Source: Humisphaera borealis (GTDB lineage Bacteria > Planctomycetota > Phycisphaerae > Tepidisphaerales > Tepidisphaeraceae). From it: a stretch of 64,000 nucleotides of DNA. The stretch spans positions 1,674,001-1,738,000 of the forward strand of contig NZ_CP063458.1 of assembly GCF_015169395.1 (NCBI RefSeq), given 5' to 3'. Both the position numbers and the translations under genes were made by a program. The notes under the pieces are model-generated. The model was not told where the DNA came from. It did no database searches and was given only the letters and a program-made list of their open reading frames with translations. This document shows, piece after piece, positions 1 through 64,000 of the stretch. The first letter of the stretch is position 1. The number at the start of each line of letters is the position of its first letter.

Positions 1-55
1 TGGCGTTGAATCTTCCGAAAGCTTCAGACGGTGGTTGAACGTTTTCTTCACTCAT
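1..55 (-). CDS. Partial ORF overlapping the sigma gene, cut by the window edge
   Basis: A start codon at 55-53 on the minus strand opens a frame of 18 residues (MSEENVQPPSEAFGRFNA) that runs off the left edge. The ATG lies inside the last codons of the upstream sigma-like gene, giving an 8-base overlap (ATGAGTGA), which is typical of translational coupling. Its position directly after an ECF-like sigma gene makes a regulator or kinase partner plausible, but nothing in 18 residues shows this. Confidence 0.5.
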   Translation of the reverse strand, partial: MSEENVQPPSEAFGRFNA

Positions 56-794
56 GGTCGCCCTCCTTGCCAATAATTTCCTCGCCAAGGCTTTCGCATG
101 TAGTTTTCTTGCCGCGGTTTTCAGACCGCAAAGACGGATCGGCCGACCGAGGCCCTGGAAGTACCTTGGATTCCGAACCAAAAACATAATTCGCGAATCC
201 AACACCGACAGCCCTGAGCTCCTCTTCAGCCTTGAGGAACCAGTCTTTAAAGGTGGTCTCTGGCTTGCCGAGCAACTTTGCCGCCTTGTCTTTATTAAAA
301 TCCGCCCGCATGTAGGCCACAAGCGTATCGCGCGTTCTTTGCGACAGGGGACCTGGGACGGCCTCGAGGAGCGGTATTTCCGGGCGAAGTAGATCCTTAA
401 CCAAAGCGATTAATTCGTGCTTCTCGGCCAATTCGAGTGGACCAGCGGAAGTATTGGCCAACGATTGGTCGAGCCCGCTGCTGTCTTCGCCCGCGCCGGA
501 GTCGAGCGATGTGTCGTTGCGATTCCTTTTCTTCTTTTTGAGCCAGTCTTTCACCTTATTGCGGCAGATGCCCCTCAGGTAGTCCGAAAGCTTGCGTTCA
601 GGCTTCACCCTGGCGAACTGCGTCCATGCGGCCAAGAAGGTTTCTTGGAACACTTCCTTAACGGCGTGATCGTCCCGTAACATAAACATGAGATACATCG
701 TGATCGACTCCCAGTTCGGCTCGTAGACACTGTCAAGGAACCACTGCTTGTAGGGCTCGTCCCCTGGGTTAAGATTGCTGTTCGCGTTGTTCAT
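48..794 (-). CDS. Divergent ECF-type RNA polymerase sigma factor
   Basis: This 248-residue protein has the layout of an ECF sigma factor. Residues about 25-90 resemble region 2 (acidic VKEVFQETFLAAW segment, then the basic YLRGICRNKVKDWLKKKK helix that in this family contacts the -10 element). Residues about 145-195 resemble a region 4 helix-turn-helix (DKAAKLLGKPETTFKDWF). The C-terminal tail of about 50 residues is basic and not conserved in appearance. It is longer than a typical ECF factor (about 180-200) because of the acidic Ser/Asn-rich linker at 90-125 and the tail. A second gene overlaps its stop codon, so the two are probably co-translated. The role in transcription initiation is family knowledge; the target promoters are unknown. 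A remote ECF-like DNA-binding protein without true sigma activity is the alternative. Confidence 0.7.
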   Translation of the reverse strand: MNNANSNLNPGDEPYKQWFLDSVYEPNWESITMYLMFMLRDDHAVKEVFQETFLAAWTQFARVKPERKLSDYLRGICRNKVKDWLKKKKRNRNDTSLDSGAGEDSSGLDQSLANTSAGPLELAEKHELIALVKDLLRPEIPLLEAVPGPLSQRTRDTLVAYMRADFNKDKAAKLLGKPETTFKDWFLKAEEELRAVGVGFANYVFGSESKVLPGPRSADPSLRSENRGKKTTCESLGEEIIGKEGDHE

Positions 795-955
795 ATGTAG
801 AGCCGCTCTCCTTCTCCTGACGGTCGGGCGGTCCCGGTGGCGCGGGTCAGCAGTGCGCGATTCAGTCTACCACCGCCTGCCACGCTCGGGTAAGCCGGTC
901 TTTCGTCAATACGTCCGACCGCGATGACCGCCGCCGTCCGCCCTCCGATCGCTTC

Positions 956-1240
956 TCACGCGGCCAGCACTAAAGCCGACCCGACGGATTCGGTAGTGTC
1001 CACCGGCTTCGCTTCCGGTGTCAGCTCCTCTAGCACGTCGGTGATCTCCGGTAGAACTTCGAAGTGGACGGCCACGCGGAGGTGACAGTCGTCGCGGGAC
1101 GCGACGTACCGACCGGTTGCCACGAGGAACGACAGGATCGCCGCCCCGGCGCACTGGCCGGCGTCGGCCGGGAACACCCGGGACAATTCCGAAAACGCGA
1201 ACGTCAAATCGTCTGCTTGCCGAATCACGGGGCACCTCAT
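956..1240 (-). CDS. Small hypothetical protein
   Basis: This 94-residue frame has a normal amino-acid mixture, unlike the Arg-rich overlapping frames. It begins with MRCPVIRQADDLTFAFSEL and includes a hydrophobic stretch (AGAAILSFLVATGRYVA) followed by an acidic C-terminal half. I do not recognise a family. It sits in the accessory left end, on the same strand as the sigma-like gene and the next hypothetical gene. No convincing ribosome binding site decides the start. Confidence 0.4.
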   Translation of the reverse strand: MRCPVIRQADDLTFAFSELSRVFPADAGQCAGAAILSFLVATGRYVASRDDCHLRVAVHFEVLPEITDVLEELTPEAKPVDTTESVGSALVLAA

Positions 1241-1340
1241 ATTTCATGTGGCGGCGAGGCAGTCGTCCGGGCGAACGCCGCCGCGGAACTGCCCCGGAAC
1301 ACTCCGGAGGCAGGTCGCACCACCCGCTCCCGCCGCTTAA

Positions 1341-2042
1341 CTAGTCGCTCGTCGTCGTCGAGCGGTCGGGATGAAATCCGTAAGGATCGGCGAGAAACTT
1401 GCGACGGTAAACGTCCAGCGGCACCAGCAGACCCAACAGGTAGATGTACTTGGTCCGCGTAGCGGCCCGATCTTTCCCCTCCGTATGCGTCTCAGATGCG
1501 TCAGAGAGCGGCATGCCCATCCCGGCGATGGCCGCCGCCCGCGGGCAGGTGGCGATCGATTCGGTCAGCGCTGCCGCGGCCCGGACAGCCGTCGCCAGGT
1601 GGCCTCGATAGATAGCGGCCGCTGCGTAAACCGCCGCCGTGTAGGCCACCCTGCGGGAGTAGAAGCCCACGATATCCTCCCTCGCCGACGGCTGCTCAAG
1701 CAGGTGCGCGTAGATAGCAGTCCGCTCGGCCATCACCGCGTCGGCAAACGTGGACGGGTCCAACGCGCCGGAGCGGATGTCAGCGAACGCCCGCCAGGAC
1801 GTCCGGGTCGAGCACTCCTTATATCGAACCAAAGCGGCAGGATCCGTCAGCTCGGGCCACACGTGGCGGTCCGCCGCGAATGACTCGGTGATGCTATCGG
1901 CGATTCCGTCCATATAGTCGGCGCCGTGCGATGTAATGGAGCGGAGGCGCTGCACCCACAGCTTGTCATCGAATCGCCGCAATTCGATGTCGCATAGATT
2001 CTCAGTTGGAACTTTGGCGGTGGGGTCGGGGGATGTGTACAT
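1341..2042 (-). CDS. Hypothetical protein, helical and alanine-rich in its second half
   Basis: The likely start is the ATG at 2042 (MYTSPDPTAKVPTENL), giving 233 residues. The frame continues upstream to 2207, but that extension is basic and looks non-coding. The first half is mixed and Arg/Asp-rich. The middle has a run of Ala-rich helices (VAYTAAVYAAAAIYRG and AVRAAAALTESIA) and the end has a short hydrophobic patch (YIYLLGLLVPLDVY) before a polar tail. No signal peptide or known motif is visible. It is flanked by other orphan genes in the accessory region. Function unknown. Confidence 0.45.
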   Translation of the reverse strand: MYTSPDPTAKVPTENLCDIELRRFDDKLWVQRLRSITSHGADYMDGIADSITESFAADRHVWPELTDPAALVRYKECSTRTSWRAFADIRSGALDPSTFADAVMAERTAIYAHLLEQPSAREDIVGFYSRRVAYTAAVYAAAAIYRGHLATAVRAAAALTESIATCPRAAAIAGMGMPLSDASETHTEGKDRAATRTKYIYLLGLLVPLDVYRRKFLADPYGFHPDRSTTTSD

Positions 2043-2540
2043 GGTCGGGTTCGAACTCCGCAGCTGGGCGTGAATGGTCAGCCGTCCGCGACGGCACACG
2101 CCTTTAAGTCGCGTGCATGTCGGTAGTGGTCGGAGTTTTCCAACCGTCTGTGCAGATATCAAATGAGTTACCTGGCGTTTGGAGCTCAAGGGTCGGTTCA
2201 TGTTCAACTTAACTTGCCCTCGAATGACTCCGGGCTGTGGTAGCCCGATCGACGACTCTCGCCGCCGCCAGGGTGTAGATGAAGCCCTTTCGACAGAATT
2301 TTCCCGACCGATGAACCGCGGGCATCGACTAATCCTCCAGCATGCCGCGGCAGAACCCGAGACCGGCGATCTTTACCCCCACTCGTGGGCCCGCGAATGC
2401 GGGTTTTTGATCGCGGTTCCGAGTTTCGCTACCGACTGCTAAGTGCACCAGGCGACGTGAGCGTCGTTCTGAGTCTTCGATCAGCGCAGGCCAAAGCCTG
2501 CCAAAAAATTCGCCGGGATCACATCCCGAGGAGATCGGTC
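2043..2540. other. Gene-poor spacer
   Basis: Between two opposite-facing genes I see no protein frame with convincing composition. A small rightward intrinsic terminator lies at 2390-2408. The ribosome binding site of the next gene (GAGGAG, 2528-2533) is at the right end. An A-run (AAAAAATT) near 2503 may belong to its promoter, but no clear -35/-10 pair is visible. Confidence 0.4.
2390..2408 (+). terminator. Short intrinsic terminator
   Basis: CCCGC (2390-2394), loop GAAT, GCGGG (2399-2403), then five T residues. It has the classic stem plus U-run form, but no clear gene lies upstream on this strand, so it may end a decayed or very small transcript. Confidence 0.5.
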
Positions 2541-2870
2541 ATGAAAAAGAAGTACGAAAGCATTGCTCTCGCTTTGATGGCCATCGGCGCGATTGGCGTT
2601 CTCGGGTCGTCGGCTGTGGCGCAGGTTCCTCAAAACGAGCCGGCCCTGCTGCTCGCGGCGAAGACCGTCAAATGGACCGCCAGCGTCGGCTTCAAGTGTG
2701 AAGACGGCCGATGCTATGTTACGGCTGATGGTGGCGTCGCCACCTCCTACGAGGATGCCAAGGGCAAGATCGAAGCTTCCATCAATTTCATGATCCAGTT
2801 GCAGGCCAGCAAGGGTGCAAAGCCGACGGGGTCCGGCTTTGGCACCATCAACGGGCAGAAGGTGAATTAA
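2541..2870 (+). CDS. Small secreted protein with signal peptide
   Basis: The 109-residue product starts at an ATG placed 7 bases after a clear GAGGAG ribosome binding site (2528-2533). Residues 1-28 form a signal peptide: a lysine-rich start (MKKKYES), a hydrophobic core (IALALMAIGAIGVLGSS) and an AVAQ-type cleavage site. The mature part of about 80 residues contains two close cysteines (FKCEDGRCYV), which could form a disulfide or bind a cofactor, then a helical, lysine-rich C-terminus. No family is recognised. A perfect 15-bp hairpin follows the stop. Export is well supported; function is unknown. Confidence 0.7.
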   Translation: MKKKYESIALALMAIGAIGVLGSSAVAQVPQNEPALLLAAKTVKWTASVGFKCEDGRCYVTADGGVATSYEDAKGKIEASINFMIQLQASKGAKPTGSGFGTINGQKVN

Positions 2871-2917
2871 GCTCTTCCGCGTGCGATGTACGCCTGTTGT
2901 TTCCAAAACAGTGATTG

Positions 2918-2951
2918 CCCTCGCACTCGGCCGTTCGGCCGAGTGCGAGGG
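2918..2951. terminator. Perfect 15-bp hairpin after the secreted-protein gene
   Basis: CCCTCGCACTCGGCC pairs exactly with GGCCGAGTGCGAGGG around a GTTC loop. It lies 48 bases after the stop at 2870. There is no T-run on the plus side, so it may be a terminator without a U-tract or an RNA-stabilising structure. Confidence 0.6.
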
Positions 2952-2986
2952 ATGCTGAACAACTTTGCCCGATACGAGTTTCGCTC

Positions 2987-3175
2987 ATGGGTGTCATGCT
3001 CGAAGTTCTCGCAGGCCTGTCCCCCAGTAACTGGGGGAGGCTGATCGGCATGGTCGTCGGCCTGGTTCTGTTTGTAGTGATCGTACCGGTGGTTTCCTTC
3101 GTGCGGTTTTTGATCGAAGAGCGCCGGAACGAACGTCAGCGTGTCATTGCTCAAAAGAAATGTCCCCTGTGTTAG
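2987..3175 (+). CDS. Small single-pass membrane protein
   Basis: Starting at the ATG at 2987 (MGVMLEVLAGLSPSNWG), the product is 62 residues. One strong transmembrane helix is visible (LIGMVVGLVLFVVIVPVVSF, about residues 18-37), followed by a charged cytoplasmic-type tail (IEERRNERQRVIAQKK) that ends in CPLC, a possible lipidation or metal-binding end. The hairpin at 2918-2951 separates it from the upstream gene, so it may have its own promoter. No family is recognised. Confidence 0.5.
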   Translation: MGVMLEVLAGLSPSNWGRLIGMVVGLVLFVVIVPVVSFVRFLIEERRNERQRVIAQKKCPLC

Positions 3176-3837
3176 TAGGAGCCCGATAGAACTGCCCCAT
3201 TGTCCGGCGATGGTGGCAACGTCGCGGCAGAATATTGGTTGGCGCAGTTCGGTGGAGGATTCACCCAACACGAAACCGACGATAGCTGCCGTGAACGGCG
3301 AGATGCTGTGCAAGCGTGCGGGTTTGAGCTTGCATGTCAGTTCACTCACTTCACGCCAAGTCTCCATCAACGGTGGGCAATGCCAGCCACGAGTATCGAG
3401 GGACTCAAGCAACACTTCGTCTGCAAACGTAACAGGGATAACCGCTGGGCCGGCTCTCGACGCAGCCGAATCGCCCCAGTTCGACGCGGATCGGCGGCTA
3501 CCTGAATCGCAAGAGAGACGCGCCGCCGGGCAACACCGTCCTGTGGCGCGGCATGGCGAGGCTGACCGACATCCAGCTCGGCTACTGCATGGCCCGAAAC
3601 GTGGGTAATTGAAAGTCGGCCGACTACACCTTCCATCCCTCTCGCAGGGCGACGCATCGAACTCCGACCTCGCAATCATTTGGTCACTGAACACGTGATC
3701 AACGAATACGTCCCGCTCTCGGAAGAGGACGGGCGGACCTCGTTCGTGGCGTGATCGTGCACCATCTCCTTACTGGCTATGACGTTTCAGAAGAACTCGG
3801 CAACACTTTCTAATGCGCTTTTGCGAAAGGATCATCT
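3176..3837. other. Degenerate spacer with transposase remnant
   Basis: Apart from the transposase end at 3463-3612, this stretch has no intact gene. Open frames on both strands have unnatural composition. A short rightward segment at 3680-3754 (LVTEHVINEYVPLSEEDG, then a stop) reads like the end of a real protein but has no start, so it may be another broken gene. Confidence 0.4.
3463..3612 (+). pseudogene. C-terminal remnant of an IS4-type transposase
   Basis: In one frame the sequence reads IGGYLNRKRDAPPGNTVLWR, then GMARLTDIQLGY and a stop at 3610-3612. The pattern GGxLxRxxDxPPGxxxLWRGxxRLxDIxxG is the conserved C-terminal end of many IS4-family (Tn5-like) transposases. No start, DDE catalytic core or terminal inverted repeats are visible, and the upstream 250 bases give no coherent frame, so only the tail survives. 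It marks past transposition in this accessory region. Confidence 0.6.
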
Positions 3838-4266
3838 ATGAACACGGGAATCTCTCCGTCCAAGTGGGGCAAATGCCACGTCTGCGGCCGGAACGCTGTC
3901 GTCGGCGTGTCCCTCAATTTTTGCCGTTTGAAGGCCGACGGCTCGATCTACGAGCCGTCCTACCGAACGATGATGCACCCGGACCATCCGTTTCTCTGTG
4001 AGGAACATCGTCACATCTTGGCGATGTTCGCGCACTACACCTTCGTGCCGTCGCCGCCCGATGCCCGCGGTAATGTACGTACCCGCTACCCATTCAGCCG
4101 TGAGGGCTGGTACGTGGTCGTTTGGGACACCCCGCACGCCGTGCCGCCCGGCGTTGCTGCTTCGACTACCACTCAGTCGTCGCCCCCGCGCGAGTGTAAA
4201 ACTAGGTCGTTGTGGCCCGCCGCGGCAAAGGTGCAGCTTCCGGGCTCGAATGCCGCAAGCACCTGA
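3838..4266 (+). CDS. Hypothetical protein with N-terminal zinc-knuckle-like cysteines
   Basis: The 142-residue frame begins at an ATG preceded by AAGGA. Near the N-terminus are CHVCG (residues about 13-17), a further cysteine in LNFC (about 29) and CEEH (about 54-57), which together could bind a zinc ion. The middle part (residues 60-100) is aromatic and looks folded. The last 35 residues are Ser/Pro/Thr-rich and less convincing, so the gene may have been extended by a lost stop. No family is recognised. Confidence 0.5.
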   Translation: MNTGISPSKWGKCHVCGRNAVVGVSLNFCRLKADGSIYEPSYRTMMHPDHPFLCEEHRHILAMFAHYTFVPSPPDARGNVRTRYPFSREGWYVVVWDTPHAVPPGVAASTTTQSSPPRECKTRSLWPAAAKVQLPGSNAAST

Positions 4267-4398
4267 TTGTTCTGGGGGGTGGCTGCGTCCTTGAATCCGG
4301 CCGGCCGAGGATCAAGTGGTCGTTGCTGAGAGGAGCAGGTGGCGAATTGATCGGACTGTGGCATTTGGGCGTTTAGGGCGAGGCAAGTCTCGGATCGA

Positions 4399-4761
4399 CT
4401 AGGAGATCGCTGCGCCTTTTCGGTCTGCTTCGTGTGTTCTGATTGCACCCAAAACCGTAGCCACAAACCGAAGAGTTCCTGGTGAAGCCTGTCGTTCTAG
4501 CTCGCGGACAAGCACCCGGACAACTTGCTCTTCCCGACCAACGTCGATACGAGCCGGAAGGAACAACTCGTAGTAGTCTACCTTGAGAGCCTTCGCCAAC
4601 CGCTCTATTGCCTCGAATGACGGGACATTCGCCCCTCGCTCCAAGCCGCTGATGTGCTTGTAATCAATTGCGGCGGCCCGACCCAATTCCTCTTGGGTCA
4701 TGCCCGAAGCCTTGCGGAGCGCCCGCAGCCGTCCGCCGAACACCTTCGCCAATGGTTCCAT
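4399..4761 (-). CDS. XRE-family helix-turn-helix transcriptional regulator
   Basis: The 120-residue protein has an N-terminal Cro/C1-type helix-turn-helix at about residues 8-62: FGGRLRALRKASGMTQEELG, then AAAIDYKHISGLERG and SFEAIERLAKALKVDYYELF. This spacing is standard for the XRE family. The C-terminal half (ARIDVGREEQVVRVLVREL) is a helical extension that may dimerise or sense a signal. A 9-bp inverted repeat lies 4 bases upstream of its start, and a divergent promoter with a palindrome in its spacer lies beyond it. It therefore probably represses itself and the divergent two-gene unit at 4961-7455. Phage or island origin is likely from the context. Confidence 0.85.
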   Translation of the reverse strand: MEPLAKVFGGRLRALRKASGMTQEELGRAAAIDYKHISGLERGANVPSFEAIERLAKALKVDYYELFLPARIDVGREEQVVRVLVRELERQASPGTLRFVATVLGAIRTHEADRKGAAIS

Positions 4762-4764
4762 TAA

Positions 4765-4803
4765 GTCGTTCCCGCTGTTGACAGGGATTGTTCAGGGAAC
4801 GAC
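4765..4803. promoter_or_regulatory. Candidate operator: 9-bp inverted repeat upstream of the XRE gene
   Basis: GTCGTTCCC (4765-4773) and its exact reverse complement GGGAACGAC (4795-4803) are separated by 21 bases, about two helix turns centre to centre plus spacer. It lies 4 bases upstream of the regulator's ATG, where XRE proteins commonly bind for autoregulation. Binding is inferred. Confidence 0.55.
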
Positions 4804-4837
4804 AAACTTCAGAACCGCCCACTGATACGAAAATGTA

Positions 4838-4866
4838 TTGCTGACTACGCCCATTGGGCGTAATCT
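4838..4866 (+). promoter_or_regulatory. Sigma70-type promoter with a perfect palindrome in its spacer
   Basis: TTGCTG (4838-4843), a 17-base spacer and TAATCT (4861-4866) form a plausible -35/-10 pair for the gene starting at 4961. The palindrome TACGCCCA-T-TGGGCGTA (4846-4862) fills the spacer and touches the -10, so a bound repressor would block polymerase. The leader would be about 90 bases. Confidence 0.55.
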
Positions 4867-4960
4867 TTCAGCCGATGGGAGTGCGTCGGGTGGACTCGTC
4901 GAGCGGTCAAATGGAAACGAGAAATGCTGCGACGAGGCCGCAACAAGCGGGAGAATTGAG

Positions 4961-5452
4961 ATGCAAGAAGTGAAGCCTGTCGCAGAGAGCGGCCGCGAAC
5001 TGCGAACCCACGTTCAATACGGCAGCGCGGCGAACACGGAATTCCCGCCGCCGCTACCGCCGGACATGATTGATCTGCCGCCCGATGTTCGGGTTTCGCC
5101 CGCAGCAGAAACATTCGTCGCCCAGCCGGTGGATCGTAAGAGGAAGGGCTGGAGTCTGAGCGTTCCGACGATCGCCGACCTGTCCGACCGTGCGCGTCTG
5201 GGGCAGGTCGTCCTCGGCTTCAGCTGTTTCTTCGTGTATGCGGCGGCCGCCCTTGGGGTCGGCCGCGATACGGCCACTGCGCTTTTTGCCACGCCGATCC
5301 TGCCCATAGTCCTTGTGCCACTGCTCGTGGTCGGGTTCGTGCTTCTGTTCCGAGCGCAGGCATTCGGCCGTGGATTCGTGCTTGGGATCGTCGTCTGCAT
5401 CCTGGGATGGTTAGTTGCCGGCATGTTCCGGGCGCTGGCGGCCGGCACCTAG
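4961..5452 (+). CDS. Proline-rich, multi-pass membrane protein
   Basis: The chosen start is the ATG at 4961 (MQEVKPVAESGREL), which follows GGGAG; the frame is open further upstream but that part overlaps the promoter. The product has 163 residues. Residues 1-60 are soluble with a proline-rich segment (EFPPPLPPDMIDLPPDV). Three hydrophobic helices follow: VVLGFSCFFVYAAAALGVG, FATPILPIVLVPLLVVGFVL and FVLGIVVCILGWLVAGMF. No family is recognised. It lies 62 bases before a GYF_2-domain gene and is likely co-transcribed with it. GYF domains bind proline-rich peptides, so the PPPLPP stretch may be a docking site; this is inference. Confidence 0.65.
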   Translation: MQEVKPVAESGRELRTHVQYGSAANTEFPPPLPPDMIDLPPDVRVSPAAETFVAQPVDRKRKGWSLSVPTIADLSDRARLGQVVLGFSCFFVYAAAALGVGRDTATALFATPILPIVLVPLLVVGFVLLFRAQAFGRGFVLGIVVCILGWLVAGMFRALAAGT

Positions 5453-5514
5453 ATTGGTGTGACTCGGTCGCGATACAGCTTGTTCACGCATCACGACTAT
5501 CTCGTGAGGAATCC

Positions 5515-7455
5515 GTGCTTACATTTTTCATTGCGGTTGGAACCGAGCGACGCGGCCCATACACGCTTTCGGAACTGGCGGGCCAGCCGCTGACGGCTCG
5601 GACGCCGGTCTGGCACCGCGGGCTGACCGGATGGACCCGCGCCGCGGAGGTACCGGAGATTCGCTCCCTGCTCGGCAATCGGTCGGTGGAGCACCCGGTT
5701 CCAACACCGGCTGCCAATGCCGCAATCTCGGGGAAGCAACCGGCCAGACGCGTCGCTAAGGCGGTCAGCAGTTTATTGGCCGGCGTTACGGCGATCATTG
5801 TCGGACTCAGTATGGCCGCTCCCGTGATCCGGAATTTTCCGAAGTGGATGCAGGAGTTCGACCGGCCCCCCCGCGAGAAAGTCCGCAATAGCAGTGCGCC
5901 GACGTCCAAGAGTGCCACACCCTCGAAGTCCACGACCATCGTGCCGCGGGCTGATGTCGACGAACGACTCTATCTGCTCTATGACGTGCGGTATGCGTAC
6001 CAGTTCATGGCGACAGACGCTTCCGATCCAGCGGCGTTCGCTACCGCGCTGGGGCGGCAGCGGCATGACGCCAACCGACGGCTGGAGTACGTGAGAGCGA
6101 AGAAACTGGACGCGGAGTTGGTCACGTTGTATGTCGACTTGGTTGCAACCATCGATGCGATGAACGACGTGTACATAGCGGCCGGTCGTCTGAGTCGCGA
6201 CGCCGTTGCCCAGGCGGAGGCAATTGCCCAGCGAGCCGACATCGAAGGCGGGGAGACCCTGGCCTCTGCCGGTTCGGCCGCTGGTCCGTCCGGTGGCCTG
6301 AGTCTTCTGGCAGGCGGATTCGAACTGGCCAAGCGCCAGGCCGACAGCGATCAGGCGACCGAGCAGGCAAAGAAGGCGGCCAGAGAGGCCATGGACGACT
6401 TGGTCCGAGCGGCCGATCAGAAGTTCTCGACCTATCTGGCACGGGCAGAAGCAAGCGCAAACGAACTGGGCCGCCGGCATGGCTGGTCGGCAGCCGAAAC
6501 CGGAATGGTCAGCTTGTCCACGGACATGGAACAGTTTCACTCGGCCATTGCCATGGGCGATGCGGACGGCGTCGTCGCTTGGATGGCCGCCGCTCGGAAA
6601 AACCGTCCGCGCGATCCGATACCGACTGTCCTGGCGTGCATCATTGGATCCCAGGATCCGAATGGGACCGCCTCGAATCTGGCGGAATTCGCTGACGTGT
6701 GCTACTCCACTGCAACCTTGGTTCCGGCCGGTGCAGCGTACGACGAAGACCGGGCAACGATCGTGCTCATCGCGGCACAATTGATGAAGGACGCGGCCGT
6801 GACAGAAGCCGTCGCCGGCGGGTCATGGGTTGACGGCGGCAGCGCTCACGCGATCACGGCCGTTCGCTGGTTTGGCGTTGCCCGCGAGTATGCGGACCTG
6901 TCGTCTTCCGTCGATCAGGACGGAGAGTTCCGCCTCGCCCGAGCTGTTGCCCTCACCGTGGCGGGAAGGCCCACCGAGGGACTGCAGCAGGCAAACGCTA
7001 TCCACGCGATCCGCAAGGACTTCGACTACGCGTATGTGATGACGGCCCTGTTGACCAAGGCAGGGTCATACAACGAGTCGCTCAAGTGGTTCGCATATCT
7101 GCTTTCAGTCTGCCCGGCGGAAATGATCACCGCGTACCGGACCGATCCGGCTCTGGCGGCCCTGAAGGGCGCGCGCCGCGAAGCATGCGATGACCTATTG
7201 CGCGTGAAGTTCGAGTGGAACGTCCAGTGGGGTACGCTGAATGACGACATCGTATTGACCAACCGATCGGCCTTCCCGCTGACAAACGTCGTGTTCAATC
7301 CTCGAATTGAGAACGCAGCCAAAGTCTACGCTCCGGAATTGCGGGTTGATCGGATCGCGCCAGGCCAAGCGCACAAATGGCCGAACGCCGTGTCGGTGAC
7401 GGGCAGCAGGTACGACCGCGCGAATGCGACGCTCGCCTGCGATCAGGGACGGTAA
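5515..7455 (+). CDS. GYF_2-domain membrane-anchored protein with long helical/TPR-like region
   Basis: The best start is GTG at 5515, after GTGAGGA, giving 646 residues. Residues about 2-55 are a GYF_2 domain (FFIAVGTERRGPYTLSEL, then TPVWHRGLTGWTRAAEV), a small fold linked to proline-rich peptide binding. A transmembrane helix follows at about 85-110 (SSLLAGVTAIIVGLSMAAPV). The rest is mostly helical, with a coiled-coil-like section (LAKRQADSDQATEQAKKAAR) and TPR-like helices toward the C-terminus (FRLARAVALTVAGRPTEGL). The last 75 residues look like a beta-rich domain. It follows a proline-rich membrane protein in the same unit, controlled by the promoter at 4838-4866. Exact function unknown; a membrane scaffold is plausible. 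Confidence 0.7.
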   Translation: MLTFFIAVGTERRGPYTLSELAGQPLTARTPVWHRGLTGWTRAAEVPEIRSLLGNRSVEHPVPTPAANAAISGKQPARRVAKAVSSLLAGVTAIIVGLSMAAPVIRNFPKWMQEFDRPPREKVRNSSAPTSKSATPSKSTTIVPRADVDERLYLLYDVRYAYQFMATDASDPAAFATALGRQRHDANRRLEYVRAKKLDAELVTLYVDLVATIDAMNDVYIAAGRLSRDAVAQAEAIAQRADIEGGETLASAGSAAGPSGGLSLLAGGFELAKRQADSDQATEQAKKAAREAMDDLVRAADQKFSTYLARAEASANELGRRHGWSAAETGMVSLSTDMEQFHSAIAMGDADGVVAWMAAARKNRPRDPIPTVLACIIGSQDPNGTASNLAEFADVCYSTATLVPAGAAYDEDRATIVLIAAQLMKDAAVTEAVAGGSWVDGGSAHAITAVRWFGVAREYADLSSSVDQDGEFRLARAVALTVAGRPTEGLQQANAIHAIRKDFDYAYVMTALLTKAGSYNESLKWFAYLLSVCPAEMITAYRTDPALAALKGARREACDDLLRVKFEWNVQWGTLNDDIVLTNRSAFPLTNVVFNPRIENAAKVYAPELRVDRIAPGQAHKWPNAVSVTGSRYDRANATLACDQGR

Positions 7456-7908
7456 GCGATCATTTCTAGAGACCACCACACGCCGCCAACGGTAACAGCG
7501 TGGATTCCGACAAGGGATCGGCCCCAAGCCTTTAGCTTCGGCCTTTTGAGATATTCTGCCGCCAGGCAGGATTGCTTAATTTCGGCCAAAAATGCGCCAT
7601 AATAGGTTGAAGCCCCACATACCTATCGACTGTAGCGGCGTCTGACACGTCCACGAGCGAAATCCCGACTCGTTCCAGATCGCCCCAAGGCGCATTTTCA
7701 GTTTGACGAACCCCACCTCGTAATTGCTCAGCGGTACGTTGCCGCTTCCGCAGATTAGCCACACCCGGCTGCGACGACGCACACCCTTCGCTGATCCCAT
7801 CAAGTTGCGCCGCTTACCGCCTGCGTGGCGTTATCGGCGGGTCACTTCTTCATTCGCGGCCCGCGCAACGGCGCGCCCGCCGCGGAAGTTCCATTTCATC
7901 GAGACCGA
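7456..7908. other. Spacer without a convincing gene
   Basis: Two overlapping leftward frames of about 75 residues are open here (7532-7762 and 7576-7803), but neither has a ribosome binding site or a recognisable motif and they cannot both be real. Rightward frames are Arg/Pro-rich. I see no strong terminator after the gene ending at 7455. Confidence 0.3.
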
Positions 7909-8514
7909 ATGACATCTCCTCAGAACAACTCATCCCCAGCCCATAACACCAGAGTGCCGGCGAACGTCGGAGTACGGCTGCGGCGTCGGGCGGGCTCCTT
8001 ACTGGTCTTCCCGCAACGCATAGACGGTGGCGGCGACATTCAGACGCGCCCGCCGTTCGAGCTGCCGCGCGTTTTTGGCGGCATGATCGAACGGGCTGGC
8101 GGCGTCACGCGCTGTTTCTGGCGCCGGCAACATCGTTCCATCGGATTTCTGCTCTATCTCAACCTGGAGAACCGGATGTGGCTCGACTGCCCGCCGCCGC
8201 AGTTCTGCGCGCCGGCGGATGTCCGGCTGAACGCGACGTTCGGGACGTTCGACCGGCCGCCTGATACGCATCGGTTGGCCGGATCGATCCGCAGCCTGCC
8301 GAATCACACGTCGGAGCAGGCCATGCTCGCGTTGCCGCCGCTGGACGGGCTTCACCTGGTCTTTGACCCCTGCCGGGCGTGGCTGGCGTTCTCGGCCTTC
8401 CTCTGCATGGAGGGCCGACTAGAGCCGATCGTCGCCGACGCCGTCGTTCTCGACGAGTCGAACGAATTGCTCGACGCACTCGGGGACCGGATCTGGGTCG
8501 CCGACCAGCTGTGA
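7909..8514 (+). CDS. Hypothetical island protein
   Basis: The frame gives 201 residues from the ATG at 7909 (MTSPQNNSSPAHNTRVP). The first 45 residues are polar and basic. The rest alternates hydrophobic and polar residues (SIGFLLYLNLENRMWLDCPP, LPPLDGLHLVFDPCRAWLAF) and ends with an acidic stretch (VLDESNELLDALGDRIW), as in a folded alpha/beta domain. A strong 11-bp hairpin follows the stop at 8535-8568, supporting a real transcript. No family is recognised. Codon use resembles its neighbours. Position just upstream of the integration module suggests cargo of the element. Confidence 0.5.
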   Translation: MTSPQNNSSPAHNTRVPANVGVRLRRRAGSLLVFPQRIDGGGDIQTRPPFELPRVFGGMIERAGGVTRCFWRRQHRSIGFLLYLNLENRMWLDCPPPQFCAPADVRLNATFGTFDRPPDTHRLAGSIRSLPNHTSEQAMLALPPLDGLHLVFDPCRAWLAFSAFLCMEGRLEPIVADAVVLDESNELLDALGDRIWVADQL

Positions 8515-8534
8515 TCATCACCTTCTTCTGCTTG

Positions 8535-8568
8535 CGGGCCCGCCGTCACGACCGTGTCGGCGGGCCCG
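8535..8568 (+). terminator. Intrinsic terminator after the island hypothetical gene
   Basis: CGGGCCCGCCG (8535-8545) pairs exactly with CGGCGGGCCCG (8558-8568) around a 12-base loop, and TTCTCTTT follows. It begins 20 bases after the stop at 8514. Confidence 0.65.
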
Positions 8569-8599
8569 TTCTCTTTGCCCACATTTCAACGAGAAGACA

Positions 8600-8746
8600 A
8601 TGAAGTCTCGCAAGACGCCTCGGCGTGACGACGCCGCGTTCGTTCTCCCTTCAACCGTCCGCCGAACTGCCGACGACCGCGCCCGCAAAATCCGGAGCAA
8701 AATGTACGGCCGGAGACCAAGGTGGTGGAGGGGCCGCTGCTGGTGA
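8600..8746 (+). CDS. Possible 48-residue basic peptide
   Basis: An ATG at 8600, 4-9 bases after GAGAAG, opens a 48-residue frame (MKSRKTPRRDDAAFVLPSTV, then RRTADDRARKIRSKMYGRR) that ends at 8744-8746. It is very basic and could bind nucleic acid, but its composition is also what chance GC-rich frames give. It sits in a 330-base space between a terminator and the promoter at 8798, where nothing else is apparent. Confidence 0.25.
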   Translation: MKSRKTPRRDDAAFVLPSTVRRTADDRARKIRSKMYGRRPRWWRGRCW

Positions 8747-8797
8747 AACCCCTTGGCAGACAGCCCCTTGGCACGCCCAACTGGACGGCGGACCGCG

Positions 8798-8825
8798 TTG
8801 ACTTGTGACCCGCCGCGGATATAGT
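8798..8825 (+). promoter_or_regulatory. Promoter of the integration module
   Basis: TTGACT (8798-8803), a 16-base spacer and TATAGT (8820-8825) form a good sigma70-type promoter 20 bases before the ATG at 8845. A small inverted repeat (CTCA-AAC-TGAG, 8828-8838) overlaps the expected start of transcription and could be an operator. Confidence 0.6.
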
Positions 8826-8844
8826 TACTCAAACTGAGATACTG

Positions 8845-9303
8845 ATGGATGTCGCGGAGATCGCCAGTCGAATCGATGCCGAGCCGCGGCTGGTACGCTA
8901 CGTGTTGTTTCACGGGCTTGTCCCGGCGGCGGAGAAGGCCAGCCAAGGCCGCGGTAACAGGAGATCGTTCTCCCTTGCCGAAGCGTTTGCGATCGCATTT
9001 GCAGTGAGGCTCTTTTCGGGCGGAGTGCGACAACCCTTCGTAAAGGGTCTGCTTCGTGGCCTGATGGAAAATGCGGCCACGATGGAGGCGATCACGACGA
9101 AGCCACCGAATCCTGACGAGGCGATCATGTTTGAAATCGCCGACGGCGAGAACGTTCGCATGCGGCGCGGCCGCAGGAACAAGCTGGACGACCCCGCGTG
9201 GGTACGTCTGCAAACGGGAAAGAAGCTGGACGCATCGTACCGACCCGGCGTCGTAACGAGCGTCGATTTGGCCGACATCATCTGTCGGCTTCATGAGCAA
9301 TGA
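8845..9303 (+). CDS. MerR-like helix-turn-helix regulator of the integrative element
   Basis: This 152-residue protein begins with a short helix-turn-helix of the MerR/excisionase kind (DVAEIASRIDAEPRLVRYVL, then FHGLVPAAEKASQGRGNRRS), where the GRGNRR stretch resembles the wing. A second helical block follows (FSLAEAFAIAFAVRLFSGG) and the rest is charged. It is the first gene after the promoter at 8798-8825 and precedes excisionase-like and recombinase genes on the same strand, so it may control excision. It could also be a structural accessory factor. The stop overlaps a possible small frame at 9293. Confidence 0.65.
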   Translation: MDVAEIASRIDAEPRLVRYVLFHGLVPAAEKASQGRGNRRSFSLAEAFAIAFAVRLFSGGVRQPFVKGLLRGLMENAATMEAITTKPPNPDEAIMFEIADGENVRMRRGRRNKLDDPAWVRLQTGKKLDASYRPGVVTSVDLADIICRLHEQ

Positions 9304-9475
9304 CTCTGCTGCTCTTTTGGCAGGGCTCCAGAGATACAAGAAAGCAACGGCGACGAGGGCGTCCGCGTGGTCGCCACCCGGAACGGATTGGCCGGGTTGG
9401 AGCGCCGTTGTGGCCAAGTCTGGGAAGACAGGCCAACAGAGATGTCGACGGAGACGGACCGCGTTGCTCAACTGA
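9293..9475 (+). CDS. Possible 60-residue linker ORF
   Basis: The frame starts at ATGAGCAATGA, overlapping the end of the MerR-like gene by 11 bases, as in coupled genes. The product (MSNDSAALLAGLQRYKKATA at its start) has a normal first third but a basic end (RCRRRR), and it overlaps the start of the next gene by 34 bases. It may be real, or the residue of a longer broken gene. Confidence 0.3.
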   Translation: MSNDSAALLAGLQRYKKATATRASAWSPPGTDWPGWSAVVAKSGKTGQQRCRRRRTALLN

Positions 9476-9912
9476 GCAACGCGCAGGGCGGCTGCGCCCC
9501 AAGCGAAGAGAGCTATCTCACCATCAACGAGTTCGCCGCCCGCAGCGGCAGGTCGGCAAGTACCGTTCGTCGATTAATCGACGCCGAGTTGATCCCGATC
9601 TACCAGCCGGCCGGCAAACGCTCGCGCATTGCCATTCCGGCCAGCGCACTTAGGCCGACGCCGCGGCAACGTGGCGGCGTCGCGCCAACAGGTCGACAAG
9701 ACCAACCCCCGATCCTGCAGCCGGCATCCACGGGCAATGCTCTGATGGATGCGGCTGCTGGACCGGCGACTGTCCAACGCGCCGTTGGCGGTCCCTCACA
9801 GGCTCACGCCTACTCTCCTCAACCCCCAACTCGTCTGCCAGGGCCAAAGCCTAAGTGGCAGCAGGCCCTCCTCCGTCATGGAGCCGGCGATGCAACTGGG
9901 GTCAGGCAATGA
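9442..9912 (+). CDS. Excisionase-like DNA-binding protein
   Basis: From the ATG at 9442 the protein has 156 residues. Residues about 24-75 form a winged helix-turn-helix of the excisionase / MerR_17 type: YLTINEFAARSGRSASTVRR, then LIDAELIPIYQPAGKRSRIA. The C-terminal half is Pro/Gln-rich and ends GPKPKWQQALLRHG. Its stop overlaps the start of the recombinase gene (ATGA at 9909-9912), so both are translated together. In integrative elements such proteins direct the recombinase toward excision; that role is inferred from family and position. Confidence 0.7.
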   Translation: MSTETDRVAQLSNAQGGCAPSEESYLTINEFAARSGRSASTVRRLIDAELIPIYQPAGKRSRIAIPASALRPTPRQRGGVAPTGRQDQPPILQPASTGNALMDAAAGPATVQRAVGGPSQAHAYSPQPPTRLPGPKPKWQQALLRHGAGDATGVRQ

Positions 9913-11216
9913 ACGCAGTGAGCTTGAAAATGCCCAGAAAGGCAAAGAATCCGCCGGTGCAATGCCGGTATTTCACATGGAAGCTGCGCCAACGGAACGA
10001 CGTCTGGTTCGCCGATGGTCGTTCCGGTGAGCTCAATCTCGGACGTCATTCACTCAACACAAGGGATCTTGAGCAAGCCCGCCAGTTGCTCGCGGATCTC
10101 GATTTGGAGAAGGCGATCGAGACAGGGCGGGCATCGCCGTCGGCGCGGGCCGCTCCGGCGGCGGCCCCGCTGGAACTGGAGGTCGGCCGCCAGAGGTACT
10201 TCGCCCACGTCGGCCGCGCCCCCCAACTCGGCGGCGCTAGGCCGCAGACGGTCCAGCGGTACAAGGCCGTGTTCGACAAGTTCTTCCCGTGGCTCCGCGA
10301 CCGCGGGATCCGCCACTGGAACGGCGTGGACCGCCACGCGGTTGCGGACTACATCACATGGCTGGACGAACAGGATCACTCCTCGTTCACGTTGTACCTT
10401 GAGGGCACGACGATCAAGCAGGCGGTCAACCACCTCATCCGCCAATCCCTGCTGCCGCCCGGCAACAAGATCGAGTTGGCAATCCTCCGCGCCGAGACCA
10501 CGACGCGGTATTGCTGGAGGGAGGAGGAGGTGGTCGCGATGATCGAACAGTGCTTCGCCGATCCCAAGCTCCATTGGCTCGGGTACGTGCTGGTCGGCCT
10601 GGCGACTACCGGTCTTCGGATCGGCGAACTGGCCAGCCGCAAGTGGAGCGACTTCGACCTTGAGAACGGCGTCATCCGCCTGTCCGACCACCGCCTGCGC
10701 AGCGTTCGGAGCAAGCGGCATCAGGCCCGCACAACCAAGGGTAAGCGGGACCGCTCGTTCCCCATTCATCCGCACCTTCGCGCGATTCTTGAGCAACTAC
10801 CCCGTCACCCGGATGGTTACGTGTTCCGGGCGGCGTGCGGTGGAAAACTCGACGATGACAAAGTCCGAAAGTCGCTGATCCGGGACGTCCAGAAACCTCT
10901 GGCCAAGCGCTTCCCGTCGGTTGGTGACGACGAACTGGGCTTCGCCGACGGGACGCCGCACTCGTTCCGCCACTACTTCGTCGTCGCCGCCGTCCACGTC
11001 GGCGTGAACCAGCGGACGATCCAGGACTGGCTCGGTCACCGCGACTCGAAGATGGTGGCTTGGTACTACCACCAGTTCTCGGAGCAGTCGCAGGTGGAAA
11101 TGAACAAGCTGAAGGAGATCGCGGGAGGGTCTGACGCCGCGTGGCGTCAACTGCTTCCGCCAGTCAACAACGAAGGGAGCACGCCGAGGCAGAACGACGT
11201 TCTTGAGAATACGTGA
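9909..11216 (+). CDS. int: Tyrosine recombinase (phage-type integrase)
   Basis: The start is the ATG at 9909, overlapping the previous stop; the product has 435 residues. An Arg-rich N-terminal arm and SAM-like core-binding domain (about 90-190) precede the catalytic domain. Catalytic residues are visible in order: Arg237 (TTGLRIGE), Lys at about 278 (TTKGKRDRSF), His351-x-x-Arg354 (PHSFRHYF), His377 (WLGHRDS) and Tyr386 or 387 (VAWYYHQ). All are intact, so the enzyme should be active. It performs site-specific strand exchange between attP and attB. Its 3' end lies 129 bases from the 3' end of tRNA-Ser(CGA), the usual target arrangement for this family. The gene closes the module of regulator, excisionase and integrase. 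Confidence 0.92.
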   Translation: MNAVSLKMPRKAKNPPVQCRYFTWKLRQRNDVWFADGRSGELNLGRHSLNTRDLEQARQLLADLDLEKAIETGRASPSARAAPAAAPLELEVGRQRYFAHVGRAPQLGGARPQTVQRYKAVFDKFFPWLRDRGIRHWNGVDRHAVADYITWLDEQDHSSFTLYLEGTTIKQAVNHLIRQSLLPPGNKIELAILRAETTTRYCWREEEVVAMIEQCFADPKLHWLGYVLVGLATTGLRIGELASRKWSDFDLENGVIRLSDHRLRSVRSKRHQARTTKGKRDRSFPIHPHLRAILEQLPRHPDGYVFRAACGGKLDDDKVRKSLIRDVQKPLAKRFPSVGDDELGFADGTPHSFRHYFVVAAVHVGVNQRTIQDWLGHRDSKMVAWYYHQFSEQSQVEMNKLKEIAGGSDAAWRQLLPPVNNEGSTPRQNDVLENT

Positions 11217-11258
11217 ATACGCCAGAGTAGCCCCTGATGCCCGGCTGATTGGCACACT

Positions 11259-11282
11259 TTTGGCACACTCAAGTGTGCCAAA
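11259..11282. repeat. Palindrome between integrase and tRNA
   Basis: TTTGGCACACT and AGTGTGCCAAA are exact inverted copies around CA. A third TTGGCACAC lies just upstream as a direct repeat (11249-11257). It may be a recombinase arm-type or Xis site, or part of a terminator. Confidence 0.5.
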
Positions 11283-11288
11283 CAAAGA

Positions 11289-11333
11289 CCCGCGGCCGCA
11301 AGTGCGGCAGATACCGTCACTTGCGGCCGCGGG
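11289..11333. terminator. 16-bp perfect hairpin between convergent integrase and tRNA
   Basis: CCCGCGGCCGCAAGTG (11289-11304) pairs exactly with CACTTGCGGCCGCGGG (11318-11333) across a 13-base loop. It lies between the integrase and the convergent tRNA and probably ends one or both transcripts. Confidence 0.6.
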
Positions 11334-11345
11334 TTGTGTGATCAA

Positions 11346-11432
11346 CGGAGAGGGGGAGATTCGAACTCCCGCTACCCTTTCGGGCAGACCGGTTTTCGAA
11401 ACCGGCGCATTCAACCACTCTGCCACCTCTCC
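11346..11432 (-). tRNA. tRNA-Ser(CGA)
   Basis: The minus strand folds as an 87-base class II tRNA. The acceptor stem is GGAGAGG/CCTCTCC, the anticodon stem is CCGGT/ACCGG with loop TTCGAAA (anticodon CGA), there is a long variable arm (TGCCCGAAAGGGTA), and the T arm is GGGAG-TTCGAAT-CTCCC. The long variable arm and CGA anticodon identify serine. CCA is not encoded. Its 3' end faces the integrase gene, so it is the likely attachment target. Confidence 0.95.
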
Positions 11433-11588
11433 AGTGGGGCGGGGAATCTATAACACTTTGGGCTTTGGGTCAATTGGCGGGTGAGGCGATCTCGTCGGGA
11501 CGGGCGGGCGTCGCCGGGGTTTGCGGGTGGGGTCGGCAAAATCTTGTGGACTCCTCAGCACCAATCCGTACAATATACTAACGGATTG

Positions 11589-11609
11589 CCGCCCGGGCGT
11601 TCCGGGCGG
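11589..11609 (+). terminator. Hairpin followed by T-run
   Basis: CCGCCCGG (11589-11596) pairs with CCGGGCGG (11602-11609) around a 5-base loop, and GATGGCTTTTT follows. It is terminator-like, but no rightward gene lies directly upstream. Confidence 0.4.
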
Positions 11610-11694
11610 GATGGCTTTTTGTCATTGGTTCTTTGTCACTTGTCACTCGTGCATCGTTCCGGCCGGAAGTGCAGGTCCTCAGTTCGGGTGGCAT

Positions 11695-11716
11695 GGGCAA
11701 GCGTACTCGCTTGCCC
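11695..11716. repeat. Hairpin repeat GGGCAAGCG
   Basis: GGGCAAGCG-TACT-CGCTTGCCC is a perfect 9-bp hairpin, extended by near-pairs on both sides (GGCAT and GTGGC). It looks like a dispersed REP-type palindrome; a genome search would settle this. Confidence 0.45.
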
Positions 11717-11853
11717 GTGGCGGATGCCGGTTGACGCTCGACACGGGCAACAACGGAGTGAAGTCGTCCGTCAACCGGCACGCGCAATGTCGATTGGGCA
11801 CGCGGCGGCCTGATGCTTTGACGGCACCTTGGCGTTGGAGGTTTTTCGCGGGC

Positions 11854-11938
11854 CTCGGGTTCGATTGGCGTTCTCGGGTTCGTTTGGCGGATTTCAACGT
11901 CGCTCGATCAGAGTGCACCTGCGGTGCGACCGCTAATC
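11854..11938. repeat. Direct duplication, copy 1
   Basis: These 85 bases match 12084-12168 with 8 differences by direct comparison. Each copy begins with two 19-bp units of the form GGGTTCGWTTGGC plus six bases. The two copies start 230 bases apart. Confidence 0.8.
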
Positions 11939-12083
11939 GAGCAACTTCAGATGATCTCGGGGTCGTTCGGCGGATGGATGTAGACTTGGTGCCACGGCGT
12001 CGCCGGTACTTCGGAGACCCGTGGTATGGGCCTCGCTCGCGCACGGGTCTGCGGGGTACCGCCGACCCGTGGCACCGGGGTGG

Positions 12084-12168
12084 CTCGGGTTCGATTGGCG
12101 TTCTCGGGTTCGTTTGGCGAATTTCGACGTCGTTCGGGCAGGTTGCACCTGCGGTTCGACCGCTAATC
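12084..12168. repeat. Direct duplication, copy 2
   Basis: Second copy of the 85-base module at 11854-11938. The most conserved part is the first 36 bases, which are identical in both copies. The tandem 19-bp units follow 22 bases later. Confidence 0.8.
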
Positions 12169-12189
12169 AGGCGATGTCGGGAGGATCTT

Positions 12190-12265
12190 GGGGTCGTTCG
12201 GCCGCCCTGGGTTCGTTCGGCAATCCTAGGTTCGTGCGCCGTTCATGGGTTCGTTCGGCGATCTT
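12190..12265. repeat. Four tandem 19-bp TTCG-rich units
   Basis: Cores begin at 12190, 12209, 12228 and 12247, exactly 19 bases apart. Two cores are GGGTTCGTTCGGC; the others differ at one and three or four positions. Each is followed by six variable bases. Confidence 0.75.
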
Positions 12266-12315
12266 GATCGGAGCGGATTGGCATGAAACCTTGCCTGCCC
12301 GTCATTCAACCTGAT

Positions 12316-13197
12316 CTACCACTCCCGGCCGGTCAGTCTCTCGTACGCCTCGGCGTACTTGGCGCGGGTGCCGGCGACGACTTCCTCGGGCAACGCCGGG
12401 GCCGGTGGCGTCTTGTCCCACGGCTGGCCTTCCAGCCAGTTGCGGACGAACTGCTTGTCGAAACTCTCTTGGTCGCGGCCGGACTGGTACTTGTCCGCGG
12501 GCCAGAACCGGCTGCTGTCGGGCGTCAGGATCTCGTCCACCAGGATCAGTCGGCCGTCGGGCATCTGCCCAAACTCGAACTTGGTGTCGGCGATGATTAC
12601 CCCCCTGCCGCGGGCGTAGTCCGCGGCACGGGTGTAGATCGACAGCGTCCGGCAGCGCAGCTCGTCGGCGAGCGGCTGACCGATCCGCCGGACGGTCTCG
12701 GCGAAGTCGATGTTGATGTCGTGCCCGCTCTCTTCCTTGGTGGCGGGCGTGAAGATCGGGTCGGGAATCTGGTCGCACTGGCGCAGCCCCCACGGCAGCG
12801 ATACGCCGCAAACGGTCTGGGACTTCTGGTATTCCTTCCACCCCGACCCGGCGAGGTAGCCGCGGGCGACGCACTCGATCTGGATGACCGACGCTTTCTT
12901 CACGAGCATGGACCGCCCGGAAAGCTGGTCGGCAAAAGGCTTAAGGGCCGCGGGATAATCGGCGACCTCGGTCGCGATCAGGTGGTTCTCGATGTCTTTG
13001 AACATCGCGAACCAGAACAGGCTGAGGGCGGTGAGGATGCGCCCCTTGTCGGGGATGCCGTTGGGCATGATGCAGTCGAAGGCGCTGATTCGGTCGGTCG
13101 CGACGATCAGCAGGTTCTCGCCGAGGTCGTAGACATCGCGAACCTTTCCCCGGCGGACGGGGAACGGGAGATCACTTTGGAGCAGTGCGGCGGTCAT
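12316..13197 (-). CDS. purC: Phosphoribosylaminoimidazole-succinocarboxamide synthase (SAICAR synthase)
   Basis: The enzyme joins aspartate to CAIR using ATP in cytosolic de novo purine synthesis. Visible family motifs are [20 protein letters not shown] (the ATP-binding N-terminal loop), [17 protein letters not shown], the substrate region [23 protein letters not shown], and the metal/aspartate-binding end [14 protein letters not shown]. From the ATG at 13197 it has 293 residues, matching the longer bacterial/eukaryotic-like SAICAR synthases. In-frame starts at 13209 and 13233 are possible but none has a strong ribosome binding site. The gene stands alone, convergent with the repeat region, and is core chromosome rather than island cargo. 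Confidence 0.95.
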
Positions 13198-13329
13198 GGA
13201 CCGGATCATTAGGGACGGGCTGGTGAAATGCAATCGGTTGGACGTCGCGACAGACTGCGCACTTGGGGGAGATCACGCGGCCGTCGGCGCTCGTCCGAGA
13301 TAGCGAGAACTCCGAGCGGTCCCAGAATG

Positions 13330-13405
13330 GAACGCCAAGACGCCGAGACGCCAAGAGTTTCGGTCCTTTGATTTCTGTCCTTGGTGTCTTGGCGTCTTGG
13401 CGTTC
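13330..13405. repeat. 26-bp imperfect inverted repeat with CGCCAAGACG units
   Basis: The left arm 13330-13355 (GAACGCCAAGACGCCGAGAC...) and right arm 13380-13405 pair over 26 bases with two mismatches. The arms contain the iterated unit CGCCAAGA. Similar CGCCAAGACGCCAAG repeats occur between genes in many bacteria (general knowledge). It could form a long hairpin. Confidence 0.75.
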
Positions 13406-13438
13406 ATTTACTTTTGCATTTGGGTCAGGCACGCAGAG

Positions 13439-13509
13439 GAACCGCAGATTTCGCAGATGACGCAGATTCGGGAGAAGACAATCTGCGTCATCTGCGAAAT
13501 CTGCGGTTC
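13439..13509. repeat. 30-bp perfect inverted repeat with CGCAGAT units
   Basis: Left arm 13439-13468 and right arm 13480-13509 are exact reverse complements over 30 bases, with an 11-base loop. Each arm contains two or three CGCAGAT-type units. Arms this perfect and long suggest a recent or mobile intergenic palindrome. Confidence 0.85.
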
Positions 13510-13573
13510 ATGTGCCCGGGCCAGGGGGTTACTCCCGATTGCAACTTTGCAGCGATACGTCACATTACTTCCC

Positions 13574-14407
13574 ATGCAACCACGCCTGCTCATGATCGTT
13601 GTCGCTTTGCTTGCCCTGCCTTCACTGGTGGCGGCGGCGGATGCGCCGTTTCCCGGGAAGAAGAGTGCCTGGAACGGGTTCGACCGGTATGACTTTGAAG
13701 TCGCCGGTAAACCCTGCCTGGTGGTCGTGCCGAAGGAGGCCGCGCCGGGCAAGCCGTGGGTGTGGCACGGGGAGTTCTTCGGGCACAAGCCGGCGCCGGA
13801 TATCGCGCTGCTGGGCAAGGGGTATCACATTGCGTACCTGAAGCTGTCCGACATGCTCGGCTGTCCGGACGCGGTGAAGCTGATGGAGGCGGGCCATACC
13901 GAACTGACGACGAAGTACGGGCTGTCGCAGAAGCCGGCGATGGTGGGACTGAGCCGCGGCGGCCTGTACGTGTTCAACTTCGCGATCGCCAACCCGCAGA
14001 AGGTGTCGTGCATCTACGCCGACGCGGCGGTGTGCGACTTCCGAAGCTGGCCGGGCGGCAAGCCGCGCGGGCTGGGCGCGGGCAAGGGGAGCGATCGCGA
14101 CTGGAAGCTGGTGCTGGAGCGGTACGGGTTCAAGAGCGACGCCGAGGCGATCGCGTACAAGGGCAATCCGGTGGACAACCTTAAACCGCTGGCCGACGCG
14201 AAGGTGCCGCTACTGCATGTCTTCGGCGACGCCGACGACACGGTGCCGTGGGAGGAGAACACGAAGGTGATCGCCGAGCGGTACGAGAAGCTCGGCGGGT
14301 CGATCACGCTGATTCGCAAGAAAGGCGTGAACCATCACCCGCACGGGCTGGACGACTCGACGCCGATCGTGGAGTTCATCGACAAGGCCGCTAAGAGTGC
14401 GAAGTAG
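13574..14407 (+). CDS. Secreted alpha/beta-hydrolase (esterase/prolyl-oligopeptidase-like)
   Basis: The start is taken at the ATG at 13574, which gives a proper signal peptide (MQPRLLMIVVALLALPSLVA, cleavage near AAA); the upstream open frame is repeat DNA. The product has 277 residues. The alpha/beta-hydrolase triad is visible: the nucleophile elbow GLSRGG (Ser), an Asp in FGDADDTVPWEEN, and a His in GVNHHPHG near the C-terminus. The spacing agrees with a small esterase or peptidase S9-like domain. The substrate cannot be told; planctomycete relatives often act on plant polysaccharide esters. It is convergent with the T2SS operon and might be exported by it, though it may simply be periplasmic. 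Confidence 0.8.
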   Translation: MQPRLLMIVVALLALPSLVAAADAPFPGKKSAWNGFDRYDFEVAGKPCLVVVPKEAAPGKPWVWHGEFFGHKPAPDIALLGKGYHIAYLKLSDMLGCPDAVKLMEAGHTELTTKYGLSQKPAMVGLSRGGLYVFNFAIANPQKVSCIYADAAVCDFRSWPGGKPRGLGAGKGSDRDWKLVLERYGFKSDAEAIAYKGNPVDNLKPLADAKVPLLHVFGDADDTVPWEENTKVIAERYEKLGGSITLIRKKGVNHHPHGLDDSTPIVEFIDKAAKSAK

Positions 14408-14451
14408 CGCGGGCGTTTGTAGGACGTTGATACGAGAGAGGCGACACCCGA

Positions 14452-15126
14452 TCAGGACGGCTTCGTAGTCAGGTCGAGCGGCGGCACGGCGTTCAGGCGG
14501 ATGAGCGTGGAGCGGGCCCACTCGTTCCACTGCGGGCGGGCGTCTTTCATGATCAGTTCCTGCAGCAGGCGACGGGTTTCGACATCGGTATCGCCCCGCC
14601 GGACACGGGCACGGGCAAGGTTCGCCAGGTATTCGACGCCCGCCGGATCGAGCTTGTACGCCTCGGTGTAGGCGTCGACCGCCTTGATGAGCTGGTTGGC
14701 GCGTTCGTAGACGAGGCCGAGGTTGTTGTGGGGTTCCGGCCGACGCGGCATCAGGCGCGCGGCCTCTTCAAACTCCCACGCGGCCTGGTAAAGGTTGCCG
14801 GTGTGGTAGTAGACGAGCCCGAGGTTATTCCGCGCCTGGCCGAAGCCGGGATCGGACGCGAGCGCGCTTCGGAGCAGGGGTTCGGCTTCGGTGTACTTGG
14901 CTTTCTCGATGAGCAAAACGGCGGCCTCGTTGTCGGCCTTGGCCTTGCTGATCGAGTCGCCGGCTGGTGGCTTGGATTCCGGCGCACAGCCGCCGACAAA
15001 CGACGACAGGAGCAACGCCAGAAGTGCGATCGTCATCGCGAGCGAGGGGTGCGATCGGGTCGGGACATTGGGGGTCAAGCGTGGCTCCACCGGATGAGAT
15101 TGTCGGGTCGAACGGGCATCGGTCAT
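14452..15126 (-). CDS. TPR-repeat lipoprotein at the end of the T2SS operon
   Basis: A lipoprotein signal is clear: hydrophobic MTIALLALLLSSFVGGC with the lipobox cysteine at about residue 47, counting from the ATG at 15126. A start nearer the hydrophobic core (15036) is possible. Residues about 65-190 contain three or four TPR units (EAEPLLRSALASDPGFGQAR, NNLGLVYYHTGNLYQAAWEF, NNLGLVYERANQLIKAVDAY). The architecture resembles PilF/PilW-type pilotins that help secretin assembly. It lies 13 bases after gspM, so it is probably part of the operon and could act as the secretin pilotin; this role is inferred. Confidence 0.8.
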   Translation of the reverse strand: MTDARSTRQSHPVEPRLTPNVPTRSHPSLAMTIALLALLLSSFVGGCAPESKPPAGDSISKAKADNEAAVLLIEKAKYTEAEPLLRSALASDPGFGQARNNLGLVYYHTGNLYQAAWEFEEAARLMPRRPEPHNNLGLVYERANQLIKAVDAYTEAYKLDPAGVEYLANLARARVRRGDTDVETRRLLQELIMKDARPQWNEWARSTLIRLNAVPPLDLTTKPS

Positions 15127-15139
15127 GAACCAAGATTCG

Positions 15140-15733
15140 TCAATTGGCCGGCCGCTTACCCGACGGCCGCAGGCGATACGACACGGTCACCACGGCGGAC
15201 CAGGTTTCAGAAGAAGGTTCGCCGGCGGCGGAAGGCGTGGCTGAGTTGGTCGCGGGCGAGCCTTCGGAAGCCGGCGCGGCGAGCTCGATCATCTGGGTTC
15301 GCGAGGTGGGATCGGTCTCGGCCAAATGGTGAAGGAACCGCGTGAGCTGTTCGAGATTGACGTTGCCGAACTGGAGGTAGCCGGTGACTTCGCGGGCTTC
15401 GTCAGCGCCTGAGTTGCCGGGCTTGGTCCAGACGATTTCCCGAAGACGGTCGGCGATGCCGGCGGCCGCGACGGACTGGCGAATGCCGGATTCGAGAGCG
15501 CCGTTGGCGCCAGCGCCCGCCCCGGCGAGGCCGGACGGGCCGGTTGCCGGGCCGCCGATCAGACCGACCTGCCCCGCCGCGAGCCGGCGTGCCGGGTCGG
15601 CCAGGAACTGTCGGCTGTCGACGAGCTCCCGCTCGGCGGCGGCGGCCTGCGTGGCGGCGGCATCGAGGCGCACCAGCGCAAAGCCGGCGGCGACCGCGGC
15701 GATCAGGCAGAGGATGGCGAGGAGTCGCGTCAT
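15140..15733 (-). CDS. gspM: Type II secretion protein M-like (GspM/PilO-like)
   Basis: This 197-residue protein has an N-terminal membrane anchor (LLAILCLIAAVAAGFALVRL) followed by a helix (AAAERELVDSRQFL) and a C-terminal ferredoxin-like domain region (VTGYLQFGNVNLEQLTRFL, then a beta strand TWSAVVTVSYRL). This is the GspM/PilO plan: one helix in the inner membrane and a periplasmic domain that pairs with GspL. The linker is Gly/Ala-rich. It follows gspL by 30 bases. Sequence conservation in GspM is low, so the call rests on layout and position. Confidence 0.7.
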   Translation of the reverse strand: MTRLLAILCLIAAVAAGFALVRLDAAATQAAAAERELVDSRQFLADPARRLAAGQVGLIGGPATGPSGLAGAGAGANGALESGIRQSVAAAGIADRLREIVWTKPGNSGADEAREVTGYLQFGNVNLEQLTRFLHHLAETDPTSRTQMIELAAPASEGSPATNSATPSAAGEPSSETWSAVVTVSYRLRPSGKRPAN

Positions 15734-15763
15734 GAAGTTACTTGGCAGTTCTCACGTTTGCTG

Positions 15764-17179
15764 TCATCGAGCGGCCGTCGCGGCGGTGGTCGCGCCGCCG
15801 AGGGTAAAGTTCCAGTGGCCATCGGTGCCACGCCGGGCCTGCGAAACAGAAACATCCGGGTGGCCGGCGCGGATCGCGGTGGCGAGCTTTTCGATGTCGT
15901 CGTAGCTGCGGGCACGGCCGGACAGTTGGAAGGTCGTTTCGGCGAACATCGTCGTATCGATCCGAATGTCGTTGTTGTCAGGCAGGAGCTTGATGACGTC
16001 GCGCAGCGTGCGAAGGGCCGAGCCGGACGCCGACTTCGGTTTGCCCGTTCCCGTGCCATCGACTGTGCCCATTGAGACCGCCCCGCCGGCAATGCTGTTC
16101 GACCAGGACCTGCGTTCCTGAGCCAGCAGCGTTCGGACTTCGTCGGCGGTCGCCGAGCCCAGTGCGGCGGGGAAGGCCGATCGGACGTCGGTGAGCTTTT
16201 GCGCGTCGGCCGTCTCGGCGGCGTGCAGGTATTGCTGTGACCGCACGAGCGCGGCCGCCGCGACCGCCGTCAGAAATACGATCGCCGCCGCCGCCACGGC
16301 CCGCAGCCCACCTCGATACGCCCGGAACCGATCGGCCGGGGCGAGGGCATCGCGGCGAAGGTCGATCGCGGCAGCGCCGGAAGTCCCGAGCATCGCCGCA
16401 CCGGCGAGCGCCGCGGCGGCGGGCGAAAGGGCATGCTTCTTCGCCACGGCGACCGATGCCTCGGCGAGAACGGAGTCGGGGATGTCGCTGCCCAACTGTT
16501 CGATGACCAGATCCGTACCGAGCATCGCCCCGAGCCAGTCGATGCGCCGGGTGATGTCGGCCGGCGTACCAGCGCCATGGAACCAGCCGATCGGCGATCG
16601 GCCTTGCAGCGCGATGATCTCAAAACCGCCGCCGAAGCCCGCCGTGCAGACCAGCGCACGCGATGGAGCGGAAGCCGATACGGCGGTTCGTGCCGCGGGA
16701 TTGGCCGTCGAAATACCGGCGGCGATCAGCAACGCCAGGGGCGCGATCGATCGGACCGTCACGCCGGCGGCCTCCAGGGCATCGACCCACGGCCGCACGC
16801 GTTCGGTGCGGGTGCAAACGCCCAGGCACATGTCGCCGGCCGGGGAGATTATGAAGTCGGCGACGACCGATTCGGCGGCGATGGGCAGGCGTTCTTCGAA
16901 CCGGTAGAGCATCGCCTTGTGATCGCCGCGTGGCAGCCCGGTTACCGGGAATGTCGCCGCGAGACACCACGACGACGGCAACGCCAGAACGAGCGGCTTG
17001 CCGGCGACGCCGGCTTTCTGAACGGCAGCGGCGAGCGACATCGGGTCGCTGTCGGCACCGGCGATGGTCGTCCACGCGGCAACGCCGTTCACGACCTGGC
17101 CGATACGCCATGCGTCACCCTGGCGCGGGGAATCGCCGGGCTGTTCGGGAGGGACGAGAATGACGTGGCTGATGGACAC
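15764..17179 (-). CDS. gspL: Type II secretion protein L-like (GspL; PilM+PilN-like)
   Basis: I place the start at GTG 17179 (VSISHVILVPPEQ); the open frame upstream is an Arg-rich shadow of gspC. The product is about 471 residues. The first 270 residues form an actin-like cytoplasmic domain (LVLALPSSWCLAATFPVTGL, GWFHGAGTPADITRRIDWLG). A transmembrane helix follows (VAAAAIVFLTAVAAAALV) and then a periplasmic ferredoxin-like domain (FAETTFQLSGRARSYDDIEK, HWNFTLGG). In T2SS, GspL links the ATPase GspE to GspM and the pseudopilus. Alternative: a fused PilM-PilN of a type IV pilus, but the pseudopilin set argues for T2SS. Confidence 0.8.
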   Translation of the reverse strand: MSISHVILVPPEQPGDSPRQGDAWRIGQVVNGVAAWTTIAGADSDPMSLAAAVQKAGVAGKPLVLALPSSWCLAATFPVTGLPRGDHKAMLYRFEERLPIAAESVVADFIISPAGDMCLGVCTRTERVRPWVDALEAAGVTVRSIAPLALLIAAGISTANPAARTAVSASAPSRALVCTAGFGGGFEIIALQGRSPIGWFHGAGTPADITRRIDWLGAMLGTDLVIEQLGSDIPDSVLAEASVAVAKKHALSPAAAALAGAAMLGTSGAAAIDLRRDALAPADRFRAYRGGLRAVAAAAIVFLTAVAAAALVRSQQYLHAAETADAQKLTDVRSAFPAALGSATADEVRTLLAQERRSWSNSIAGGAVSMGTVDGTGTGKPKSASGSALRTLRDVIKLLPDNNDIRIDTTMFAETTFQLSGRARSYDDIEKLATAIRAGHPDVSVSQARRGTDGHWNFTLGGATTAATAAR

Positions 17180-17207
17180 GATGGAACAACTTCGTCTACA
17201 GCTGCCA

Positions 17208-17789
17208 TCACTGCCGATCCACGACAGGGCCGATCTGCGGCTCCTCGATGGGATCGGGCTGCGGCATGGACAACGGCGTCGTGGGCGTGGGCTCGGGTGT
17301 TTCGGCGACGCGGCGAAGCGTGATGCGCTGGCCGTTTTGTTGCAGATCGACTTCCGACGGCCGAACCGCGACGACCGTGCCGACACCGGCGATCGTCTCG
17401 CCGACCTGGCGTGCTTCGACATTACCCGCGGCATCGCGAATCAGTGCGATGCTGTCGCCGATCGTCCCGACGACCGCGACTGAAGTGCCGGACACCGCGG
17501 GCGCGACCGTTGCCTGCACACCGGTCACCGGGCCCGCCGCTTCGGGCATTGCGACGGCAGTTTCGAAGGACGGGCGCAGCCGGCGATTCCAGACGCGCTC
17601 GAACTCCGGCAGCGAAGGCAGGACTGCTGTCGTGGGTCGGGTGTCGGGCTTACCGCGGGCGAGCAAAGCCGACTCGCCACCGCCCGGCGACGCCGGCAAC
17701 AGCAACGCGCCGGCGACCACGCCCACCGCCAGCAGGACCAGCAAGGCGGCGGTAGAGCGGAGCACGAGGTTGACGCGACGAGTGTTCAA
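17208..17789 (-). CDS. gspC: Type II secretion protein C-like (GspC)
   Basis: The 193-residue protein has a short cytoplasmic start, one transmembrane helix (LRSTAALLVLLAVGVVAGALL), a Pro/Ser-rich linker and a beta-rich homology region (VAVVGTIGDSIALIRDAAGN, RQVGETIAGVGTVVAVRPSE, QRITLRRVAE). This matches the HR domain of GspC, which joins the inner-membrane platform to the secretin. No PDZ domain follows, so it is a short GspC. It is separated from gspK by 97 bases, the largest break in the operon, and could have its own promoter. It is placed after gspK rather than before gspD. Confidence 0.75.
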   Translation of the reverse strand: MNTRRVNLVLRSTAALLVLLAVGVVAGALLLPASPGGGESALLARGKPDTRPTTAVLPSLPEFERVWNRRLRPSFETAVAMPEAAGPVTGVQATVAPAVSGTSVAVVGTIGDSIALIRDAAGNVEARQVGETIAGVGTVVAVRPSEVDLQQNGQRITLRRVAETPEPTPTTPLSMPQPDPIEEPQIGPVVDRQ

Positions 17790-17886
17790 AGGTGAATGGT
17801 CACCATGGTTCTGACGGCAATCACTTGCGATACGCGTGGATTGTAACCGGGAAAGGCCGGAATTGAGCTAGAGTTTTGGAGATCCG

Positions 17887-18873
17887 CTACCAGGACTGCA
17901 CATGCCACTTCGGCGACTGGATATCGGACGTGTCGAGCACAGCGAAGCTGAGCCACCGCCGACCGCCGGTACCGGCCAAGATTCGGATGGAATGGCGGGT
18001 CGAGCCGTCGGCGAAGCCGGAGACGATGCGTGCCGACGATTGCGCCAGGCCGGCGCTGTCGATCAATCGCCGGATCGGGCTGCGACCGGCCGATGGCGGC
18101 GTGGCCGCCGATCGCATGAGCGAAACCGATCGGCCGTCGCCGTGGAATATCTTGTCGCGCAGCTCGATCAGGCGGCTGATTTCGAGGGTGGTCAGCGGCG
18201 GACTGGCGGCCAGGCGAAGGGCGGGTTCGGACGCCCGGCGGATGTTGATCCGGCCGCCACCCCAGCACGTCATCAGGTCGGCCACCGCCGGGCCGCCACC
18301 GGCGGGCGGACGAAGCCAACGGTCCGGCGAAATCCCGTCGAAAACCTGCCCGTAGCTGCCGATCGGCGGCGGCGTGGTCGCGGCGGCGGCGGCTCCGGGC
18401 ACCATGGTGCCAACTTCCGGCCGAAGCCTGACCTTGTCTGCCAGCCCGTAGCCCGACAACGCCCGACGAACGCGCGACTCGACGGTCTGGACCTCGACCT
18501 CGGCGAGCATGGCATTGATATCGGCCTTGGCCTGTTCGTCGGCGATGGTCAGTTCGAACGTCTGCCCGCCGAGACGCAGGGTTGTCGTCAGGACCGGCGT
18601 TGCCTTGCCGTCGCGTTGCTCGCGGGCGTCGAGCAGTTGCTCGGCGATCGGCAGGATCGCCTGGCGGCAACTGACCTCGCCCCAGCGACGCTGCAGGTCG
18701 TCACGCGCGGCCCGGGCATCGACGGCGTGGCGCATCGACGAGCGACCGATCCCGACGAGCAGCGTCGCCGCAAGCACCAGGACGCCGAGCGTGACGACGA
18801 GGATGTAGCCGCGCCGCTGGTGCCGACTACGGGGTGCGTGTGTCAGGCAGGCAAGCGTATCGAGGGTAGTCAC
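17887..18873 (-). CDS. gspK: Type II secretion minor pseudopilin K-like (GspK)
   Basis: The chosen start is GTG 18873, which overlaps the gspJ stop (GTGA); this gives 328 residues. Residues about 20-45 are the prepilin-type helix (RRGYILVVTLGVLVLAATLL), with a Gly where PilD-type peptidases cut. After it come RQAILPIAEQLLDAR and FELTIADEQAKADINAMLAE, a signature of GspK (acidic calcium-binding loop region), then a large helical domain (RRALSGYGL, LTTLEISRLIELRDKIF). GspK caps the pseudopilus tip with GspI and GspJ. Length agrees with the family (about 300-340). Confidence 0.85.
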   Translation of the reverse strand: MTTLDTLACLTHAPRSRHQRRGYILVVTLGVLVLAATLLVGIGRSSMRHAVDARAARDDLQRRWGEVSCRQAILPIAEQLLDAREQRDGKATPVLTTTLRLGGQTFELTIADEQAKADINAMLAEVEVQTVESRVRRALSGYGLADKVRLRPEVGTMVPGAAAAATTPPPIGSYGQVFDGISPDRWLRPPAGGGPAVADLMTCWGGGRINIRRASEPALRLAASPPLTTLEISRLIELRDKIFHGDGRSVSLMRSAATPPSAGRSPIRRLIDSAGLAQSSARIVSGFADGSTRHSIRILAGTGGRRWLSFAVLDTSDIQSPKWHVQSW

Positions 18874-19436
18874 CGCAGCCACAGCGTTTCCTCCACTACG
18901 CGGGCCGGGAAGACAATGCGGACACGCACCTGCCGTGGCATCACGCCAACCTCGGGCGAGGCCGCGATGACGTCCAACTGTGTCACGCCGACCGCCACCA
19001 GTTCCGACCACGCGGGCGGCCGGGCCGGGTCGTCGAGGTCCCGTTGTTCGCGAATGAGGCACGTGCGACCGGAGGACGCCTGTCGGTCCGCGCGAATGCG
19101 ATACGTGATCTCTGACAGCCGCCCGGCCGGTGCACGCGTGCTCTTGTGCAATCCGCCGTGGCCCACCATCGTGACGACCTGCCCGTTGTCTGCTGTGGTA
19201 AGCGATCGCGCGTTGGTCAGATCCTGCCGAAGCAGTTGCACGAGTGCTTGCGCGTCGGCCGGCGACGGAGAGGCGGTCAGCTTCGCCAGTCGCTGCCGGT
19301 CGCGGCTGATGGAAGCGCTCGCCGCCAGAAGTGCGGCAAGAAGGACCGTGCTCAGCACGGTCGCGACGACAACTTCAATGAGCGTGAAGGCCGGCCGGCG
19401 GGTGTGGCATCGGATGCTTTCGCGAGAACGCGTCAT
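18870..19436 (-). CDS. gspJ: Type II secretion minor pseudopilin J-like (GspJ)
   Basis: Starting at the ATG at 19436, one base after the gspI stop, the product has 188 residues. The prepilin motif is RRPAFTLIEVVVATVLSTVL; the residue before the cut is Ala rather than Gly, and Glu is at +5. The rest has the length and mixed beta composition of GspJ (QLLRQDLTNARSLTT, QVRVRIVFPARVVEETLW). It would sit in the tip complex with GspI and GspK. Assignment between I and J rests on order and size. Confidence 0.75.
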   Translation of the reverse strand: MTRSRESIRCHTRRPAFTLIEVVVATVLSTVLLAALLAASASISRDRQRLAKLTASPSPADAQALVQLLRQDLTNARSLTTADNGQVVTMVGHGGLHKSTRAPAGRLSEITYRIRADRQASSGRTCLIREQRDLDDPARPPAWSELVAVGVTQLDVIAASPEVGVMPRQVRVRIVFPARVVEETLWLR

Positions 19437-19437
19437 C

Positions 19438-19956
19438 TCAGTCGGCCTCCCGCCGTGCAGCGGCACTGCCGTATTCGTCGGGCAGGACAAACTCCACGGC
19501 CAGCACGAAGCGGTCGGCGCGAGCTGTGACGTTGTCGGCGGTGCGGTGAACTTCGAGCCGGACGGTTTTGACGCCGAGCCCCTGCGCCGCCGGATCGATG
19601 ATCCGTCGGGTCGTCCAACGGCAGGACTCGACGCCGCCGAGGACGCCTTCGCCGTTCATGGGTATGCGATCCGGAGGGCCCGCAAGCCACTGGCCGATCA
19701 GGGTGTCGACGGCATGCGTGGCTTGAAGCTGGCGGTCGGCGTCGGCCCACTGCTGAAGGAACCGTCCGCGGGCAATGAAGACGGCGGAGAGGACTGTCGT
19801 CATCAGCACCAGGCCGGCGACGACCTCGGTGATCGTCAGGCCGTGGCGGCGCGGCCTGAGCGCAGTCGCGCTGAGCGGGCTTGCAGCACGCGCGGCGTTA
19901 CCGGCGTGGGCCGGTCCGCACGGTTTCGAAAATGGCGTCAACCGCCGACTCATCAT
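19438..19956 (-). CDS. gspI: Type II secretion minor pseudopilin I-like (GspI)
   Basis: The 172-residue product has a prepilin motif (RPRRHGLTITEVVAGLVLMT) with Gly at the cut site and Glu at +5, but only after a 39-residue leader, which is long. The start at 19956 lies 58 bases inside the end of gspH. No alternative ATG, GTG or TTG exists between the gspH stop and the motif, so the long overlap seems real. The mature part (QATHAVDTLIGQWLAG, VKTVRLEVHR, FVLAVEFVLPDEYG) is of GspI size. It is a minor pseudopilin of the tip complex. Confidence 0.75.
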   Translation of the reverse strand: MMSRRLTPFSKPCGPAHAGNAARAASPLSATALRPRRHGLTITEVVAGLVLMTTVLSAVFIARGRFLQQWADADRQLQATHAVDTLIGQWLAGPPDRIPMNGEGVLGGVESCRWTTRRIIDPAAQGLGVKTVRLEVHRTADNVTARADRFVLAVEFVLPDEYGSAAARREAD

Positions 19957-20443
19957 TGACCTCGGTGACCTGGCCCGTCAGCCCGGCGAACAGCAGCCAG
20001 TGCTCTTTGCCGCCGCCCGACAGGCAGACGGCATACGTCGGCGTGCGACCATCGATGGAGCAGGGAACCGTCGTTCGTCCTTCACCGGCCGTGGCAGGTG
20101 AATCGGGCAGACGGACGCGTTCGATTCGGTAGCCCGATGGCAGAACGCCGCGATACGCCAGGAACGGCTCGCCCTGGCCCCGGTCGTCGAAGCGGGTCAT
20201 CGAACCCTCGTAGGGATCGAACTGCATCGTCACGGGACGGCCGGTGTTTCGCGCCGCAAGCCGGGCGGTGCCGTCAAACGTTTTTATTCGGTCGAGCACG
20301 TCGGCCGTGCGAACGGAGGCTACGGGTCCGGAAAACGACCAGGCGACCGCGCCGGCGAGGATCGCCATCAGCAAGGCGACAGCCGCGACCTCAATCAGCG
20401 TGAAGCCGGGGCGGCGGAAATTGCTCGGCCGACGGCTTGGCAC
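19898..20443 (-). CDS. gspH: Type II secretion minor pseudopilin H-like (GspH)
   Basis: The 181-residue protein has a standard prepilin leader (MPSRRPSNFRRPG, cut, FTLIEVAAVALLMAILAGA), then a beta-rich domain (RPVTMQFDPYEGSMTRFD, GEPFLAYRGVLPSGYRIE) with two cysteines (VPCSIDG and YAVCLSG) that may form a disulfide. Size and position after gspG fit GspH, which joins the tip complex to the major pseudopilin shaft. It starts one base after the gspG stop. Confidence 0.8.
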   Translation of the reverse strand: MPSRRPSNFRRPGFTLIEVAAVALLMAILAGAVAWSFSGPVASVRTADVLDRIKTFDGTARLAARNTGRPVTMQFDPYEGSMTRFDDRGQGEPFLAYRGVLPSGYRIERVRLPDSPATAGEGRTTVPCSIDGRTPTYAVCLSGGGKEHWLLFAGLTGQVTEVNDESAVDAIFETVRTGPRR

Positions 20444-20444
20444 G

Positions 20445-20879
20445 CTACTTCCCTTTGGCGGCGATGGTTTCGGCGTCCCAGTTGCTCAGGTCGGCGTCGA
20501 TGCCGGAGCCGCCTTCGCGGCCGTCGGCACCCAGGCTGATGACGTCGTAAGCGCCGCCCCGGCCCGGCCGAACATACACATAGGGCCGGCCCCAGGGATC
20601 GCTGCGAAGCACCTTGATGTACTCGGGCACGAGCGACTTGAGTCCGTCGCGCAGCTCGGGGAACTGCCCCTTCTCGCCGTAATAGAGATCGATCGCGCCG
20701 GCGTAGTTGGCGATGTCGGCCCGGGCCTTGCGCACCTTCGCCTTGTCGAGATGGTTGGTGACGGCGTAGGTGACCACGCCGGCGAGCAGGCCGATGATCA
20801 CCACCACCACCATGATCTCGATGAGCGAGAACGCGCGGCGACGTGGATGACGTTGGACTGAATCTTCAACCGATCGCAT
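20445..20879 (-). CDS. gspG: Type II secretion major pseudopilin (GspG)
   Basis: The 144-residue protein carries the most typical prepilin sequence in the window: RRRAFSLIEIMVVVVIIGLL, with Ala at -1 and Glu at +5, then the family signature ALDLYY-like (AIDLYYGEKGQFPELRDGL), SDPWGRPYVYVRPG and DVISLGADGREGG, which is the GspG calcium-binding C-terminus. It forms the shaft of the pseudopilus that pushes substrates through the secretin. Its start overlaps the end of gspF by 14 bases. Confidence 0.93.
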   Translation of the reverse strand: MRSVEDSVQRHPRRRAFSLIEIMVVVVIIGLLAGVVTYAVTNHLDKAKVRKARADIANYAGAIDLYYGEKGQFPELRDGLKSLVPEYIKVLRSDPWGRPYVYVRPGRGGAYDVISLGADGREGGSGIDADLSNWDAETIAAKGK

Positions 20880-22128
20880 TTCCGGCCTCGAGAATGGGTA
20901 GCACCGTCGCCAGGATGATGAACAACACGATAACCGCCAGCACGATGATCAGCACCGGTTCCAGGATTGCCGCCAGCCGCTGGCTCGACGAGCTGACCTG
21001 CTGATCGTATGCACGTGCGAGCCGGTCGAGCACGTCTTCCAGCCGGCCGGTCTGCTGGCCGACGGCAAACACCTGCACGACGGTCGCCGGAAACGCCTGG
21101 GTTTTGGCGAGCGCATCGGCGATGTCGCCGCCGGCGGAGACGGCCTGCTCGCAGCGGCCCAGGGCGTCGGCGAGGACCGCATTGCCGACGGTTCGCCGGG
21201 CGATGCGCAGTGCCTGCACGAATACCACGCCGCTCCGTAGGAGCGTGCTGAGCACGATCGCCACACGGACAACCGCCTGCTTTCGCGCGAGTGGTCCGAA
21301 CACCGGAAGCCGCAGCAGGACCGTATCGCGCGTCCGTCGGCCACGTTCAGTTCGAAGGAACGCCGTCAGGGCAATGACCGACACCGCGACGACCGACAGC
21401 AGCAGCCACCACCAGGCGAGCAGGAAGTCGCTCGCGCCTTTGACGATCCGCGTGGGCAAGGGCAGTTCCTGCCCCTGCTCCAATAGCGGTTCAAGAATCC
21501 GTGGCACCACGAACGTCATCAGGAACAGTGCCGCAAGCACCGCCATCGACAAGACGATCGACGGATACACCAGCGCGGTGCCGATCCGGCCGCGGAGCTG
21601 GTCGGAACGCTCGCGAAAGTCTGCCAGTGTTTCGAGCGAAGCGTCCAGCGTCCCGGCGTCTTCGCCGACGGCGGTGATCGCGTGGCAGAACTCGTCGAAG
21701 ACCCTGGGCTGTTCGCGCATCGCGGCGGCCAGCCCTGTGCCTGACGTCACGCGCTCGCGCAGTTGCAGCAAAACCGACCGGAACCGGCCGCGATGCAGCG
21801 TTGCGAGCGTTTCCAATGCCTCGGGCAAGGGCACGCCGACGTTCAGCAGGGTGGACAATTCGCGGACAAACGCCGTGACGTGATGACGGTCGCGACCACT
21901 GGTCAAGAACCGCTGCTTGCGTATCAACGGCTCTGCGGCAGGGTCAACGACTTTCGGTTCGACGACCGATGTTGAGGACAGATCGCGCACCATCAGGCCC
22001 CTGCCGCGGAGCAGGTCGCGGGCCTGCCGCGGGGTGTCGGCGGTTACCGTGCCCCGCTGTTCGGCGGTGCTTTGTCCATCGGTGGCTCGGTAGGTGAACA
22101 GGGGCATGGTCGCTGCACAGAACGGCAT
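20866..22128 (-). CDS. gspF: Type II secretion inner-membrane platform protein (GspF)
   Basis: The start at 22128 overlaps the gspE stop (TGATG), giving 420 residues; a second ATG seven codons later (MPLFTYRATDG) is also reasonable and matches the usual GspF start. Two GspF domains are visible: residues about 80-200 (FVRELSTLLNVGVPLPEALE) and 280-400 (VVRVAIVLSTLLRSGVVFVQ, then VFAVGQQTGRLEDVLDRLA). Three transmembrane helices follow the standard pattern (SIVLSMAVLAALFLMTFVV, WWLLLSVVAVSVIALTAF, EPVLIIVLAVIVLFIILATV). It is the membrane hub for GspE, GspL and the pseudopilus. Confidence 0.92.
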   Translation of the reverse strand: MPFCAATMPLFTYRATDGQSTAEQRGTVTADTPRQARDLLRGRGLMVRDLSSTSVVEPKVVDPAAEPLIRKQRFLTSGRDRHHVTAFVRELSTLLNVGVPLPEALETLATLHRGRFRSVLLQLRERVTSGTGLAAAMREQPRVFDEFCHAITAVGEDAGTLDASLETLADFRERSDQLRGRIGTALVYPSIVLSMAVLAALFLMTFVVPRILEPLLEQGQELPLPTRIVKGASDFLLAWWWLLLSVVAVSVIALTAFLRTERGRRTRDTVLLRLPVFGPLARKQAVVRVAIVLSTLLRSGVVFVQALRIARRTVGNAVLADALGRCEQAVSAGGDIADALAKTQAFPATVVQVFAVGQQTGRLEDVLDRLARAYDQQVSSSSQRLAAILEPVLIIVLAVIVLFIILATVLPILEAGNAIG

Positions 22129-23906
22129 CAGGCGATGCGCGGGCCTTCGATCTCTTCGCCTTCCAGCGTCACGCGTTCCACTTCGCCGATGGTCGTCACG
22201 CCGGCCAGAACCTTGGCCACGCCGTCTTCGCGAAGGGTTCGCATGCCAGCGGCAATCGCCGCGTCCTTGATCCGTCCGGCATCGGCCTGCGTGGTGATGA
22301 GCCGACGGATCGGCTCATCGACGACGAGTAGTTCGAACATACCGAAACGGCCGCGGTACCCGGTCCGACGGCAGGCGTCGCAGCCGCGGCCGCGTCGCAT
22401 GCCGGCCGTCTGGCTGGCATCGACGCCGAGCCATCGCAGCCCCGCCGCGGTCGGCTTGGCGCGAGCGGCACAGCCGCCGCATATCCGCCGAACCAGCCGC
22501 TGCGCCAGTACGGCCCGAAGCGAGCTGGCGACCAGGTAGGGCTCGATGCCGAGGTCCATTAGTCGAGTGACTGCGCTTGGAGCGTCGTTCGTGTGCAGGG
22601 TACTGAACACCAGGTGCCCCGTCAGCGCCGACTGGATCGCCATCGACGCCGTCTCGCGGTCGCGAATCTCGCCGACCATGATGACGTCGGGGTCCTGTCG
22701 CAGCACGCTGCGAAGCCCGCTGGCGAAGGTCATGCCTTTGCGATCGCTGACCTGCGTCTGGCTGATGCCTTCGAGCTGATACTCGATCGGATCTTCCAGC
22801 GTCAGCACGTTCTTTTCCGTGCTGTTGATTCGCCGCAGGGCCGAATAGAGCGTGGTGCTTTTCCCGCTGCCGGTCGGCCCGGTGACCAGGCTCAGGCCGT
22901 GCTCGGCGGAAATCAGGCGACCAAACCGGGCGAGGGTTTTGTCGTCCATGCCGAGATCGGTCAGCTCGTACAGGCGGGCGCTTTTGTCGAGCAATCGGAT
23001 GACGACGCGCTCGCCGTAACTGGTCGGCAGGCTGGCGATGCGCAGGTCAACCGACCGCTCGCCGATCGACACCGTCGCCCGGCCGTCCTGGGCCAGCCGT
23101 TTCTCGGCGACGTTCATTCGGCCGATGACTTTCATCCGGCCGACGATTTCTTCCTGAACGCCCTTCGGCAGTTCGAAGCTGTCGTACAGCACGCCGTCTA
23201 TGCGGGTACGAATGACCAGCCGTTGCTCGTAAGGCTGAATGTGAACGTCGGACGCACCAGACTGCGCCGCCTCGAACAGCAGCAGGTTGACCAGCCGAAT
23301 GACCGGGGCGCGGGCGGCGTTGTCGAGAAGGTCTTCCCGCGAAACCAGTCGGCGTACTTCGTCGATCAGCGCATCGCGTTCCGCGGCGCTTTCCTGTTTG
23401 GGCTGGGCGGCGGCGGTAGCTTTGGCGGGCTTGCGAAGGCTGTCGATCATCGCCTGCGCCTGGCCGGTCTGGCGCTCGTAGGCGGCGTTGATCGCCGAGG
23501 CGATCGCGGCCGGGGGCGCGAACATCGGATCGAGACCGACGCCCAAAAATCGTTCGACGACATCGAGCAGATCCAGCTTCCCGGCGTCGCCGATCACCAG
23601 GACCGGCCGGTCACCGGGCGTCTTTCCCTGCATCGCGATCAGGTTGTGCTGACGGGCGAATGCGATCGGTGCCTCGGCGACAAACGCTGGTAATGCTGTT
23701 CGATCGGCAAGCCCCGGCGCGAACGGAACACCCAGCGAGGCCGAAGCCGCCCGTAGCACCGCCACCTCATCGAATCCCGCGGCCGCAGCGGCGGCGGTAA
23801 GCACAGGCAGACCGCCGCGATCGGGCAGCGCAGTGCCCTTTGCGTCCGGCGATGAAGGCCGCAGGCCGCTGATTCGGTTGCGAAACTGGAGCAGGCTCTG
23901 GGACAT
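22128..23906 (-). CDS. gspE: Type II secretion ATPase (GspE)
   Basis: The start is the ATG at 23906 (MSQSLLQFRNRISG), just after gspD; the product has 592 residues. Domains: an N-terminal GspE/MshEN domain (about 60-150), then the ATPase core with Walker A GPTGSGKSTTLY (from residue 343), Asp box LTLEDPIEYQ, Walker B DVIMVGEIRD (about 406-415), and a His box (FSTLHTNDAP). A four-cysteine zinc motif is intact: CGGC (476-479) and CDAC (509-512). ATP hydrolysis in the cytosol drives pseudopilus assembly. All catalytic motifs are present. Confidence 0.95.
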   Translation of the reverse strand: MSQSLLQFRNRISGLRPSSPDAKGTALPDRGGLPVLTAAAAAAGFDEVAVLRAASASLGVPFAPGLADRTALPAFVAEAPIAFARQHNLIAMQGKTPGDRPVLVIGDAGKLDLLDVVERFLGVGLDPMFAPPAAIASAINAAYERQTGQAQAMIDSLRKPAKATAAAQPKQESAAERDALIDEVRRLVSREDLLDNAARAPVIRLVNLLLFEAAQSGASDVHIQPYEQRLVIRTRIDGVLYDSFELPKGVQEEIVGRMKVIGRMNVAEKRLAQDGRATVSIGERSVDLRIASLPTSYGERVVIRLLDKSARLYELTDLGMDDKTLARFGRLISAEHGLSLVTGPTGSGKSTTLYSALRRINSTEKNVLTLEDPIEYQLEGISQTQVSDRKGMTFASGLRSVLRQDPDVIMVGEIRDRETASMAIQSALTGHLVFSTLHTNDAPSAVTRLMDLGIEPYLVASSLRAVLAQRLVRRICGGCAARAKPTAAGLRWLGVDASQTAGMRRGRGCDACRRTGYRGRFGMFELLVVDEPIRRLITTQADAGRIKDAAIAAGMRTLREDGVAKVLAGVTTIGEVERVTLEGEEIEGPRIA

Positions 23907-23916
23907 CTTTGACGGT

Positions 23917-26304
23917 TTACCGTGCCGGCACGGGGTTGCTCTGCGGGAAGTCGCCGGGAATGCTCGCCGCCAGCCCGTTCTGGACGGACAGGTACTTGAG
24001 ATCTTCAAACTTGTCGTCCCGCAGGATGACCGGGCGGATAAAGACGAACAGCGTTGTATCGGTCGACGATTTGGTGCGGGTGCCGAACAGGATGCCCAGA
24101 CCGGGGATGTCACCCAGGAACGGAATCGAATCCATCGTCCGCCGCAGGTTCTTCACGGACAGGCCGCCGACCACGATCGTGTGCCCGTCGGGAATGGTGA
24201 CCGTGCTGTCGACCGCATTCTTCTGGCTCGGCGGTGGCAGCCCGTCGGCACCGGCTCCGGTGAAGCTGCTCAACTCGACGGAGTAGGTGAGCTGCAGGTA
24301 GTCCCCTTCGCTGATGTGCGGTTCAATCGTGATCGACGTTCCCGCCTGCGCCTGTCCGCCGAAGCCGGTTCGCGACTGGTTGGCGGAGGTGTCGAGGATC
24401 TCGGCGAACGGCTCCTGGGCAACGCTCTGGAGCCGACCGCGTCCGTTGTCGTTCACAAGCAGCTTCGGAGCTGACACGAGGCGCGACCGCGTATTGGTCG
24501 CGAGGGCGCGAATCACGACGTCCGCAATGTTGGGGCTCAGCAGGGCGAACGTGCCGCCTTTTGCGGCGACCGGCGTCAGCATCCCGGTGATCGGGTCCAG
24601 CCCGCTGACTCCGAACGAACTGAACGTGATGACCTTGCTCCCGTCGAATCCGCCCACACGCGCGATGTCCACGCCGATGGTCGCTCCGTCGGTGGTGTCC
24701 AGCGTGACGATCGTCACCTCGACCTGCACCTGCGGCCGGCGCTGATCGAGACGACTGATCAGGTCGGCGTAAAGCTGCTGCACGTCCGGCGGCGCGATCA
24801 CCACGATGCTGTTGGTATTGACGTCGGCGGCCACGCTGGCGTCGCGGCCGCGGAACGATCCGCCGGCCGGCAGGCTATTGCGGAACGCTTCCTCATTGAC
24901 GCCGTAGGAACGACGCCCCGCACTTCCACCCGAGAGGAATGGCGAACCGGCCGAGGACGTTCCCGCCGGCTGGGTATTGAACGGGAGGCCTGTCTCATTC
25001 GATAGTGGCCGGGCCGCGGCGGCCGTCGGCGAGCCTGCAACGGCCGGTCGCATGCCATCGGTTGGCGGGCGCGCCGTGCGATCCGAAGCCGGCTTGGTCG
25101 GATCGCCGGGCTCGACGGTCGCATTCGAATCGGCATCGGCGAGCAGCCCGCTGATGGTGGAAAGCACATCGGCGGCCTTGGCGTTCTTGAGCTTGTAGAA
25201 CCGCACCGGGCTCTGTGATGCGATCACCGGAATATCGATTTCCTTCACCACCTCGGCGACCTGCGCGTGGAACTGCGCCGACGCCGTGATCACCAGCGAC
25301 TGGCTCTCGCGATCAACGCTCGACCGGTAGGTCCGCTTCTGCGCCCCCTCGCCACCGGCGAGCCGGCCGACGAGCTTGTCGAGCCGCTCCGGCGATACCG
25401 ATTTGAGGCGATAAACTTTGGTCTCAAGGCCCGGGTCCTTATCGAGCCCGGCGATAAGCTCGAGCACTTCCGCCATTCGCCCGGTCGGGGCCGACACCAG
25501 GACCTGGTTGCCACGCTCGTCGGCGATCAACGAAATGCCGGAAACCCCGGTCCCGCCCTGCTGGGTTTCCTTGCCCGACAACAACTGGGCAACCGTCGCG
25601 ACCACCTGCGTGGCGTCGGCGGATCGCAGGGGGACGAACTTTGTCTCGGCAGTATTGCCCGTGTCGAGGGCGCGAATCAACTGCGTGCACTTCTGCACGA
25701 CCGACGGGTAATCACTGATGATCAGCGCCCTGCGGCCCGGCACCGCCTGGGCGTTGCCGCCGGGCTGGGTAAGCAGCGGCCGCACCGCCTCGGCGAGCGA
25801 CGTCGGATCGGCGCGCTCCAGCGTGAACACCTGCGAGACGACAATGCCGGGTTCGAGATCTTCCGGCGCCGCGCCGGCCGGCGAGGGTCGGCCGATCGCC
25901 GCGAGGCTGGGTGCGTTGACGATCTGTTTCCAGCCCGGCTGCTCGGCATCGACCAGCGCCATGCCTTTCATGCGGAGCGCGCTCTGCAACACGCCCAGCA
26001 GTGCCGCTTCGGGCACGTCGCGCGGGACGCGGACCGTGACCCGTTTGCCCGCGATCGTTTCGTCGTAAAGGATCGGGATGCCGAGACGCTTGGTGATAAT
26101 GTCGGCGAGCAGCTTGATTTCGATCGGTTCCGAGGGGAAGTCCATCCGCACCGCCGGACCGACGGGAACGCCTGGCACGGCGTTGCGCGGCGGGTTCGTC
26201 GGCGCGGTCGTGGGGAGCGTGGTTTGCCCCGCCACATCCGACGCGACGACCGCGGAAAGAAGGATACCAGCAATACGGGTTGAGATCGCGGCGTTCACTT
26301 GCAT
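23917..26304 (-). CDS. gspD: Type II secretion outer-membrane secretin (GspD)
   Basis: From the ATG at 26304 (MQVNAAISTRIAGILLSAVV, a signal peptide) the protein has 795 residues. N-domains N0-N3 are present (VFTLERADPTSLAEAVRPLL, KFVPLRSADATQVVATVAQL, VRFYKLKNAKAADVLSTISG). A Ser/Pro/Gly-rich insert of about 100 residues interrupts N3. The C-terminal secretin core is clear: VEVTIVTLDTTDGATIGVDI, VSAPKLLVNDNGRGRL, TIEPHISEGDYLQLTYSVE, VGGLSVKNLRRTMDSIPFLG and a final TTLFVFIRPVIL. It forms the outer-membrane gate. It is the first gene of the leftward operon, divergent from the DUF1800 gene; no pilotin-binding S-domain is evident. Confidence 0.94.
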   Translation of the reverse strand: MQVNAAISTRIAGILLSAVVASDVAGQTTLPTTAPTNPPRNAVPGVPVGPAVRMDFPSEPIEIKLLADIITKRLGIPILYDETIAGKRVTVRVPRDVPEAALLGVLQSALRMKGMALVDAEQPGWKQIVNAPSLAAIGRPSPAGAAPEDLEPGIVVSQVFTLERADPTSLAEAVRPLLTQPGGNAQAVPGRRALIISDYPSVVQKCTQLIRALDTGNTAETKFVPLRSADATQVVATVAQLLSGKETQQGGTGVSGISLIADERGNQVLVSAPTGRMAEVLELIAGLDKDPGLETKVYRLKSVSPERLDKLVGRLAGGEGAQKRTYRSSVDRESQSLVITASAQFHAQVAEVVKEIDIPVIASQSPVRFYKLKNAKAADVLSTISGLLADADSNATVEPGDPTKPASDRTARPPTDGMRPAVAGSPTAAAARPLSNETGLPFNTQPAGTSSAGSPFLSGGSAGRRSYGVNEEAFRNSLPAGGSFRGRDASVAADVNTNSIVVIAPPDVQQLYADLISRLDQRRPQVQVEVTIVTLDTTDGATIGVDIARVGGFDGSKVITFSSFGVSGLDPITGMLTPVAAKGGTFALLSPNIADVVIRALATNTRSRLVSAPKLLVNDNGRGRLQSVAQEPFAEILDTSANQSRTGFGGQAQAGTSITIEPHISEGDYLQLTYSVELSSFTGAGADGLPPPSQKNAVDSTVTIPDGHTIVVGGLSVKNLRRTMDSIPFLGDIPGLGILFGTRTKSSTDTTLFVFIRPVILRDDKFEDLKYLSVQNGLAASIPGDFPQSNPVPAR

Positions 26305-26974
26305 GACACCCTCGCGTTGGTCCCGAGTGGGGCCAATCGTCGTTCCTTTGAATTGGCCACTTACCGGCTGATTTCCGGGATACCGGCGGAGCAAAGCAAC
26401 ATAAGTAGCGCCGCCAAAGAAAGGTAAAGCATCAATATCGGCCCGCCGGAACCTACGCCGGCCAAGGCACCCGAACGCAACGAAAGCTCCGGTGCGTGAC
26501 GGCGTGCTGCCTGACGGACGTGTCAGCCTAATACAATCGAAGGAGACATCTCAAGTAGAAACCGTTGGGAATGCCCGGCGGCCGAGGAATACCATAGGCC
26601 AGGCATCGCGTGGCGGATGGCGTCTCGTGATAGTCAGGCGTCTCAGCGTCTGTACGGACATGGCCACCGTTGACCCACTGGAAACGGCGGGCATACAAAC
26701 TATTTTCAAATGTGTTGACGTCGCGGCAAAAAAGATTGACAGCAGGTTGTATCTGGGTAGTCTGGACGATATTGGACGGGTCTCACGACCGTCGGAAGGC
26801 AAGTCATCGCGTCGCGAGTCGGGTTGGCGACCACGAGCGGCGCGACGCAGGTCAGCTCATTACAGGTCTCAGGCAGTCCAGTTCTCGGTGTAGCGAAGGT
26901 CATTTCAGTACAAGATCCGGAATGGACGGCGCAACGATGCGGCATTCCCGGATTGTGAAATCGGAGGATCGCAT
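26305..26974. other. Divergent regulatory region between gspD and the DUF1800 gene
   Basis: These 670 bases separate two opposite transcription units and carry no convincing gene. A GGAGG ribosome binding site lies 7 bases before the ATG at 26975. A TTGACA hexamer occurs near 26747, but no good -10 lies at the right distance, so I do not call a promoter. Confidence 0.4.
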
Positions 26975-29900
26975 ATGTTCCCACGACGCGAATGGGTCGG
27001 CCGACTCGTATTCTCTCTCGCGTTGCTGGTCGGACTTGCAGGGCCCTGGGTCGAATCGGCCCACGCTCAGGCGATACCGGCGCTGACCTCTGCCGTCTCC
27101 CGCAAGGCGCACGGAGCCGTTAACTTTGACATACCGCTTCCGCTGGCAGGCGGGTCTGGCATCGAGTGTCGGCTGGTCGCCGGTGCACCGACCCTGGTCC
27201 TGTTGTTCGATCAGCCCATCACCGCCGGCACTGCCGCGGTAACCGGCGGCACCGGATCGGTGGCCGCGGGCGGGGTCACGATCGCCGGCAACGCGATGAC
27301 CGTCGTCCTGACCGGCGCTACCAATGCCCAGGCCGTTACCGTGACGGCTTCCAACGTTCTCAGCGCCGCCGGCGGCACGCTGACCTCCGCGGCTGTCACC
27401 GTTCGCCTGCTCCACGGCGATCTCGACGCCGACGGAACCGTCACCAATGCCGACGTTAGCCTGGTCACCGCAGCGGTGGGCGTCGCGGTCAGTGGTTTCA
27501 ATTATCGCTTCGATCGGGATTTCAACGGCTCAATCACTGGCGCGGACGTCACCGCCGTCTCCGGAGCACTCAACACCACGGTTGCGGGCGGGGCCAGCGC
27601 GAACACGCTTCCCACGATCAGCAACATCACCGATCAGACGGGTGTGACCGGCGTCGCCGGTTCGCCGATCGCGTTTACCGTCGGTGATGCCGAAAGCGGC
27701 GCGGCTGCGGTGGGTGTGCGGGTGCTTTCCAGCAACACGACGCTGGTCCCCACCAGCGCGACCGCACTGGGCGGCAACGGCGCCCCGCGAACGCTCATCA
27801 TCACGCCGGTTTCCGGGCAGACCGGAACGGTCACGATCACCGTCGAAGTGGGCGACGGCATCGCGGTCGCCTCCGACACCTTTGTCCTGACGGTTACCCC
27901 ACCGCCGAAGCTGTTTACCGCCTACCTCCGTCCGCAGGGAGGGGCGATCACCCCGGGTTCGGGTTTTGCCACGCTGCTGCTCAGCGGTGACGAGACCAAG
28001 GCCGAGCTCAAGGCGACCTACGCCAACCTGACGACGCCGGAGGTTTCCAAGCACATTCACGGCCCGGCAGGTCCTGGTGTGAGTGCCGGCATCCTGTTCG
28101 ATATTGATACGGCTGAGTACAACGAGTCGAGCCAGAGCTGGCGTTGGGACATCGGTCCGGTGGCCCCTTATAGCGCGGCCGAGATCGTGACGGCGATCAA
28201 GTCCGGCAACACGTACATCAACATTCACAGCTCGCGTTACCCCAACGGCGAAATCCGCGGGCAATTCCTGCTGTCCACCGGTTCGATCACGTTTACGGCA
28301 CCGGCCGCTCCGCCGGCATTGCCCGGCGGACTGCCGACCGCACAGGACGCGGCACGATTCCTCCACCAGTCCACGTTCGGCCCGACCAAGGCCGAAATCA
28401 CCCGCCTGCAGCAGATCGGATACGACGCCTGGCTGACCGAACAGTTCGCGATGCCGACGAACCGGCTGGTGACTCAGCTCGCCAACAACGGTTTCGAGAC
28501 CCCGACCGTCGCCGCCGGCGCCATCTCCGCCAACCCGACGGGCGCCACCTGGGTGTTCACCGGTACCAGCGGCATTACCGCCAATGGCAGCGTACTGACC
28601 ACCCCCGTCAGCCCGGCGATTCAGATCAACGCCCCGATGGGAAGCCGGGCGGCGTACATCAAGGCCACCGGCCGCATCGCACAGACGTTCAATGTCGGCC
28701 AGGCGGGCAAGTACATCTTCAGCTTCCTGGCGGCCCCGCGAACCAATCTCGGCGGAATACCAACACTCTCGCTCAAGCTCGACGGCGTTGAAATCGGGAA
28801 CTACGTCCTGTCCCGAACGCTCGCCAGCTCAGATGCCGGGCGCTACAACGGATTCGTGACGCTCCCGGTCGCACTGACCGCCGGCAGCCATGTGCTGGCG
28901 TTCGACGGTGTGACGACGGGCGCCGAAGACACGGCTTTCATCGACGACGTGCGCATCGCCCTGGCGAGCAGCCATTACGGCTATGTTCGCGCCCGCCTGG
29001 CGATCGACAACGGCTCGATCAATGGGGCCTCGCGAAACATCGAGACTTGGTGGCGTAACTCGATCACGGGTGACGATCAGCTCCGGCAGCGCGTTGCGTT
29101 CGCCCTTGCCCAGATCTTTGTGGTCTCTGCACAGGACGGGACCGTCAACGGGCGGACCGAGGCGCTGGCGAATTACCACGACATGCTCGTGGACAATGCC
29201 TTTGGCAACTTCCGGGCGCTCCTACGCGAGGTGACGCTGCACCCGATCATGGGGCAGTACCTCAACATGCGGGGCAATACCAAGCCGCTGTCCCCGCTCT
29301 TTACCGCACCGAACGAGAACTATGCCCGCGAAGTGCTCCAGCTGTTCTCGGTGGGGCTCAACACCTTGTGGCCCGATGGCACCCTGAAGCTGGGCACCGA
29401 TGGTCTGCCGATCCCGACCTACGACCAGTCGGTGATCGAAGGTTTTGCCAATGTCTTCACCGGCTGGAACCTCGACACAACGACCGGAACGGTCGTCCCC
29501 TATCTCAATGACGTGACCATCACGAACCCCGACGGAACAAGTTCAGTTGTTCGTCGCATGCAAAGCCGCAATGACACGTGGTCGGCCCCCATGTCAGTGA
29601 ACGCGGCCAATGTTTCGACGAGTTCCAAAAAGCTTCTTAACGGGGTGACGATTGCAGCCAATGCGAATCAGACCGGCGGTGTGAACGGAACGGCAAACGC
29701 CGAGCTGAACGCCGCGATGGACAACATCTTCAACCACCCGAATGTCGGGCCGTTCATCTGCCGGCAGTTGATCCAGCGGCTGGTGACTTCCAATCCCAGC
29801 CCTGCCTACGTGTACCGCGTTGCCCAAGTGTTTGATAACGACGGGACGGCGGTCCGTGGGAACCTCAGGGCGGTCATAAAGGCAATCCTCACGGACTACG

Positions 29901-30478
29901 AAGCCCGTTCGACGGACATGATCGCGAACCAGGGTTTCGGGCACCTGCGTGAACCCGTTCTGCGGGTCACCGGAGCGATTCGGCCCTTCAGCCCGACGTC
30001 GGTCACCCCAGGCAGGTTTGCGATTACAACCACCGATACGCAGCTCGGCCAGACACCTTTCCGATCACCGACGGTGTTCAACTTTTTCGAGCCCTACTAC
30101 GTGCATCCGGGGCAGCTCGCCGACAGCGGGCTTAACGCCCCGGAGTTCCAGATCTCGACCGAGATCATGGCTGTCAACGTACCCAACTTCCTCCGGACGG
30201 GCATCTATAACGCCAGCGCGACCACCATTCCGGTGTTCCAGGGTGGTGACATCCGGCTGAACCTTGCGTACGAGCAGGCGATTGCGGGCAACGCGACCGC
30301 GCTGGTGAACCACCTCAACCTGTTGTTGATGTGCAATTCGATGCCGGCGGCGATGAAGACCCGCGTGATCAGCGCCGTCAATGCCCTACCGGCGGCGACC
30401 GCGAACGACCGGCTGGTGCGGGCACGTTTCGCGGTCTACCTGATCACATCGGCGTCCCAGTGTGCCGTCCAGAAGTAG
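26975..30478 (+). CDS. Large secreted DUF1800 protein with dockerin-like, CHRD and inserted jelly-roll-like domains
   Basis: The ATG at 26975 follows GGAGG; the product has 1167 residues. Order: signal peptide (1-32, ending SAHAQA); a beta domain (60-145); a dockerin-like pair of EF-hand loops (HGDLDADGTVTNADVSLV and RDFNGSITGADVTAV, about 147-199); a cadherin/Ig-like domain (205-308); a CHRD domain (about 312-433; FTAYLRPQGGAITPG, HIHGPAGPGVSAG, INIHSSRYPNGEIRGQF); then DUF1800 (from about 455, DAARFLHQSTFGPTKAEI). DUF1800 is interrupted at about 505-670 by a beta-rich insert (NGFETPTVAAGAISANP, then FIDDVRIAL). The DUF1800-DUF1501 pair recurs across planctomycetes and related phyla; its biochemical role is not established. 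The next gene is DUF1501. Confidence 0.88.
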   Translation: MFPRREWVGRLVFSLALLVGLAGPWVESAHAQAIPALTSAVSRKAHGAVNFDIPLPLAGGSGIECRLVAGAPTLVLLFDQPITAGTAAVTGGTGSVAAGGVTIAGNAMTVVLTGATNAQAVTVTASNVLSAAGGTLTSAAVTVRLLHGDLDADGTVTNADVSLVTAAVGVAVSGFNYRFDRDFNGSITGADVTAVSGALNTTVAGGASANTLPTISNITDQTGVTGVAGSPIAFTVGDAESGAAAVGVRVLSSNTTLVPTSATALGGNGAPRTLIITPVSGQTGTVTITVEVGDGIAVASDTFVLTVTPPPKLFTAYLRPQGGAITPGSGFATLLLSGDETKAELKATYANLTTPEVSKHIHGPAGPGVSAGILFDIDTAEYNESSQSWRWDIGPVAPYSAAEIVTAIKSGNTYINIHSSRYPNGEIRGQFLLSTGSITFTAPAAPPALPGGLPTAQDAARFLHQSTFGPTKAEITRLQQIGYDAWLTEQFAMPTNRLVTQLANNGFETPTVAAGAISANPTGATWVFTGTSGITANGSVLTTPVSPAIQINAPMGSRAAYIKATGRIAQTFNVGQAGKYIFSFLAAPRTNLGGIPTLSLKLDGVEIGNYVLSRTLASSDAGRYNGFVTLPVALTAGSHVLAFDGVTTGAEDTAFIDDVRIALASSHYGYVRARLAIDNGSINGASRNIETWWRNSITGDDQLRQRVAFALAQIFVVSAQDGTVNGRTEALANYHDMLVDNAFGNFRALLREVTLHPIMGQYLNMRGNTKPLSPLFTAPNENYAREVLQLFSVGLNTLWPDGTLKLGTDGLPIPTYDQSVIEGFANVFTGWNLDTTTGTVVPYLNDVTITNPDGTSSVVRRMQSRNDTWSAPMSVNAANVSTSSKKLLNGVTIAANANQTGGVNGTANAELNAAMDNIFNHPNVGPFICRQLIQRLVTSNPSPAYVYRVAQVFDNDGTAVRGNLRAVIKAILTDYEARSTDMIANQGFGHLREPVLRVTGAIRPFSPTSVTPGRFAITTTDTQLGQTPFRSPTVFNFFEPYYVHPGQLADSGLNAPEFQISTEIMAVNVPNFLRTGIYNASATTIPVFQGGDIRLNLAYEQAIAGNATALVNHLNLLLMCNSMPAAMKTRVISAVNALPAATANDRLVRARFAVYLITSASQCAVQK

Positions 30479-30528
30479 CGCGGTGATTGGTCTGTCGGGT
30501 TCGTTCGGCCTTGCAAGTTCGTTTCAGG
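30479..30528. repeat. Intergenic 19-bp TTCG repeat units
   Basis: GGGTTCGTTCGGC at 30497-30509 is identical to cores at 12209 and 12247. A second unit starting at 30516 (AGTTCGTTTCAGG) lies exactly 19 bases later, and a weaker one may precede it. The last unit supplies the AGGAG ribosome binding site of the DUF1501 gene. Confidence 0.6.
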
Positions 30529-30538
30529 AGCAGTGCGA

Positions 30539-32041
30539 ATGGCACGTATGTTTGGAAAGCCGTCGGGCAAGCAGAACCTGCACCTCAACCCGCTGCCTCC
30601 GTCGGAGATGATGAGCCGGCGTGAGCTGCTGCACTCGACGTGCGCCGCCGTCGCGGCCACTTCGATGGCGAGCACCGTCTGGGACCTGCGGATGATGAAC
30701 GCCGCCATGGCCGCCGGCACCGACATCACCGACTACAAGGCGCTGGTCTGTCTGTTCCTCTTCGGCGGAAACGACGCGAACAATCTGATCGTCCCGACCG
30801 ACTCGACCAACTACGCCGCCTACCTGGCGGCTCGCAAGCTGCCGACCCAGGGCGGGCTGGCGCTTCCGAACGCCGGACAGACCAACGGTGTTCTGCCGCT
30901 GGACCTCACCAACGGCAACGGTCGCACGTACGGCATCCATCCGAGCTGCACGGGCCTGCAGACCCTTTTTAACGCCGGGCAGCTTGCAGTGCTCACCAAC
31001 GTCGGGCCGCTGCTGGCTCCTCTGACGCGTGCCCAGTACCAGGCCAACAGCGTCGCCAAGCCGCCCCAGTTGTTCAGCCACAACGACCAGGTGGTCCAGT
31101 GGCAGACGTCCATCCCGGACCAGCAGCCCAAGACCGGCTGGGGCGGGCGCTGCACCGATCTGCTTTACACCGCCAACACCGCCAACTCGATCGCGATGTC
31201 GATCTCGCTGGCCGGGCAGAACACCTGGGAAGTCAACAATATCGTCAGCCAGAGCCAGTACCACGTGTCCACCGCGGGAACGGCCGGGCTGAGCGGCATC
31301 AGCGCGTCGCAACAGGTGGCGTTTAACGACCTGGTGAACCTCGCCCGCACGCAGGGCACGAACCTGTACGAGAAGAGCCACGCCGAGATCACCCGCCGGG
31401 CTTTGGATAACAACGCGATTCTGGGCACCGCGCTGGCAAGCTCGCCGACCTCGACGACGGTCCCGGCCAATCCGCCTTCGCTTCTGAGCCAGCTTGCGAT
31501 GGTGGCGCGGATGATCAAGGCGGCCCCGCTGCTGGGCCATAAGCGGCAGATCTTCTTTGTCGCGGTGGGCGGCTTCGACCTGCACAATGCCCAGATCGCC
31601 CTGACCACTCCGACAGCGCTGATCGACGACTCGGCCCGCGGATCACACGCCGGACTGCTGTCGGGCCTGAGCCAGTCGATGAAATGGTTCTACGACGAGA
31701 CCGCCGCCCAGGGCAACGCAAGCAAGGTCACCACCTTCACCGCGTCCGACTTCAACCGGACCTTCCCTGTGAACGGCGGCAATGGCTCGGACCACGGCTG
31801 GGGCACCCACACGATGATCATGGGCGGCGCGGTACAGGGTAAGAAGTTTTACGGAGCCTTCCCCACCCTGTCCGTCAACGGCCCCGACGACACGGGCCTG
31901 GGCCGCTGGATCCCGACAACGAGTGTGGACGAGTACTCGGCTACACTCGCCCGCTGGTTCGGCATCACCGAGACCGAACTGCCGACGATCTTCCCGAATC
32001 TCGGCCGGTTCGCTAACCCGAACCTCGGCTTCATGGGCTAA
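30539..32041 (+). CDS. DUF1501 family protein (sulfatase-like fold)
   Basis: The start chosen is the ATG at 30539, 8 bases after AGGAG; a GTG at 30533 is also in frame. The product has 500 residues. A twin-arginine-type leader is visible at about 24-45 (SRRELLHSTCAAVAATSMAS), although the signal lies unusually far in. Family landmarks are LVCLFLFGGNDANNLIVP near the N-terminus, YGIHPSCTGLQTLFNAGQLA, FFVAVGGFDLHNAQ, TFTASDFNRTFPVNGGNGSD and HGWGTHTMIMGGAVQGKKFY. DUF1501 proteins belong to the alkaline phosphatase/sulfatase-like superfamily and are nearly always next to DUF1800 genes, as here. The function is uncharacterised. The stop overlaps the next start (TAATG). Confidence 0.9.
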   Translation: MARMFGKPSGKQNLHLNPLPPSEMMSRRELLHSTCAAVAATSMASTVWDLRMMNAAMAAGTDITDYKALVCLFLFGGNDANNLIVPTDSTNYAAYLAARKLPTQGGLALPNAGQTNGVLPLDLTNGNGRTYGIHPSCTGLQTLFNAGQLAVLTNVGPLLAPLTRAQYQANSVAKPPQLFSHNDQVVQWQTSIPDQQPKTGWGGRCTDLLYTANTANSIAMSISLAGQNTWEVNNIVSQSQYHVSTAGTAGLSGISASQQVAFNDLVNLARTQGTNLYEKSHAEITRRALDNNAILGTALASSPTSTTVPANPPSLLSQLAMVARMIKAAPLLGHKRQIFFVAVGGFDLHNAQIALTTPTALIDDSARGSHAGLLSGLSQSMKWFYDETAAQGNASKVTTFTASDFNRTFPVNGGNGSDHGWGTHTMIMGGAVQGKKFYGAFPTLSVNGPDDTGLGRWIPTTSVDEYSATLARWFGITETELPTIFPNLGRFANPNLGFMG

Positions 32042-33444
32042 TGTCGCCCGTCGGCCGACGTGGGTTTATGCAGCCGCGGCGCCTAGCATCTTCAACCATG
32101 CCTGCTGTCATCACAGGTTGCCGGTATCCTCGCGGGCTCGGCGTTCGTCGATGCCTCATGGTCGCTCTCGCGACAGTTCTTTTCTTTCTGGTCTGCCCAC
32201 GGCCGGCGATCGCTCACGACCCGCTGCTTGATCTTCCTGAACCCAAGTCGGTCCCGGAAGCATGGGATGTCATCCGGCAGTCGGTCGAGAATGTCGGCAA
32301 GCTTCTGGAGACCAATCAGCTCAAGCCGATTGCATTCCAGATCGCCAATTGCAGCCCGGCGATACGGCGGCTGCAGTCCGAGCTGGGAGATCGTGCCGAC
32401 CGCCAGGAGCTGCGGGAGAAGTTGGAGGCGATGTACGCTTCGGGCGGATCGGTGATTCTTGCCACGCGCGACAAGCAATCACCGCTCGAGAAAGCACAGG
32501 CGTTGTACAAGACGTACAAGGCCGCTTGGGACGCGATCGCCGAACGGTATCCGCCGGAGCTTCGCACGTCCGCGGTCTACAACTGTCCGATGCATCCGCT
32601 GGACAGGCATCTGAAGGAGACCGATCGCTGCACGATCTGCTCGATGAAGCTGAACCGTCGGCGGATCCCTTCCAGCACCACCTACGAGAAGCCCGGCGCG
32701 GCATCGATGACGCTGAAGCTGGTGCCCACGCCTCCGCTGAAGCCGGGCGTCCGATCGACCATCAACGCGAAGCTGGCCAGATTGGACGGCGCACCGGTGT
32801 TGCCGGCCGATCTGCTGGTCATGCACACCGAGCGCGTGCACCTGCTGATCGTGGATTCGAGCCTGGCCGACTATCACCACGAACACCCCACGCCGACCGC
32901 CACCCCTGGCGAGTACGAATTTGCGATCACGCCCCGGCTCCCCGGCGAGTATCGCGTGTTCGCCGATGTCGTGCCCGGAGCCACCGGCGTTCAGGAGTAT
33001 GTGGTCGGCGACATCCCCCCGGCCGAGGACAATTGCCACGGCAATCCGATCAGCGACAAGGTGGACCGGCTGTCGGCGGAGGACCGGGGACTGAAGGCAG
33101 CCCTGGTGTTCCCTGGCCTGAAGACACCCACCCTCCGTGCCAACGAAGTGGTCGTCGGCGAGCTACGCTTCACCGACCGGGACGGCACGCCGTTCGGCGG
33201 GCTCGAACCGGTGATGGGCGCGTTCGCGCACATCGTGGGGTTTGCCGAGGATCGCAAGACGGTGGTTCACATCCACCCACAAGGGGAAGAACCGAAGACC
33301 GCCGCCGAGCGTGGCGGACCGTTGCTGAAGTTCAACTTTTACGCACCTGCCGCGGGGTACTACAGGCTCTATGTGCAGGTACTGGTCGGCGGCGAAGCGC
33401 GATTCATTCCGCTCGGCCTGAATGTGGCGGGTGCGGGGAAGTAG
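32041..33444 (+). CDS. Exported protein with heavy-metal-binding domain and copper-resistance-like beta domains
   Basis: The ATG at 32041 overlaps the DUF1501 stop (TAATG) and suggests coupling; a start at 32098 would give a more usual signal peptide (core LMVALATVLFFLVCPRPAIA). From 32041 there are 467 residues. A helical region (60-170) with IRQSVENVGKLLETNQ leads to a heavy-metal-binding domain (YNCPMHPLDRHLKETDRCTI, then CSMKL, about 180-205), a motif found in copper and other metal efflux proteins. Two beta domains follow, rich in His (SLADYHHEHPTPT; AHIVGFAEDRKTVVHIHPQG), typical of the part that accompanies such domains in periplasmic metal-handling proteins. A role in metal sensing or resistance is inferred; the link with DUF1501/DUF1800 is unexplained. 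Confidence 0.8.
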   Translation: MSPVGRRGFMQPRRLASSTMPAVITGCRYPRGLGVRRCLMVALATVLFFLVCPRPAIAHDPLLDLPEPKSVPEAWDVIRQSVENVGKLLETNQLKPIAFQIANCSPAIRRLQSELGDRADRQELREKLEAMYASGGSVILATRDKQSPLEKAQALYKTYKAAWDAIAERYPPELRTSAVYNCPMHPLDRHLKETDRCTICSMKLNRRRIPSSTTYEKPGAASMTLKLVPTPPLKPGVRSTINAKLARLDGAPVLPADLLVMHTERVHLLIVDSSLADYHHEHPTPTATPGEYEFAITPRLPGEYRVFADVVPGATGVQEYVVGDIPPAEDNCHGNPISDKVDRLSAEDRGLKAALVFPGLKTPTLRANEVVVGELRFTDRDGTPFGGLEPVMGAFAHIVGFAEDRKTVVHIHPQGEEPKTAAERGGPLLKFNFYAPAAGYYRLYVQVLVGGEARFIPLGLNVAGAGK

Positions 33445-33871
33445 TGCTGGGCACCGGTTCGGGTCGAAGGCCGTGGTGGTGGAGTTGGGCCGAAACATCG
33501 AATTCCCCAAATCAAACCCACTGAACTATCAGCCGATGGCAGCCGGGACGGTACGGCAAACCTGGCGCGGCAGAAGGATCACCACCACGGAGGCACGGAG
33601 ACACGGCGGGTTGCCAGTCGATCCCAAATACCCCGCAGGATCAGACGCGCGGCTCTCACGAGAGTCGAGTGTCCTCGAGTTCGCCCTGACCAGTGCCATC
33701 GCAGGTGAAGTGCAGGGGATCCAAGTTGCCCTCCGTGTCTCCGTGCCTCCGTTGTGATCCTTCTGCCGCGCCAGACGGGCTGCACCTCGGCCGGAGCTCC
33801 GATCGTTCCGACGCGTGCCACGTCGCCTTGCTTCGGGTACGCTCCGGAAATCCTCTCAGCGGAGTGAGCTT
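33445..33871. other. Spacer with a long inverted-repeat element
   Basis: No gene is visible. Two long arms of opposite orientation at 33563-33615 and 33726-33773 bracket about 110 bases. The ribosome binding site GGAG at 33861 serves the gene at 33872. Confidence 0.55.
33563..33773. repeat. Inverted-repeat element with CACGGAGGCACGGAGACACGG arms
   Basis: The left arm (TGGCGCGGCAGAAGGATCAC at 33563, then the iterated ACGGAGGCACGGAGACACGG) and the right arm ending at 33773 are inverted copies over about 48 bases with small indels. The whole looks like a miniature mobile or foldback element, or a pair of convergent dispersed repeats. No coding capacity. Confidence 0.7.
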
Positions 33872-35842
33872 ATGCGCCTTCGGACGACTGTCCTTGCCCT
33901 TGGCCTAGTGTCGATCGTGTCGGTCCAGGCCGTGATGGCTGAGCCGACAGCGCCGCCCCTCGAGCGCATCAAGTACAACAACCCAGGACTGGCAGTCGAT
34001 CTGGGTGTCGGACTCTGGGCCTTTCCGCTGCCGATGGACTGGGACAGCGACGGCGATCTGGACCTTATCGTCACCTGCCCAGATACCCCGTACAGCGGAA
34101 CCTACTTCTTTGAGAACCCCGGCAACGGCAAGCAGTCCGTCGCCGAACGGAGGTTTCCGGTGTTCAAGCCGGCGGTCCGAGTGGGGCCGGCGATGAATTA
34201 CGCCCACGTGACGTTTGTAGCGGGCAAGCCGCGTGTGCTGACGCCGGCCACCGAGTGGGTCGATTTCCTCGGCAAGGAGTTCAAGACCTCGCGCAAGATT
34301 TATCCCAAGGCGTCGGTTCATCCGGCCAAGATCCGCGAGAATCAGTGGAGCTATGTCGACTACGACGGCGACGGCGATCTCGACATCATCGTCGGCGCGG
34401 CGGACTGGACCGAATACGGCTGGGACGACGGGTTCGACAAGAACGGGCAGTGGACGCGCGGCCCGTTGCACGGATACGTCTACCTCATCCGCAACGACGG
34501 AACCGACGCCAAGCCGAAGCACGCCGAGCCGGTCAAGGTCGAAGCGGCAGGTCGCCCCGTTGACGTCTATGGCAGGCCCACACCCAACTTTGCCGACTTC
34601 GACGGCGACGGCGATCTCGATCTGCTCTGCGGCGAGTTTCTTGACGGCTTCACCTGCTTCCAGAACACCGGCAGCCGCTCACACCCCTCATTCGCCGCCG
34701 GTCGCAGACTGGCGCGGGATGGCAAGCCGCTGGCGATGGACCTTGAGATGATCGTTCCGGTCGCCGTCGATTGGGACGGAGACGGCGACCAGGACCTGGT
34801 TGTGGGCGACGAGGATGGCCGCGTGGCACTGGTGGAGCACACCGGCAAAGTGCTGGACGGGATGCCGCAGTTTGAACCGCCGCGATACTTTCAGCAGGTC
34901 GCCGATGATGTGAAGTTCGGCGCACTCGCGACGCCCGTCGGAGCAGACTGGGATCACGACGGCGACGACGACATCATCTGTGGCAACAGCGCCGGCTATA
35001 TTGCGTTCATCGAGAACCTGGGTGGAAGTCCGCCGACGTTTGCTGCCCCCCGCCGCCTGGAAGCCGGCGGCGAAGTGCTCCGCATCATGGCCGGGTACAA
35101 CGGGTCCATCCAGGGTCCCGCCGAGGCCAAGTGGGGCTACGCCACACTCAGCGTCGCCGACTGGGATCACGACGGACTGCTCGATATCGTGGCCAATTCG
35201 ATCTGGGGGAAGGTCGTCTGGTATCGGAACATCGGCTCAAAGACTGCTCCGAAACTCACTGCCGCCGAACCCGTGCGGGTCGATTGGCCGGGTACAACGC
35301 CGAAGCCCGTCTGGAACTGGTGGACGCCGAAGCCCGGCGAGCTCGTGCCCCAGTGGCGGACAACGCCGGTCGTGCACGACTGGAACGGCGACGGGCTCAA
35401 TGACATCTCGATGCTCGATCACGAAGGCTACCTGTCGCTGTTTCGCCGCGAAAAACGTGACGGGAAACTGGTCCTGCTTCCCGGGGAGCGGGTCTTTGTG
35501 TTTGCCGGCGGGAAGGAAGGCGGCACCCCCATGCTGTTGAACCCCGGCCAGGCTGGCAAGAGCGGTCGCCGAAAGCTCGCCGTGACCGACTGGGACGGCG
35601 ACGGCAAACCGGACATTCTCATCAACGGTCTCAACGCCACCCTCTATCGCAATGCAGGTCAGGCCGACGGGCGATACACGTTTGAACCGGCCGTTGACCT
35701 GCACACCCGGAAACTTGCCGGCCACGACACCAGCCCGACGACGGTCGATTGGAACCGGGACGGCATTCGAGACCTGTTGATCGGGGCCGAAGACGGCTAT
35801 CTCTACTTCATGCCCAATCCGCGAACTGCAGCAGGCAAGTGA
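33872..35842 (+). CDS. Secreted FG-GAP/VCBS-repeat protein
   Basis: From the ATG at 33872 (GGAG ribosome binding site) the protein has 656 residues with a signal peptide (LRTTVLALGLVSIVSVQAVM, cleaved near AEP). It contains at least nine calcium-binding repeats of the D-x-D-G-D form: DWDSDGDLDLIV, DYDGDGDLDIIV, DFDGDGDLDLLC, DWDGDGDQDLVV, DWDHDGDDDIIC, DWDHDGLLDIVA, DWNGDGLNDISM, DWDGDGKPDILI and DWNRDGIRDLLI. Their regular spacing predicts a beta-propeller stabilised by calcium. Such proteins are outer-surface or secreted binding proteins. It precedes the hydroxyproline gene cluster by 83 bases but no functional link is shown. Confidence 0.88.
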   Translation: MRLRTTVLALGLVSIVSVQAVMAEPTAPPLERIKYNNPGLAVDLGVGLWAFPLPMDWDSDGDLDLIVTCPDTPYSGTYFFENPGNGKQSVAERRFPVFKPAVRVGPAMNYAHVTFVAGKPRVLTPATEWVDFLGKEFKTSRKIYPKASVHPAKIRENQWSYVDYDGDGDLDIIVGAADWTEYGWDDGFDKNGQWTRGPLHGYVYLIRNDGTDAKPKHAEPVKVEAAGRPVDVYGRPTPNFADFDGDGDLDLLCGEFLDGFTCFQNTGSRSHPSFAAGRRLARDGKPLAMDLEMIVPVAVDWDGDGDQDLVVGDEDGRVALVEHTGKVLDGMPQFEPPRYFQQVADDVKFGALATPVGADWDHDGDDDIICGNSAGYIAFIENLGGSPPTFAAPRRLEAGGEVLRIMAGYNGSIQGPAEAKWGYATLSVADWDHDGLLDIVANSIWGKVVWYRNIGSKTAPKLTAAEPVRVDWPGTTPKPVWNWWTPKPGELVPQWRTTPVVHDWNGDGLNDISMLDHEGYLSLFRREKRDGKLVLLPGERVFVFAGGKEGGTPMLLNPGQAGKSGRRKLAVTDWDGDGKPDILINGLNATLYRNAGQADGRYTFEPAVDLHTRKLAGHDTSPTTVDWNRDGIRDLLIGAEDGYLYFMPNPRTAAGK

Positions 35843-35925
35843 ACACGCCCGCCTGGTCCAGGCACACGTCGGCGTGACATCGCGCGACACACGAAATATA
35901 AGGTTGCTTTACAGAGAGCGAGACA

Positions 35926-36825
35926 ATGACTCAGCACCGATGGCAAGGCGTTTTCCCCGCGCTTACGACACAGTTCAGGTCCGACCAGTCGCTCGATCTG
36001 GCCGCCACGACGAAGCACGTCGAGGCGGTCCTGGCGTCAGGAGTCCAGGGGCTGGTCATGTGCGGGTCTCTCGGGGAGAACCAGGCGATGTCGCCGGAAG
36101 AGAAACGGCAAGTCGTCGAGGCCACCGTAAGGGCCGCCGCCGGCCGGGTGCCCGTGCTTTCGGGCGTCGCCGAGACCAGCACCGCCGCCGCTTGCCAGTA
36201 TGTCCGCGATTGCGAGAAGCTGGGAGCCAGCGGTTTCATGGTCATGCCGCCGATGGTCTATAAGCCCGATGCCGCCGAGGCGACCGCGTACTTCCGCAAG
36301 GTCGCGTCGGTCACGGGCCTCCCCTGGATGCTGTACAACAACCCGATCGGCTACACGACCGACACCACGCCGGAACAGCTTGCCGAACTGGCCGACGTGA
36401 GCAACCTGATCGCCGTCAAGGAAAGCAGCGCCAACACGCGCCGGATCACGGAGATTCGCCTGGCAGTCGGCGACCGTTACGCGATCTTCTCCGGCGTGGA
36501 CGATCTGGTGCTGGAATCCGCCGCACTGGGCATCGACGGATGGATCGCCGGTTCCGGCATCGCTTTTCCGCGGGAAAACCAGCACTTCTGGAACCTGACG
36601 CAGGCCGGCAAGTGGGACGAGGCGCGAAAAATGTACCTCTGGTTCTACCCCCTGCTGAAACTGGACACGAACGTGAAGTTCGTGCAATACATCAAGCTCG
36701 CCGTCCAGGAGACCGGGCTTGGCGCCGAATGGGTCCGCGAGCCACGAAAACCGATCAGCGGCCCGGAACGCGAGCGCGTACTGACCATCGTTCGCCGGGG
36801 CATCGAGAACCGCCCGAAGCTGTAG
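35926..36825 (+). CDS. Dihydrodipicolinate synthase family lyase/deaminase, probably 1-pyrroline-4-hydroxy-2-carboxylate deaminase
   Basis: The 299-residue enzyme has the DapA-type TIM barrel. Tyr137 lies in MLYNNPIGYTT and the Schiff-base Lys165 in LIAVKESSAN. The GxxGE segment at 47-51 is SLGENQAMS, where DapA proper usually has GTTGE, so it is not a standard lysine-pathway enzyme. Next to a 4-hydroxyproline epimerase and a D-amino-acid oxidase-type gene, the best fit is the deaminase that converts 1-pyrroline-4-hydroxy-2-carboxylate to 2-oxoglutarate semialdehyde in hydroxyproline breakdown. Alternatives: N-acetylneuraminate lyase or another keto-acid aldolase. The family is certain; the substrate is inferred from context. 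Confidence 0.85.
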   Translation: MTQHRWQGVFPALTTQFRSDQSLDLAATTKHVEAVLASGVQGLVMCGSLGENQAMSPEEKRQVVEATVRAAAGRVPVLSGVAETSTAAACQYVRDCEKLGASGFMVMPPMVYKPDAAEATAYFRKVASVTGLPWMLYNNPIGYTTDTTPEQLAELADVSNLIAVKESSANTRRITEIRLAVGDRYAIFSGVDDLVLESAALGIDGWIAGSGIAFPRENQHFWNLTQAGKWDEARKMYLWFYPLLKLDTNVKFVQYIKLAVQETGLGAEWVREPRKPISGPERERVLTIVRRGIENRPKL

Positions 36826-36929
36826 CACTTGTGGGGCGGGCGTGCAGCGGACACTCATTGGCCAGCGCAAATTGTTGTAGACCAAGGGGCTGGGCAGTGG
36901 GCGTCACGACGTCTCTTCCAAAAGCACCT

Positions 36930-37892
36930 ATGCACCAGATCGACTTCATTGATTCCCACACCGAAGGCGAGCCCACGCGCACCATCGTGGGTGGCTTTCC
37001 CTCGCTGGGTGGCGGCACCGTTGCCGACCAGTTGGCGGTGTTTCGAGACCGGTACGACCAGTATCGTTCGGCGATCGTCAACGAACCGCGCGGGTCCGAT
37101 GTACTCGTCGGCGCGCTGCTGTGCCCCCCTTCCGATCCCACCTGCGCCGCCGGCGTGATCTTCTTCAACAACGTCGGGTATCTGGGCATGTGCGGACACG
37201 GCACGATCGGCGTGGTTCGCACGCTCGCGTATCAGGGTCGCATCGGTCCGGGCACGCACCGGCTTGAGACGTGCGTCGGCGTTGTCACAATCGAACTCGC
37301 CGCCGACGGGCGCGTGTCTTTCAGCAACGTGGAAAGCTATCGGACTGCTGCGGGCGTGGCGTTCGATGTGCCAGGTATCGGCCGGGTTTCCGGAGATGTC
37401 GCCTGGGCCGGGAACTGGTTCTACCTCGTCCGTAGTGGCGTCGAAGCAAGCCTGCATGTTGGAAACGTGGCGCACCTGCTCGATCTGACGACGCGGATAC
37501 GACGTGCGGTGAATGGCGGCGGATACGAACTGGTGGACCATGTCGAGCTTTTCGGCCCCGCCGGTCACGCGGGGGGCAATTCTCGCAACTTCGTTCTCTG
37601 TCCTGGCGGCGCTTATGACCGCTCGCCCTGCGGAACCGGGACCAGCGCCAAGCTGGCCTGCCTCGCCGCCGATGGAAAGCTTGACGAAGGGGCCTCTTGG
37701 GTTCAGGAAGGCATCCTCGGAACATCGTTCACCGGGCAGTTCCGCTGGACCGATCGGGCGAACGGAAAGATCGTGCCGACCGTCAGCGGAACGGCGCACG
37801 TCATCTCGGCGGGACAGCTGTTGATCTCCGGTGAGGATCCATTCGCCTGGGGCATTCGCGCAGACGCCGGAAATGCCGGGGACCAGCGATGA
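36930..37892 (+). CDS. 4-hydroxyproline 2-epimerase / proline racemase family
   Basis: From the ATG at 36930 (MHQIDFIDSHTEGEPTRTIV) the protein has 320 residues; the frame is open upstream but without family similarity. The two catalytic cysteines of the racemase reaction are present: Cys88 in MCGHGTIG and Cys234 in SPCGTGTSAK. Having both (not Cys/Thr) indicates an epimerase or racemase rather than a trans-3-hydroxyproline dehydratase. The conserved HTEGEPTR start is also there. It should interconvert trans-4-hydroxy-L-proline and cis-4-hydroxy-D-proline in the cytosol. Its stop overlaps the start of the oxidase gene (ATGA), supporting one pathway. Confidence 0.9.
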   Translation: MHQIDFIDSHTEGEPTRTIVGGFPSLGGGTVADQLAVFRDRYDQYRSAIVNEPRGSDVLVGALLCPPSDPTCAAGVIFFNNVGYLGMCGHGTIGVVRTLAYQGRIGPGTHRLETCVGVVTIELAADGRVSFSNVESYRTAAGVAFDVPGIGRVSGDVAWAGNWFYLVRSGVEASLHVGNVAHLLDLTTRIRRAVNGGGYELVDHVELFGPAGHAGGNSRNFVLCPGGAYDRSPCGTGTSAKLACLAADGKLDEGASWVQEGILGTSFTGQFRWTDRANGKIVPTVSGTAHVISAGQLLISGEDPFAWGIRADAGNAGDQR

Positions 37893-39181
37893 AGCCCAGA
37901 CGTGTCGCGATTGTCGGCGCGGGTGTGATCGGTCTTTGCGCCGCACTCTATTGTCGCCGCCGCGGGTTTGATGTCACCGTTGTTGACCGTCGCGCCGCGA
38001 TACGAACGGGTTGCTCATTCGGCAATGCGGGGATGATCGTGCCGAGCCATTTCATCCCCCTTGCCGCGCCGGGCATGGTCAAACTCGGCCTGAAATGGAT
38101 GTGGAACCCCCGGTCGCCGTTCTATATCAAACCCCGGCTCAGCTGGGATCTGCTGGCCTGGGGTGTGCAGTTCTGGAAGTCGGCGAATCGAAGCCACGTG
38201 GAGCGGTCGGCGCCTGTGCTTCGCGATCTGCACCTGTTGAGCCGTTCCCTCTACGAGCAACTGGCGGCCGAGCCGGGCGCGGATTTCGGGTTTACACCGC
38301 GTGGCTTGCTGATGCTGTGCAAGACGTCGCACGGACTCGAAGAAGAGAGCCACGCCGCCATCAAGGCCAACGAACTCGGAATCCCCGCCGAGGTGCTCGA
38401 TGCCGCCGGCGTCGGCCGGCTCGAACCGCACACCCAGACCGACGTGGCCGGCGGCGTTTTCTACCCGCGCGACTGCCACCTCTCGCCATCGGCGCTGATG
38501 GCGCACCTGGAGAAGACACTGGCGGCAGACGGCGTCGAGCTCTGCTGGGAGTCGCAGGTCGAGCGATTCAACGTGATCAACGGACGATTGGTGAGTCTGC
38601 AGCTGACCAAGTCGGAGGGTGGCGATTCAACCTCTCGCGCAGATGGGGTCAGTATCGAGTTTGACGAACTGGTTGTTGCCGGCGGTATCGGCTCGACCGC
38701 CATCGGTCGGGACCTGGGTCTGAGGCTTCCGATGCAGGCCGGAAAGGGTTACAGCCTGACGCTCGATCGCCCCCGGCAATCGCCGACCGCGTGTGCGATT
38801 CTGACAGAGGCGCGCGTCGCCGTTACACCGATGGGCGGTAGGCTGCGGTTCGGCGGAACGATGGAAATGGCTGGAATCGACGAACGCATCAACGCCAGTC
38901 GCGTCGCAGGCATCGTGTCGGCGATCCCGCGCTACTACCCGGCGTTCCAAGAAGCGGACTTTGCCGGGTTGCCCGCGTGGCACGGCCTGCGTCCGTGTCC
39001 CCCGGACGGCATGCCTTACCTGGGGCGATCCCGCCGACATGCGAACGTCATCGTCGCCACCGGTCATGCGATGATGGGCATCAGTCTGGCCCCGGCGACA
39101 GGGCAACTCGTCGCGGCACTCGCGTCGGGTGACACGTCGCCGATTGATCTGGCAACGATGCGCCCGGATCGATTCGATTGA
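37889..39181 (+). CDS. FAD-dependent D-amino-acid dehydrogenase/oxidase (DadA-like), probably D-hydroxyproline dehydrogenase
   Basis: The 430-residue protein begins with the dinucleotide-binding fold RVAIVGAGVIGLCAALYCRR (GxGxxG) followed by an acidic VVDRR strand end. Other DAO-family features are CSFGNAGMIVPSHFIPLAAP, the FAD-contacting VVAGGIGSTAIGRD region and the C-terminal GLRPCPPDGMPYLGRSRRH plus GHAMMGISLAPATGQLVA. Overlap with the epimerase gene and nearness of the deaminase gene suggest oxidation of cis-4-hydroxy-D-proline to 1-pyrroline-4-hydroxy-2-carboxylate. It is the single-subunit DadA type; no small ferredoxin-like subunits are encoded nearby. Confidence 0.87.
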   Translation: MKPRRVAIVGAGVIGLCAALYCRRRGFDVTVVDRRAAIRTGCSFGNAGMIVPSHFIPLAAPGMVKLGLKWMWNPRSPFYIKPRLSWDLLAWGVQFWKSANRSHVERSAPVLRDLHLLSRSLYEQLAAEPGADFGFTPRGLLMLCKTSHGLEEESHAAIKANELGIPAEVLDAAGVGRLEPHTQTDVAGGVFYPRDCHLSPSALMAHLEKTLAADGVELCWESQVERFNVINGRLVSLQLTKSEGGDSTSRADGVSIEFDELVVAGGIGSTAIGRDLGLRLPMQAGKGYSLTLDRPRQSPTACAILTEARVAVTPMGGRLRFGGTMEMAGIDERINASRVAGIVSAIPRYYPAFQEADFAGLPAWHGLRPCPPDGMPYLGRSRRHANVIVATGHAMMGISLAPATGQLVAALASGDTSPIDLATMRPDRFD

Positions 39182-39224
39182 CGCATGATCTCGTCCGGCC
39201 GCCGGAAGGCTTGGCAGAAATGAC

Positions 39225-40538
39225 CTACGCGAGGGACTCTCGCCGAACGACCAGAGCACTGTTCTTGCTCCCGAAGGCAATGCAGTTCAGCAGAGCGGTG
39301 TCGATCGTCGTCTCCCGAGCCCCGTCGGCGACATAATCGAGATCGCACGCCTCGTCGCGGTTCTCCAGGTTGATCGTCGGGTGGATGAATCCTTCGCTCA
39401 TCATCAGCACTGTCGCCGCCAGCCCTGCCCCGCCACATGCACCCTGAGGATGGCCGATCATCGACTTGGTGCTACTCATGGGGATACGCCCCGAGGTCGG
39501 GCCGAACACGCGCTTGATCGCGAGCGTTTCCAGCCGGTCGTTCAGCGCGGTGCCCGTTCCGTGAAGATTCACGTAGTTCACTTCTGCCTTGTCCACCGCC
39601 GCGTCGGCCAGCGCGAGTTCGATGGCGCGAACCGGTTCGACCACGTCCGGTGCGATCTGCACGCGATGATATGCGTCGCAGGTCGACCCCCAGCCGAGGA
39701 CTTCGGCGAGGATCGTCGCGCCGCGCCGCTCTGCGTGATCGCGGTCTTCGAAGACGAACATCCACGCCCCTTCCGAAAGCACAAAGCCGTCGCGATCAGC
39801 GGAGAAGGGTCGCGATGTTTCGGCGGGGGTCGCACGCCGCTGCGTGGAAATGACGCGCATCCGTTCGAAGCCGGCGACGATCTCCCGTGTGATGGGTGCA
39901 TCGGCACCGCCGACCAGGAACATTGGCAGTTGCCCGGCACGGATCATGGTCATCGCATAACCGAAGGCGTCGGTGCTGCTGGTGCAGCCCGTCGAGATCA
40001 CATGGCTCATGCCGCGCAACCCCAGCGCGATCGACAACTCGCTGGAGAGGTTGCCATAGGTGCCGGCCGTGATGCCGTACAAACTGGGGGCCTGCCCGGT
40101 GAAGCAGCGCTTGTAATGTTCCTCGGCGAATGAGAGGCCGCCGCCTCCGGTGCCGAGAATCACGCCTATCCGGCGTCGCGATTCGAGATCATTTTCGGCA
40201 AAGTTCAGGCGAGCCTGATCGAGTGCTTCGCGGGCCGCCATCAAGGCAAGTGGAACCATCCGGGGAACGCGGCGGAGTTCGGCCGGTTCCATGACGGCAG
40301 TGAGATCGACGTCCCGAATCTGACCGGCCGCCCATGATTTCAGGCCGGTGGTCTCGAATACGTCGATCGCCGTAATGCCGCTTCGGCCCGCCCGCAATGC
40401 GTCGGCGTAGGCCTTTCGTCCGATGCCATTGGGGCTGACGACGCCCATTCCGGTGATAACGACTCGTCGGCGTGAAGGGATTGCTGGCGACAATTCGACA
40501 CTCCTCAGAAGTCGGGTTCTCCGGCGGATGATAGGCAA
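39225..40538 (-). CDS. Beta-ketoacyl-ACP synthase (FabF-like ketosynthase)
   Basis: The thiolase-fold condensing enzyme has 437 residues from the ATG at 40538. A TTG at 40493, placed 7 bases after GAGGAG, may be the true start and would give 422 residues, nearer the FabF norm of about 412. Catalytic residues are intact (numbered from 40538): Cys185 in HVISTGCTSSTDAFGYAM, His326 in NLHGTGTALND, Lys358 and His363 in STKSMIGHPQGACGG. The reaction is malonyl-ACP condensation in fatty-acid or polyketide synthesis. There is no acyl carrier protein gene next to it, and the active-site stretch differs from housekeeping FabF (often TACAT), so a specialised pathway is possible. Confidence 0.85.
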   Translation of the reverse strand: MPIIRRRTRLLRSVELSPAIPSRRRVVITGMGVVSPNGIGRKAYADALRAGRSGITAIDVFETTGLKSWAAGQIRDVDLTAVMEPAELRRVPRMVPLALMAAREALDQARLNFAENDLESRRRIGVILGTGGGGLSFAEEHYKRCFTGQAPSLYGITAGTYGNLSSELSIALGLRGMSHVISTGCTSSTDAFGYAMTMIRAGQLPMFLVGGADAPITREIVAGFERMRVISTQRRATPAETSRPFSADRDGFVLSEGAWMFVFEDRDHAERRGATILAEVLGWGSTCDAYHRVQIAPDVVEPVRAIELALADAAVDKAEVNYVNLHGTGTALNDRLETLAIKRVFGPTSGRIPMSSTKSMIGHPQGACGGAGLAATVLMMSEGFIHPTINLENRDEACDLDYVADGARETTIDTALLNCIAFGSKNSALVVRRESLA

Positions 40539-40617
40539 CCGGTAATAAAGTTGCCGGGATATCGGGGACTCTGAAACAAAAGAACCTGACTTTGCGCCGG
40601 GAGTGCCGGACGCCTGC

Positions 40618-41361
40618 TCATCTCGGCGGCATCCATGGTCTCACGATCGGCTCTCCTCCTTCCACGACCCCTACGACCTTCAGGGCGTCGAGCCGACTGC
40701 AGTAGTCGATGTCGTCGGTCAGGCCCACAGACATGACATTCTGCCCTCCGTCTCCGCTGGCGATCAGGGCGCGAAGGTCGTCTCGGTGGTCGAGGAAGAG
40801 TTGCCTGGCAATGCGTGCAGTATCACCGCCAAGGGTGACCGAGCCGTTCAAGTTTTCGATCGCCGCGATCACCGCGCCACAGCCGACGACGTCTTCCAGT
40901 GCGACCCGTCCGCCGGTGCCGGCGCACAGGAGCGTGATATCGCGGCCCGTGGACGACATCGCCCGCGCCGCCGCCGATGCATTCACCAGGCAGACGGCAA
41001 AACGCACCGCCGCACCTCTGGCGGCGATCATCGCCCGCGTGCCGTTGGTCGTGCTCATCAGGCCGACCCTGCCGGCGTGCAGATCGGATCGCAACGCGCC
41101 GGGGCTATTCCCTAAATCGAACCCGGCCGGCGCGAGGCAATGTTCCTCGCCAAGAAGAAGCGTCGTCTCGTTCGGAGGAACTGCTTTCGCCGCGTCGCGC
41201 ACGGATGCCACGTCTGGAAAGAGCCTGATCTCTCGGACGCCGGCGGCGAGCGCGGCCGTGATCGTGGTCGTCGCGCGGAGCACGTCAAACACACCGACCG
41301 CGCGTTGATTCAGGTGGGAAGGTTCCAGATCGGCGGGGAGAAATACGACATCCAGCTTCAT
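40618..41361 (-). CDS. comB: 2-phosphosulfolactate phosphatase family (ComB)
   Basis: From the ATG at 41361 (MKLDVVFLPADL) the product has 247 residues. ComB landmarks are VFDVLRATTTITAALAAG near residue 25, LLLGEEHCLAPAGFDLGNSP, LMSTTNGTRAMIAA and CAGTGGRVALEDVVGCGAVI, followed by HRDDLRALIASGDGGQN. In methanogens and some bacteria ComB releases phosphate from 2-phosphosulfolactate on the path to coenzyme M or sulfolactate; in bacteria with an isolated gene the role is unclear. No other coenzyme M genes are visible here. A hairpin with T-run sits 25 bases upstream of its start. Confidence 0.85.
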   Translation of the reverse strand: MKLDVVFLPADLEPSHLNQRAVGVFDVLRATTTITAALAAGVREIRLFPDVASVRDAAKAVPPNETTLLLGEEHCLAPAGFDLGNSPGALRSDLHAGRVGLMSTTNGTRAMIAARGAAVRFAVCLVNASAAARAMSSTGRDITLLCAGTGGRVALEDVVGCGAVIAAIENLNGSVTLGGDTARIARQLFLDHRDDLRALIASGDGGQNVMSVGLTDDIDYCSRLDALKVVGVVEGGEPIVRPWMPPR

Positions 41362-41385
41362 ATGTCGGCACACCATTCTTCGAAC

Positions 41386-41418
41386 GAAAAACGCCCGCCG
41401 CATTGTGCGGCGGGCGTT
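41386..41418 (-). terminator. Terminator-like hairpin directly upstream of comB
   Basis: On the minus strand AACGCCCGCCGCA pairs with TGCGGCGGGCGTT around a 3-base loop, followed by a run of T. It may end the small zinc-ribbon transcript, or act as an attenuator in the comB leader, because the comB ATG is only about 25 bases downstream. Confidence 0.7.
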
Positions 41419-41524
41419 GCATAGTTGCCAGCAGGTCGTTTGCGCCGATGGCCCGATCACCTGACGGTGTAGCCACCCACTTCACTTAAAGCATTCAGAA
41501 TCGGTCGATTGAGAGACGGTTCGA

Positions 41525-41668
41525 TCAGAATCGGTCTGCGTTCGCAAGAATGCTGCCAGGCCGCGTGTAGCGCTCCCAGCCACGACCACTACATTTGGGG
41601 CAGATCTTCGGCGGGCGATCGCCGCCTTCCGGTTCGAATCCGCAATTGCGGCACTGGACATAAAACAT
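41525..41668 (-). CDS. Small zinc-ribbon protein
   Basis: The 47-residue peptide starts MFYVQCRNCGFEPEGGDRPP and continues KICPKCSGRGWERYTR. Two CxxC pairs (residues 6-9 and 23-26) form a complete zinc ribbon of the rubredoxin/FmdB kind. A longer start at 41764 (79 residues) is possible. It lies upstream of the hairpin at 41386-41418 on the same strand. No function can be assigned beyond metal binding. Confidence 0.5.
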   Translation of the reverse strand: MFYVQCRNCGFEPEGGDRPPKICPKCSGRGWERYTRPGSILANADRF

Positions 41669-41962
41669 TGATACGCGTGGCTCTCCAGCCAAGGGCCGGA
41701 ATGTTGGAAAAAGTCCCTGAGACGCGAAACGATCCATTGCGATAGACATGATTTGCCACTCCATTCGGTTCCGGGCGACGACATGTCACCGCGAACAAAA
41801 TAGGTATGGCAAAGCTCGTACCCCTCAGACCCGGATCGCCAGATGAATGCGGTTTAACGAAGGCAGATAGCGCCTTTTGAATTTTCAAAGGACTCGATCA
41901 GACAGAATGAAAAAGAGTTCACGCGCCCCCGCCAAACTGCGCAAACCTGGTATGACAGTTCG

Positions 41963-43357
41963 TCAAGCTTCCGCCAAAATGTCGTCGTTGCTCGCGGGAA
42001 TAAGGTTCTGTGCCTCGTACTCCTTCAGCTTCCGTTGAAGGGTCCGGACGGAAATCTGCAACCGCTGGGCCGCGTGCGTCCGATTGTTGCCGCTTTTTTC
42101 AAGCGACTGCATGATGGCCAAGCGTTCGAGCACTTCCAGAGGCATATCCGGAATATCGACCTGCCCCGACTTGCTCACGCTCCCGTTTAAAATCTTGTCA
42201 GGGAGGTCAGCCTCGGTGAGCACTTCACCGTCGGCGAGCACCATCATGCTCTCCAATGCGTTACGCAATTCGCGCACGTTTCCCGGCCAGGGAAAGTTGA
42301 CGAATGCCCGCATCACTTCGGGCGAAACCCGATGTTTTGCCGTGTGCTTGGTCTCGGCAATCTCCTTGAGAAAGTGCTCTACCAGGATGGGGATATCGTC
42401 TGTCCGCTGCCGGAGCGGCGGCAGCAATACGCTGACGACATGCAGCCGATAGTAAAGATCTTCGCGGAAGGTGCCTTTGCGGACCATGTCGTCCAGATCG
42501 CGACTCGTCGCGGCAACAACGCGAACATTGACCTTCAGATCCTCGTGACCGCCAACCGGTGTGAGCGTCAGGGTTTCAAGTACGCGAAGCAGCTTGGCCT
42601 GCAGCGATAGCTCAAAGTCACCGACTTCGTCGATGAATAGCGTCCCGCCATCAGCCTGCTCGAAGCGACCCATCCGCCTGTCTGTGGCACCGGTGAACGC
42701 CCCCCTCACATGCCCGAAGAGCTCGCTTTCGACGAGCGTCGATGGCACGGCGGCAATATTGACCGCGACAAAAGGGCCCTTTTTGCGATGGCTGTTGTGA
42801 TGCAACGCCTGTGCGACCAGTTCCTTACCGGTTCCGCTTTCGCCCAGGATGAGGACCGTGCTGTCCACGGGCGCGGCCCGCTGGATTCGGGCGAAAACCT
42901 CCTTCATCGGCCGGCTCTGACCGATGATCCTTTCCAAGCCAAACCGCTGGTCGAGTCGGCGACGCAGGTCGTCGATCTCGTTTTCCTTGTGCAGCGTCTC
43001 GATCGCACGTCGAACAATCAGGACCAGTTCGTCCGGATTGATCGGCTTGGTGAGGTAGTCGTACGCCCCGGCCTTCATCGCATCGACGGCCGCGTTGACG
43101 CTGGAGTATCCCGTCAAAAGGATCATCTGAGTCGCGGGCTGTCGGCGTTTCCACAGGGTCAGCAGGTCCATCCCGCTGACTTCGCCCAGTCGAACGTCAC
43201 TGATGACCAGATCTATCCCTTCGTCGGCATAGGAGAGCGCCTTCTCGGCATCCTCTGCCGCAAAAACGCTAAAGCCTTCAGACTTAAGGATCTGGGTAAT
43301 GGCGCGACGTTCTGTGTCGCTGTCCTCGACGACTAAAATGCGCCCGGCTGTGCTCAT
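41963..43357 (-). CDS. NtrC-type sigma54-dependent response regulator
   Basis: The 464-residue protein has three domains. A receiver (1-125) has the phospho-acceptor Asp54 ([10 protein letters not shown]), Thr82 and Lys104. An AAA+ sigma54-interaction domain follows (about 143-375) with Walker A GESGTGKE (172-179), the sigma54-contact loop GAFTGA (219-224) and Walker [10 protein letters not shown] (239-247). A FIS-type DNA-binding helix-turn-helix lies at the end ([20 protein letters not shown]). All key residues are present, so it should activate sigma54 promoters when phosphorylated. The divergent histidine kinase starting at 43557 is the likely partner. Target promoters were not found in the window. 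Confidence 0.93.
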
Positions 43358-43377
43358 TGGGTTCGATCCGTCAGTTA

Positions 43378-43403
43378 GTCCGACCTGCGACGGTTCGTCG
43401 GAC
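43378..43403. promoter_or_regulatory. Small inverted repeat in the regulator-kinase divergent region
   Basis: GTCCGAC (43378-43384) and GTCGGAC (43397-43403) are exact inverted copies 12 bases apart, about 20 bases upstream of the regulator start. It could be a regulator site or a leader hairpin. Confidence 0.35.
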
Positions 43404-43556
43404 CAACGGGCATGGTAGCTTTATTGACGGCACGGGAACAATGTCGGAATTCGCTGTCGACCGATTTTATGCGTCGCGGCCCCTAACAGCGCTGTCAGAC
43501 CTAAAGCGCGGTAGGCGCGGATCTTTCCAAACCCGCTACAATCCAACGCTTAAACC

Positions 43557-45437
43557 GTGTTCCGAAAGATCCAACAGCTTCGCATCTCACTGGCCAAGAA
43601 GTGTCAGCTCCTGTTCGGCGCTGCTGTACTTCTAATTATTGCCGCCGCCCTATTCGTGCCCTGGCACCGGATCGAGCAGTTAACTGAGCAATTGAACGAG
43701 CGGACGGCCTCGAGTCTTGCTGAGCACGCAGCGGCTCAGCACGCTCGCGGTGGGCAATTCGCGACCGAAGGTCCGCGGACGGTTTCGCCGGCTGCGATCG
43801 CTGGAACGAGGCCGGCGACCATGCCAACAACCCGTCCTGCCTCCGTCGCCAGGCAGACAACAGCCGACCTTCCCACCGGCCCGCAAACACGGCTGACGCA
43901 GATCGGGGCCCGCCGCGATGCTTCGGACCTGAGCCGTTTCGAAGCCCGCGCGACCGCACACTTCCTCCGCGATCGAGATGCACCGTCGTATTCGGCGTAC
44001 TACGAACGTGACGACGGCTCCTCAGGCTACCGCTACGCGCAGCCACTACGATTTGGCGGAGATTGCCGCACCTGCCATGTTGCTGTGCAGGCAAAGGAAG
44101 CCATCGCAGCGCTGACCCAACCAGCCACCCGCTCGGCTATGCGCGGCACGAGTGTGGCAACTACGTCGCCCGGCAGCCTGAACCCTCTACCGGTCAATCC
44201 GCTCCCCACCGAGGCAAACGATGGGGATACCCTGCCCGTTCTGGCCGGAATCGTGAGTGTCGAGTTCCCCAGCCGAATCGACGCCGCCGAGCGGCAGCTC
44301 AATCGGGTCTTTATTCTCGGTGCGCTCCTGCTGGCCAGTGCCCTGGCGATTACGACCTTCTATTACATCACGACGAGGCTCATCCTTCAGCCGGTCCGCG
44401 TGCTCCAGGAAACCGCTGACAAGGTGGCACTTGGCGACTTGAACATCCGTTCGGACATCTCGACCGGCGACGAGTTCCAGCAACTCGCCGAGACGTTCAA
44501 CAAGATGTTGACGAATCTCAAGGGATCGAGCGACAAGCTGGTCGCTTTGAACAAGAGCCTGGATCTCCGACTCGGCCAACTCGCCGAAAGCAACGTGGCG
44601 CTGTTCGAGAGCAACCGGCTTAAGAGCGAGTTCCTGGCGAATGTGAGCCACGAACTGCGAACGCCGCTCAACAGTATCCTCGGCTTTGCCGACCTCCTGA
44701 AAGACGCGATCGGCGCTCCGACAGAGGCGAAATCGACACGCTACATCAACAACATTCTGACCAGCGGCCGACATCTGCTGGACCTGATCAACGACCTGCT
44801 GGACTTGGCCAAGATCGAGGCCGGCCGGATGGAAGTTCGTTCTGAACCGCTGAGCGTCTCGGACATGTTCGAGGGCCTGACGAACCTCCTGCAATCGCTC
44901 CTGCAACAGAAAAAGCTGACCCTCTCGGTATCGACCTCGGCGGATGTTCCGATCCTGCAGACGGACCCCGGGAAACTGCAGCAGGTCCTCTACAACTTTC
45001 TGAGCAACGCGATCAAGTTCTCCCCCAGCGGCCAGATCATCGACCTCAAAGCAACGCTGGAAGAGCCGGAACTGACGAGCGGAGACGGCGGGGAAATGCC
45101 CACGTCTACCCCTCGGCTTCCCCGGCCCGACCGCGCACGCAATGAGATGTCGGACGAAACCTATGTCCGTATCAGCGTCGTGGATCGCGGGCCGGGAATC
45201 GCACCGGATAAGCAGAACGTGATTTTCGAAAAGTTCCGCCAGATTGATGGCGGTCACACTCGTTCGCATGGCGGCTCGGGACTCGGCCTGGCGATCAGCA
45301 AGGAACTCATGCTCCTGATGGGTGGTACGATTGGCGTCAAGAGCAAGGTCGGCGAAGGCGCGACGTTCTGGATTCTGCTCCCGATCAAGATCAGCCCCGG
45401 CACGAGAGACCTGCGGGCGAAACTGGTGATGTCCTGA
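43557..45437 (+). CDS. Membrane sensor histidine kinase with periplasmic haem-binding CxxCH motif
   Basis: The start is GTG 43557 (MFRKIQQLRISLAKKCQ), giving 626 residues. A first transmembrane helix (about 18-35) and a second (251-271, VFILGALLLASALAITTFYY) bracket a 215-residue periplasmic sensor. That sensor contains CRTCH (170-174), a c-type haem-binding motif, preceded by YERDDGSSGYRYAQPLRFGG, as in DUF3365/Tll0287-like haem sensors. A HAMP domain, a dimerisation domain with His355 (SHELRTPLNS) and a HATPase domain follow (FLSNAIKFSPSG, DRGPGIAPDKQ, GGSGLGLAISKEL). It probably phosphorylates the divergent NtrC-type regulator in response to redox state, gas or haem-linked signals. Confidence 0.9.
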   Translation: MFRKIQQLRISLAKKCQLLFGAAVLLIIAAALFVPWHRIEQLTEQLNERTASSLAEHAAAQHARGGQFATEGPRTVSPAAIAGTRPATMPTTRPASVARQTTADLPTGPQTRLTQIGARRDASDLSRFEARATAHFLRDRDAPSYSAYYERDDGSSGYRYAQPLRFGGDCRTCHVAVQAKEAIAALTQPATRSAMRGTSVATTSPGSLNPLPVNPLPTEANDGDTLPVLAGIVSVEFPSRIDAAERQLNRVFILGALLLASALAITTFYYITTRLILQPVRVLQETADKVALGDLNIRSDISTGDEFQQLAETFNKMLTNLKGSSDKLVALNKSLDLRLGQLAESNVALFESNRLKSEFLANVSHELRTPLNSILGFADLLKDAIGAPTEAKSTRYINNILTSGRHLLDLINDLLDLAKIEAGRMEVRSEPLSVSDMFEGLTNLLQSLLQQKKLTLSVSTSADVPILQTDPGKLQQVLYNFLSNAIKFSPSGQIIDLKATLEEPELTSGDGGEMPTSTPRLPRPDRARNEMSDETYVRISVVDRGPGIAPDKQNVIFEKFRQIDGGHTRSHGGSGLGLAISKELMLLMGGTIGVKSKVGEGATFWILLPIKISPGTRDLRAKLVMS

Positions 45438-45505
45438 TCTCGTGGCGTTTGCAGGTCTTCGGGCTGGGAGACGTCCATTCGCCGTGGAAAATCGCAAGAC
45501 TATCT

Positions 45506-46987
45506 ATGACCATTTCAACCTTCGCATATTCGGTTCTCACGTCCATCGCCGTCGTCGCGGGCATAGTGACGCCGTGCAATGCCGATGAGCCTCGCAAGCG
45601 GCCGAACCTGCTGATCGTCACCGCCGACGACATGAACGCCGACACGCCCGGTTGGATGGGCGACAAGTTGAAGGTGACACCCAAGCTCGATGCATTTGCC
45701 GCTACCGCACATCGCTTTGTCAACGCACACGTTACCGCTCCGATTTGTCAGCCGAGCCGCTCGGCGTTTATGACCGGTCTGGTACCCCACCGAAGCGGCG
45801 CCCTGGGATTTGACCCGGTCCGGCCGGGAACGCCAACCCTGGTGACCATGCTCAAATCGGCCGGGTACCACACCGCCGTCATTGAAAAGCACGTACACAT
45901 GCAGCCGGAGGCAGAGTTTCCGTGGGACCTGAAGCTCAGCGGCGGCGGCAAGAACCCGCCGGTGATGCGGCAGCAGGTCGCGACATCAATCAAAGCAGCC
46001 AACGACGCGCGCAAGCCATTCTTCCTGAATGCGAATATCACGGACCCCCATCGCCCGTTTCCCGGCGCGGCGGGCAAGAACGGCAAGCCGAAGAATCCCG
46101 GCAGTAATGCTCGCACCTCCATCGAGGCCGACAAGGAACCTGAAAACGCCGGTGTGCCCGCCGCACCTCAACACGTCTACACCAGCGAGCAGATGACGGT
46201 TCCGTCGTTTCTGGAAGACATTCCGGCGCTGCGCGCGGAGCTGGCGCAGTACTACACTGCAGTCGGCAGGCTCGACGTCACCTTTAATCAGATCATGGAA
46301 GCGCTGCGGGAATCCGGGCACGCGGACGACACGGTCGTTGTCTTCATGAGCGACCACGGCATCTCCATGCCCTTCGCCAAGGCCACCGTGTATTTCAACG
46401 GCACACGGTCGCCGATCCTGCTCCGATGGCCTGGCATGGGCGAGCCACAGACGCGAAAAGAGTACGTCAGCAGTCTTGATCTCATGCCAACCGTGCTCGA
46501 GTTGCTTGCTGTCGAGGCACCCGAGGTACAGGACGGGCGAAGCCTTCTGCCGCTGCTACGCGGCGAAACCCAGACGGGCCGCGACCATGTCATCACTCAC
46601 GTGAACACCGTCTCAAGCGGCAAGTCATTCCCGCAGCGGTGCATTCGCACGGAGACCGCATCGCTGATGTTCATGTCGTGGCCGGAGGGGAGAGAGAAGT
46701 TTCGTGTCGAGGCGATGAGCGGCGAGGCATTCAAGGCAATGCTCGATGGCGCCAAAGGCAGCGAGAAGGTTGCCGCACGGGTGCAACAGCTTCTCGTCGG
46801 GTCGAGGCTCGCATACTACGACCTTAAGGCAGACCCCGACGAGCGCGTCAATCTGGCGCGCGACCCGGCATACAAGCAGGACGTAGAACGCCTGGCCGCG
46901 CTGTTGCTTCAGCACATGAAGCGGACCTGCGATCCGGAAACGGACGGATTCATCAAGTCGCTCAAGAACCACCAGTTGGCACACTAA
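45506..46987 (+). CDS. Formylglycine-dependent sulfatase (S1 family), exported
   Basis: From the ATG at 45506 there are 493 residues with a signal peptide (MTISTFAYSVLTSIAVVAGI). The catalytic cysteine Cys81 lies in a canonical site, ICQPSRSAFMTG (CxPSR), which is oxidised to formylglycine by the maturase. Metal ligands are visible in VTADDMN and FMSDHGI, and substrate-side residues in ITDPHRPF. The enzyme should remove sulfate esters from sulfated carbohydrates in the periplasm or outside. Planctomycetes carry many such genes. Substrate class cannot be named from this sequence. A TTG at 45449 is a possible earlier start but would break the signal peptide. Confidence 0.92.
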   Translation: MTISTFAYSVLTSIAVVAGIVTPCNADEPRKRPNLLIVTADDMNADTPGWMGDKLKVTPKLDAFAATAHRFVNAHVTAPICQPSRSAFMTGLVPHRSGALGFDPVRPGTPTLVTMLKSAGYHTAVIEKHVHMQPEAEFPWDLKLSGGGKNPPVMRQQVATSIKAANDARKPFFLNANITDPHRPFPGAAGKNGKPKNPGSNARTSIEADKEPENAGVPAAPQHVYTSEQMTVPSFLEDIPALRAELAQYYTAVGRLDVTFNQIMEALRESGHADDTVVVFMSDHGISMPFAKATVYFNGTRSPILLRWPGMGEPQTRKEYVSSLDLMPTVLELLAVEAPEVQDGRSLLPLLRGETQTGRDHVITHVNTVSSGKSFPQRCIRTETASLMFMSWPEGREKFRVEAMSGEAFKAMLDGAKGSEKVAARVQQLLVGSRLAYYDLKADPDERVNLARDPAYKQDVERLAALLLQHMKRTCDPETDGFIKSLKNHQLAH

Positions 46988-47006
46988 CCACTCGCGTTGT
47001 CGTCGA

Positions 47007-48539
47007 TCAATCGAACCGCTTTAGGTCCAGCCGGTACATCATCTGGTTGTAGTCGTACCTAGGCGTGATGTCCGCCTTGCGGTCGAATGTCGATGAGTAC
47101 GTCCCCTCAAAGAAGATGTAGCGGCCGCCGTCCTGGTCGAACTCGACGTGATGCTTGGGGTTGTAGAACGAGTAGCGATCGTGCGTGACCACTTTGGTCG
47201 CTTTCGTCCATGGCCCTTCGATCTTCTCGGCTTCCAGGTAATAAACCTCGCCAAGCAGCGAGCTCTTGCCGCCGATCTGGTTGGCGATCATCACCCACTT
47301 CTGACGGTATACGTTCCAGTTGACCGAGCCGGCGTGAAGGACGACGGGGCTTCCCGTTTCGGCGTCCATTGGACGCAGGTATTGCTCGTCCTTGTGCAGT
47401 TTTCCCAGCTTTTCGAGCTTCTCCGTCATGTCGCGGTCGAGGAGTATCGTGTCGCGCTTCCAACTCCAGTTCAGCTTCCCCGCATCGTCGCGGTCGAGCG
47501 TTGTCTTCGTATCGACCGTCTTCAGGCCATCGGCAACGCAGGTAAAGACCTCGTAGTTGGAGGCTTCAATCGCGGCTTCGTAAGTCGCCGGGACGCGGAC
47601 GTTGGGCAGCGGGTCGGCGAAATAGATATACGACTTGCCGTTTACGGTGGCTGGGAATGCGTGACCGTGCGGGCGTCCCGGTCCGGCGACAGGTAGTTCG
47701 CAAAGCGTGCGGAACATTTTTGTGTTGTCGTCCAGTTCCACCAGACGGCGTGCGAGCACCTTTTCAAGGCTCTGCATGACACCGACGGCCGCGATCATGT
47801 GTTCTTTCCCGGTGCCGTCCTTCACGACAAAAACGCCATCCATCCAGAAGAGCTTTGGACCTTCCCGCTCGAACATGCCCCGGCTGAAGCCATCGGTGCC
47901 GACGAAATAGTTGAGGTTTATCCCCACGTTCGGATGAAGCCCACCGGCACTGGGAAGCTCGCTGGTCGCGGATGCAGTAAAGAAATGACCTAGCGGGTAG
48001 CTCTGGCGGTTGGTGTCTCCCCAAAACCACCAGAGTTTGCCTTGGTAGGTCGCCAGTTGCACGGAGTCCTGCCCGACAACCTGCGCGTTGAGCAGCGGTT
48101 CCTTGATAGGCGCAGGTTTGCCGAGGATGACGCTGTCGCGATAGATGCCCTCCCCGCCGATTCGATATAGCCGCTCGGCCTTGTTAACTCGTTTGATCTG
48201 AAGCGTTGTGATGCCGCCCGGCGTCGTGTCGATCGCCCGACCGTGCATGCCGAACCCGTCGGCGGGAAACGTGTACCCGTGACTGGAGACGGTGAAGAAC
48301 ACCTTTCGACCCAAATGCGCTGGATCGTCAATCGCGATCCAGCCGGCCGAATCCGAGACGTAGACGACATTGCTGACCGTTCTCAGCTCAACCAGGGGCA
48401 CGCCACGACCCGTCTGGTCGTCCACGATCTGAATACCGAACGGCTGGGGGCGATCAGCGGCGGAGGCAGATACAGAGGCGCAAAGCCAAAGGAAGAGTAC
48501 ACCGTGCAGCACGGCTCGGAGATGCTGATGGACATTCAT
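47007..48539 (-). CDS. Secreted protein of unknown function: Ig-like N-terminus plus beta-propeller-like region
   Basis: The 510-residue protein has a signal peptide (LRAVLHGVLFLWLCASVSAS). Residues about 30-115 resemble a carboxypeptidase-regulatory/Ig-like domain (GIQIVDDQTGRGVPLVELRT, WIAIDDPAHLGRKVFFTVSS). The remaining 390 residues contain repeated beta-strand segments with aromatic turns (YQGKLWWFWGDTNRQSYPLG, HAFPATVNGKSYIYFADPLP, RYIFFEGTYSSTFD), like a five-bladed propeller of the glycosidase or DUF4185 kind. No catalytic acid can be assigned. It sits convergent with the sulfatase gene, so a role in polysaccharide use is plausible but unproven. Confidence 0.65.
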   Translation of the reverse strand: MNVHQHLRAVLHGVLFLWLCASVSASAADRPQPFGIQIVDDQTGRGVPLVELRTVSNVVYVSDSAGWIAIDDPAHLGRKVFFTVSSHGYTFPADGFGMHGRAIDTTPGGITTLQIKRVNKAERLYRIGGEGIYRDSVILGKPAPIKEPLLNAQVVGQDSVQLATYQGKLWWFWGDTNRQSYPLGHFFTASATSELPSAGGLHPNVGINLNYFVGTDGFSRGMFEREGPKLFWMDGVFVVKDGTGKEHMIAAVGVMQSLEKVLARRLVELDDNTKMFRTLCELPVAGPGRPHGHAFPATVNGKSYIYFADPLPNVRVPATYEAAIEASNYEVFTCVADGLKTVDTKTTLDRDDAGKLNWSWKRDTILLDRDMTEKLEKLGKLHKDEQYLRPMDAETGSPVVLHAGSVNWNVYRQKWVMIANQIGGKSSLLGEVYYLEAEKIEGPWTKATKVVTHDRYSFYNPKHHVEFDQDGGRYIFFEGTYSSTFDRKADITPRYDYNQMMYRLDLKRFD

Positions 48540-48596
48540 TGGCGTGAACGATAGCAGAAGCCGCCGAAACAGCGGATGGCCTGCCGTACCGCAGTC

Positions 48597-49070
48597 TTAC
48601 ACCGCACGCTGCGTTGTCGCGTTCGATTCGACCGGTTTCTGCGGGGACAGGCTTGGCCACGATGACAGGTGCTGTCGCACCTTTGGAGCGATCTGCTGGT
48701 ACTGCTGCTGCCCGAGATCATTCAACTCGACCCACGACACGGTCACCGGCACCGATGCAGCCAGCAGCGGCGAAGTTGGAAGGGTCAGGGGCATCCGGTC
48801 AGGGAAGGTAAACGATGCAGCGGGAGTCGGCCGGGCGGGCTGAACGTTTGGGAAGGACGCCGTTTCAGTCGGCGTCGCCGATGGAGAACCGGGAAGAAAT
48901 CCGATGGTCAACGCGATCGAAGCCGCCAGCGCACCACCCAGGACCGCCGGAAAGAGGGTCCAGAATCGGCCCGTACGCTTCGAGAGGACGTCGCCGGCAA
49001 GGTCGCCGGGGTAGCTCGCCGATTCGTAGGCGATCCGGGCGTCCCGAAGTTGTTCGCGTAGTTTCGTCAT
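48597..49070 (-). CDS. Probable anti-sigma factor, single-pass membrane protein
   Basis: The 157-residue protein has a short cytoplasmic N-terminus (MTKLREQLRDARIAYESASY), one transmembrane helix (FPAVLGGALAASIALTIGFL, about 40-60) and a Pro/Ser/Thr-rich periplasmic part. It lies 54 bases after an ECF sigma gene on the same strand, which is the usual place of the anti-sigma factor. The zinc-binding HxxxCxxC motif of classic anti-sigma factors is absent, so it would be an atypical one. No other function is suggested. Confidence 0.6.
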   Translation of the reverse strand: MTKLREQLRDARIAYESASYPGDLAGDVLSKRTGRFWTLFPAVLGGALAASIALTIGFLPGSPSATPTETASFPNVQPARPTPAASFTFPDRMPLTLPTSPLLAASVPVTVSWVELNDLGQQQYQQIAPKVRQHLSSWPSLSPQKPVESNATTQRAV

Positions 49071-49124
49071 GAAGCAGTCCGCAGTTCATTCCCATCAAGC
49101 CGGGAAACATCGAGCCATGCACGA

Positions 49125-49778
49125 TCAAGCCAGGGGCGAAAGTCTTTTACGCAGCGACCGCAACGCTTGATGGACCGTTGCCTTCACGGTACCGGCGGCG
49201 CAACCCATCAGGCTTGCGGTCTCTTCGACAGAAAGGTCTTCGAAGAAGCGAAGTACAACGGCCTCGCGTTGACGGTCGGGCAGATCGGCAAGCGTCTGTC
49301 GCAAAACTTCGCGGGTCTCAACGAACTCGGCCGAAGTCCCGACGGATGGTGCGGGGTCGCCTACGGTCTCGGCCAAGTCGGTTGTCGCTTCGCTGCTCCC
49401 GCTCGCATGTCGCTGACGACGGCGCTTCATTTCCCGGACGACGTTGATCGCAATGCCCAACGACCAGGTCCGAAGCTGGCTGTCGCCCCGAAAGCCGGAG
49501 ATCTGCTTCAGAAATCGCAGGCCTGTTTCCTGAACCGCGTCGGTTGCCAGATCCGGGTCGCGGAGTAATCCGAGGCAGAACCGATACCAGGGGTCCTGAA
49601 GGCCGCGAAGCAAGGTTGTCAGGGCGAGTTTGTCGCCGCCTCTTGCGGCTTCGATGGTGCGGGGCGAGCGCAACTCCAGATCCCCGGACGCCAAGTCCGC
49701 GGCCGAAGGGCGCGCCTCCACTACCGTGTCATGCAAAAGCATGCTTCCAGTCCACGAAGTTGCGCCGATGGCCGACAC
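49125..49778 (-). CDS. ECF-family RNA polymerase sigma factor
   Basis: The product has 217 residues from the ATG at 49778; an ATG at 49742 (MLLHDTVVEARP) may be preferred. Sigma region 2 is at about 50-120 (WYRFCLGLLRDPDLATDAVQ, ETGLRFLKQISGFRGDSQ, RTWSLGIAINVVREMKRRRQ). Region 4 is at about 155-215 (LRQTLADLPDRQREAVVLRF, FEDLSVEETASLMGCAAGTV, KATVHQALRSLRKRL). The linker is Ser/Thr-rich. It directs RNA polymerase to stress or envelope-type promoters and is likely held by the membrane protein encoded next. It is divergent from typA. Confidence 0.92.
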   Translation of the reverse strand: MSAIGATSWTGSMLLHDTVVEARPSAADLASGDLELRSPRTIEAARGGDKLALTTLLRGLQDPWYRFCLGLLRDPDLATDAVQETGLRFLKQISGFRGDSQLRTWSLGIAINVVREMKRRRQRHASGSSEATTDLAETVGDPAPSVGTSAEFVETREVLRQTLADLPDRQREAVVLRFFEDLSVEETASLMGCAAGTVKATVHQALRSLRKRLSPLA

Positions 49779-49886
49779 TTGCGTGAATGAGTGCCGCAGC
49801 GACGCCTCCAGTTTAGCCCAAACACTCAGAAATCCTCGCCGGCGGCAATCGTACCGCCGTTTTACGCCTTAACGCGATTCTCAAAA

Positions 49887-49916
49887 CTGTCACGGCGGCG
49901 TCGACGTTTGTATAAT
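49887..49916 (+). promoter_or_regulatory. Promoter of typA
   Basis: CTGTCA (49887-49892; four of six bases match TTGACA), an 18-base spacer and a perfect TATAAT (49911-49916) lie 106 bases before the ATG at 50022 and 148 before the one at 50064. Confidence 0.6.
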
Positions 49917-50063
49917 GACGCTCCAGCGGGTACATTGCCCCGCTTCCCGGCCTTCAGCCGGGCCGGCTGGGGTCACCCGCCGTGGACGCTAAGTCACAAT
50001 ATTCCAACGGGTTGGATCAAGATGCTCACGGAGAACGCCGGGGGCAAGGACGAGACTGTTGTC

Positions 50064-51923
50064 ATGAATCAGGTTCGGAACGACATCCGTAACGTCGCGA
50101 TTATCGCACACGTCGACCATGGTAAAACCACCCTGGTTGACGCCCTCCTGCGCCAAAGTGGTAACTTTCGCGACAATCAGGTGCAGGACACCATGCTCGA
50201 CTCCAACCCCCTGGAGCGCGAGCGCGGCATTACGATCCTGGCGAAGAACGTCGCGATCAACTACACCGATCCGCTCACCAACCAGATCATCAAGATCAAC
50301 CTGATCGACACCCCGGGACACGCCGACTTCGGTGGCGAAGTTGAACGCGTTCTGAGCATGGCCGACGGCGTGTTCGTTCTTGTGGACGCTGCCGAAGGTC
50401 CCATGCCGCAGACCCGTTTCGTGCTGAAGAAGGCCTTCCAGCACGAACTGCGTCCGATCGTTGTCGTCAACAAGATCGACCGACCCGACGCCCGCATTGA
50501 CGCGGTCGTCAATGAGGTGTTCGACCTGTTCGTCGAACTCGGCGCCGACGACGAGACCCTCGACTTCCCGATCATCTACGCCTCCGGCCGCGCCGGCATC
50601 GCGTCGTGGAAGGCCGACGTCAAGGGCACCGATATCAAGCCGATCTTCGAAGCCATCCTGAAGCACATCCCCGCGCCGCACGGCGATAAGGACAAGTCGC
50701 TTCAGATCCAGGTTTCGAGCATCCAGTACAACGACTACGTCGGCCGGATTGGCATTGGCCGCATTTACAACGGCGTGATCAAGAGCGGTCAGCAGGTCAC
50801 GGTCGTCAAGCGGGACGGCACGCAGGTGAAGTCGAAGATGCAGCAGTTGCAGGTGTTCGACGGTTTCGGCCGCAAGAACGCCGACGACGCCGCCGCCGGC
50901 GACATCGTGGCGCTGATCGGCCTGGAATCGGTCGACATCGGCGACAGCATCTGTGATCCGCTCAAGCCCGAGCCGCTGGAAGCGACCGAGATCGAGCCGC
51001 CGACGCTGGTCATGATGTTCAGCGTGAACGACAGCCCGTTCGCCGGCCGCGAAGGCAAGTACGTCACCAGCCGTAACCTGCGCGAACGGCTGATGAAGGA
51101 ACTGGAAAGCAACGTCGCTCTGAAGGTCGAAGAGACCGATGCCAAGGACGCGTTTAAGGTGTCCGGCCGCGGCCTGCTGCACCTGGGCATCCTGATCGAG
51201 AACATGCGCCGCGAAGGCTATGAACTGAGCATCAGCAAGCCCCAGGTTATCATGCACAAGGACAAAGAGACCGGCGCGATCACCGAGCCGATCGAGTACC
51301 TGGTCGTCGACGTGCCCGAAAAGAGCATGGGCGGCGTCATGGAACTGGTCGGCAACCGCAAGGGCGAACTGGTCCGCATGGACAACCGCGACGGCCAGGT
51401 CCACCTGGAGTTCACCATTCCCGCCCGCGGCCTGATCGGCCTTCGGACGCGCATGCTCACCGCCACCCAGGGCACGGCGATCATGCACCATAACTTCCAC
51501 GAGTACGCCCCGGCCCGCGGCGAAGTGCCCGGCCGCGCCAACGGCGTGATGATCAGCATGTCCAACGGCAGCGTAAACGCATTCGCGCTGAACAACCTGC
51601 AGCAGCGCGGCACGATGTTCGTCGAGCCGACCCAGGAAGTGTACGAAGGCATGATTGTCGCCGAGAACGCCCGCGACAATGACATGCCCGTCAACCCGAC
51701 GACGGCCAAGAAGCTGACGAACATGCGGACGACCAGCAGCGATGAAAACATCATCCTCAAGCCAGCCCGCAAGATGACGCTCGAACAGGCCCTGGAATAC
51801 ATCGAGGAAGACGAGCTCGTCGAAGCCACGCCGCAGAACATCCGCCTGCGGAAGCAGCTTCTTACGGAAACCGCCCGCAAGAAAGCCGGCCGGAGCCGGG
51901 CGACGGAGCCGATGGAGGTCTGA
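50064..51923 (+). CDS. typA: Ribosome-associated GTPase TypA/BipA
   Basis: The start is placed at the ATG at 50064 ([20 protein letters not shown]), giving 619 residues; an earlier ATG at 50022 is in frame. GTPase motifs: G1 [11 protein letters not shown]2 [13 protein letters not shown]3 [12 protein letters not shown]4 [10 protein letters not shown] and G5 YASGRAG. Domains II, III and V follow ([36 protein letters not shown]) and the BipA-specific C-terminal end ([20 protein letters not shown]). It is a translational GTPase of the EF-G type that assists ribosome assembly and growth under stress. Length matches the family (about 605-615). Confidence 0.97.
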
Positions 51924-51931
51924 TCGGCGTC

Positions 51932-53101
51932 ATGTCGTTCCTGTTCGTCTATGGCACACTGATACCCGGCCACGCACCCTCGTGCGTGGCCGATCTCGTT
52001 GCACGGTTCCGTGTCGTAGCGCCGGCCGTCGTGCGAGGCACGCTTTACGATTTGGACAACTACCCGGGCTTGGTGCTTACCGGCGATCGTGACGTTCGTG
52101 GCTTTCTCTGCGAGGTTCCGAACGATGCCCTGTTCTGGCGACGGCTGGATACCTATGAGGGATTCGATCCGTCGTCGCCCGCCGCAAGCCTGTTTTGCCG
52201 TGTATCGGCCGTGGCCACGTGCGCCGATGGAACGCGGGCCGAATGCCAGACGTACGTGTACAATCACCCCGTCAGCCCGATGCGTACGATCGATGGCGGT
52301 GATTGGCTGAACCATCAATCGCGGCGTGCCGCGCGTTCTTCGGGCCGTGCGTCCGACACTGGCGATTCTGAGCATCCCATGAAACGTCCGGTCATCGGCA
52401 TCACCATCGACTCACGCGACGACAAGCCGTCTCGATATGAGATCCCCTCGGACTATGCCCGTAGTGTAGAACGGGCCGGCGGGCTCCCGGTCATGTTGCC
52501 GTTCCGCGCCGAACTATCGCTGATTCCTGAACTACTCGACATCCTCGACGGCATCGTCCTCATCGGCGGAAACGATCTGGATCCCGCGCTCTACGGCGAA
52601 ACCTGGCACCCCAAAACAGAACGTCTTGACGCCCAGCGGCAGACCTTCGAACTCGCGCTGATTGCGGAGGTCGAACGCCGAAAGCTTCCGGCACTGGGTA
52701 TCTGCCTGGGGTCGCAGGTCATGAACGTTCATCGAGGCGGATCGCTGCATCAGTTTCTGCCGGATTTCCCCCGAGAAGGAGCAATCGAGCACCGATCGCT
52801 CGGGAACGACAGCTATCGGCATCCGGTGCAGATTGAGCCCGGAACCATGCTCGAAGAGATCGTGGGAACCGGTTCGATCATCGCGAACAGCCGCCACAAG
52901 CAGGGCGTGAACCGATTGGGACGAGGATTGCGAGTCAACGCCACTGCCCCGGACGGAGTCATCGAAGGGTTTGAAGACCCGAGCCTTCCGTTCTTCGTCG
53001 CGATCCAATGGCACCCTGAGAATCTGACCGCAACCGACCCGGCGCACCTCAGGATTTTCGAGCGGTTGGTGAGCGTCGCGCGATCCCGCGTAGCCACCTG
53101 A
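51932..53101 (+). CDS. Fusion of gamma-glutamylcyclotransferase-like and class I glutamine amidotransferase (PuuD-like) domains
   Basis: The 389-residue protein begins 9 bases after the typA stop. Residues 1-115 form an AIG2/YtfP-type domain: FLFVYGTLIPGH is the typical P-loop-like substrate site and the catalytic Glu is in DTYEGFDP. A Ser/Arg-rich linker of about 30 residues follows. Residues 150-388 form a peptidase C26 / gamma-glutamyl-GABA hydrolase domain: MKRPVIGITIDSR, VLIGGNDLDPALYG, the nucleophile Cys in GICLGSQVMNVH, and His plus Glu in AIQWHPEN. Both domains act on gamma-glutamyl bonds. The inner ATG at 52380 lacks a ribosome binding site, so a single chain is likely. A role in glutathione-type or polyamine breakdown is inferred. 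Confidence 0.87.
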   Translation: MSFLFVYGTLIPGHAPSCVADLVARFRVVAPAVVRGTLYDLDNYPGLVLTGDRDVRGFLCEVPNDALFWRRLDTYEGFDPSSPAASLFCRVSAVATCADGTRAECQTYVYNHPVSPMRTIDGGDWLNHQSRRAARSSGRASDTGDSEHPMKRPVIGITIDSRDDKPSRYEIPSDYARSVERAGGLPVMLPFRAELSLIPELLDILDGIVLIGGNDLDPALYGETWHPKTERLDAQRQTFELALIAEVERRKLPALGICLGSQVMNVHRGGSLHQFLPDFPREGAIEHRSLGNDSYRHPVQIEPGTMLEEIVGTGSIIANSRHKQGVNRLGRGLRVNATAPDGVIEGFEDPSLPFFVAIQWHPENLTATDPAHLRIFERLVSVARSRVAT

Positions 53102-53179
53102 GGTGACCGAGCTGAAGCCGAGCACGATCTGATCGGCCTTGATGCTGTCCGACGCGCATTTGCTCTCGACCGAACTCCC

Positions 53180-54253
53180 GTGAGAAGAATCCTCCTGCTC
53201 ATCACGGACCTCGAGATCGGCGGCACGCCGACCGTCGTGCGTGAGTTGGCACTGCGTCTGCGCGATCCCTCGCACGTCGAGATTGAAGTCGCGTGCCTCT
53301 CGAAATGGGGTCCCGTCGCGGATCAGCTTCGCGACGCGGGTGTGAGAGTGACTGCGCTGGGCGCAGGATCGCCGCTCGACTTTCTCCGCACGCTGTTTCG
53401 GCTGGTCCGGCTGATCCGCGAAGGGAACTTTGACACCGTTTTCAGTTTCCTGATCCACGCCAACGCGATGGCGACCGCGGCCGCGCCATTCTGCCCCGAA
53501 GTGCGCTTCCTCCAGTCCATTCAAACCACACAGCCCGAGCCTCGCTGGCACTGGTGGCTGCAACGGCTGATTCAGCACGCCGCAGCAAAGGTGGTCGTAC
53601 CATCGCCATCGGCGGCGGAGGTGGCAAAGGGTTGGGCGGGCGTGGCACGGGAGCGAGCGGTGGTAATTTCGAATGCGGTGGACATCGAGTCATTCAATGA
53701 GATCTACGCCGGCAACGCCGCTCGGCAGGCACAAACGCCTCGACGTGTGGGATTCATAGGCCGGCTCGATCCGATCAAGCGCGTTCCCGACCTGGTTATG
53801 GCGATGTCTCATCAGCCGTCTGGCCGTCTCGACATCTACGGCGAGGGCGTCGATCGACCGGCCATCGAAGCTGCGGTGCGCCGATGGGGTCTGCAGGATC
53901 GAGTGAAGCTTCACGGTGCCATCACCCGGCCGCATGAGGCGCTGGCAACAATGGACGTGCTGGTGCTGCCGTCAAAAGCCGAAGGGTTTGGGCTGGTTCT
54001 GATTGAAGCCATGGCCGCAGGCGTGCCTGTCATTGGCGCGGACGTTCCCGGGATTCGGGACGTGATTCGGCACCTCGATACCGGCCTGCTTCTGGAAGAC
54101 GTCAGCCCCATGCAGTTCGTGCAGGCGATCGTGACGGCAACCCACACCGTTCTTCGAGCCAGCCTGATCAGCAACGCCCGTGCCGAAGTCGAGCGTCAGT
54201 TCTCCTGGCCGGCAGTCTTGCCCAGGTATCGCGAACTGCTCGGACTTCGATGA
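53180..54253 (+). CDS. Glycosyltransferase family 4 (GT-B)
   Basis: The start is GTG 53180, giving 357 residues. The N-terminal Rossmann half opens with RRILLLITDLEIGGTPTVVR, in which GGT is the donor-contact loop. The C-terminal half has GFIGRLDPIKRVPDLVMAM, then a LDIYGEGVDRPAIEA strand and the donor-binding LVLPSKAEGFGLVLIEAMAA (E-x7-E), all typical for GT4. It transfers a sugar from a nucleotide donor to an acceptor, possibly in envelope polysaccharide or lipid. It is followed on the opposite strand by an LpxL-like acyltransferase, in keeping with envelope synthesis. Confidence 0.88.
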   Translation: MRRILLLITDLEIGGTPTVVRELALRLRDPSHVEIEVACLSKWGPVADQLRDAGVRVTALGAGSPLDFLRTLFRLVRLIREGNFDTVFSFLIHANAMATAAAPFCPEVRFLQSIQTTQPEPRWHWWLQRLIQHAAAKVVVPSPSAAEVAKGWAGVARERAVVISNAVDIESFNEIYAGNAARQAQTPRRVGFIGRLDPIKRVPDLVMAMSHQPSGRLDIYGEGVDRPAIEAAVRRWGLQDRVKLHGAITRPHEALATMDVLVLPSKAEGFGLVLIEAMAAGVPVIGADVPGIRDVIRHLDTGLLLEDVSPMQFVQAIVTATHTVLRASLISNARAEVERQFSWPAVLPRYRELLGLR

Positions 54254-54286
54254 ACAACGGCCACAACTGCGCTTCCAATGCGGTGC

Positions 54287-55282
54287 CTAATCAAACCGTT
54301 CCGGTTCTTCCCCCTTCGGTCGCGTCTTCCATCGCCGATGGACCCAGAGGTACTGCCCCGGCTCCTCGCGCACGAAGTCTTCAATTCCCTTCGTGTACCG
54401 CTGGGTGATGTAACGCAGCGGGTCGTCCTGTGACTTCCAGTCGGCGGGGTAGATGATGTCCTGAACGCCGACGTCGAAGAGAAACTTCCCGTCGATTCGC
54501 CTGGCGTAGCCGATGACCACGGGCAGTTCGTATTCCATCGCCAGCAGGCCGATGGATTTGTAGGTGCTCGCCTTGCGGCCGAAGAAGTCGACGAACATGC
54601 CCTTTGGCCCGGCGTTCTGGTCGGCGATGAAGCCGACGGTGCCGCCCTCATCGAGGATCGGGCCGACCTCCGTCGTCGCGCCCTTCTTATCGACGATGCG
54701 CTGACCCATTCGCTCGCGAAATCCCAGCAGCCATTCGTTGATGTGGGGGTTGTCCAGCGGGCGGGCGACGCTGGTGGTTTCAAAGCCGAGCGTCGCCAAG
54801 GTGTAACCCAGAATCTCCCAGTTGCCGTAGTGGCCGGTCAGCATGACCAGGCCCTTGTGCCGCACGAGCAGATTCAGGACCTCCTGAAAATCGTTCAAGC
54901 GGATGTAGCGGTGCCAGGTATCCAGCCGAATCAGCCGGGGCGTGAAAATGACTTCCACGCCCAGCATCGGGAACCCCTGCATGCTGATACGGCCCAGGCG
55001 GTTGTATTCCTTCTCGGTCCAGCCTGGAAAACTCCTCCGCAGATTGCCGAGAATGCGCTCGCGATGTCGGCGGTTCACCCTGTACCAGAAGCTGCCCAGC
55101 AGCCGGGCGGTCGCCATGTTCAGGTTGACGGGAAAGCAGAGCAGCGCCGTGGCGACCAGGCGCAACGCGACGTACTGAAGGTAGTCCGAAATGACGTTCC
55201 GCGGTTTGGCTGCCACTGGGGCGGGGATTGTAGTGGGCGATCGCCTCTCTGGAAACGCAGAGCTTCTGCTCCAACAGTTCAC
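54287..55282 (-). CDS. Lipid A biosynthesis acyltransferase family (LpxL/HtrB-like)
   Basis: The 331-residue frame starts at GTG 55282; GTG 55216 (MAAKPRNVISDYLQ) is an equally possible start. A membrane-anchoring helix comes first (YVALRLVATALLCFPVNL). The acyltransferase HX4E motif is intact in MLTGHYGNWEILGYTL, and further conserved blocks are VGFIADQNAGPKGMFVDFFG and YELPVVIGYARRIDGK, ending with QYLWVHRRWKTRPKG. In Gram-negative bacteria this family adds secondary acyl chains to lipid A at the inner membrane. It supports an outer membrane in this organism, and is convergent with a glycosyltransferase. Confidence 0.9.
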   Translation of the reverse strand: MNCWSRSSAFPERRSPTTIPAPVAAKPRNVISDYLQYVALRLVATALLCFPVNLNMATARLLGSFWYRVNRRHRERILGNLRRSFPGWTEKEYNRLGRISMQGFPMLGVEVIFTPRLIRLDTWHRYIRLNDFQEVLNLLVRHKGLVMLTGHYGNWEILGYTLATLGFETTSVARPLDNPHINEWLLGFRERMGQRIVDKKGATTEVGPILDEGGTVGFIADQNAGPKGMFVDFFGRKASTYKSIGLLAMEYELPVVIGYARRIDGKFLFDVGVQDIIYPADWKSQDDPLRYITQRYTKGIEDFVREEPGQYLWVHRRWKTRPKGEEPERFD

Positions 55283-55418
55283 GCCCTGGGGCTCGGCGTT
55301 ATCTTCGGAGGGCTACGAACAAACCCCCGGTTTGTAATTGTCGGCGTGGTGCTTCAGAATATCCTGCGTCCACTCGGCAGTCGGCAACGAACAACTGGCA
55401 ATCAATAGCGGAGCGCAC

Positions 55419-56534
55419 ATGGGTCTGTGGGACAAGATCACCGGCGAACTGATCGACATCGTAGAGTGGCTCGACAACACGCGAGACACGATGGTCTGGC
55501 GGTTCCCGCGTCACAACAACGAGATCAAGAACAATGCCAAGCTGATCGTCCGCGAGTCGCAGGCGGCGGCGTTCGTTCGCGAAGGCGCGCTCGCGGATGT
55601 CTTCCAGATTCCCGGCACCTACACACTCGACACGCGCAACATGCCCATCCTTTCAACCCTTCTGGGTTGGAAGTATGGCTTTGAAAGCCCGTTCAAGGCC
55701 GAGGTCTACTTCGTCTCGACGCGGGTTTTCACCGATCGAAAATGGGGCACCAAGAACCCGTTCATGGTCCGCGATCCGGAGTTCGGTCCTACGCGAATCC
55801 GGGCCTTCGGAACCTTCGCGATCCAGATCTCTGATGTCGCCGTCTTCCTGCGAAACGTCGCGGGAACCAACAGCACATTCAGCGTCGAGCAGATCGGCGA
55901 TCAGCTTCGCGATCTCATGACCGCACGGTTCACCGATGCCTGCGCGTCTTCAAAGATTCCCGTTCTCGACATGGCCGCCAACCAGGACGAGCTGGGCGCG
56001 GCACTGCTGTCGCGGATCAACGCCGACTTCGAACAGTACGGCGTGAAGGTCACGCAGCTGGTCGTCGAGAACATCTCGCTTCCGCCGGAAGTCGAGAAGG
56101 CAATGGACAAGCGGACCAGCATGGGCGTGCTGGGAAACCTGGACAACTACATGAAGTTCCAGGCGGCCAATTCACTGGAAAAGGCGGCCGAAAACCCCGG
56201 CGGCACCGCCGCGATGGGAATGGGCTTCGTGATGGCCAATCAGCTCGGCGGCCAGCTCGGCGGGGCAATGAATCCGCAGGCCGGTGCCGCGCCGGCACAG
56301 ACGGCAGGCGGCCAGCCTCCCCCGCTGCCGACGTCCGTTATGTTTCACGCCGCGATCGACGGCAAGCAGGCCGGCCCGTTCGACCTGAACGCGATTCAAT
56401 CGCAGATCGCGATGGGTAAGTTCAACGGCAAGACCCTCGTCTGGAAGCCCGGCATGGCGTCATGGTCCCCGGCTGAAACCGTGGCAGAGTTGCAGGGCCT
56501 GCTCGCGAACCTGCCACCGCCGTTACCAGCGTAG
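55419..56534 (+). CDS. SPFH/band-7 domain protein with C-terminal GYF_2 domain (YdjI-like)
   Basis: The start is the ATG at 55419, following GGAG; the product has 371 residues. Residues 1-270 are the SPFH/YdjI-type domain (MGLWDKITGELIDIVEWLDN, NAKLIVRESQAAAFVREG, VKVTQLVVENISLPPEVEKA). A Gly/Ala/Met/Gln-rich linker (270-310) leads to GQPPPLPTSV and a GYF_2 domain (FHAAIDGKQAGPFDLNAIQS, TLVWKPGMASWSPAETVA); the protein ends LPPPLPA. YdjI-like proteins form membrane-associated assemblies linked to envelope stress. It precedes a zinc-ribbon membrane protein that resembles YdjG. Recruitment to the membrane by that neighbour is inferred. Confidence 0.85.
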   Translation: MGLWDKITGELIDIVEWLDNTRDTMVWRFPRHNNEIKNNAKLIVRESQAAAFVREGALADVFQIPGTYTLDTRNMPILSTLLGWKYGFESPFKAEVYFVSTRVFTDRKWGTKNPFMVRDPEFGPTRIRAFGTFAIQISDVAVFLRNVAGTNSTFSVEQIGDQLRDLMTARFTDACASSKIPVLDMAANQDELGAALLSRINADFEQYGVKVTQLVVENISLPPEVEKAMDKRTSMGVLGNLDNYMKFQAANSLEKAAENPGGTAAMGMGFVMANQLGGQLGGAMNPQAGAAPAQTAGGQPPPLPTSVMFHAAIDGKQAGPFDLNAIQSQIAMGKFNGKTLVWKPGMASWSPAETVAELQGLLANLPPPLPA

Positions 56535-56743
56535 GGTCCGCCTTGGCGGACGCGTCGGGAGGGCAGGGGTAGTTCGATGCGATCGGCAAAGTACTTGATG
56601 CCGCGATGGTCTACGGCAGATCCGCGCGGTGACGATTGCCTCTCTGTCACTTGCCCAGATTGCTCTCGCATCGGGCCGGAAGAAAAGTAACGAATTCCCA
56701 TCATTCGCGATCACTTCTGTCCGCCAACGCGGACCCCACCCCT

Positions 56744-57835
56744 ATGACCGCAGAACCCAAGCAACAGCAGTTCCCCTGCACAGGCTGTGGGGCCACGTTG
56801 TTTTGGGATCCGGGTTCAAGCTCGCTGAAATGCCCCTATTGCGGAGCTGAGAACACCGTCGCCCCGACGCCAGAAGCCGAGCCGGTGCAGGAGATGGACT
56901 TCCTCGCCCATCTGCACACGGCAATGGAGTCGGCCGAGACGATGGAGGCGATCACCGTCCGCTGCGACGGTTGCGGTGCCGAGCAGTCGATGAGGCCCGG
57001 CCAGACCGCTGGCAACTGTGCGTTCTGCGGCAGCGGTATGGTTGCGCAGGCGGTCGTAAAGCGCGTGCTTAAGCCGCGGGCACTCCTGCCGTTCTCCATC
57101 ACCAATAACCAGGCGTGCGATGCGTTCGTCGGATGGATCAACGGCCTCTGGTTCGCGCCGTCCAACCTCAAGCGGATGGCCAACCGCGAAGGAATCAAAG
57201 GCGTCTACGTCCCCGCGTGGACGTATGACTGCCAGGTTGATACCGACTACACCGGCCAGCGCGGCGACGACTATTGGGATACCGAAACCTACACCGTCAC
57301 GGAGAACGGCCAGTCGGTGACCAAGACCCGCCAGGTCCGTCGAACACGCTGGTCGTCCGCCTGGGGCCGCGTGCACGACACCTTCGACGATGTGCTGGTC
57401 CTGGCGGTGGAGAACCTGCCTCCCAAAGCGCGACACCTGGAGCCGTGGGATCTGCCGGCACTGGTGCCGTATGACGACCGATATCTCAGCGGTTTTGTCG
57501 GCGAGAGCTACACCATCGATCTGCCAAACGGCTTTGAGCTCGCCAAGCAGGTGATGTCACCCGTGATCGACGGAACCATCCGCAGCGACATCGGCGGCGA
57601 CCACCAGCAGATCAGCACCAAGGACTCGAACTACTACGACATCACGTTCAAACACATCCTTCTTCCCATGTGGATCAGCGCCTATCGGTATCAGGATCGC
57701 GTGTTTACGTTCCTCGTGAACGCCCGCACGGGTGAGGTCCAGGGGGACCGGCCCTGGAGCGTCTGGAAAATTCTGTTCACCGTACTGGCAATCTTGGCCG
57801 CGGTCGCCGGAACGATTCTGGCCGTGAAGTCGTGA
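56744..57835 (+). CDS. Zinc-ribbon membrane protein (YdjG-like partner of the SPFH protein)
   Basis: From the ATG at 56744 (MTAEPKQQQFPCTGCGATLF) the product has 363 residues. Two zinc ribbons are visible: CTGC/CPYC (about 12-33) and CDGC/CAFC (about 74-94). A central beta-rich region follows (LLPFSITNNQACDAFVGWIN, GVYVPAWTYDCQVDTDYTGQ), and a C-terminal transmembrane helix (ILFTVLAILAAVAGTILAVK). Proteins of this layout are often named primosomal N-like or replication protein by mistake; in Bacillus YdjG with YdjH recruits the SPFH protein YdjI. The pair here, 209 bases apart on one strand, suggests the same membrane-stress function without a PspA gene nearby. Confidence 0.82.
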   Translation: MTAEPKQQQFPCTGCGATLFWDPGSSSLKCPYCGAENTVAPTPEAEPVQEMDFLAHLHTAMESAETMEAITVRCDGCGAEQSMRPGQTAGNCAFCGSGMVAQAVVKRVLKPRALLPFSITNNQACDAFVGWINGLWFAPSNLKRMANREGIKGVYVPAWTYDCQVDTDYTGQRGDDYWDTETYTVTENGQSVTKTRQVRRTRWSSAWGRVHDTFDDVLVLAVENLPPKARHLEPWDLPALVPYDDRYLSGFVGESYTIDLPNGFELAKQVMSPVIDGTIRSDIGGDHQQISTKDSNYYDITFKHILLPMWISAYRYQDRVFTFLVNARTGEVQGDRPWSVWKILFTVLAILAAVAGTILAVKS

Positions 57836-58169
57836 CAAGACCTGTGCGGCCCTCCTGATACCTTCGTTTCCACGCCGTTATCGGCGCGGCGGCTGTAACG
57901 TCTATGGAAAGCAGGCTCTGTCTGGCCGTTGCGGCTGGGGACAATCCATTCTGGGTGAAGGAATTACAATCCGAGACGCCGCGAGGTATCCCATTCTTCT
58001 GCCGATAAACCACACACCTGCCGAGATCACCCATTATCGGCGGGCAGGGTATTGCCGACAGCTTTTGTCGGCTGCCAAGTGCGACTACCGCCTCTAGGAT
58101 TCAGCCATATTCGCCGACCGTAGCGTCCCCTCGGAAGGGAGACCGACGGTACTGGCAAGGAGAAACAAG
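57836..58169. other. Spacer and leader of the exported protein gene
   Basis: No gene is visible. Small hairpins occur at 57873-57886 (CGCCG-TTAT-CGGCG) and at 58054-58072 (GCCGACA-GCTTT-TGTCGGC). A nested structure at 58117-58150 lies just before the ribosome binding site of the next gene and is listed separately. Confidence 0.4.
58117..58150 (+). promoter_or_regulatory. Nested stem-loop in the 5' leader
   Basis: ACCGT (58117-58121) pairs with ACGGT (58146-58150) and encloses TCCC/GGGA (58126-58129 with 58137-58140). It ends 7 bases before the AAGGAG ribosome binding site of the gene at 58170, so it could control translation or mRNA life. No known riboswitch consensus was recognised. Confidence 0.4.
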
Positions 58170-59954
58170 ATGCGATTTGTTCGACCGTTTGCCGCCCGCG
58201 TGTCGCTGCTTGCAGCGCTGACGTTGGCGCTGTTCACGACCGCCTCGGTTCAGGCCCAAGTGCTGGACCAGGTTCCGGAAGACGCATTGCTGGTCTTCAA
58301 GGTCAAGAGCATGGATCAGCTCAGCCAGAAGATTGCCAAGCTCGCCAAGACGCTCGGCCTCGACCAGCAGGAGCCCAAGCTCGCCGATCCGCTCGGTTCG
58401 CTGATTGAAGAGTCCGGCATCAAGGCCGGCGTGAATCGCGCCGGCGATATGGCGTTGGTTTTCATCGACCCCGAGAAGACCGGTGGCAATCCGGATCGGT
58501 CAGTGGTCGTCCTCGTGCCGACGAGCGACTTCAAGGCATTTCTGACCAATTTCGACGACGTCGTCGCCGACGGCGCTTTCGTCAAGGCCAAGCCCAAGAA
58601 GGGTGGCGAGGAAGTGTTCATCGCCGGCTGGGGCGCTTACGCGGCCGTTACGCCGAACAAGGACATCCTTTCCAAGAAGCCGACCGGCCTGAAGCTGTCG
58701 GGATTCTCGGCAAAAGAATCGGACTCGAAGGACGTCCTGCTCTATACCAACATCAAGGCCGTTCGCGGCAAGTTACTGCCTGAGCTGAAGAAGGGGCGCG
58801 ATCAGATGCTCGCCCAGATTCAGCAGGCGCTTGAGGGCGAGAATGGCGGCAAGTTCGTCCCGCTGGCCAAGGTGGCCGCCAATACGCTGGTCAATGTCGC
58901 CGAGGAGTTCCTGACCGACGCCCATAGCGGCACGGTTACGCTGAACCTCACCGATGGCGGCGTGAACGCTACCGTCGCGGCAGATTTCGAACCGACCAGC
59001 TACCTCGGCAAGCTGGCGCTTCAGACCAAGCCCGCGCAGGGCAACCTGCTGGCCGGTCTGCCCGACAGGAAGTACTTCTTCTTCGGCGGCGGAAGCTCAG
59101 ATCCAGAGGTCACCGGCAAGGTGTTCACCGATCTGCTCGACCCGATCATCAAGGAGATGAGCGCGGTTCCTGATGCCGCCAAGTTCGCCGCCGCCCTCGA
59201 ATCGGCCAAGAAGTCTTATGCTTCGACGTCCGGTTGGTCGCTGGGCTACGTCGCTCCAACCGGCGCGCTCGGTCAGGAAAGCGTCATTCAGCAGGTGTCG
59301 GTGATCCACGGCGACAGCAAAGCGATCATGGACGGTCAACGTACGGTCATGGCCGCGATGACCGACCTGATGAAGCTTCTGCCGCAGCAGCAGGGGCAGT
59401 CGGTCGGCTTTGAAATCAAGCCCGGCGCCAAGACGATCTCCGGCGTCTCGTTCGACGCCTTCGAAACCAAGATGAAGTTCCCCGAGGATGACCCCCAGTC
59501 CGCCCAGGCCCAGCAGATGATCGCGTTCATCTACGGTCCGGCTGGGATGACCGGTGTGCTCGGCGCGGTCAACGCCAAGACGGTCGTCGCCGTCCAGGGC
59601 GGCAGCGATGAGCTGATCGCCGATCTCGTTGCGGCCGCCAAGGCCAACGCCGACACGCTGTCCGCTCAGGCCGGTGTGCGGTCGGTCGCCGCGGAACTGC
59701 CCAAGACCCGCAACGCCGAGATGTACCTTGACCTGGGCACACTCGTGAACACCGGCGTTCGTTATGCCAAGGGCTTCGGTGTCCCGGTGAACGTGAAGCT
59801 TCCAGCAGACCTCCCGCCGATCGGCTTCTCCAGCGGCACTGACGCCACCGCGATTCGCGTGGATGTGCATATCCCGACGAAACTGCTGGAAGGCATGATG
59901 AGCGCCTTCCTTCAGGCCCAGAAAGACATGCAGGGTGGCGGCAACGGACTGTAA
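58170..59954 (+). CDS. Exported protein, DUF3352-like, probably abundant
   Basis: The ATG at 58170 follows AAGGAG at a good distance; the product has 594 residues with a signal peptide (MRFVRPFAARVSLLAALTLA, cleaved after SVQAQ). The mature protein starts VLDQVPEDALLVFKVKSMDQ, a pattern seen in DUF3352-type exported planctomycete proteins, and has repeated alpha/beta sections (MALVFIDPEKTGGNPDRSVV, GVNATVAADFEPTSYLGKLA, KTVVAVQGGSDELIADLVAA). Lysine is used more than in neighbours. A strong terminator follows. Regular codon use, a strong ribosome binding site and a strong terminator suggest high expression. No enzymatic motif is visible. Confidence 0.8.
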   Translation: MRFVRPFAARVSLLAALTLALFTTASVQAQVLDQVPEDALLVFKVKSMDQLSQKIAKLAKTLGLDQQEPKLADPLGSLIEESGIKAGVNRAGDMALVFIDPEKTGGNPDRSVVVLVPTSDFKAFLTNFDDVVADGAFVKAKPKKGGEEVFIAGWGAYAAVTPNKDILSKKPTGLKLSGFSAKESDSKDVLLYTNIKAVRGKLLPELKKGRDQMLAQIQQALEGENGGKFVPLAKVAANTLVNVAEEFLTDAHSGTVTLNLTDGGVNATVAADFEPTSYLGKLALQTKPAQGNLLAGLPDRKYFFFGGGSSDPEVTGKVFTDLLDPIIKEMSAVPDAAKFAAALESAKKSYASTSGWSLGYVAPTGALGQESVIQQVSVIHGDSKAIMDGQRTVMAAMTDLMKLLPQQQGQSVGFEIKPGAKTISGVSFDAFETKMKFPEDDPQSAQAQQMIAFIYGPAGMTGVLGAVNAKTVVAVQGGSDELIADLVAAAKANADTLSAQAGVRSVAAELPKTRNAEMYLDLGTLVNTGVRYAKGFGVPVNVKLPADLPPIGFSSGTDATAIRVDVHIPTKLLEGMMSAFLQAQKDMQGGGNGL

Positions 59955-59985
59955 CAAGCCGATTGGCGTAACCTGAACTGGTAAC

Positions 59986-60026
59986 GAAGCGGACATGCCA
60001 CTTGTGGCATGTCCGCTTCTGTTTTT
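59986..60026 (+). terminator. Strong intrinsic terminator
   Basis: GAAGCGGACATGCCAC (59986-60001) pairs exactly with GTGGCATGTCCGCTTC (60004-60019) around TT, then TGTTTTT. A 16-bp perfect stem plus T-run 32 bases after the stop at 59954. Confidence 0.9.
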
Positions 60027-60086
60027 GGTCGAACAATACTTGCCGCGCCTTGCCGTTAGTATCGCGACGACAACAGGAGACTTTCC

Positions 60087-61538
60087 ATGGGATCTCGATC
60101 ACTTCTCGCGCGTTTACCGGCGCTGATTCTCGCGACGTTTGTCACGGCCGTCGCGTCGCACGCTGATGGCGCAGACCCGGTCCGCCCGAACATCCTGCTG
60201 ATCCTCTCTGATGACCACAGCTACCCTTACCTGGGCTGCTACGGCGATCCGGTCGTCAAGACGCCTAACCTCGATCGTTTCGCGTCCGAAGGCATGAAGT
60301 TCGAGCGCGCATTCACCTCAGCGCCCCAGTGCGTGCTGTCGCGGGCGGCAATCCTCACCGGACGATCGCCCGTGGCGTGCCGGATCAGCCGGTTCAATTC
60401 CCCCCTGCCACCAGACGTCGTAACCCTGCCGGAGATTCTGCGGAAAGACGCCGGTTACTTTACTGGTGTTTGCCGGCGAAGCTTTCATCTCGACGGCTCG
60501 ACGGGTAAGGGGGCCAGCGACCTGACCAAGGAGCTTTACGAAAGCCACAAGATGCAGACCTGGGATAGGCGGGTGGACTATCTCGACCGGAACTCGCCTC
60601 CCGCCATGACGGTGCCGAAGGTCAACGAGTTCCTCGACAAACTTCCGGCCGGCAAGCCTTTCTTCCTTTGGGTCAACTTCAACGACCCGCACCATCCATG
60701 GGACGCCGGAGCAATCGCCAAGCCTTACGACCCGAGCAAGATCAAGTTGCCGGTATCGTTGCCCGATCTATCGGGCGTTCGGGCGGATCTGGCGCGGTAT
60801 CTGGGTGAGATTGCCCGGATGGACGGGGAGTTCCAATCGGTGCTCGATCAGCTTTCGAAGCGCAACTTGCTCGACAACACAATCGTTGTGTTTATGGGAG
60901 ACAACGGCATGGCGTTTCCACATGGCAAAGGGTCGCTCTACGATCCGGGCCTTAATGTGCCGTTGCTGATTCGGTGGCCGGGGCGAATCAAACCAGGCGG
61001 CAGCTCGCAGACGCTGATCTCGGGGGAAGACATCACGCCAACTCTCCTTGATGCAGCGGGATGCAAATCTCTCCCCGAAATGACCGGTCGAAGCTTCCTT
61101 GCCCTTCTGACAGGCGGTAACTACGAAGCTCGCAAATTCCTCTTCGGTCAACGCGGCGTCCACGGAAGCGCGACGTTCGATGAAACCACCAAGGCCAGCG
61201 GCTATGACCTGGGTCGCTGCGTGCGGTCCGATCGCTACAAGCTGATCTACAACTGCACGCCCAACCAGGTGTACGCACCCGTTGATAGCGCAGGTGATCC
61301 GGGCTGGAAGCAGATGGTCGCAGCGAACGCCGAAGGAAAACTCGCCACGGAGTTCAGCAAAGCGTACTTCTCGAATCCTCGGCCGATTTACGAGCTGTAT
61401 GACCTGGAGAAAGACCCGGGCGAGCTCGAGAATCTCGCCGGCCGCAAGGAAACAAGGGACGTGGAGATGTCCCTTAAACGGGCGTTACACGAGAAGATGA
61501 TCGTGGACTACGACTACCTTCCCCTGCCGCTCAAATAG
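60087..61538 (+). CDS. Sulfatase family protein with atypical CxLSR site
   Basis: The 483-residue protein has a signal peptide (LARLPALILATFVTAVASHA). The metal-binding start is ILLILSDDHSYPYLGCYGDP, the family YGDPVVKTPNLDRFASEG block follows, and further metal ligands are in FMGDNGMAFPHGKG. The catalytic Cys82 is in QCVLSRAAILTG: the consensus is CxPSR or CxASR, so Leu at the third position is unusual and may affect formylglycine formation. Other sulfatase landmarks (NFNDPHHPWD, VPLLIRWPGRI) are intact. Substrate unknown; possibly a sulfated glycan, or a phosphonate/phosphate ester if the Cys is not converted. It is separated from the previous gene by a strong terminator. Confidence 0.88.
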   Translation: MGSRSLLARLPALILATFVTAVASHADGADPVRPNILLILSDDHSYPYLGCYGDPVVKTPNLDRFASEGMKFERAFTSAPQCVLSRAAILTGRSPVACRISRFNSPLPPDVVTLPEILRKDAGYFTGVCRRSFHLDGSTGKGASDLTKELYESHKMQTWDRRVDYLDRNSPPAMTVPKVNEFLDKLPAGKPFFLWVNFNDPHHPWDAGAIAKPYDPSKIKLPVSLPDLSGVRADLARYLGEIARMDGEFQSVLDQLSKRNLLDNTIVVFMGDNGMAFPHGKGSLYDPGLNVPLLIRWPGRIKPGGSSQTLISGEDITPTLLDAAGCKSLPEMTGRSFLALLTGGNYEARKFLFGQRGVHGSATFDETTKASGYDLGRCVRSDRYKLIYNCTPNQVYAPVDSAGDPGWKQMVAANAEGKLATEFSKAYFSNPRPIYELYDLEKDPGELENLAGRKETRDVEMSLKRALHEKMIVDYDYLPLPLK

Positions 61539-61550
61539 GCGGACAACGAC

Positions 61551-62357
61551 TCAGCGCAGTTCGTCACACCAGATGTGAAACTTCTGCAGCGTTGAAGCTC
61601 CAAAGGTCGTCGTCAGCGGAACGTCCACGGCATCCCGCCCGCGAGCCATCAACACCCGGCCGATGCGACGCTTGTTGTGTCGGGCGTCAAACGTCCACCA
61701 TCTTCCGTCAAGGTAGACTTCGAACCAGGCACTGAAGTCCATGGGCGACGGGTCCGCCGGAATACCGATGTCGCCGAGATACCCGGTCGCGTAGCGTGCC
61801 GGAATGTTCAGTGAGCGGCAGAATGTGATCGCCAGATGGGTGAAGTCGCGGCAGACGCCTTGCCGCTCGCGGTAGGCCTCCAAAGCCGTCCGGGTGACGC
61901 GCGCCGTCTTGTAATCGAAGCGAAGATGGTTGTGGACGAAGTCGCAGACCGCCTGTACCCGTCCCCATCCCATCGGCGTTTGCGAGAACAGCCGCCAGGC
62001 TTCGTCCTTCAACAGATCGACCTCGCAGTAGCGGCTTGCGAGCAGGAATTGCATCGCGTCCGACGGCAGATCTTCCAATCGGTGCTGGATGGCAGTCGGC
62101 TGGTAGGCGTCGAGTTCGCCGGTGTCCGAGACGATGGCGTCATTGGTGAACCGAACCCTGCCGCCCGGGGCCGTGACCCTTCCGCAGCAATTCCCGAACA
62201 CATCGTAATAGAACGATATCGGGGCGAACGGCTCGACCGTAAGCGATTCGGGTTGGATGACGGTCGGCGATCGTGACGGATGAAGATTCAGCGTCAGGAT
62301 CATCGGGGCGGGCGCGGGAAGATCAAACTGGATATCAAAACCGACGCGAATTCTCAT
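61551..62357 (-). CDS. Transglutaminase-like domain protein
   Basis: From the ATG at 62357 (MRIRVGFDIQFDLPAPAPMI) the product has 268 residues. An N-terminal beta domain (1-95) precedes the transglutaminase core: the nucleophile Cys169 in RQGVCRDFTHLAITFCRSLN, then NIPARYATGYLGD and the Asp224 in WTFDARHNKRRIGR. At the place of the catalytic His the sequence is MDFSAWFEVYL with Ser209, so the triad lacks its usual His; relatives with the same change may exist. Such proteins act as peptidases or amide-forming enzymes on peptidoglycan-like or other proteins. It is convergent with the sulfatase gene. Confidence 0.82.
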   Translation of the reverse strand: MRIRVGFDIQFDLPAPAPMILTLNLHPSRSPTVIQPESLTVEPFAPISFYYDVFGNCCGRVTAPGGRVRFTNDAIVSDTGELDAYQPTAIQHRLEDLPSDAMQFLLASRYCEVDLLKDEAWRLFSQTPMGWGRVQAVCDFVHNHLRFDYKTARVTRTALEAYRERQGVCRDFTHLAITFCRSLNIPARYATGYLGDIGIPADPSPMDFSAWFEVYLDGRWWTFDARHNKRRIGRVLMARGRDAVDVPLTTTFGASTLQKFHIWCDELR

Positions 62358-62540
62358 ACTGATTCTTTCGACTCGAAGACACAAGCGTCGGCGGTCCGCC
62401 GGAGGCTAAACGCGCCCGGCGGTGGTTACCGGGCACTATAGCCGTAATCGCAGCATTGGCCGACGGTGGAAATCGTCGAAGTCGAAAGATTGGCTGAATG
62501 GGAGTCCGAACCGTCGGCCCGGGAAGGTCCGGCCGTGAAC

Positions 62541-63893
62541 TTACTCCTTGACCTGCACCAGGCCTTTTGTTCGCTGGCCGCTGTGACCGACGTCCATCAC
62601 TCGCCCGTTTTCGTCCAACGCGATGTGGAAGCGTTCCTGGCCCTGAATGCGGTGCAGCGATAAATGGTAATCGCGGCTGGTGACGGCCAGGTGGGTGAGT
62701 TTGTCGGGCGTGTTTGGATTTCGCAGGCGGCCCCAAGACCCATCGCCGAGGTAGAGCACGCCGTTGTCATTGGCCATGCCGTCGATCAGGGGCTTGGTGC
62801 GTTTGAACGTATGGTCGTGGTGTTCAAGCACGACGGGCACGCGGTACTTATCGAACAGAGGGCACCAGTGCTGCCGGTTGCCCGAACCGGTACCGGCTTT
62901 GGCGGGCGCACCCTTCTCGGCCGTCGTACCCATCTTCCGGTACGACGGATAGGCGGGCACGTGATTGACCGCGAATACATTCGGGTGGTCAACCCGGGCT
63001 TTCAACTGGTTTTCGAGCCACGATGCCTGTTCTCCGCCGATTTCCGACGTGTGACCTGTATCGAGCAGCACGAGGCTCAGGTAGTCACCGAAATCGAGGG
63101 TGTTGTAACCGGTATCCGGAAACAGGCCGTCGAACAGGGCATAGTAGAACGGGGCCTTCTCCCGCTTCTTTCCGTAGCCACCGTCGACTTCGTGGTTGCC
63201 GATGCAGGGGATCATCGGAATCAATCTGCCGCCGGGCGCGATCATGTGCTTGCTGTAGTTGCGGATGAACGCCAGGCTGATGTCGACGCTCTTGCCGTTG
63301 TCGTAGCCAAGGTCGCCACCGACGACAGCAAACATCGGGTCCTGCCGCGCAGCCTGAATGTTGTTCGCGATCGCATGGCTGTTCACGCCGCAATCGCCAC
63401 CAGAAATGAAACTGATCGTATTGGTCGCCCTGGCGGGCATCGTCCGGAAGTTGTAGATCGGAGAGCTTTTGCCGATGCGGAAGTAATAGGTCGTGTCGGG
63501 CTGAAGGCCCGTCAGTTCCGCGCGGAAGACCTTGAAGTCCGTCATCGGATACGGCTTGATCTTCGGCGTCGCGGTCATCGGCCAAAGGCCGAGTCGCTCG
63601 GATACTCCGACGGCCGTTGAACAGTAAACCCTGGTGTCGGCGGTTTCTCCGGTGACGCCGATCCATTGGACGGTCATGGTCGTCGTCGGATCCCGCTGCC
63701 AAGTCAGAAAGAGCGTTGACGGTTGAAATGCCGCGTCTTCAACCGCCAGCGGCGCCGTGGGCTGAGTAGACGGGAGGGTTGATGGCTTGGTTGCCGGCCC
63801 CGCCTTCGAGTCTGCATCGGCACCCAAAGCGCGAGCACCCGCCAGGGCAGCCAATGAAGATGCAAGAAAAGCACGGCGGCTGGGATATGACAT
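62541..63893 (-). CDS. Purple-acid-phosphatase-like metallophosphoesterase, Tat-exported
   Basis: The 450-residue protein starts with a twin-arginine signal (SRRAFLASSLAALAGARALG). A fibronectin-type III N-terminal domain follows (FLTWQRDPTTTMTVQWIGVT, LTGLQPDTTYYFRIGK), as in purple acid phosphatases. The catalytic domain shows the metal-binding blocks FISGGDCGVN, VVGGDLGYDN, IGNHEVDGG, VNHVPAYPSY and VLEHHDHTFKRT. The last is usually GHxH or GHVH, so EHHDH is a small deviation. It should cleave phosphate esters outside the cytosol with a two-metal centre. The gene reads leftward and is the last in the window; upstream DNA to the right edge holds no other gene. Confidence 0.87.
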   Translation of the reverse strand: MSYPSRRAFLASSLAALAGARALGADADSKAGPATKPSTLPSTQPTAPLAVEDAAFQPSTLFLTWQRDPTTTMTVQWIGVTGETADTRVYCSTAVGVSERLGLWPMTATPKIKPYPMTDFKVFRAELTGLQPDTTYYFRIGKSSPIYNFRTMPARATNTISFISGGDCGVNSHAIANNIQAARQDPMFAVVGGDLGYDNGKSVDISLAFIRNYSKHMIAPGGRLIPMIPCIGNHEVDGGYGKKREKAPFYYALFDGLFPDTGYNTLDFGDYLSLVLLDTGHTSEIGGEQASWLENQLKARVDHPNVFAVNHVPAYPSYRKMGTTAEKGAPAKAGTGSGNRQHWCPLFDKYRVPVVLEHHDHTFKRTKPLIDGMANDNGVLYLGDGSWGRLRNPNTPDKLTHLAVTSRDYHLSLHRIQGQERFHIALDENGRVMDVGHSGQRTKGLVQVKE

Positions 63894-64000
63894 GGCTCGA
63901 ATCTCCGCTGAAGTGAAGCGACTATCGGCGAACGTAAGCTGACGGACACCCGACTGGGCGTGGCATCTCGCAGCAAACTGTTCCGCTAGCCCGGTGACTG

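Follow-up and report, generated by a model that had tools for sequence, protein, structure and literature searches.

The window, by which we mean the whole stretch of 64,000 nucleotides of Humisphaera borealis DNA that was analysed, contains a gene that runs as one open frame from ATG to TGA and encodes a gamma-glutamyl cyclotransferase (GGCT) domain and a Peptidase C26 domain, with no stop codon between the two (Table 1). The typA/bipA gene ends 8 nt before its start, and typA lies near the C26 gene in many genomes of the bacterial family; the gene order typA, C26, GT4 glycosyltransferase and lauroyl-type acyltransferase recurs across that family. Positions 49791-55282 of the window hold typA, the C26 gene, the GT4 glycosyltransferase gene and a lipid A-type acyltransferase gene, which occur together in several family genomes.

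Table 1. Position of the fused gene, its parts and its neighbours within the window
Feature	Coordinates	Strand	Basis
typA/bipA, upstream neighbour	49791..51923	+	TIGR01394, 894 bits
Fused gene, 389 aa: GGACT-like domain, linker and Peptidase C26 domain	51932..53101	+	Open frame; Pfam; same fusion in congener
GGACT/AIG2-like gamma-glutamyl cyclotransferase domain, residues 4-126	51941..52309	+	PF06094; AF2 model
Y7-G8-T9-L10, substrate-binding loop motif	51950..51961	+	Alignments; same residues in mouse/human enzyme
Glu76, putative general base, counterpart of GGACT Glu82	52157..52159	+	Alignment; motif equivalence
Linker, residues 127-149, unconserved	52310..52378	+	Amino acid identity to congener 0.21
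Peptidase C26 domain (class I glutamine amidotransferase-like hydrolase), residues 150-389	52379..53098	+	PF07722
Internal ATG, possible second start	52379..52381	+	Start position of stand-alone C26 relatives; Met kept in congener
Cys258, putative nucleophile	52703..52705	+	Invariant in alignment (C109 there)
His361-Pro-Glu363, remainder of putative catalytic triad	53012..53020	+	H212 and E214 invariant in alignment
GT4 glycosyltransferase, downstream neighbour	53180..54253	+	Pfam; conserved synteny

Two domains with conserved active-site residues

The N-terminal domain matches the GGACT profile (PF06094) over residues 4-126 with an E-value of 5.9e-18 and a score of 66 bits (cut-off 22.8). In the mouse and human enzyme, Tyr7, Gly8, Thr9, Leu10, and Glu82 are listed as catalytic-site residues (PMC2954230), and both the YGTL loop and the catalytic Glu of the GGACT/AIG2-like family are found in the fused protein. 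The loop is invariant in one GGCT alignment and nearly invariant in another of 20 GGCT rows, across which Glu76 is likewise nearly invariant; the equivalence of Glu76 to Glu82 is drawn from the motif rather than from a residue-level structural alignment. The AF2 model of this domain has pLDDT values mostly above 90 and shows the GGACT fold, superposing on human GGACT (3jud) with a Z-score of 13.5 and a deviation of 2.2 Å over 121 residues. The domain thus resembles GGACT/A2LD1 and E. coli YtfP in fold, loop, and Glu; those proteins are stand-alone enzymes, whereas here the domain is the N-terminal half of a fusion. In Planctomycetota, two proteins encoded at L131:853-1866 and L136:832-1863 each carry tandem cyclotransferase-like regions (AIG2_2 followed by GGACT) within one open frame.

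The second half matches Peptidase_C26 (PF07722) over residues 153-363 (E 1e-58; score 199 bits, cut-off 20.5), and its putative Cys-His-Glu triad (Cys258, His361, and Glu363) is invariant in ten relatives. Among its best PDB sequence matches are P. aeruginosa SpuA and E. coli PuuD, to the latter of which it is 33% identical, sharing the Cys-His-Glu residues and an NSxHxQ motif. Both of those enzymes are stand-alone, however, and the fused C26 domain scores 109 bits against the cut-off of 266 for the PuuD equivalog NF008471, so that the description "PuuD-like" in an earlier note on this DNA is apt as a superfamily name but not as a statement of equivalence. The AF2 model of this half is poor because the alignment used was shallow (pLDDT mostly below 65; Z-scores of 4-5 to 3fij, 7d50, and 6vtv), and its assignment to C26 rests on sequence. 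The earlier note had described a single chain uniting an AIG2-like domain that bears a catalytic Glu with a class I amidotransferase domain that bears Cys, His, and Glu; this is borne out by the open frame, the Pfam matches, and the conserved motifs, and the two families joined are, as it had stated, both active on gamma-glutamyl amides.

Integrity and origin of the join

The host genome is a single contig of 7.19 Mb. A congener, the MAG Phycisphaerales bacterium RYN_430 (G001), carries the same in-frame fusion, with 62% identity over residues 2-384 and no internal stop. This separate MAG is the sole other genome of the genus that was compared, and the fusion is thus seen in two genomes, one of them a MAG that is 65% complete. 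In either genome, a ribosome that sets out from the GGCT start meets no stop until the end of the C26 domain. A local sequencing error or frameshift is ruled out, because the congener shares a stop-free fusion of identical layout. Between the two genomes, dN/dS is about 0.26 in the GGCT part and 0.21 in the C26 part, and purifying selection acts on both; amino acid identity is 0.66 and 0.63 in the domains and 0.21 in the linker, where a length difference of 12 nt preserves the frame. When the linker is shuffled, it remains open with a probability of 0.59 for the window and 0.89 for the congener, and an open linker is by itself weak evidence of fusion; the evidence is the shared frame together with two conserved, constrained domains.

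G011 (RYN_433), from a different genus of this family, encodes GGCT and C26 in two distinct genes that share an ATGA overlap and are read in different frames. Upstream of this separate GGCT gene lies not typA but a short frame on the minus strand (L055:8343-8560) that resembles, by eye, a ParD-type antitoxin. A GGCT gene directly upstream of the C26 gene is found in three genomes only (the host, its congener, and G011), and none of the other family genomes examined shows a GGCT next to its C26 gene. Although GGCT relatives of the fused-protein type are present in at least 13 of 397 genomes of the class and at least 52 of 392 genomes of the phylum, none of the class and phylum GGCT loci checked has a C26 gene nearby beyond the three named genomes; the C26 model used at these loci recovers E. 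coli PuuD with an E-value of 2e-45 and is thus sensitive enough. No further fusion was found among the matches listed in the 397 class genomes, in roughly 1.5 kb surrounding the highest-scoring GGCT matches listed in the 392 phylum genomes, at 37 GGCT loci of other bacteria (GTDB genomes), in a scan of genome contigs with the fused protein as query, or in a search of viral contigs, and no plasmid match covers 80% of the fused query. The earlier note had named separate domains in all relatives, combined with a frameshift or missing stop, as the outcome that would speak against its reading; beyond the genus, every relative does keep the two domains apart, but a local frameshift fails as an explanation, since the congener shares the join.

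This distribution is most simply read as a GGCT gene having settled just upstream of a C26 gene, with the two fusing later in this genus; the gene has the appearance of a fusion between neighbours that is specific to the genus. The C26 tree places G011 apart from the fused pair and is weakly supported at many inner nodes, and the GGCT-C26 adjacency may have arisen once or more than once. That two in-frame neighbours simply lost the stop between them was considered and set aside: the frames differ in G011, and if that arrangement is ancestral, a change of frame would also have been needed.

Host metabolism, proposed function, and alternatives

A GCS2-type glutamate-cysteine ligase (PF04107) was found in none of 26 family genomes, and GshA (PF04262) in none of the three GGCT-C26 genomes. 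The glutathione-like thiol that had been suggested as a substrate is weakened as a candidate, since searches of the host for both families of glutamate-cysteine ligase came back empty; the glutathione synthesis that would accompany a ChaC-like glutathione-degrading role is not seen there, which weighs against glutathione, although imported glutathione could still serve. The classic putrescine (Puu) pathway is weakened as well, since a query with PuuA (gamma-glutamylputrescine synthetase) is answered in the host solely by a protein that reads as GlnA. PxpA was not found in the host, and recycling of 5-oxoproline via PxpABC was rejected on this ground. All three GGCT-C26 genomes encode a protein of the Hydantoinase_B family (5-oxoprolinase-type), which could recycle 5-oxoproline or may instead belong to a hydantoinase.

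Elsewhere in the host genome, an Amidoligase_2 gene and a second Peptidase C26 gene share a 46-nt overlap (L064:7427-9375; about 4507426-4509374 of G000:C1), and equivalents of this pair are found in the congener (contig C618) and in genome G021 (contig C15). The pair fits the published amidoligase neighbourhoods (PMC2588565), in which the ligase is accompanied by either a GAT-like thiol peptidase or an Aig2 cyclotransferase. The same two families that are fused here thus recur beside one ligase family, but in those neighbourhoods they are alternatives, encoded by separate genes in different bacteria, whereas here they form one chain and no ligase lies alongside.

Gene fusions indicate functional links. 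On balance, we lean towards a bifunctional salvage enzyme, created by a genus-specific gene fusion, in which two sites would process related gamma-glutamyl amides in parallel. Its gene would have arisen from two neighbours, probably co-transcribed, whose fusion yields one protein with two intact active sites, each predicted to cleave gamma-glutamyl bonds. The N-terminal domain would convert an N-terminal gamma-glutamyl group into 5-oxoproline by cyclisation, freeing the amine or peptide, while the C26 domain at the C-terminus, with its putative Cys-His-Glu triad, would split a gamma-glutamyl amide by hydrolysis into glutamate and an amine. Tethered by a flexible linker, the domains would work side by side on related gamma-glutamyl amines or peptides, in salvage or clean-up, rather than in consecutive steps; we infer the activities, the substrates, and the parallel action alike.

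A two-step breakdown, as the earlier note had it, is not supported: cyclotransferase and hydrolase make alternative cuts at a single kind of gamma-glutamyl bond, so that action in parallel is no less likely. To our knowledge, 5-oxoproline, the lactam product, is not a C26 substrate. For the steps to be consecutive, the substrate would have to carry two gamma-glutamyl bonds, or the specificity would have to be odd. In such a scheme, one domain would trim a gamma-glutamyl compound and pass its product on, as when a doubly or poly-gamma-glutamylated amine loses one bond to hydrolysis and its remaining gamma-glutamyl group to cyclisation; both domains do belong to families that target gamma-glutamyl bonds, and the host Amidoligase_2 beside the second C26 protein is a possible source of such amides. 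No substrate with two gamma-glutamyl bonds is known here, however, and no glutamate-cysteine ligase or PuuA was detected in the host; the amidoligase lies away from the fused gene, was not found in G011 (86% complete), and is present in G021, whose C26 gene lacks a GGCT neighbour. We therefore regard this scheme as unlikely. A further reading, in which the cyclotransferase and hydrolase sites of one chain dismantle a doubly or poly-gamma-glutamylated metabolite of the Phycisphaerae that is neither glutathione nor gamma-glutamylputrescine and possibly stems from the host amidoligase, is a long shot. Only a little more credible is a reading in which the GGCT-fold part is an accessory domain, or one of altered specificity, instead of a second gamma-glutamyl enzyme. 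AIG2-like domains can be fused to other amidohydrolases, and the N-domain model also matches a region of K. lactis allophanate hydrolase/urea amidolyase (PDB 4ist, 5i8i; Z 12-12.5), in which a GGCT-fold domain is joined to an amide-cleaving protein. In those enzymes, however, the amidase is of a different family and the domain order is reversed, and the intact YGTL loop and Glu76, together with the purifying selection on the domain, argue against an accessory role.

That neighbours merged by chance, with little or no benefit from their physical linkage, would agree with an unconserved linker, with the ease with which chance yields short open linkers, and with the confinement of the fusion to one genus. 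Against this, the frame has been kept in both genomes despite near-complete turnover of the linker and the 12 nt difference, and both domains are constrained; an accidental join is a possibility that we consider improbable, but deserving of weight. Comparable doubt attaches to a dual output, which would be compatible with a bifunctional salvage enzyme: besides the fused protein, a free C26 hydrolase, like that of the other family members, would be made from the internal ATG at 52379. The Met at this position, where single-gene relatives start, is kept in the congener while the surrounding linker is not, but a single conserved Met is weak evidence, and no strong Shine-Dalgarno sequence precedes the internal ATG in the window or the congener.

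The fused architecture is unusual, is built of two well-known families, and is confined so far to one genus; the earlier note knew of no described case, and a literature search, partial in coverage, likewise gave no paper joining both families. The reach of the finding is small, being limited to one genus and two known families. The fused and the ATGA-overlapping versions nevertheless offer a clean pair for studying how coupled genes merge. Because the fusion occurs in bacteria in which no known glutathione or putrescine route was detected, the tie between cyclotransferase and C26 hydrolase hints at an unrecognised gamma-glutamyl metabolism in the Phycisphaerae.
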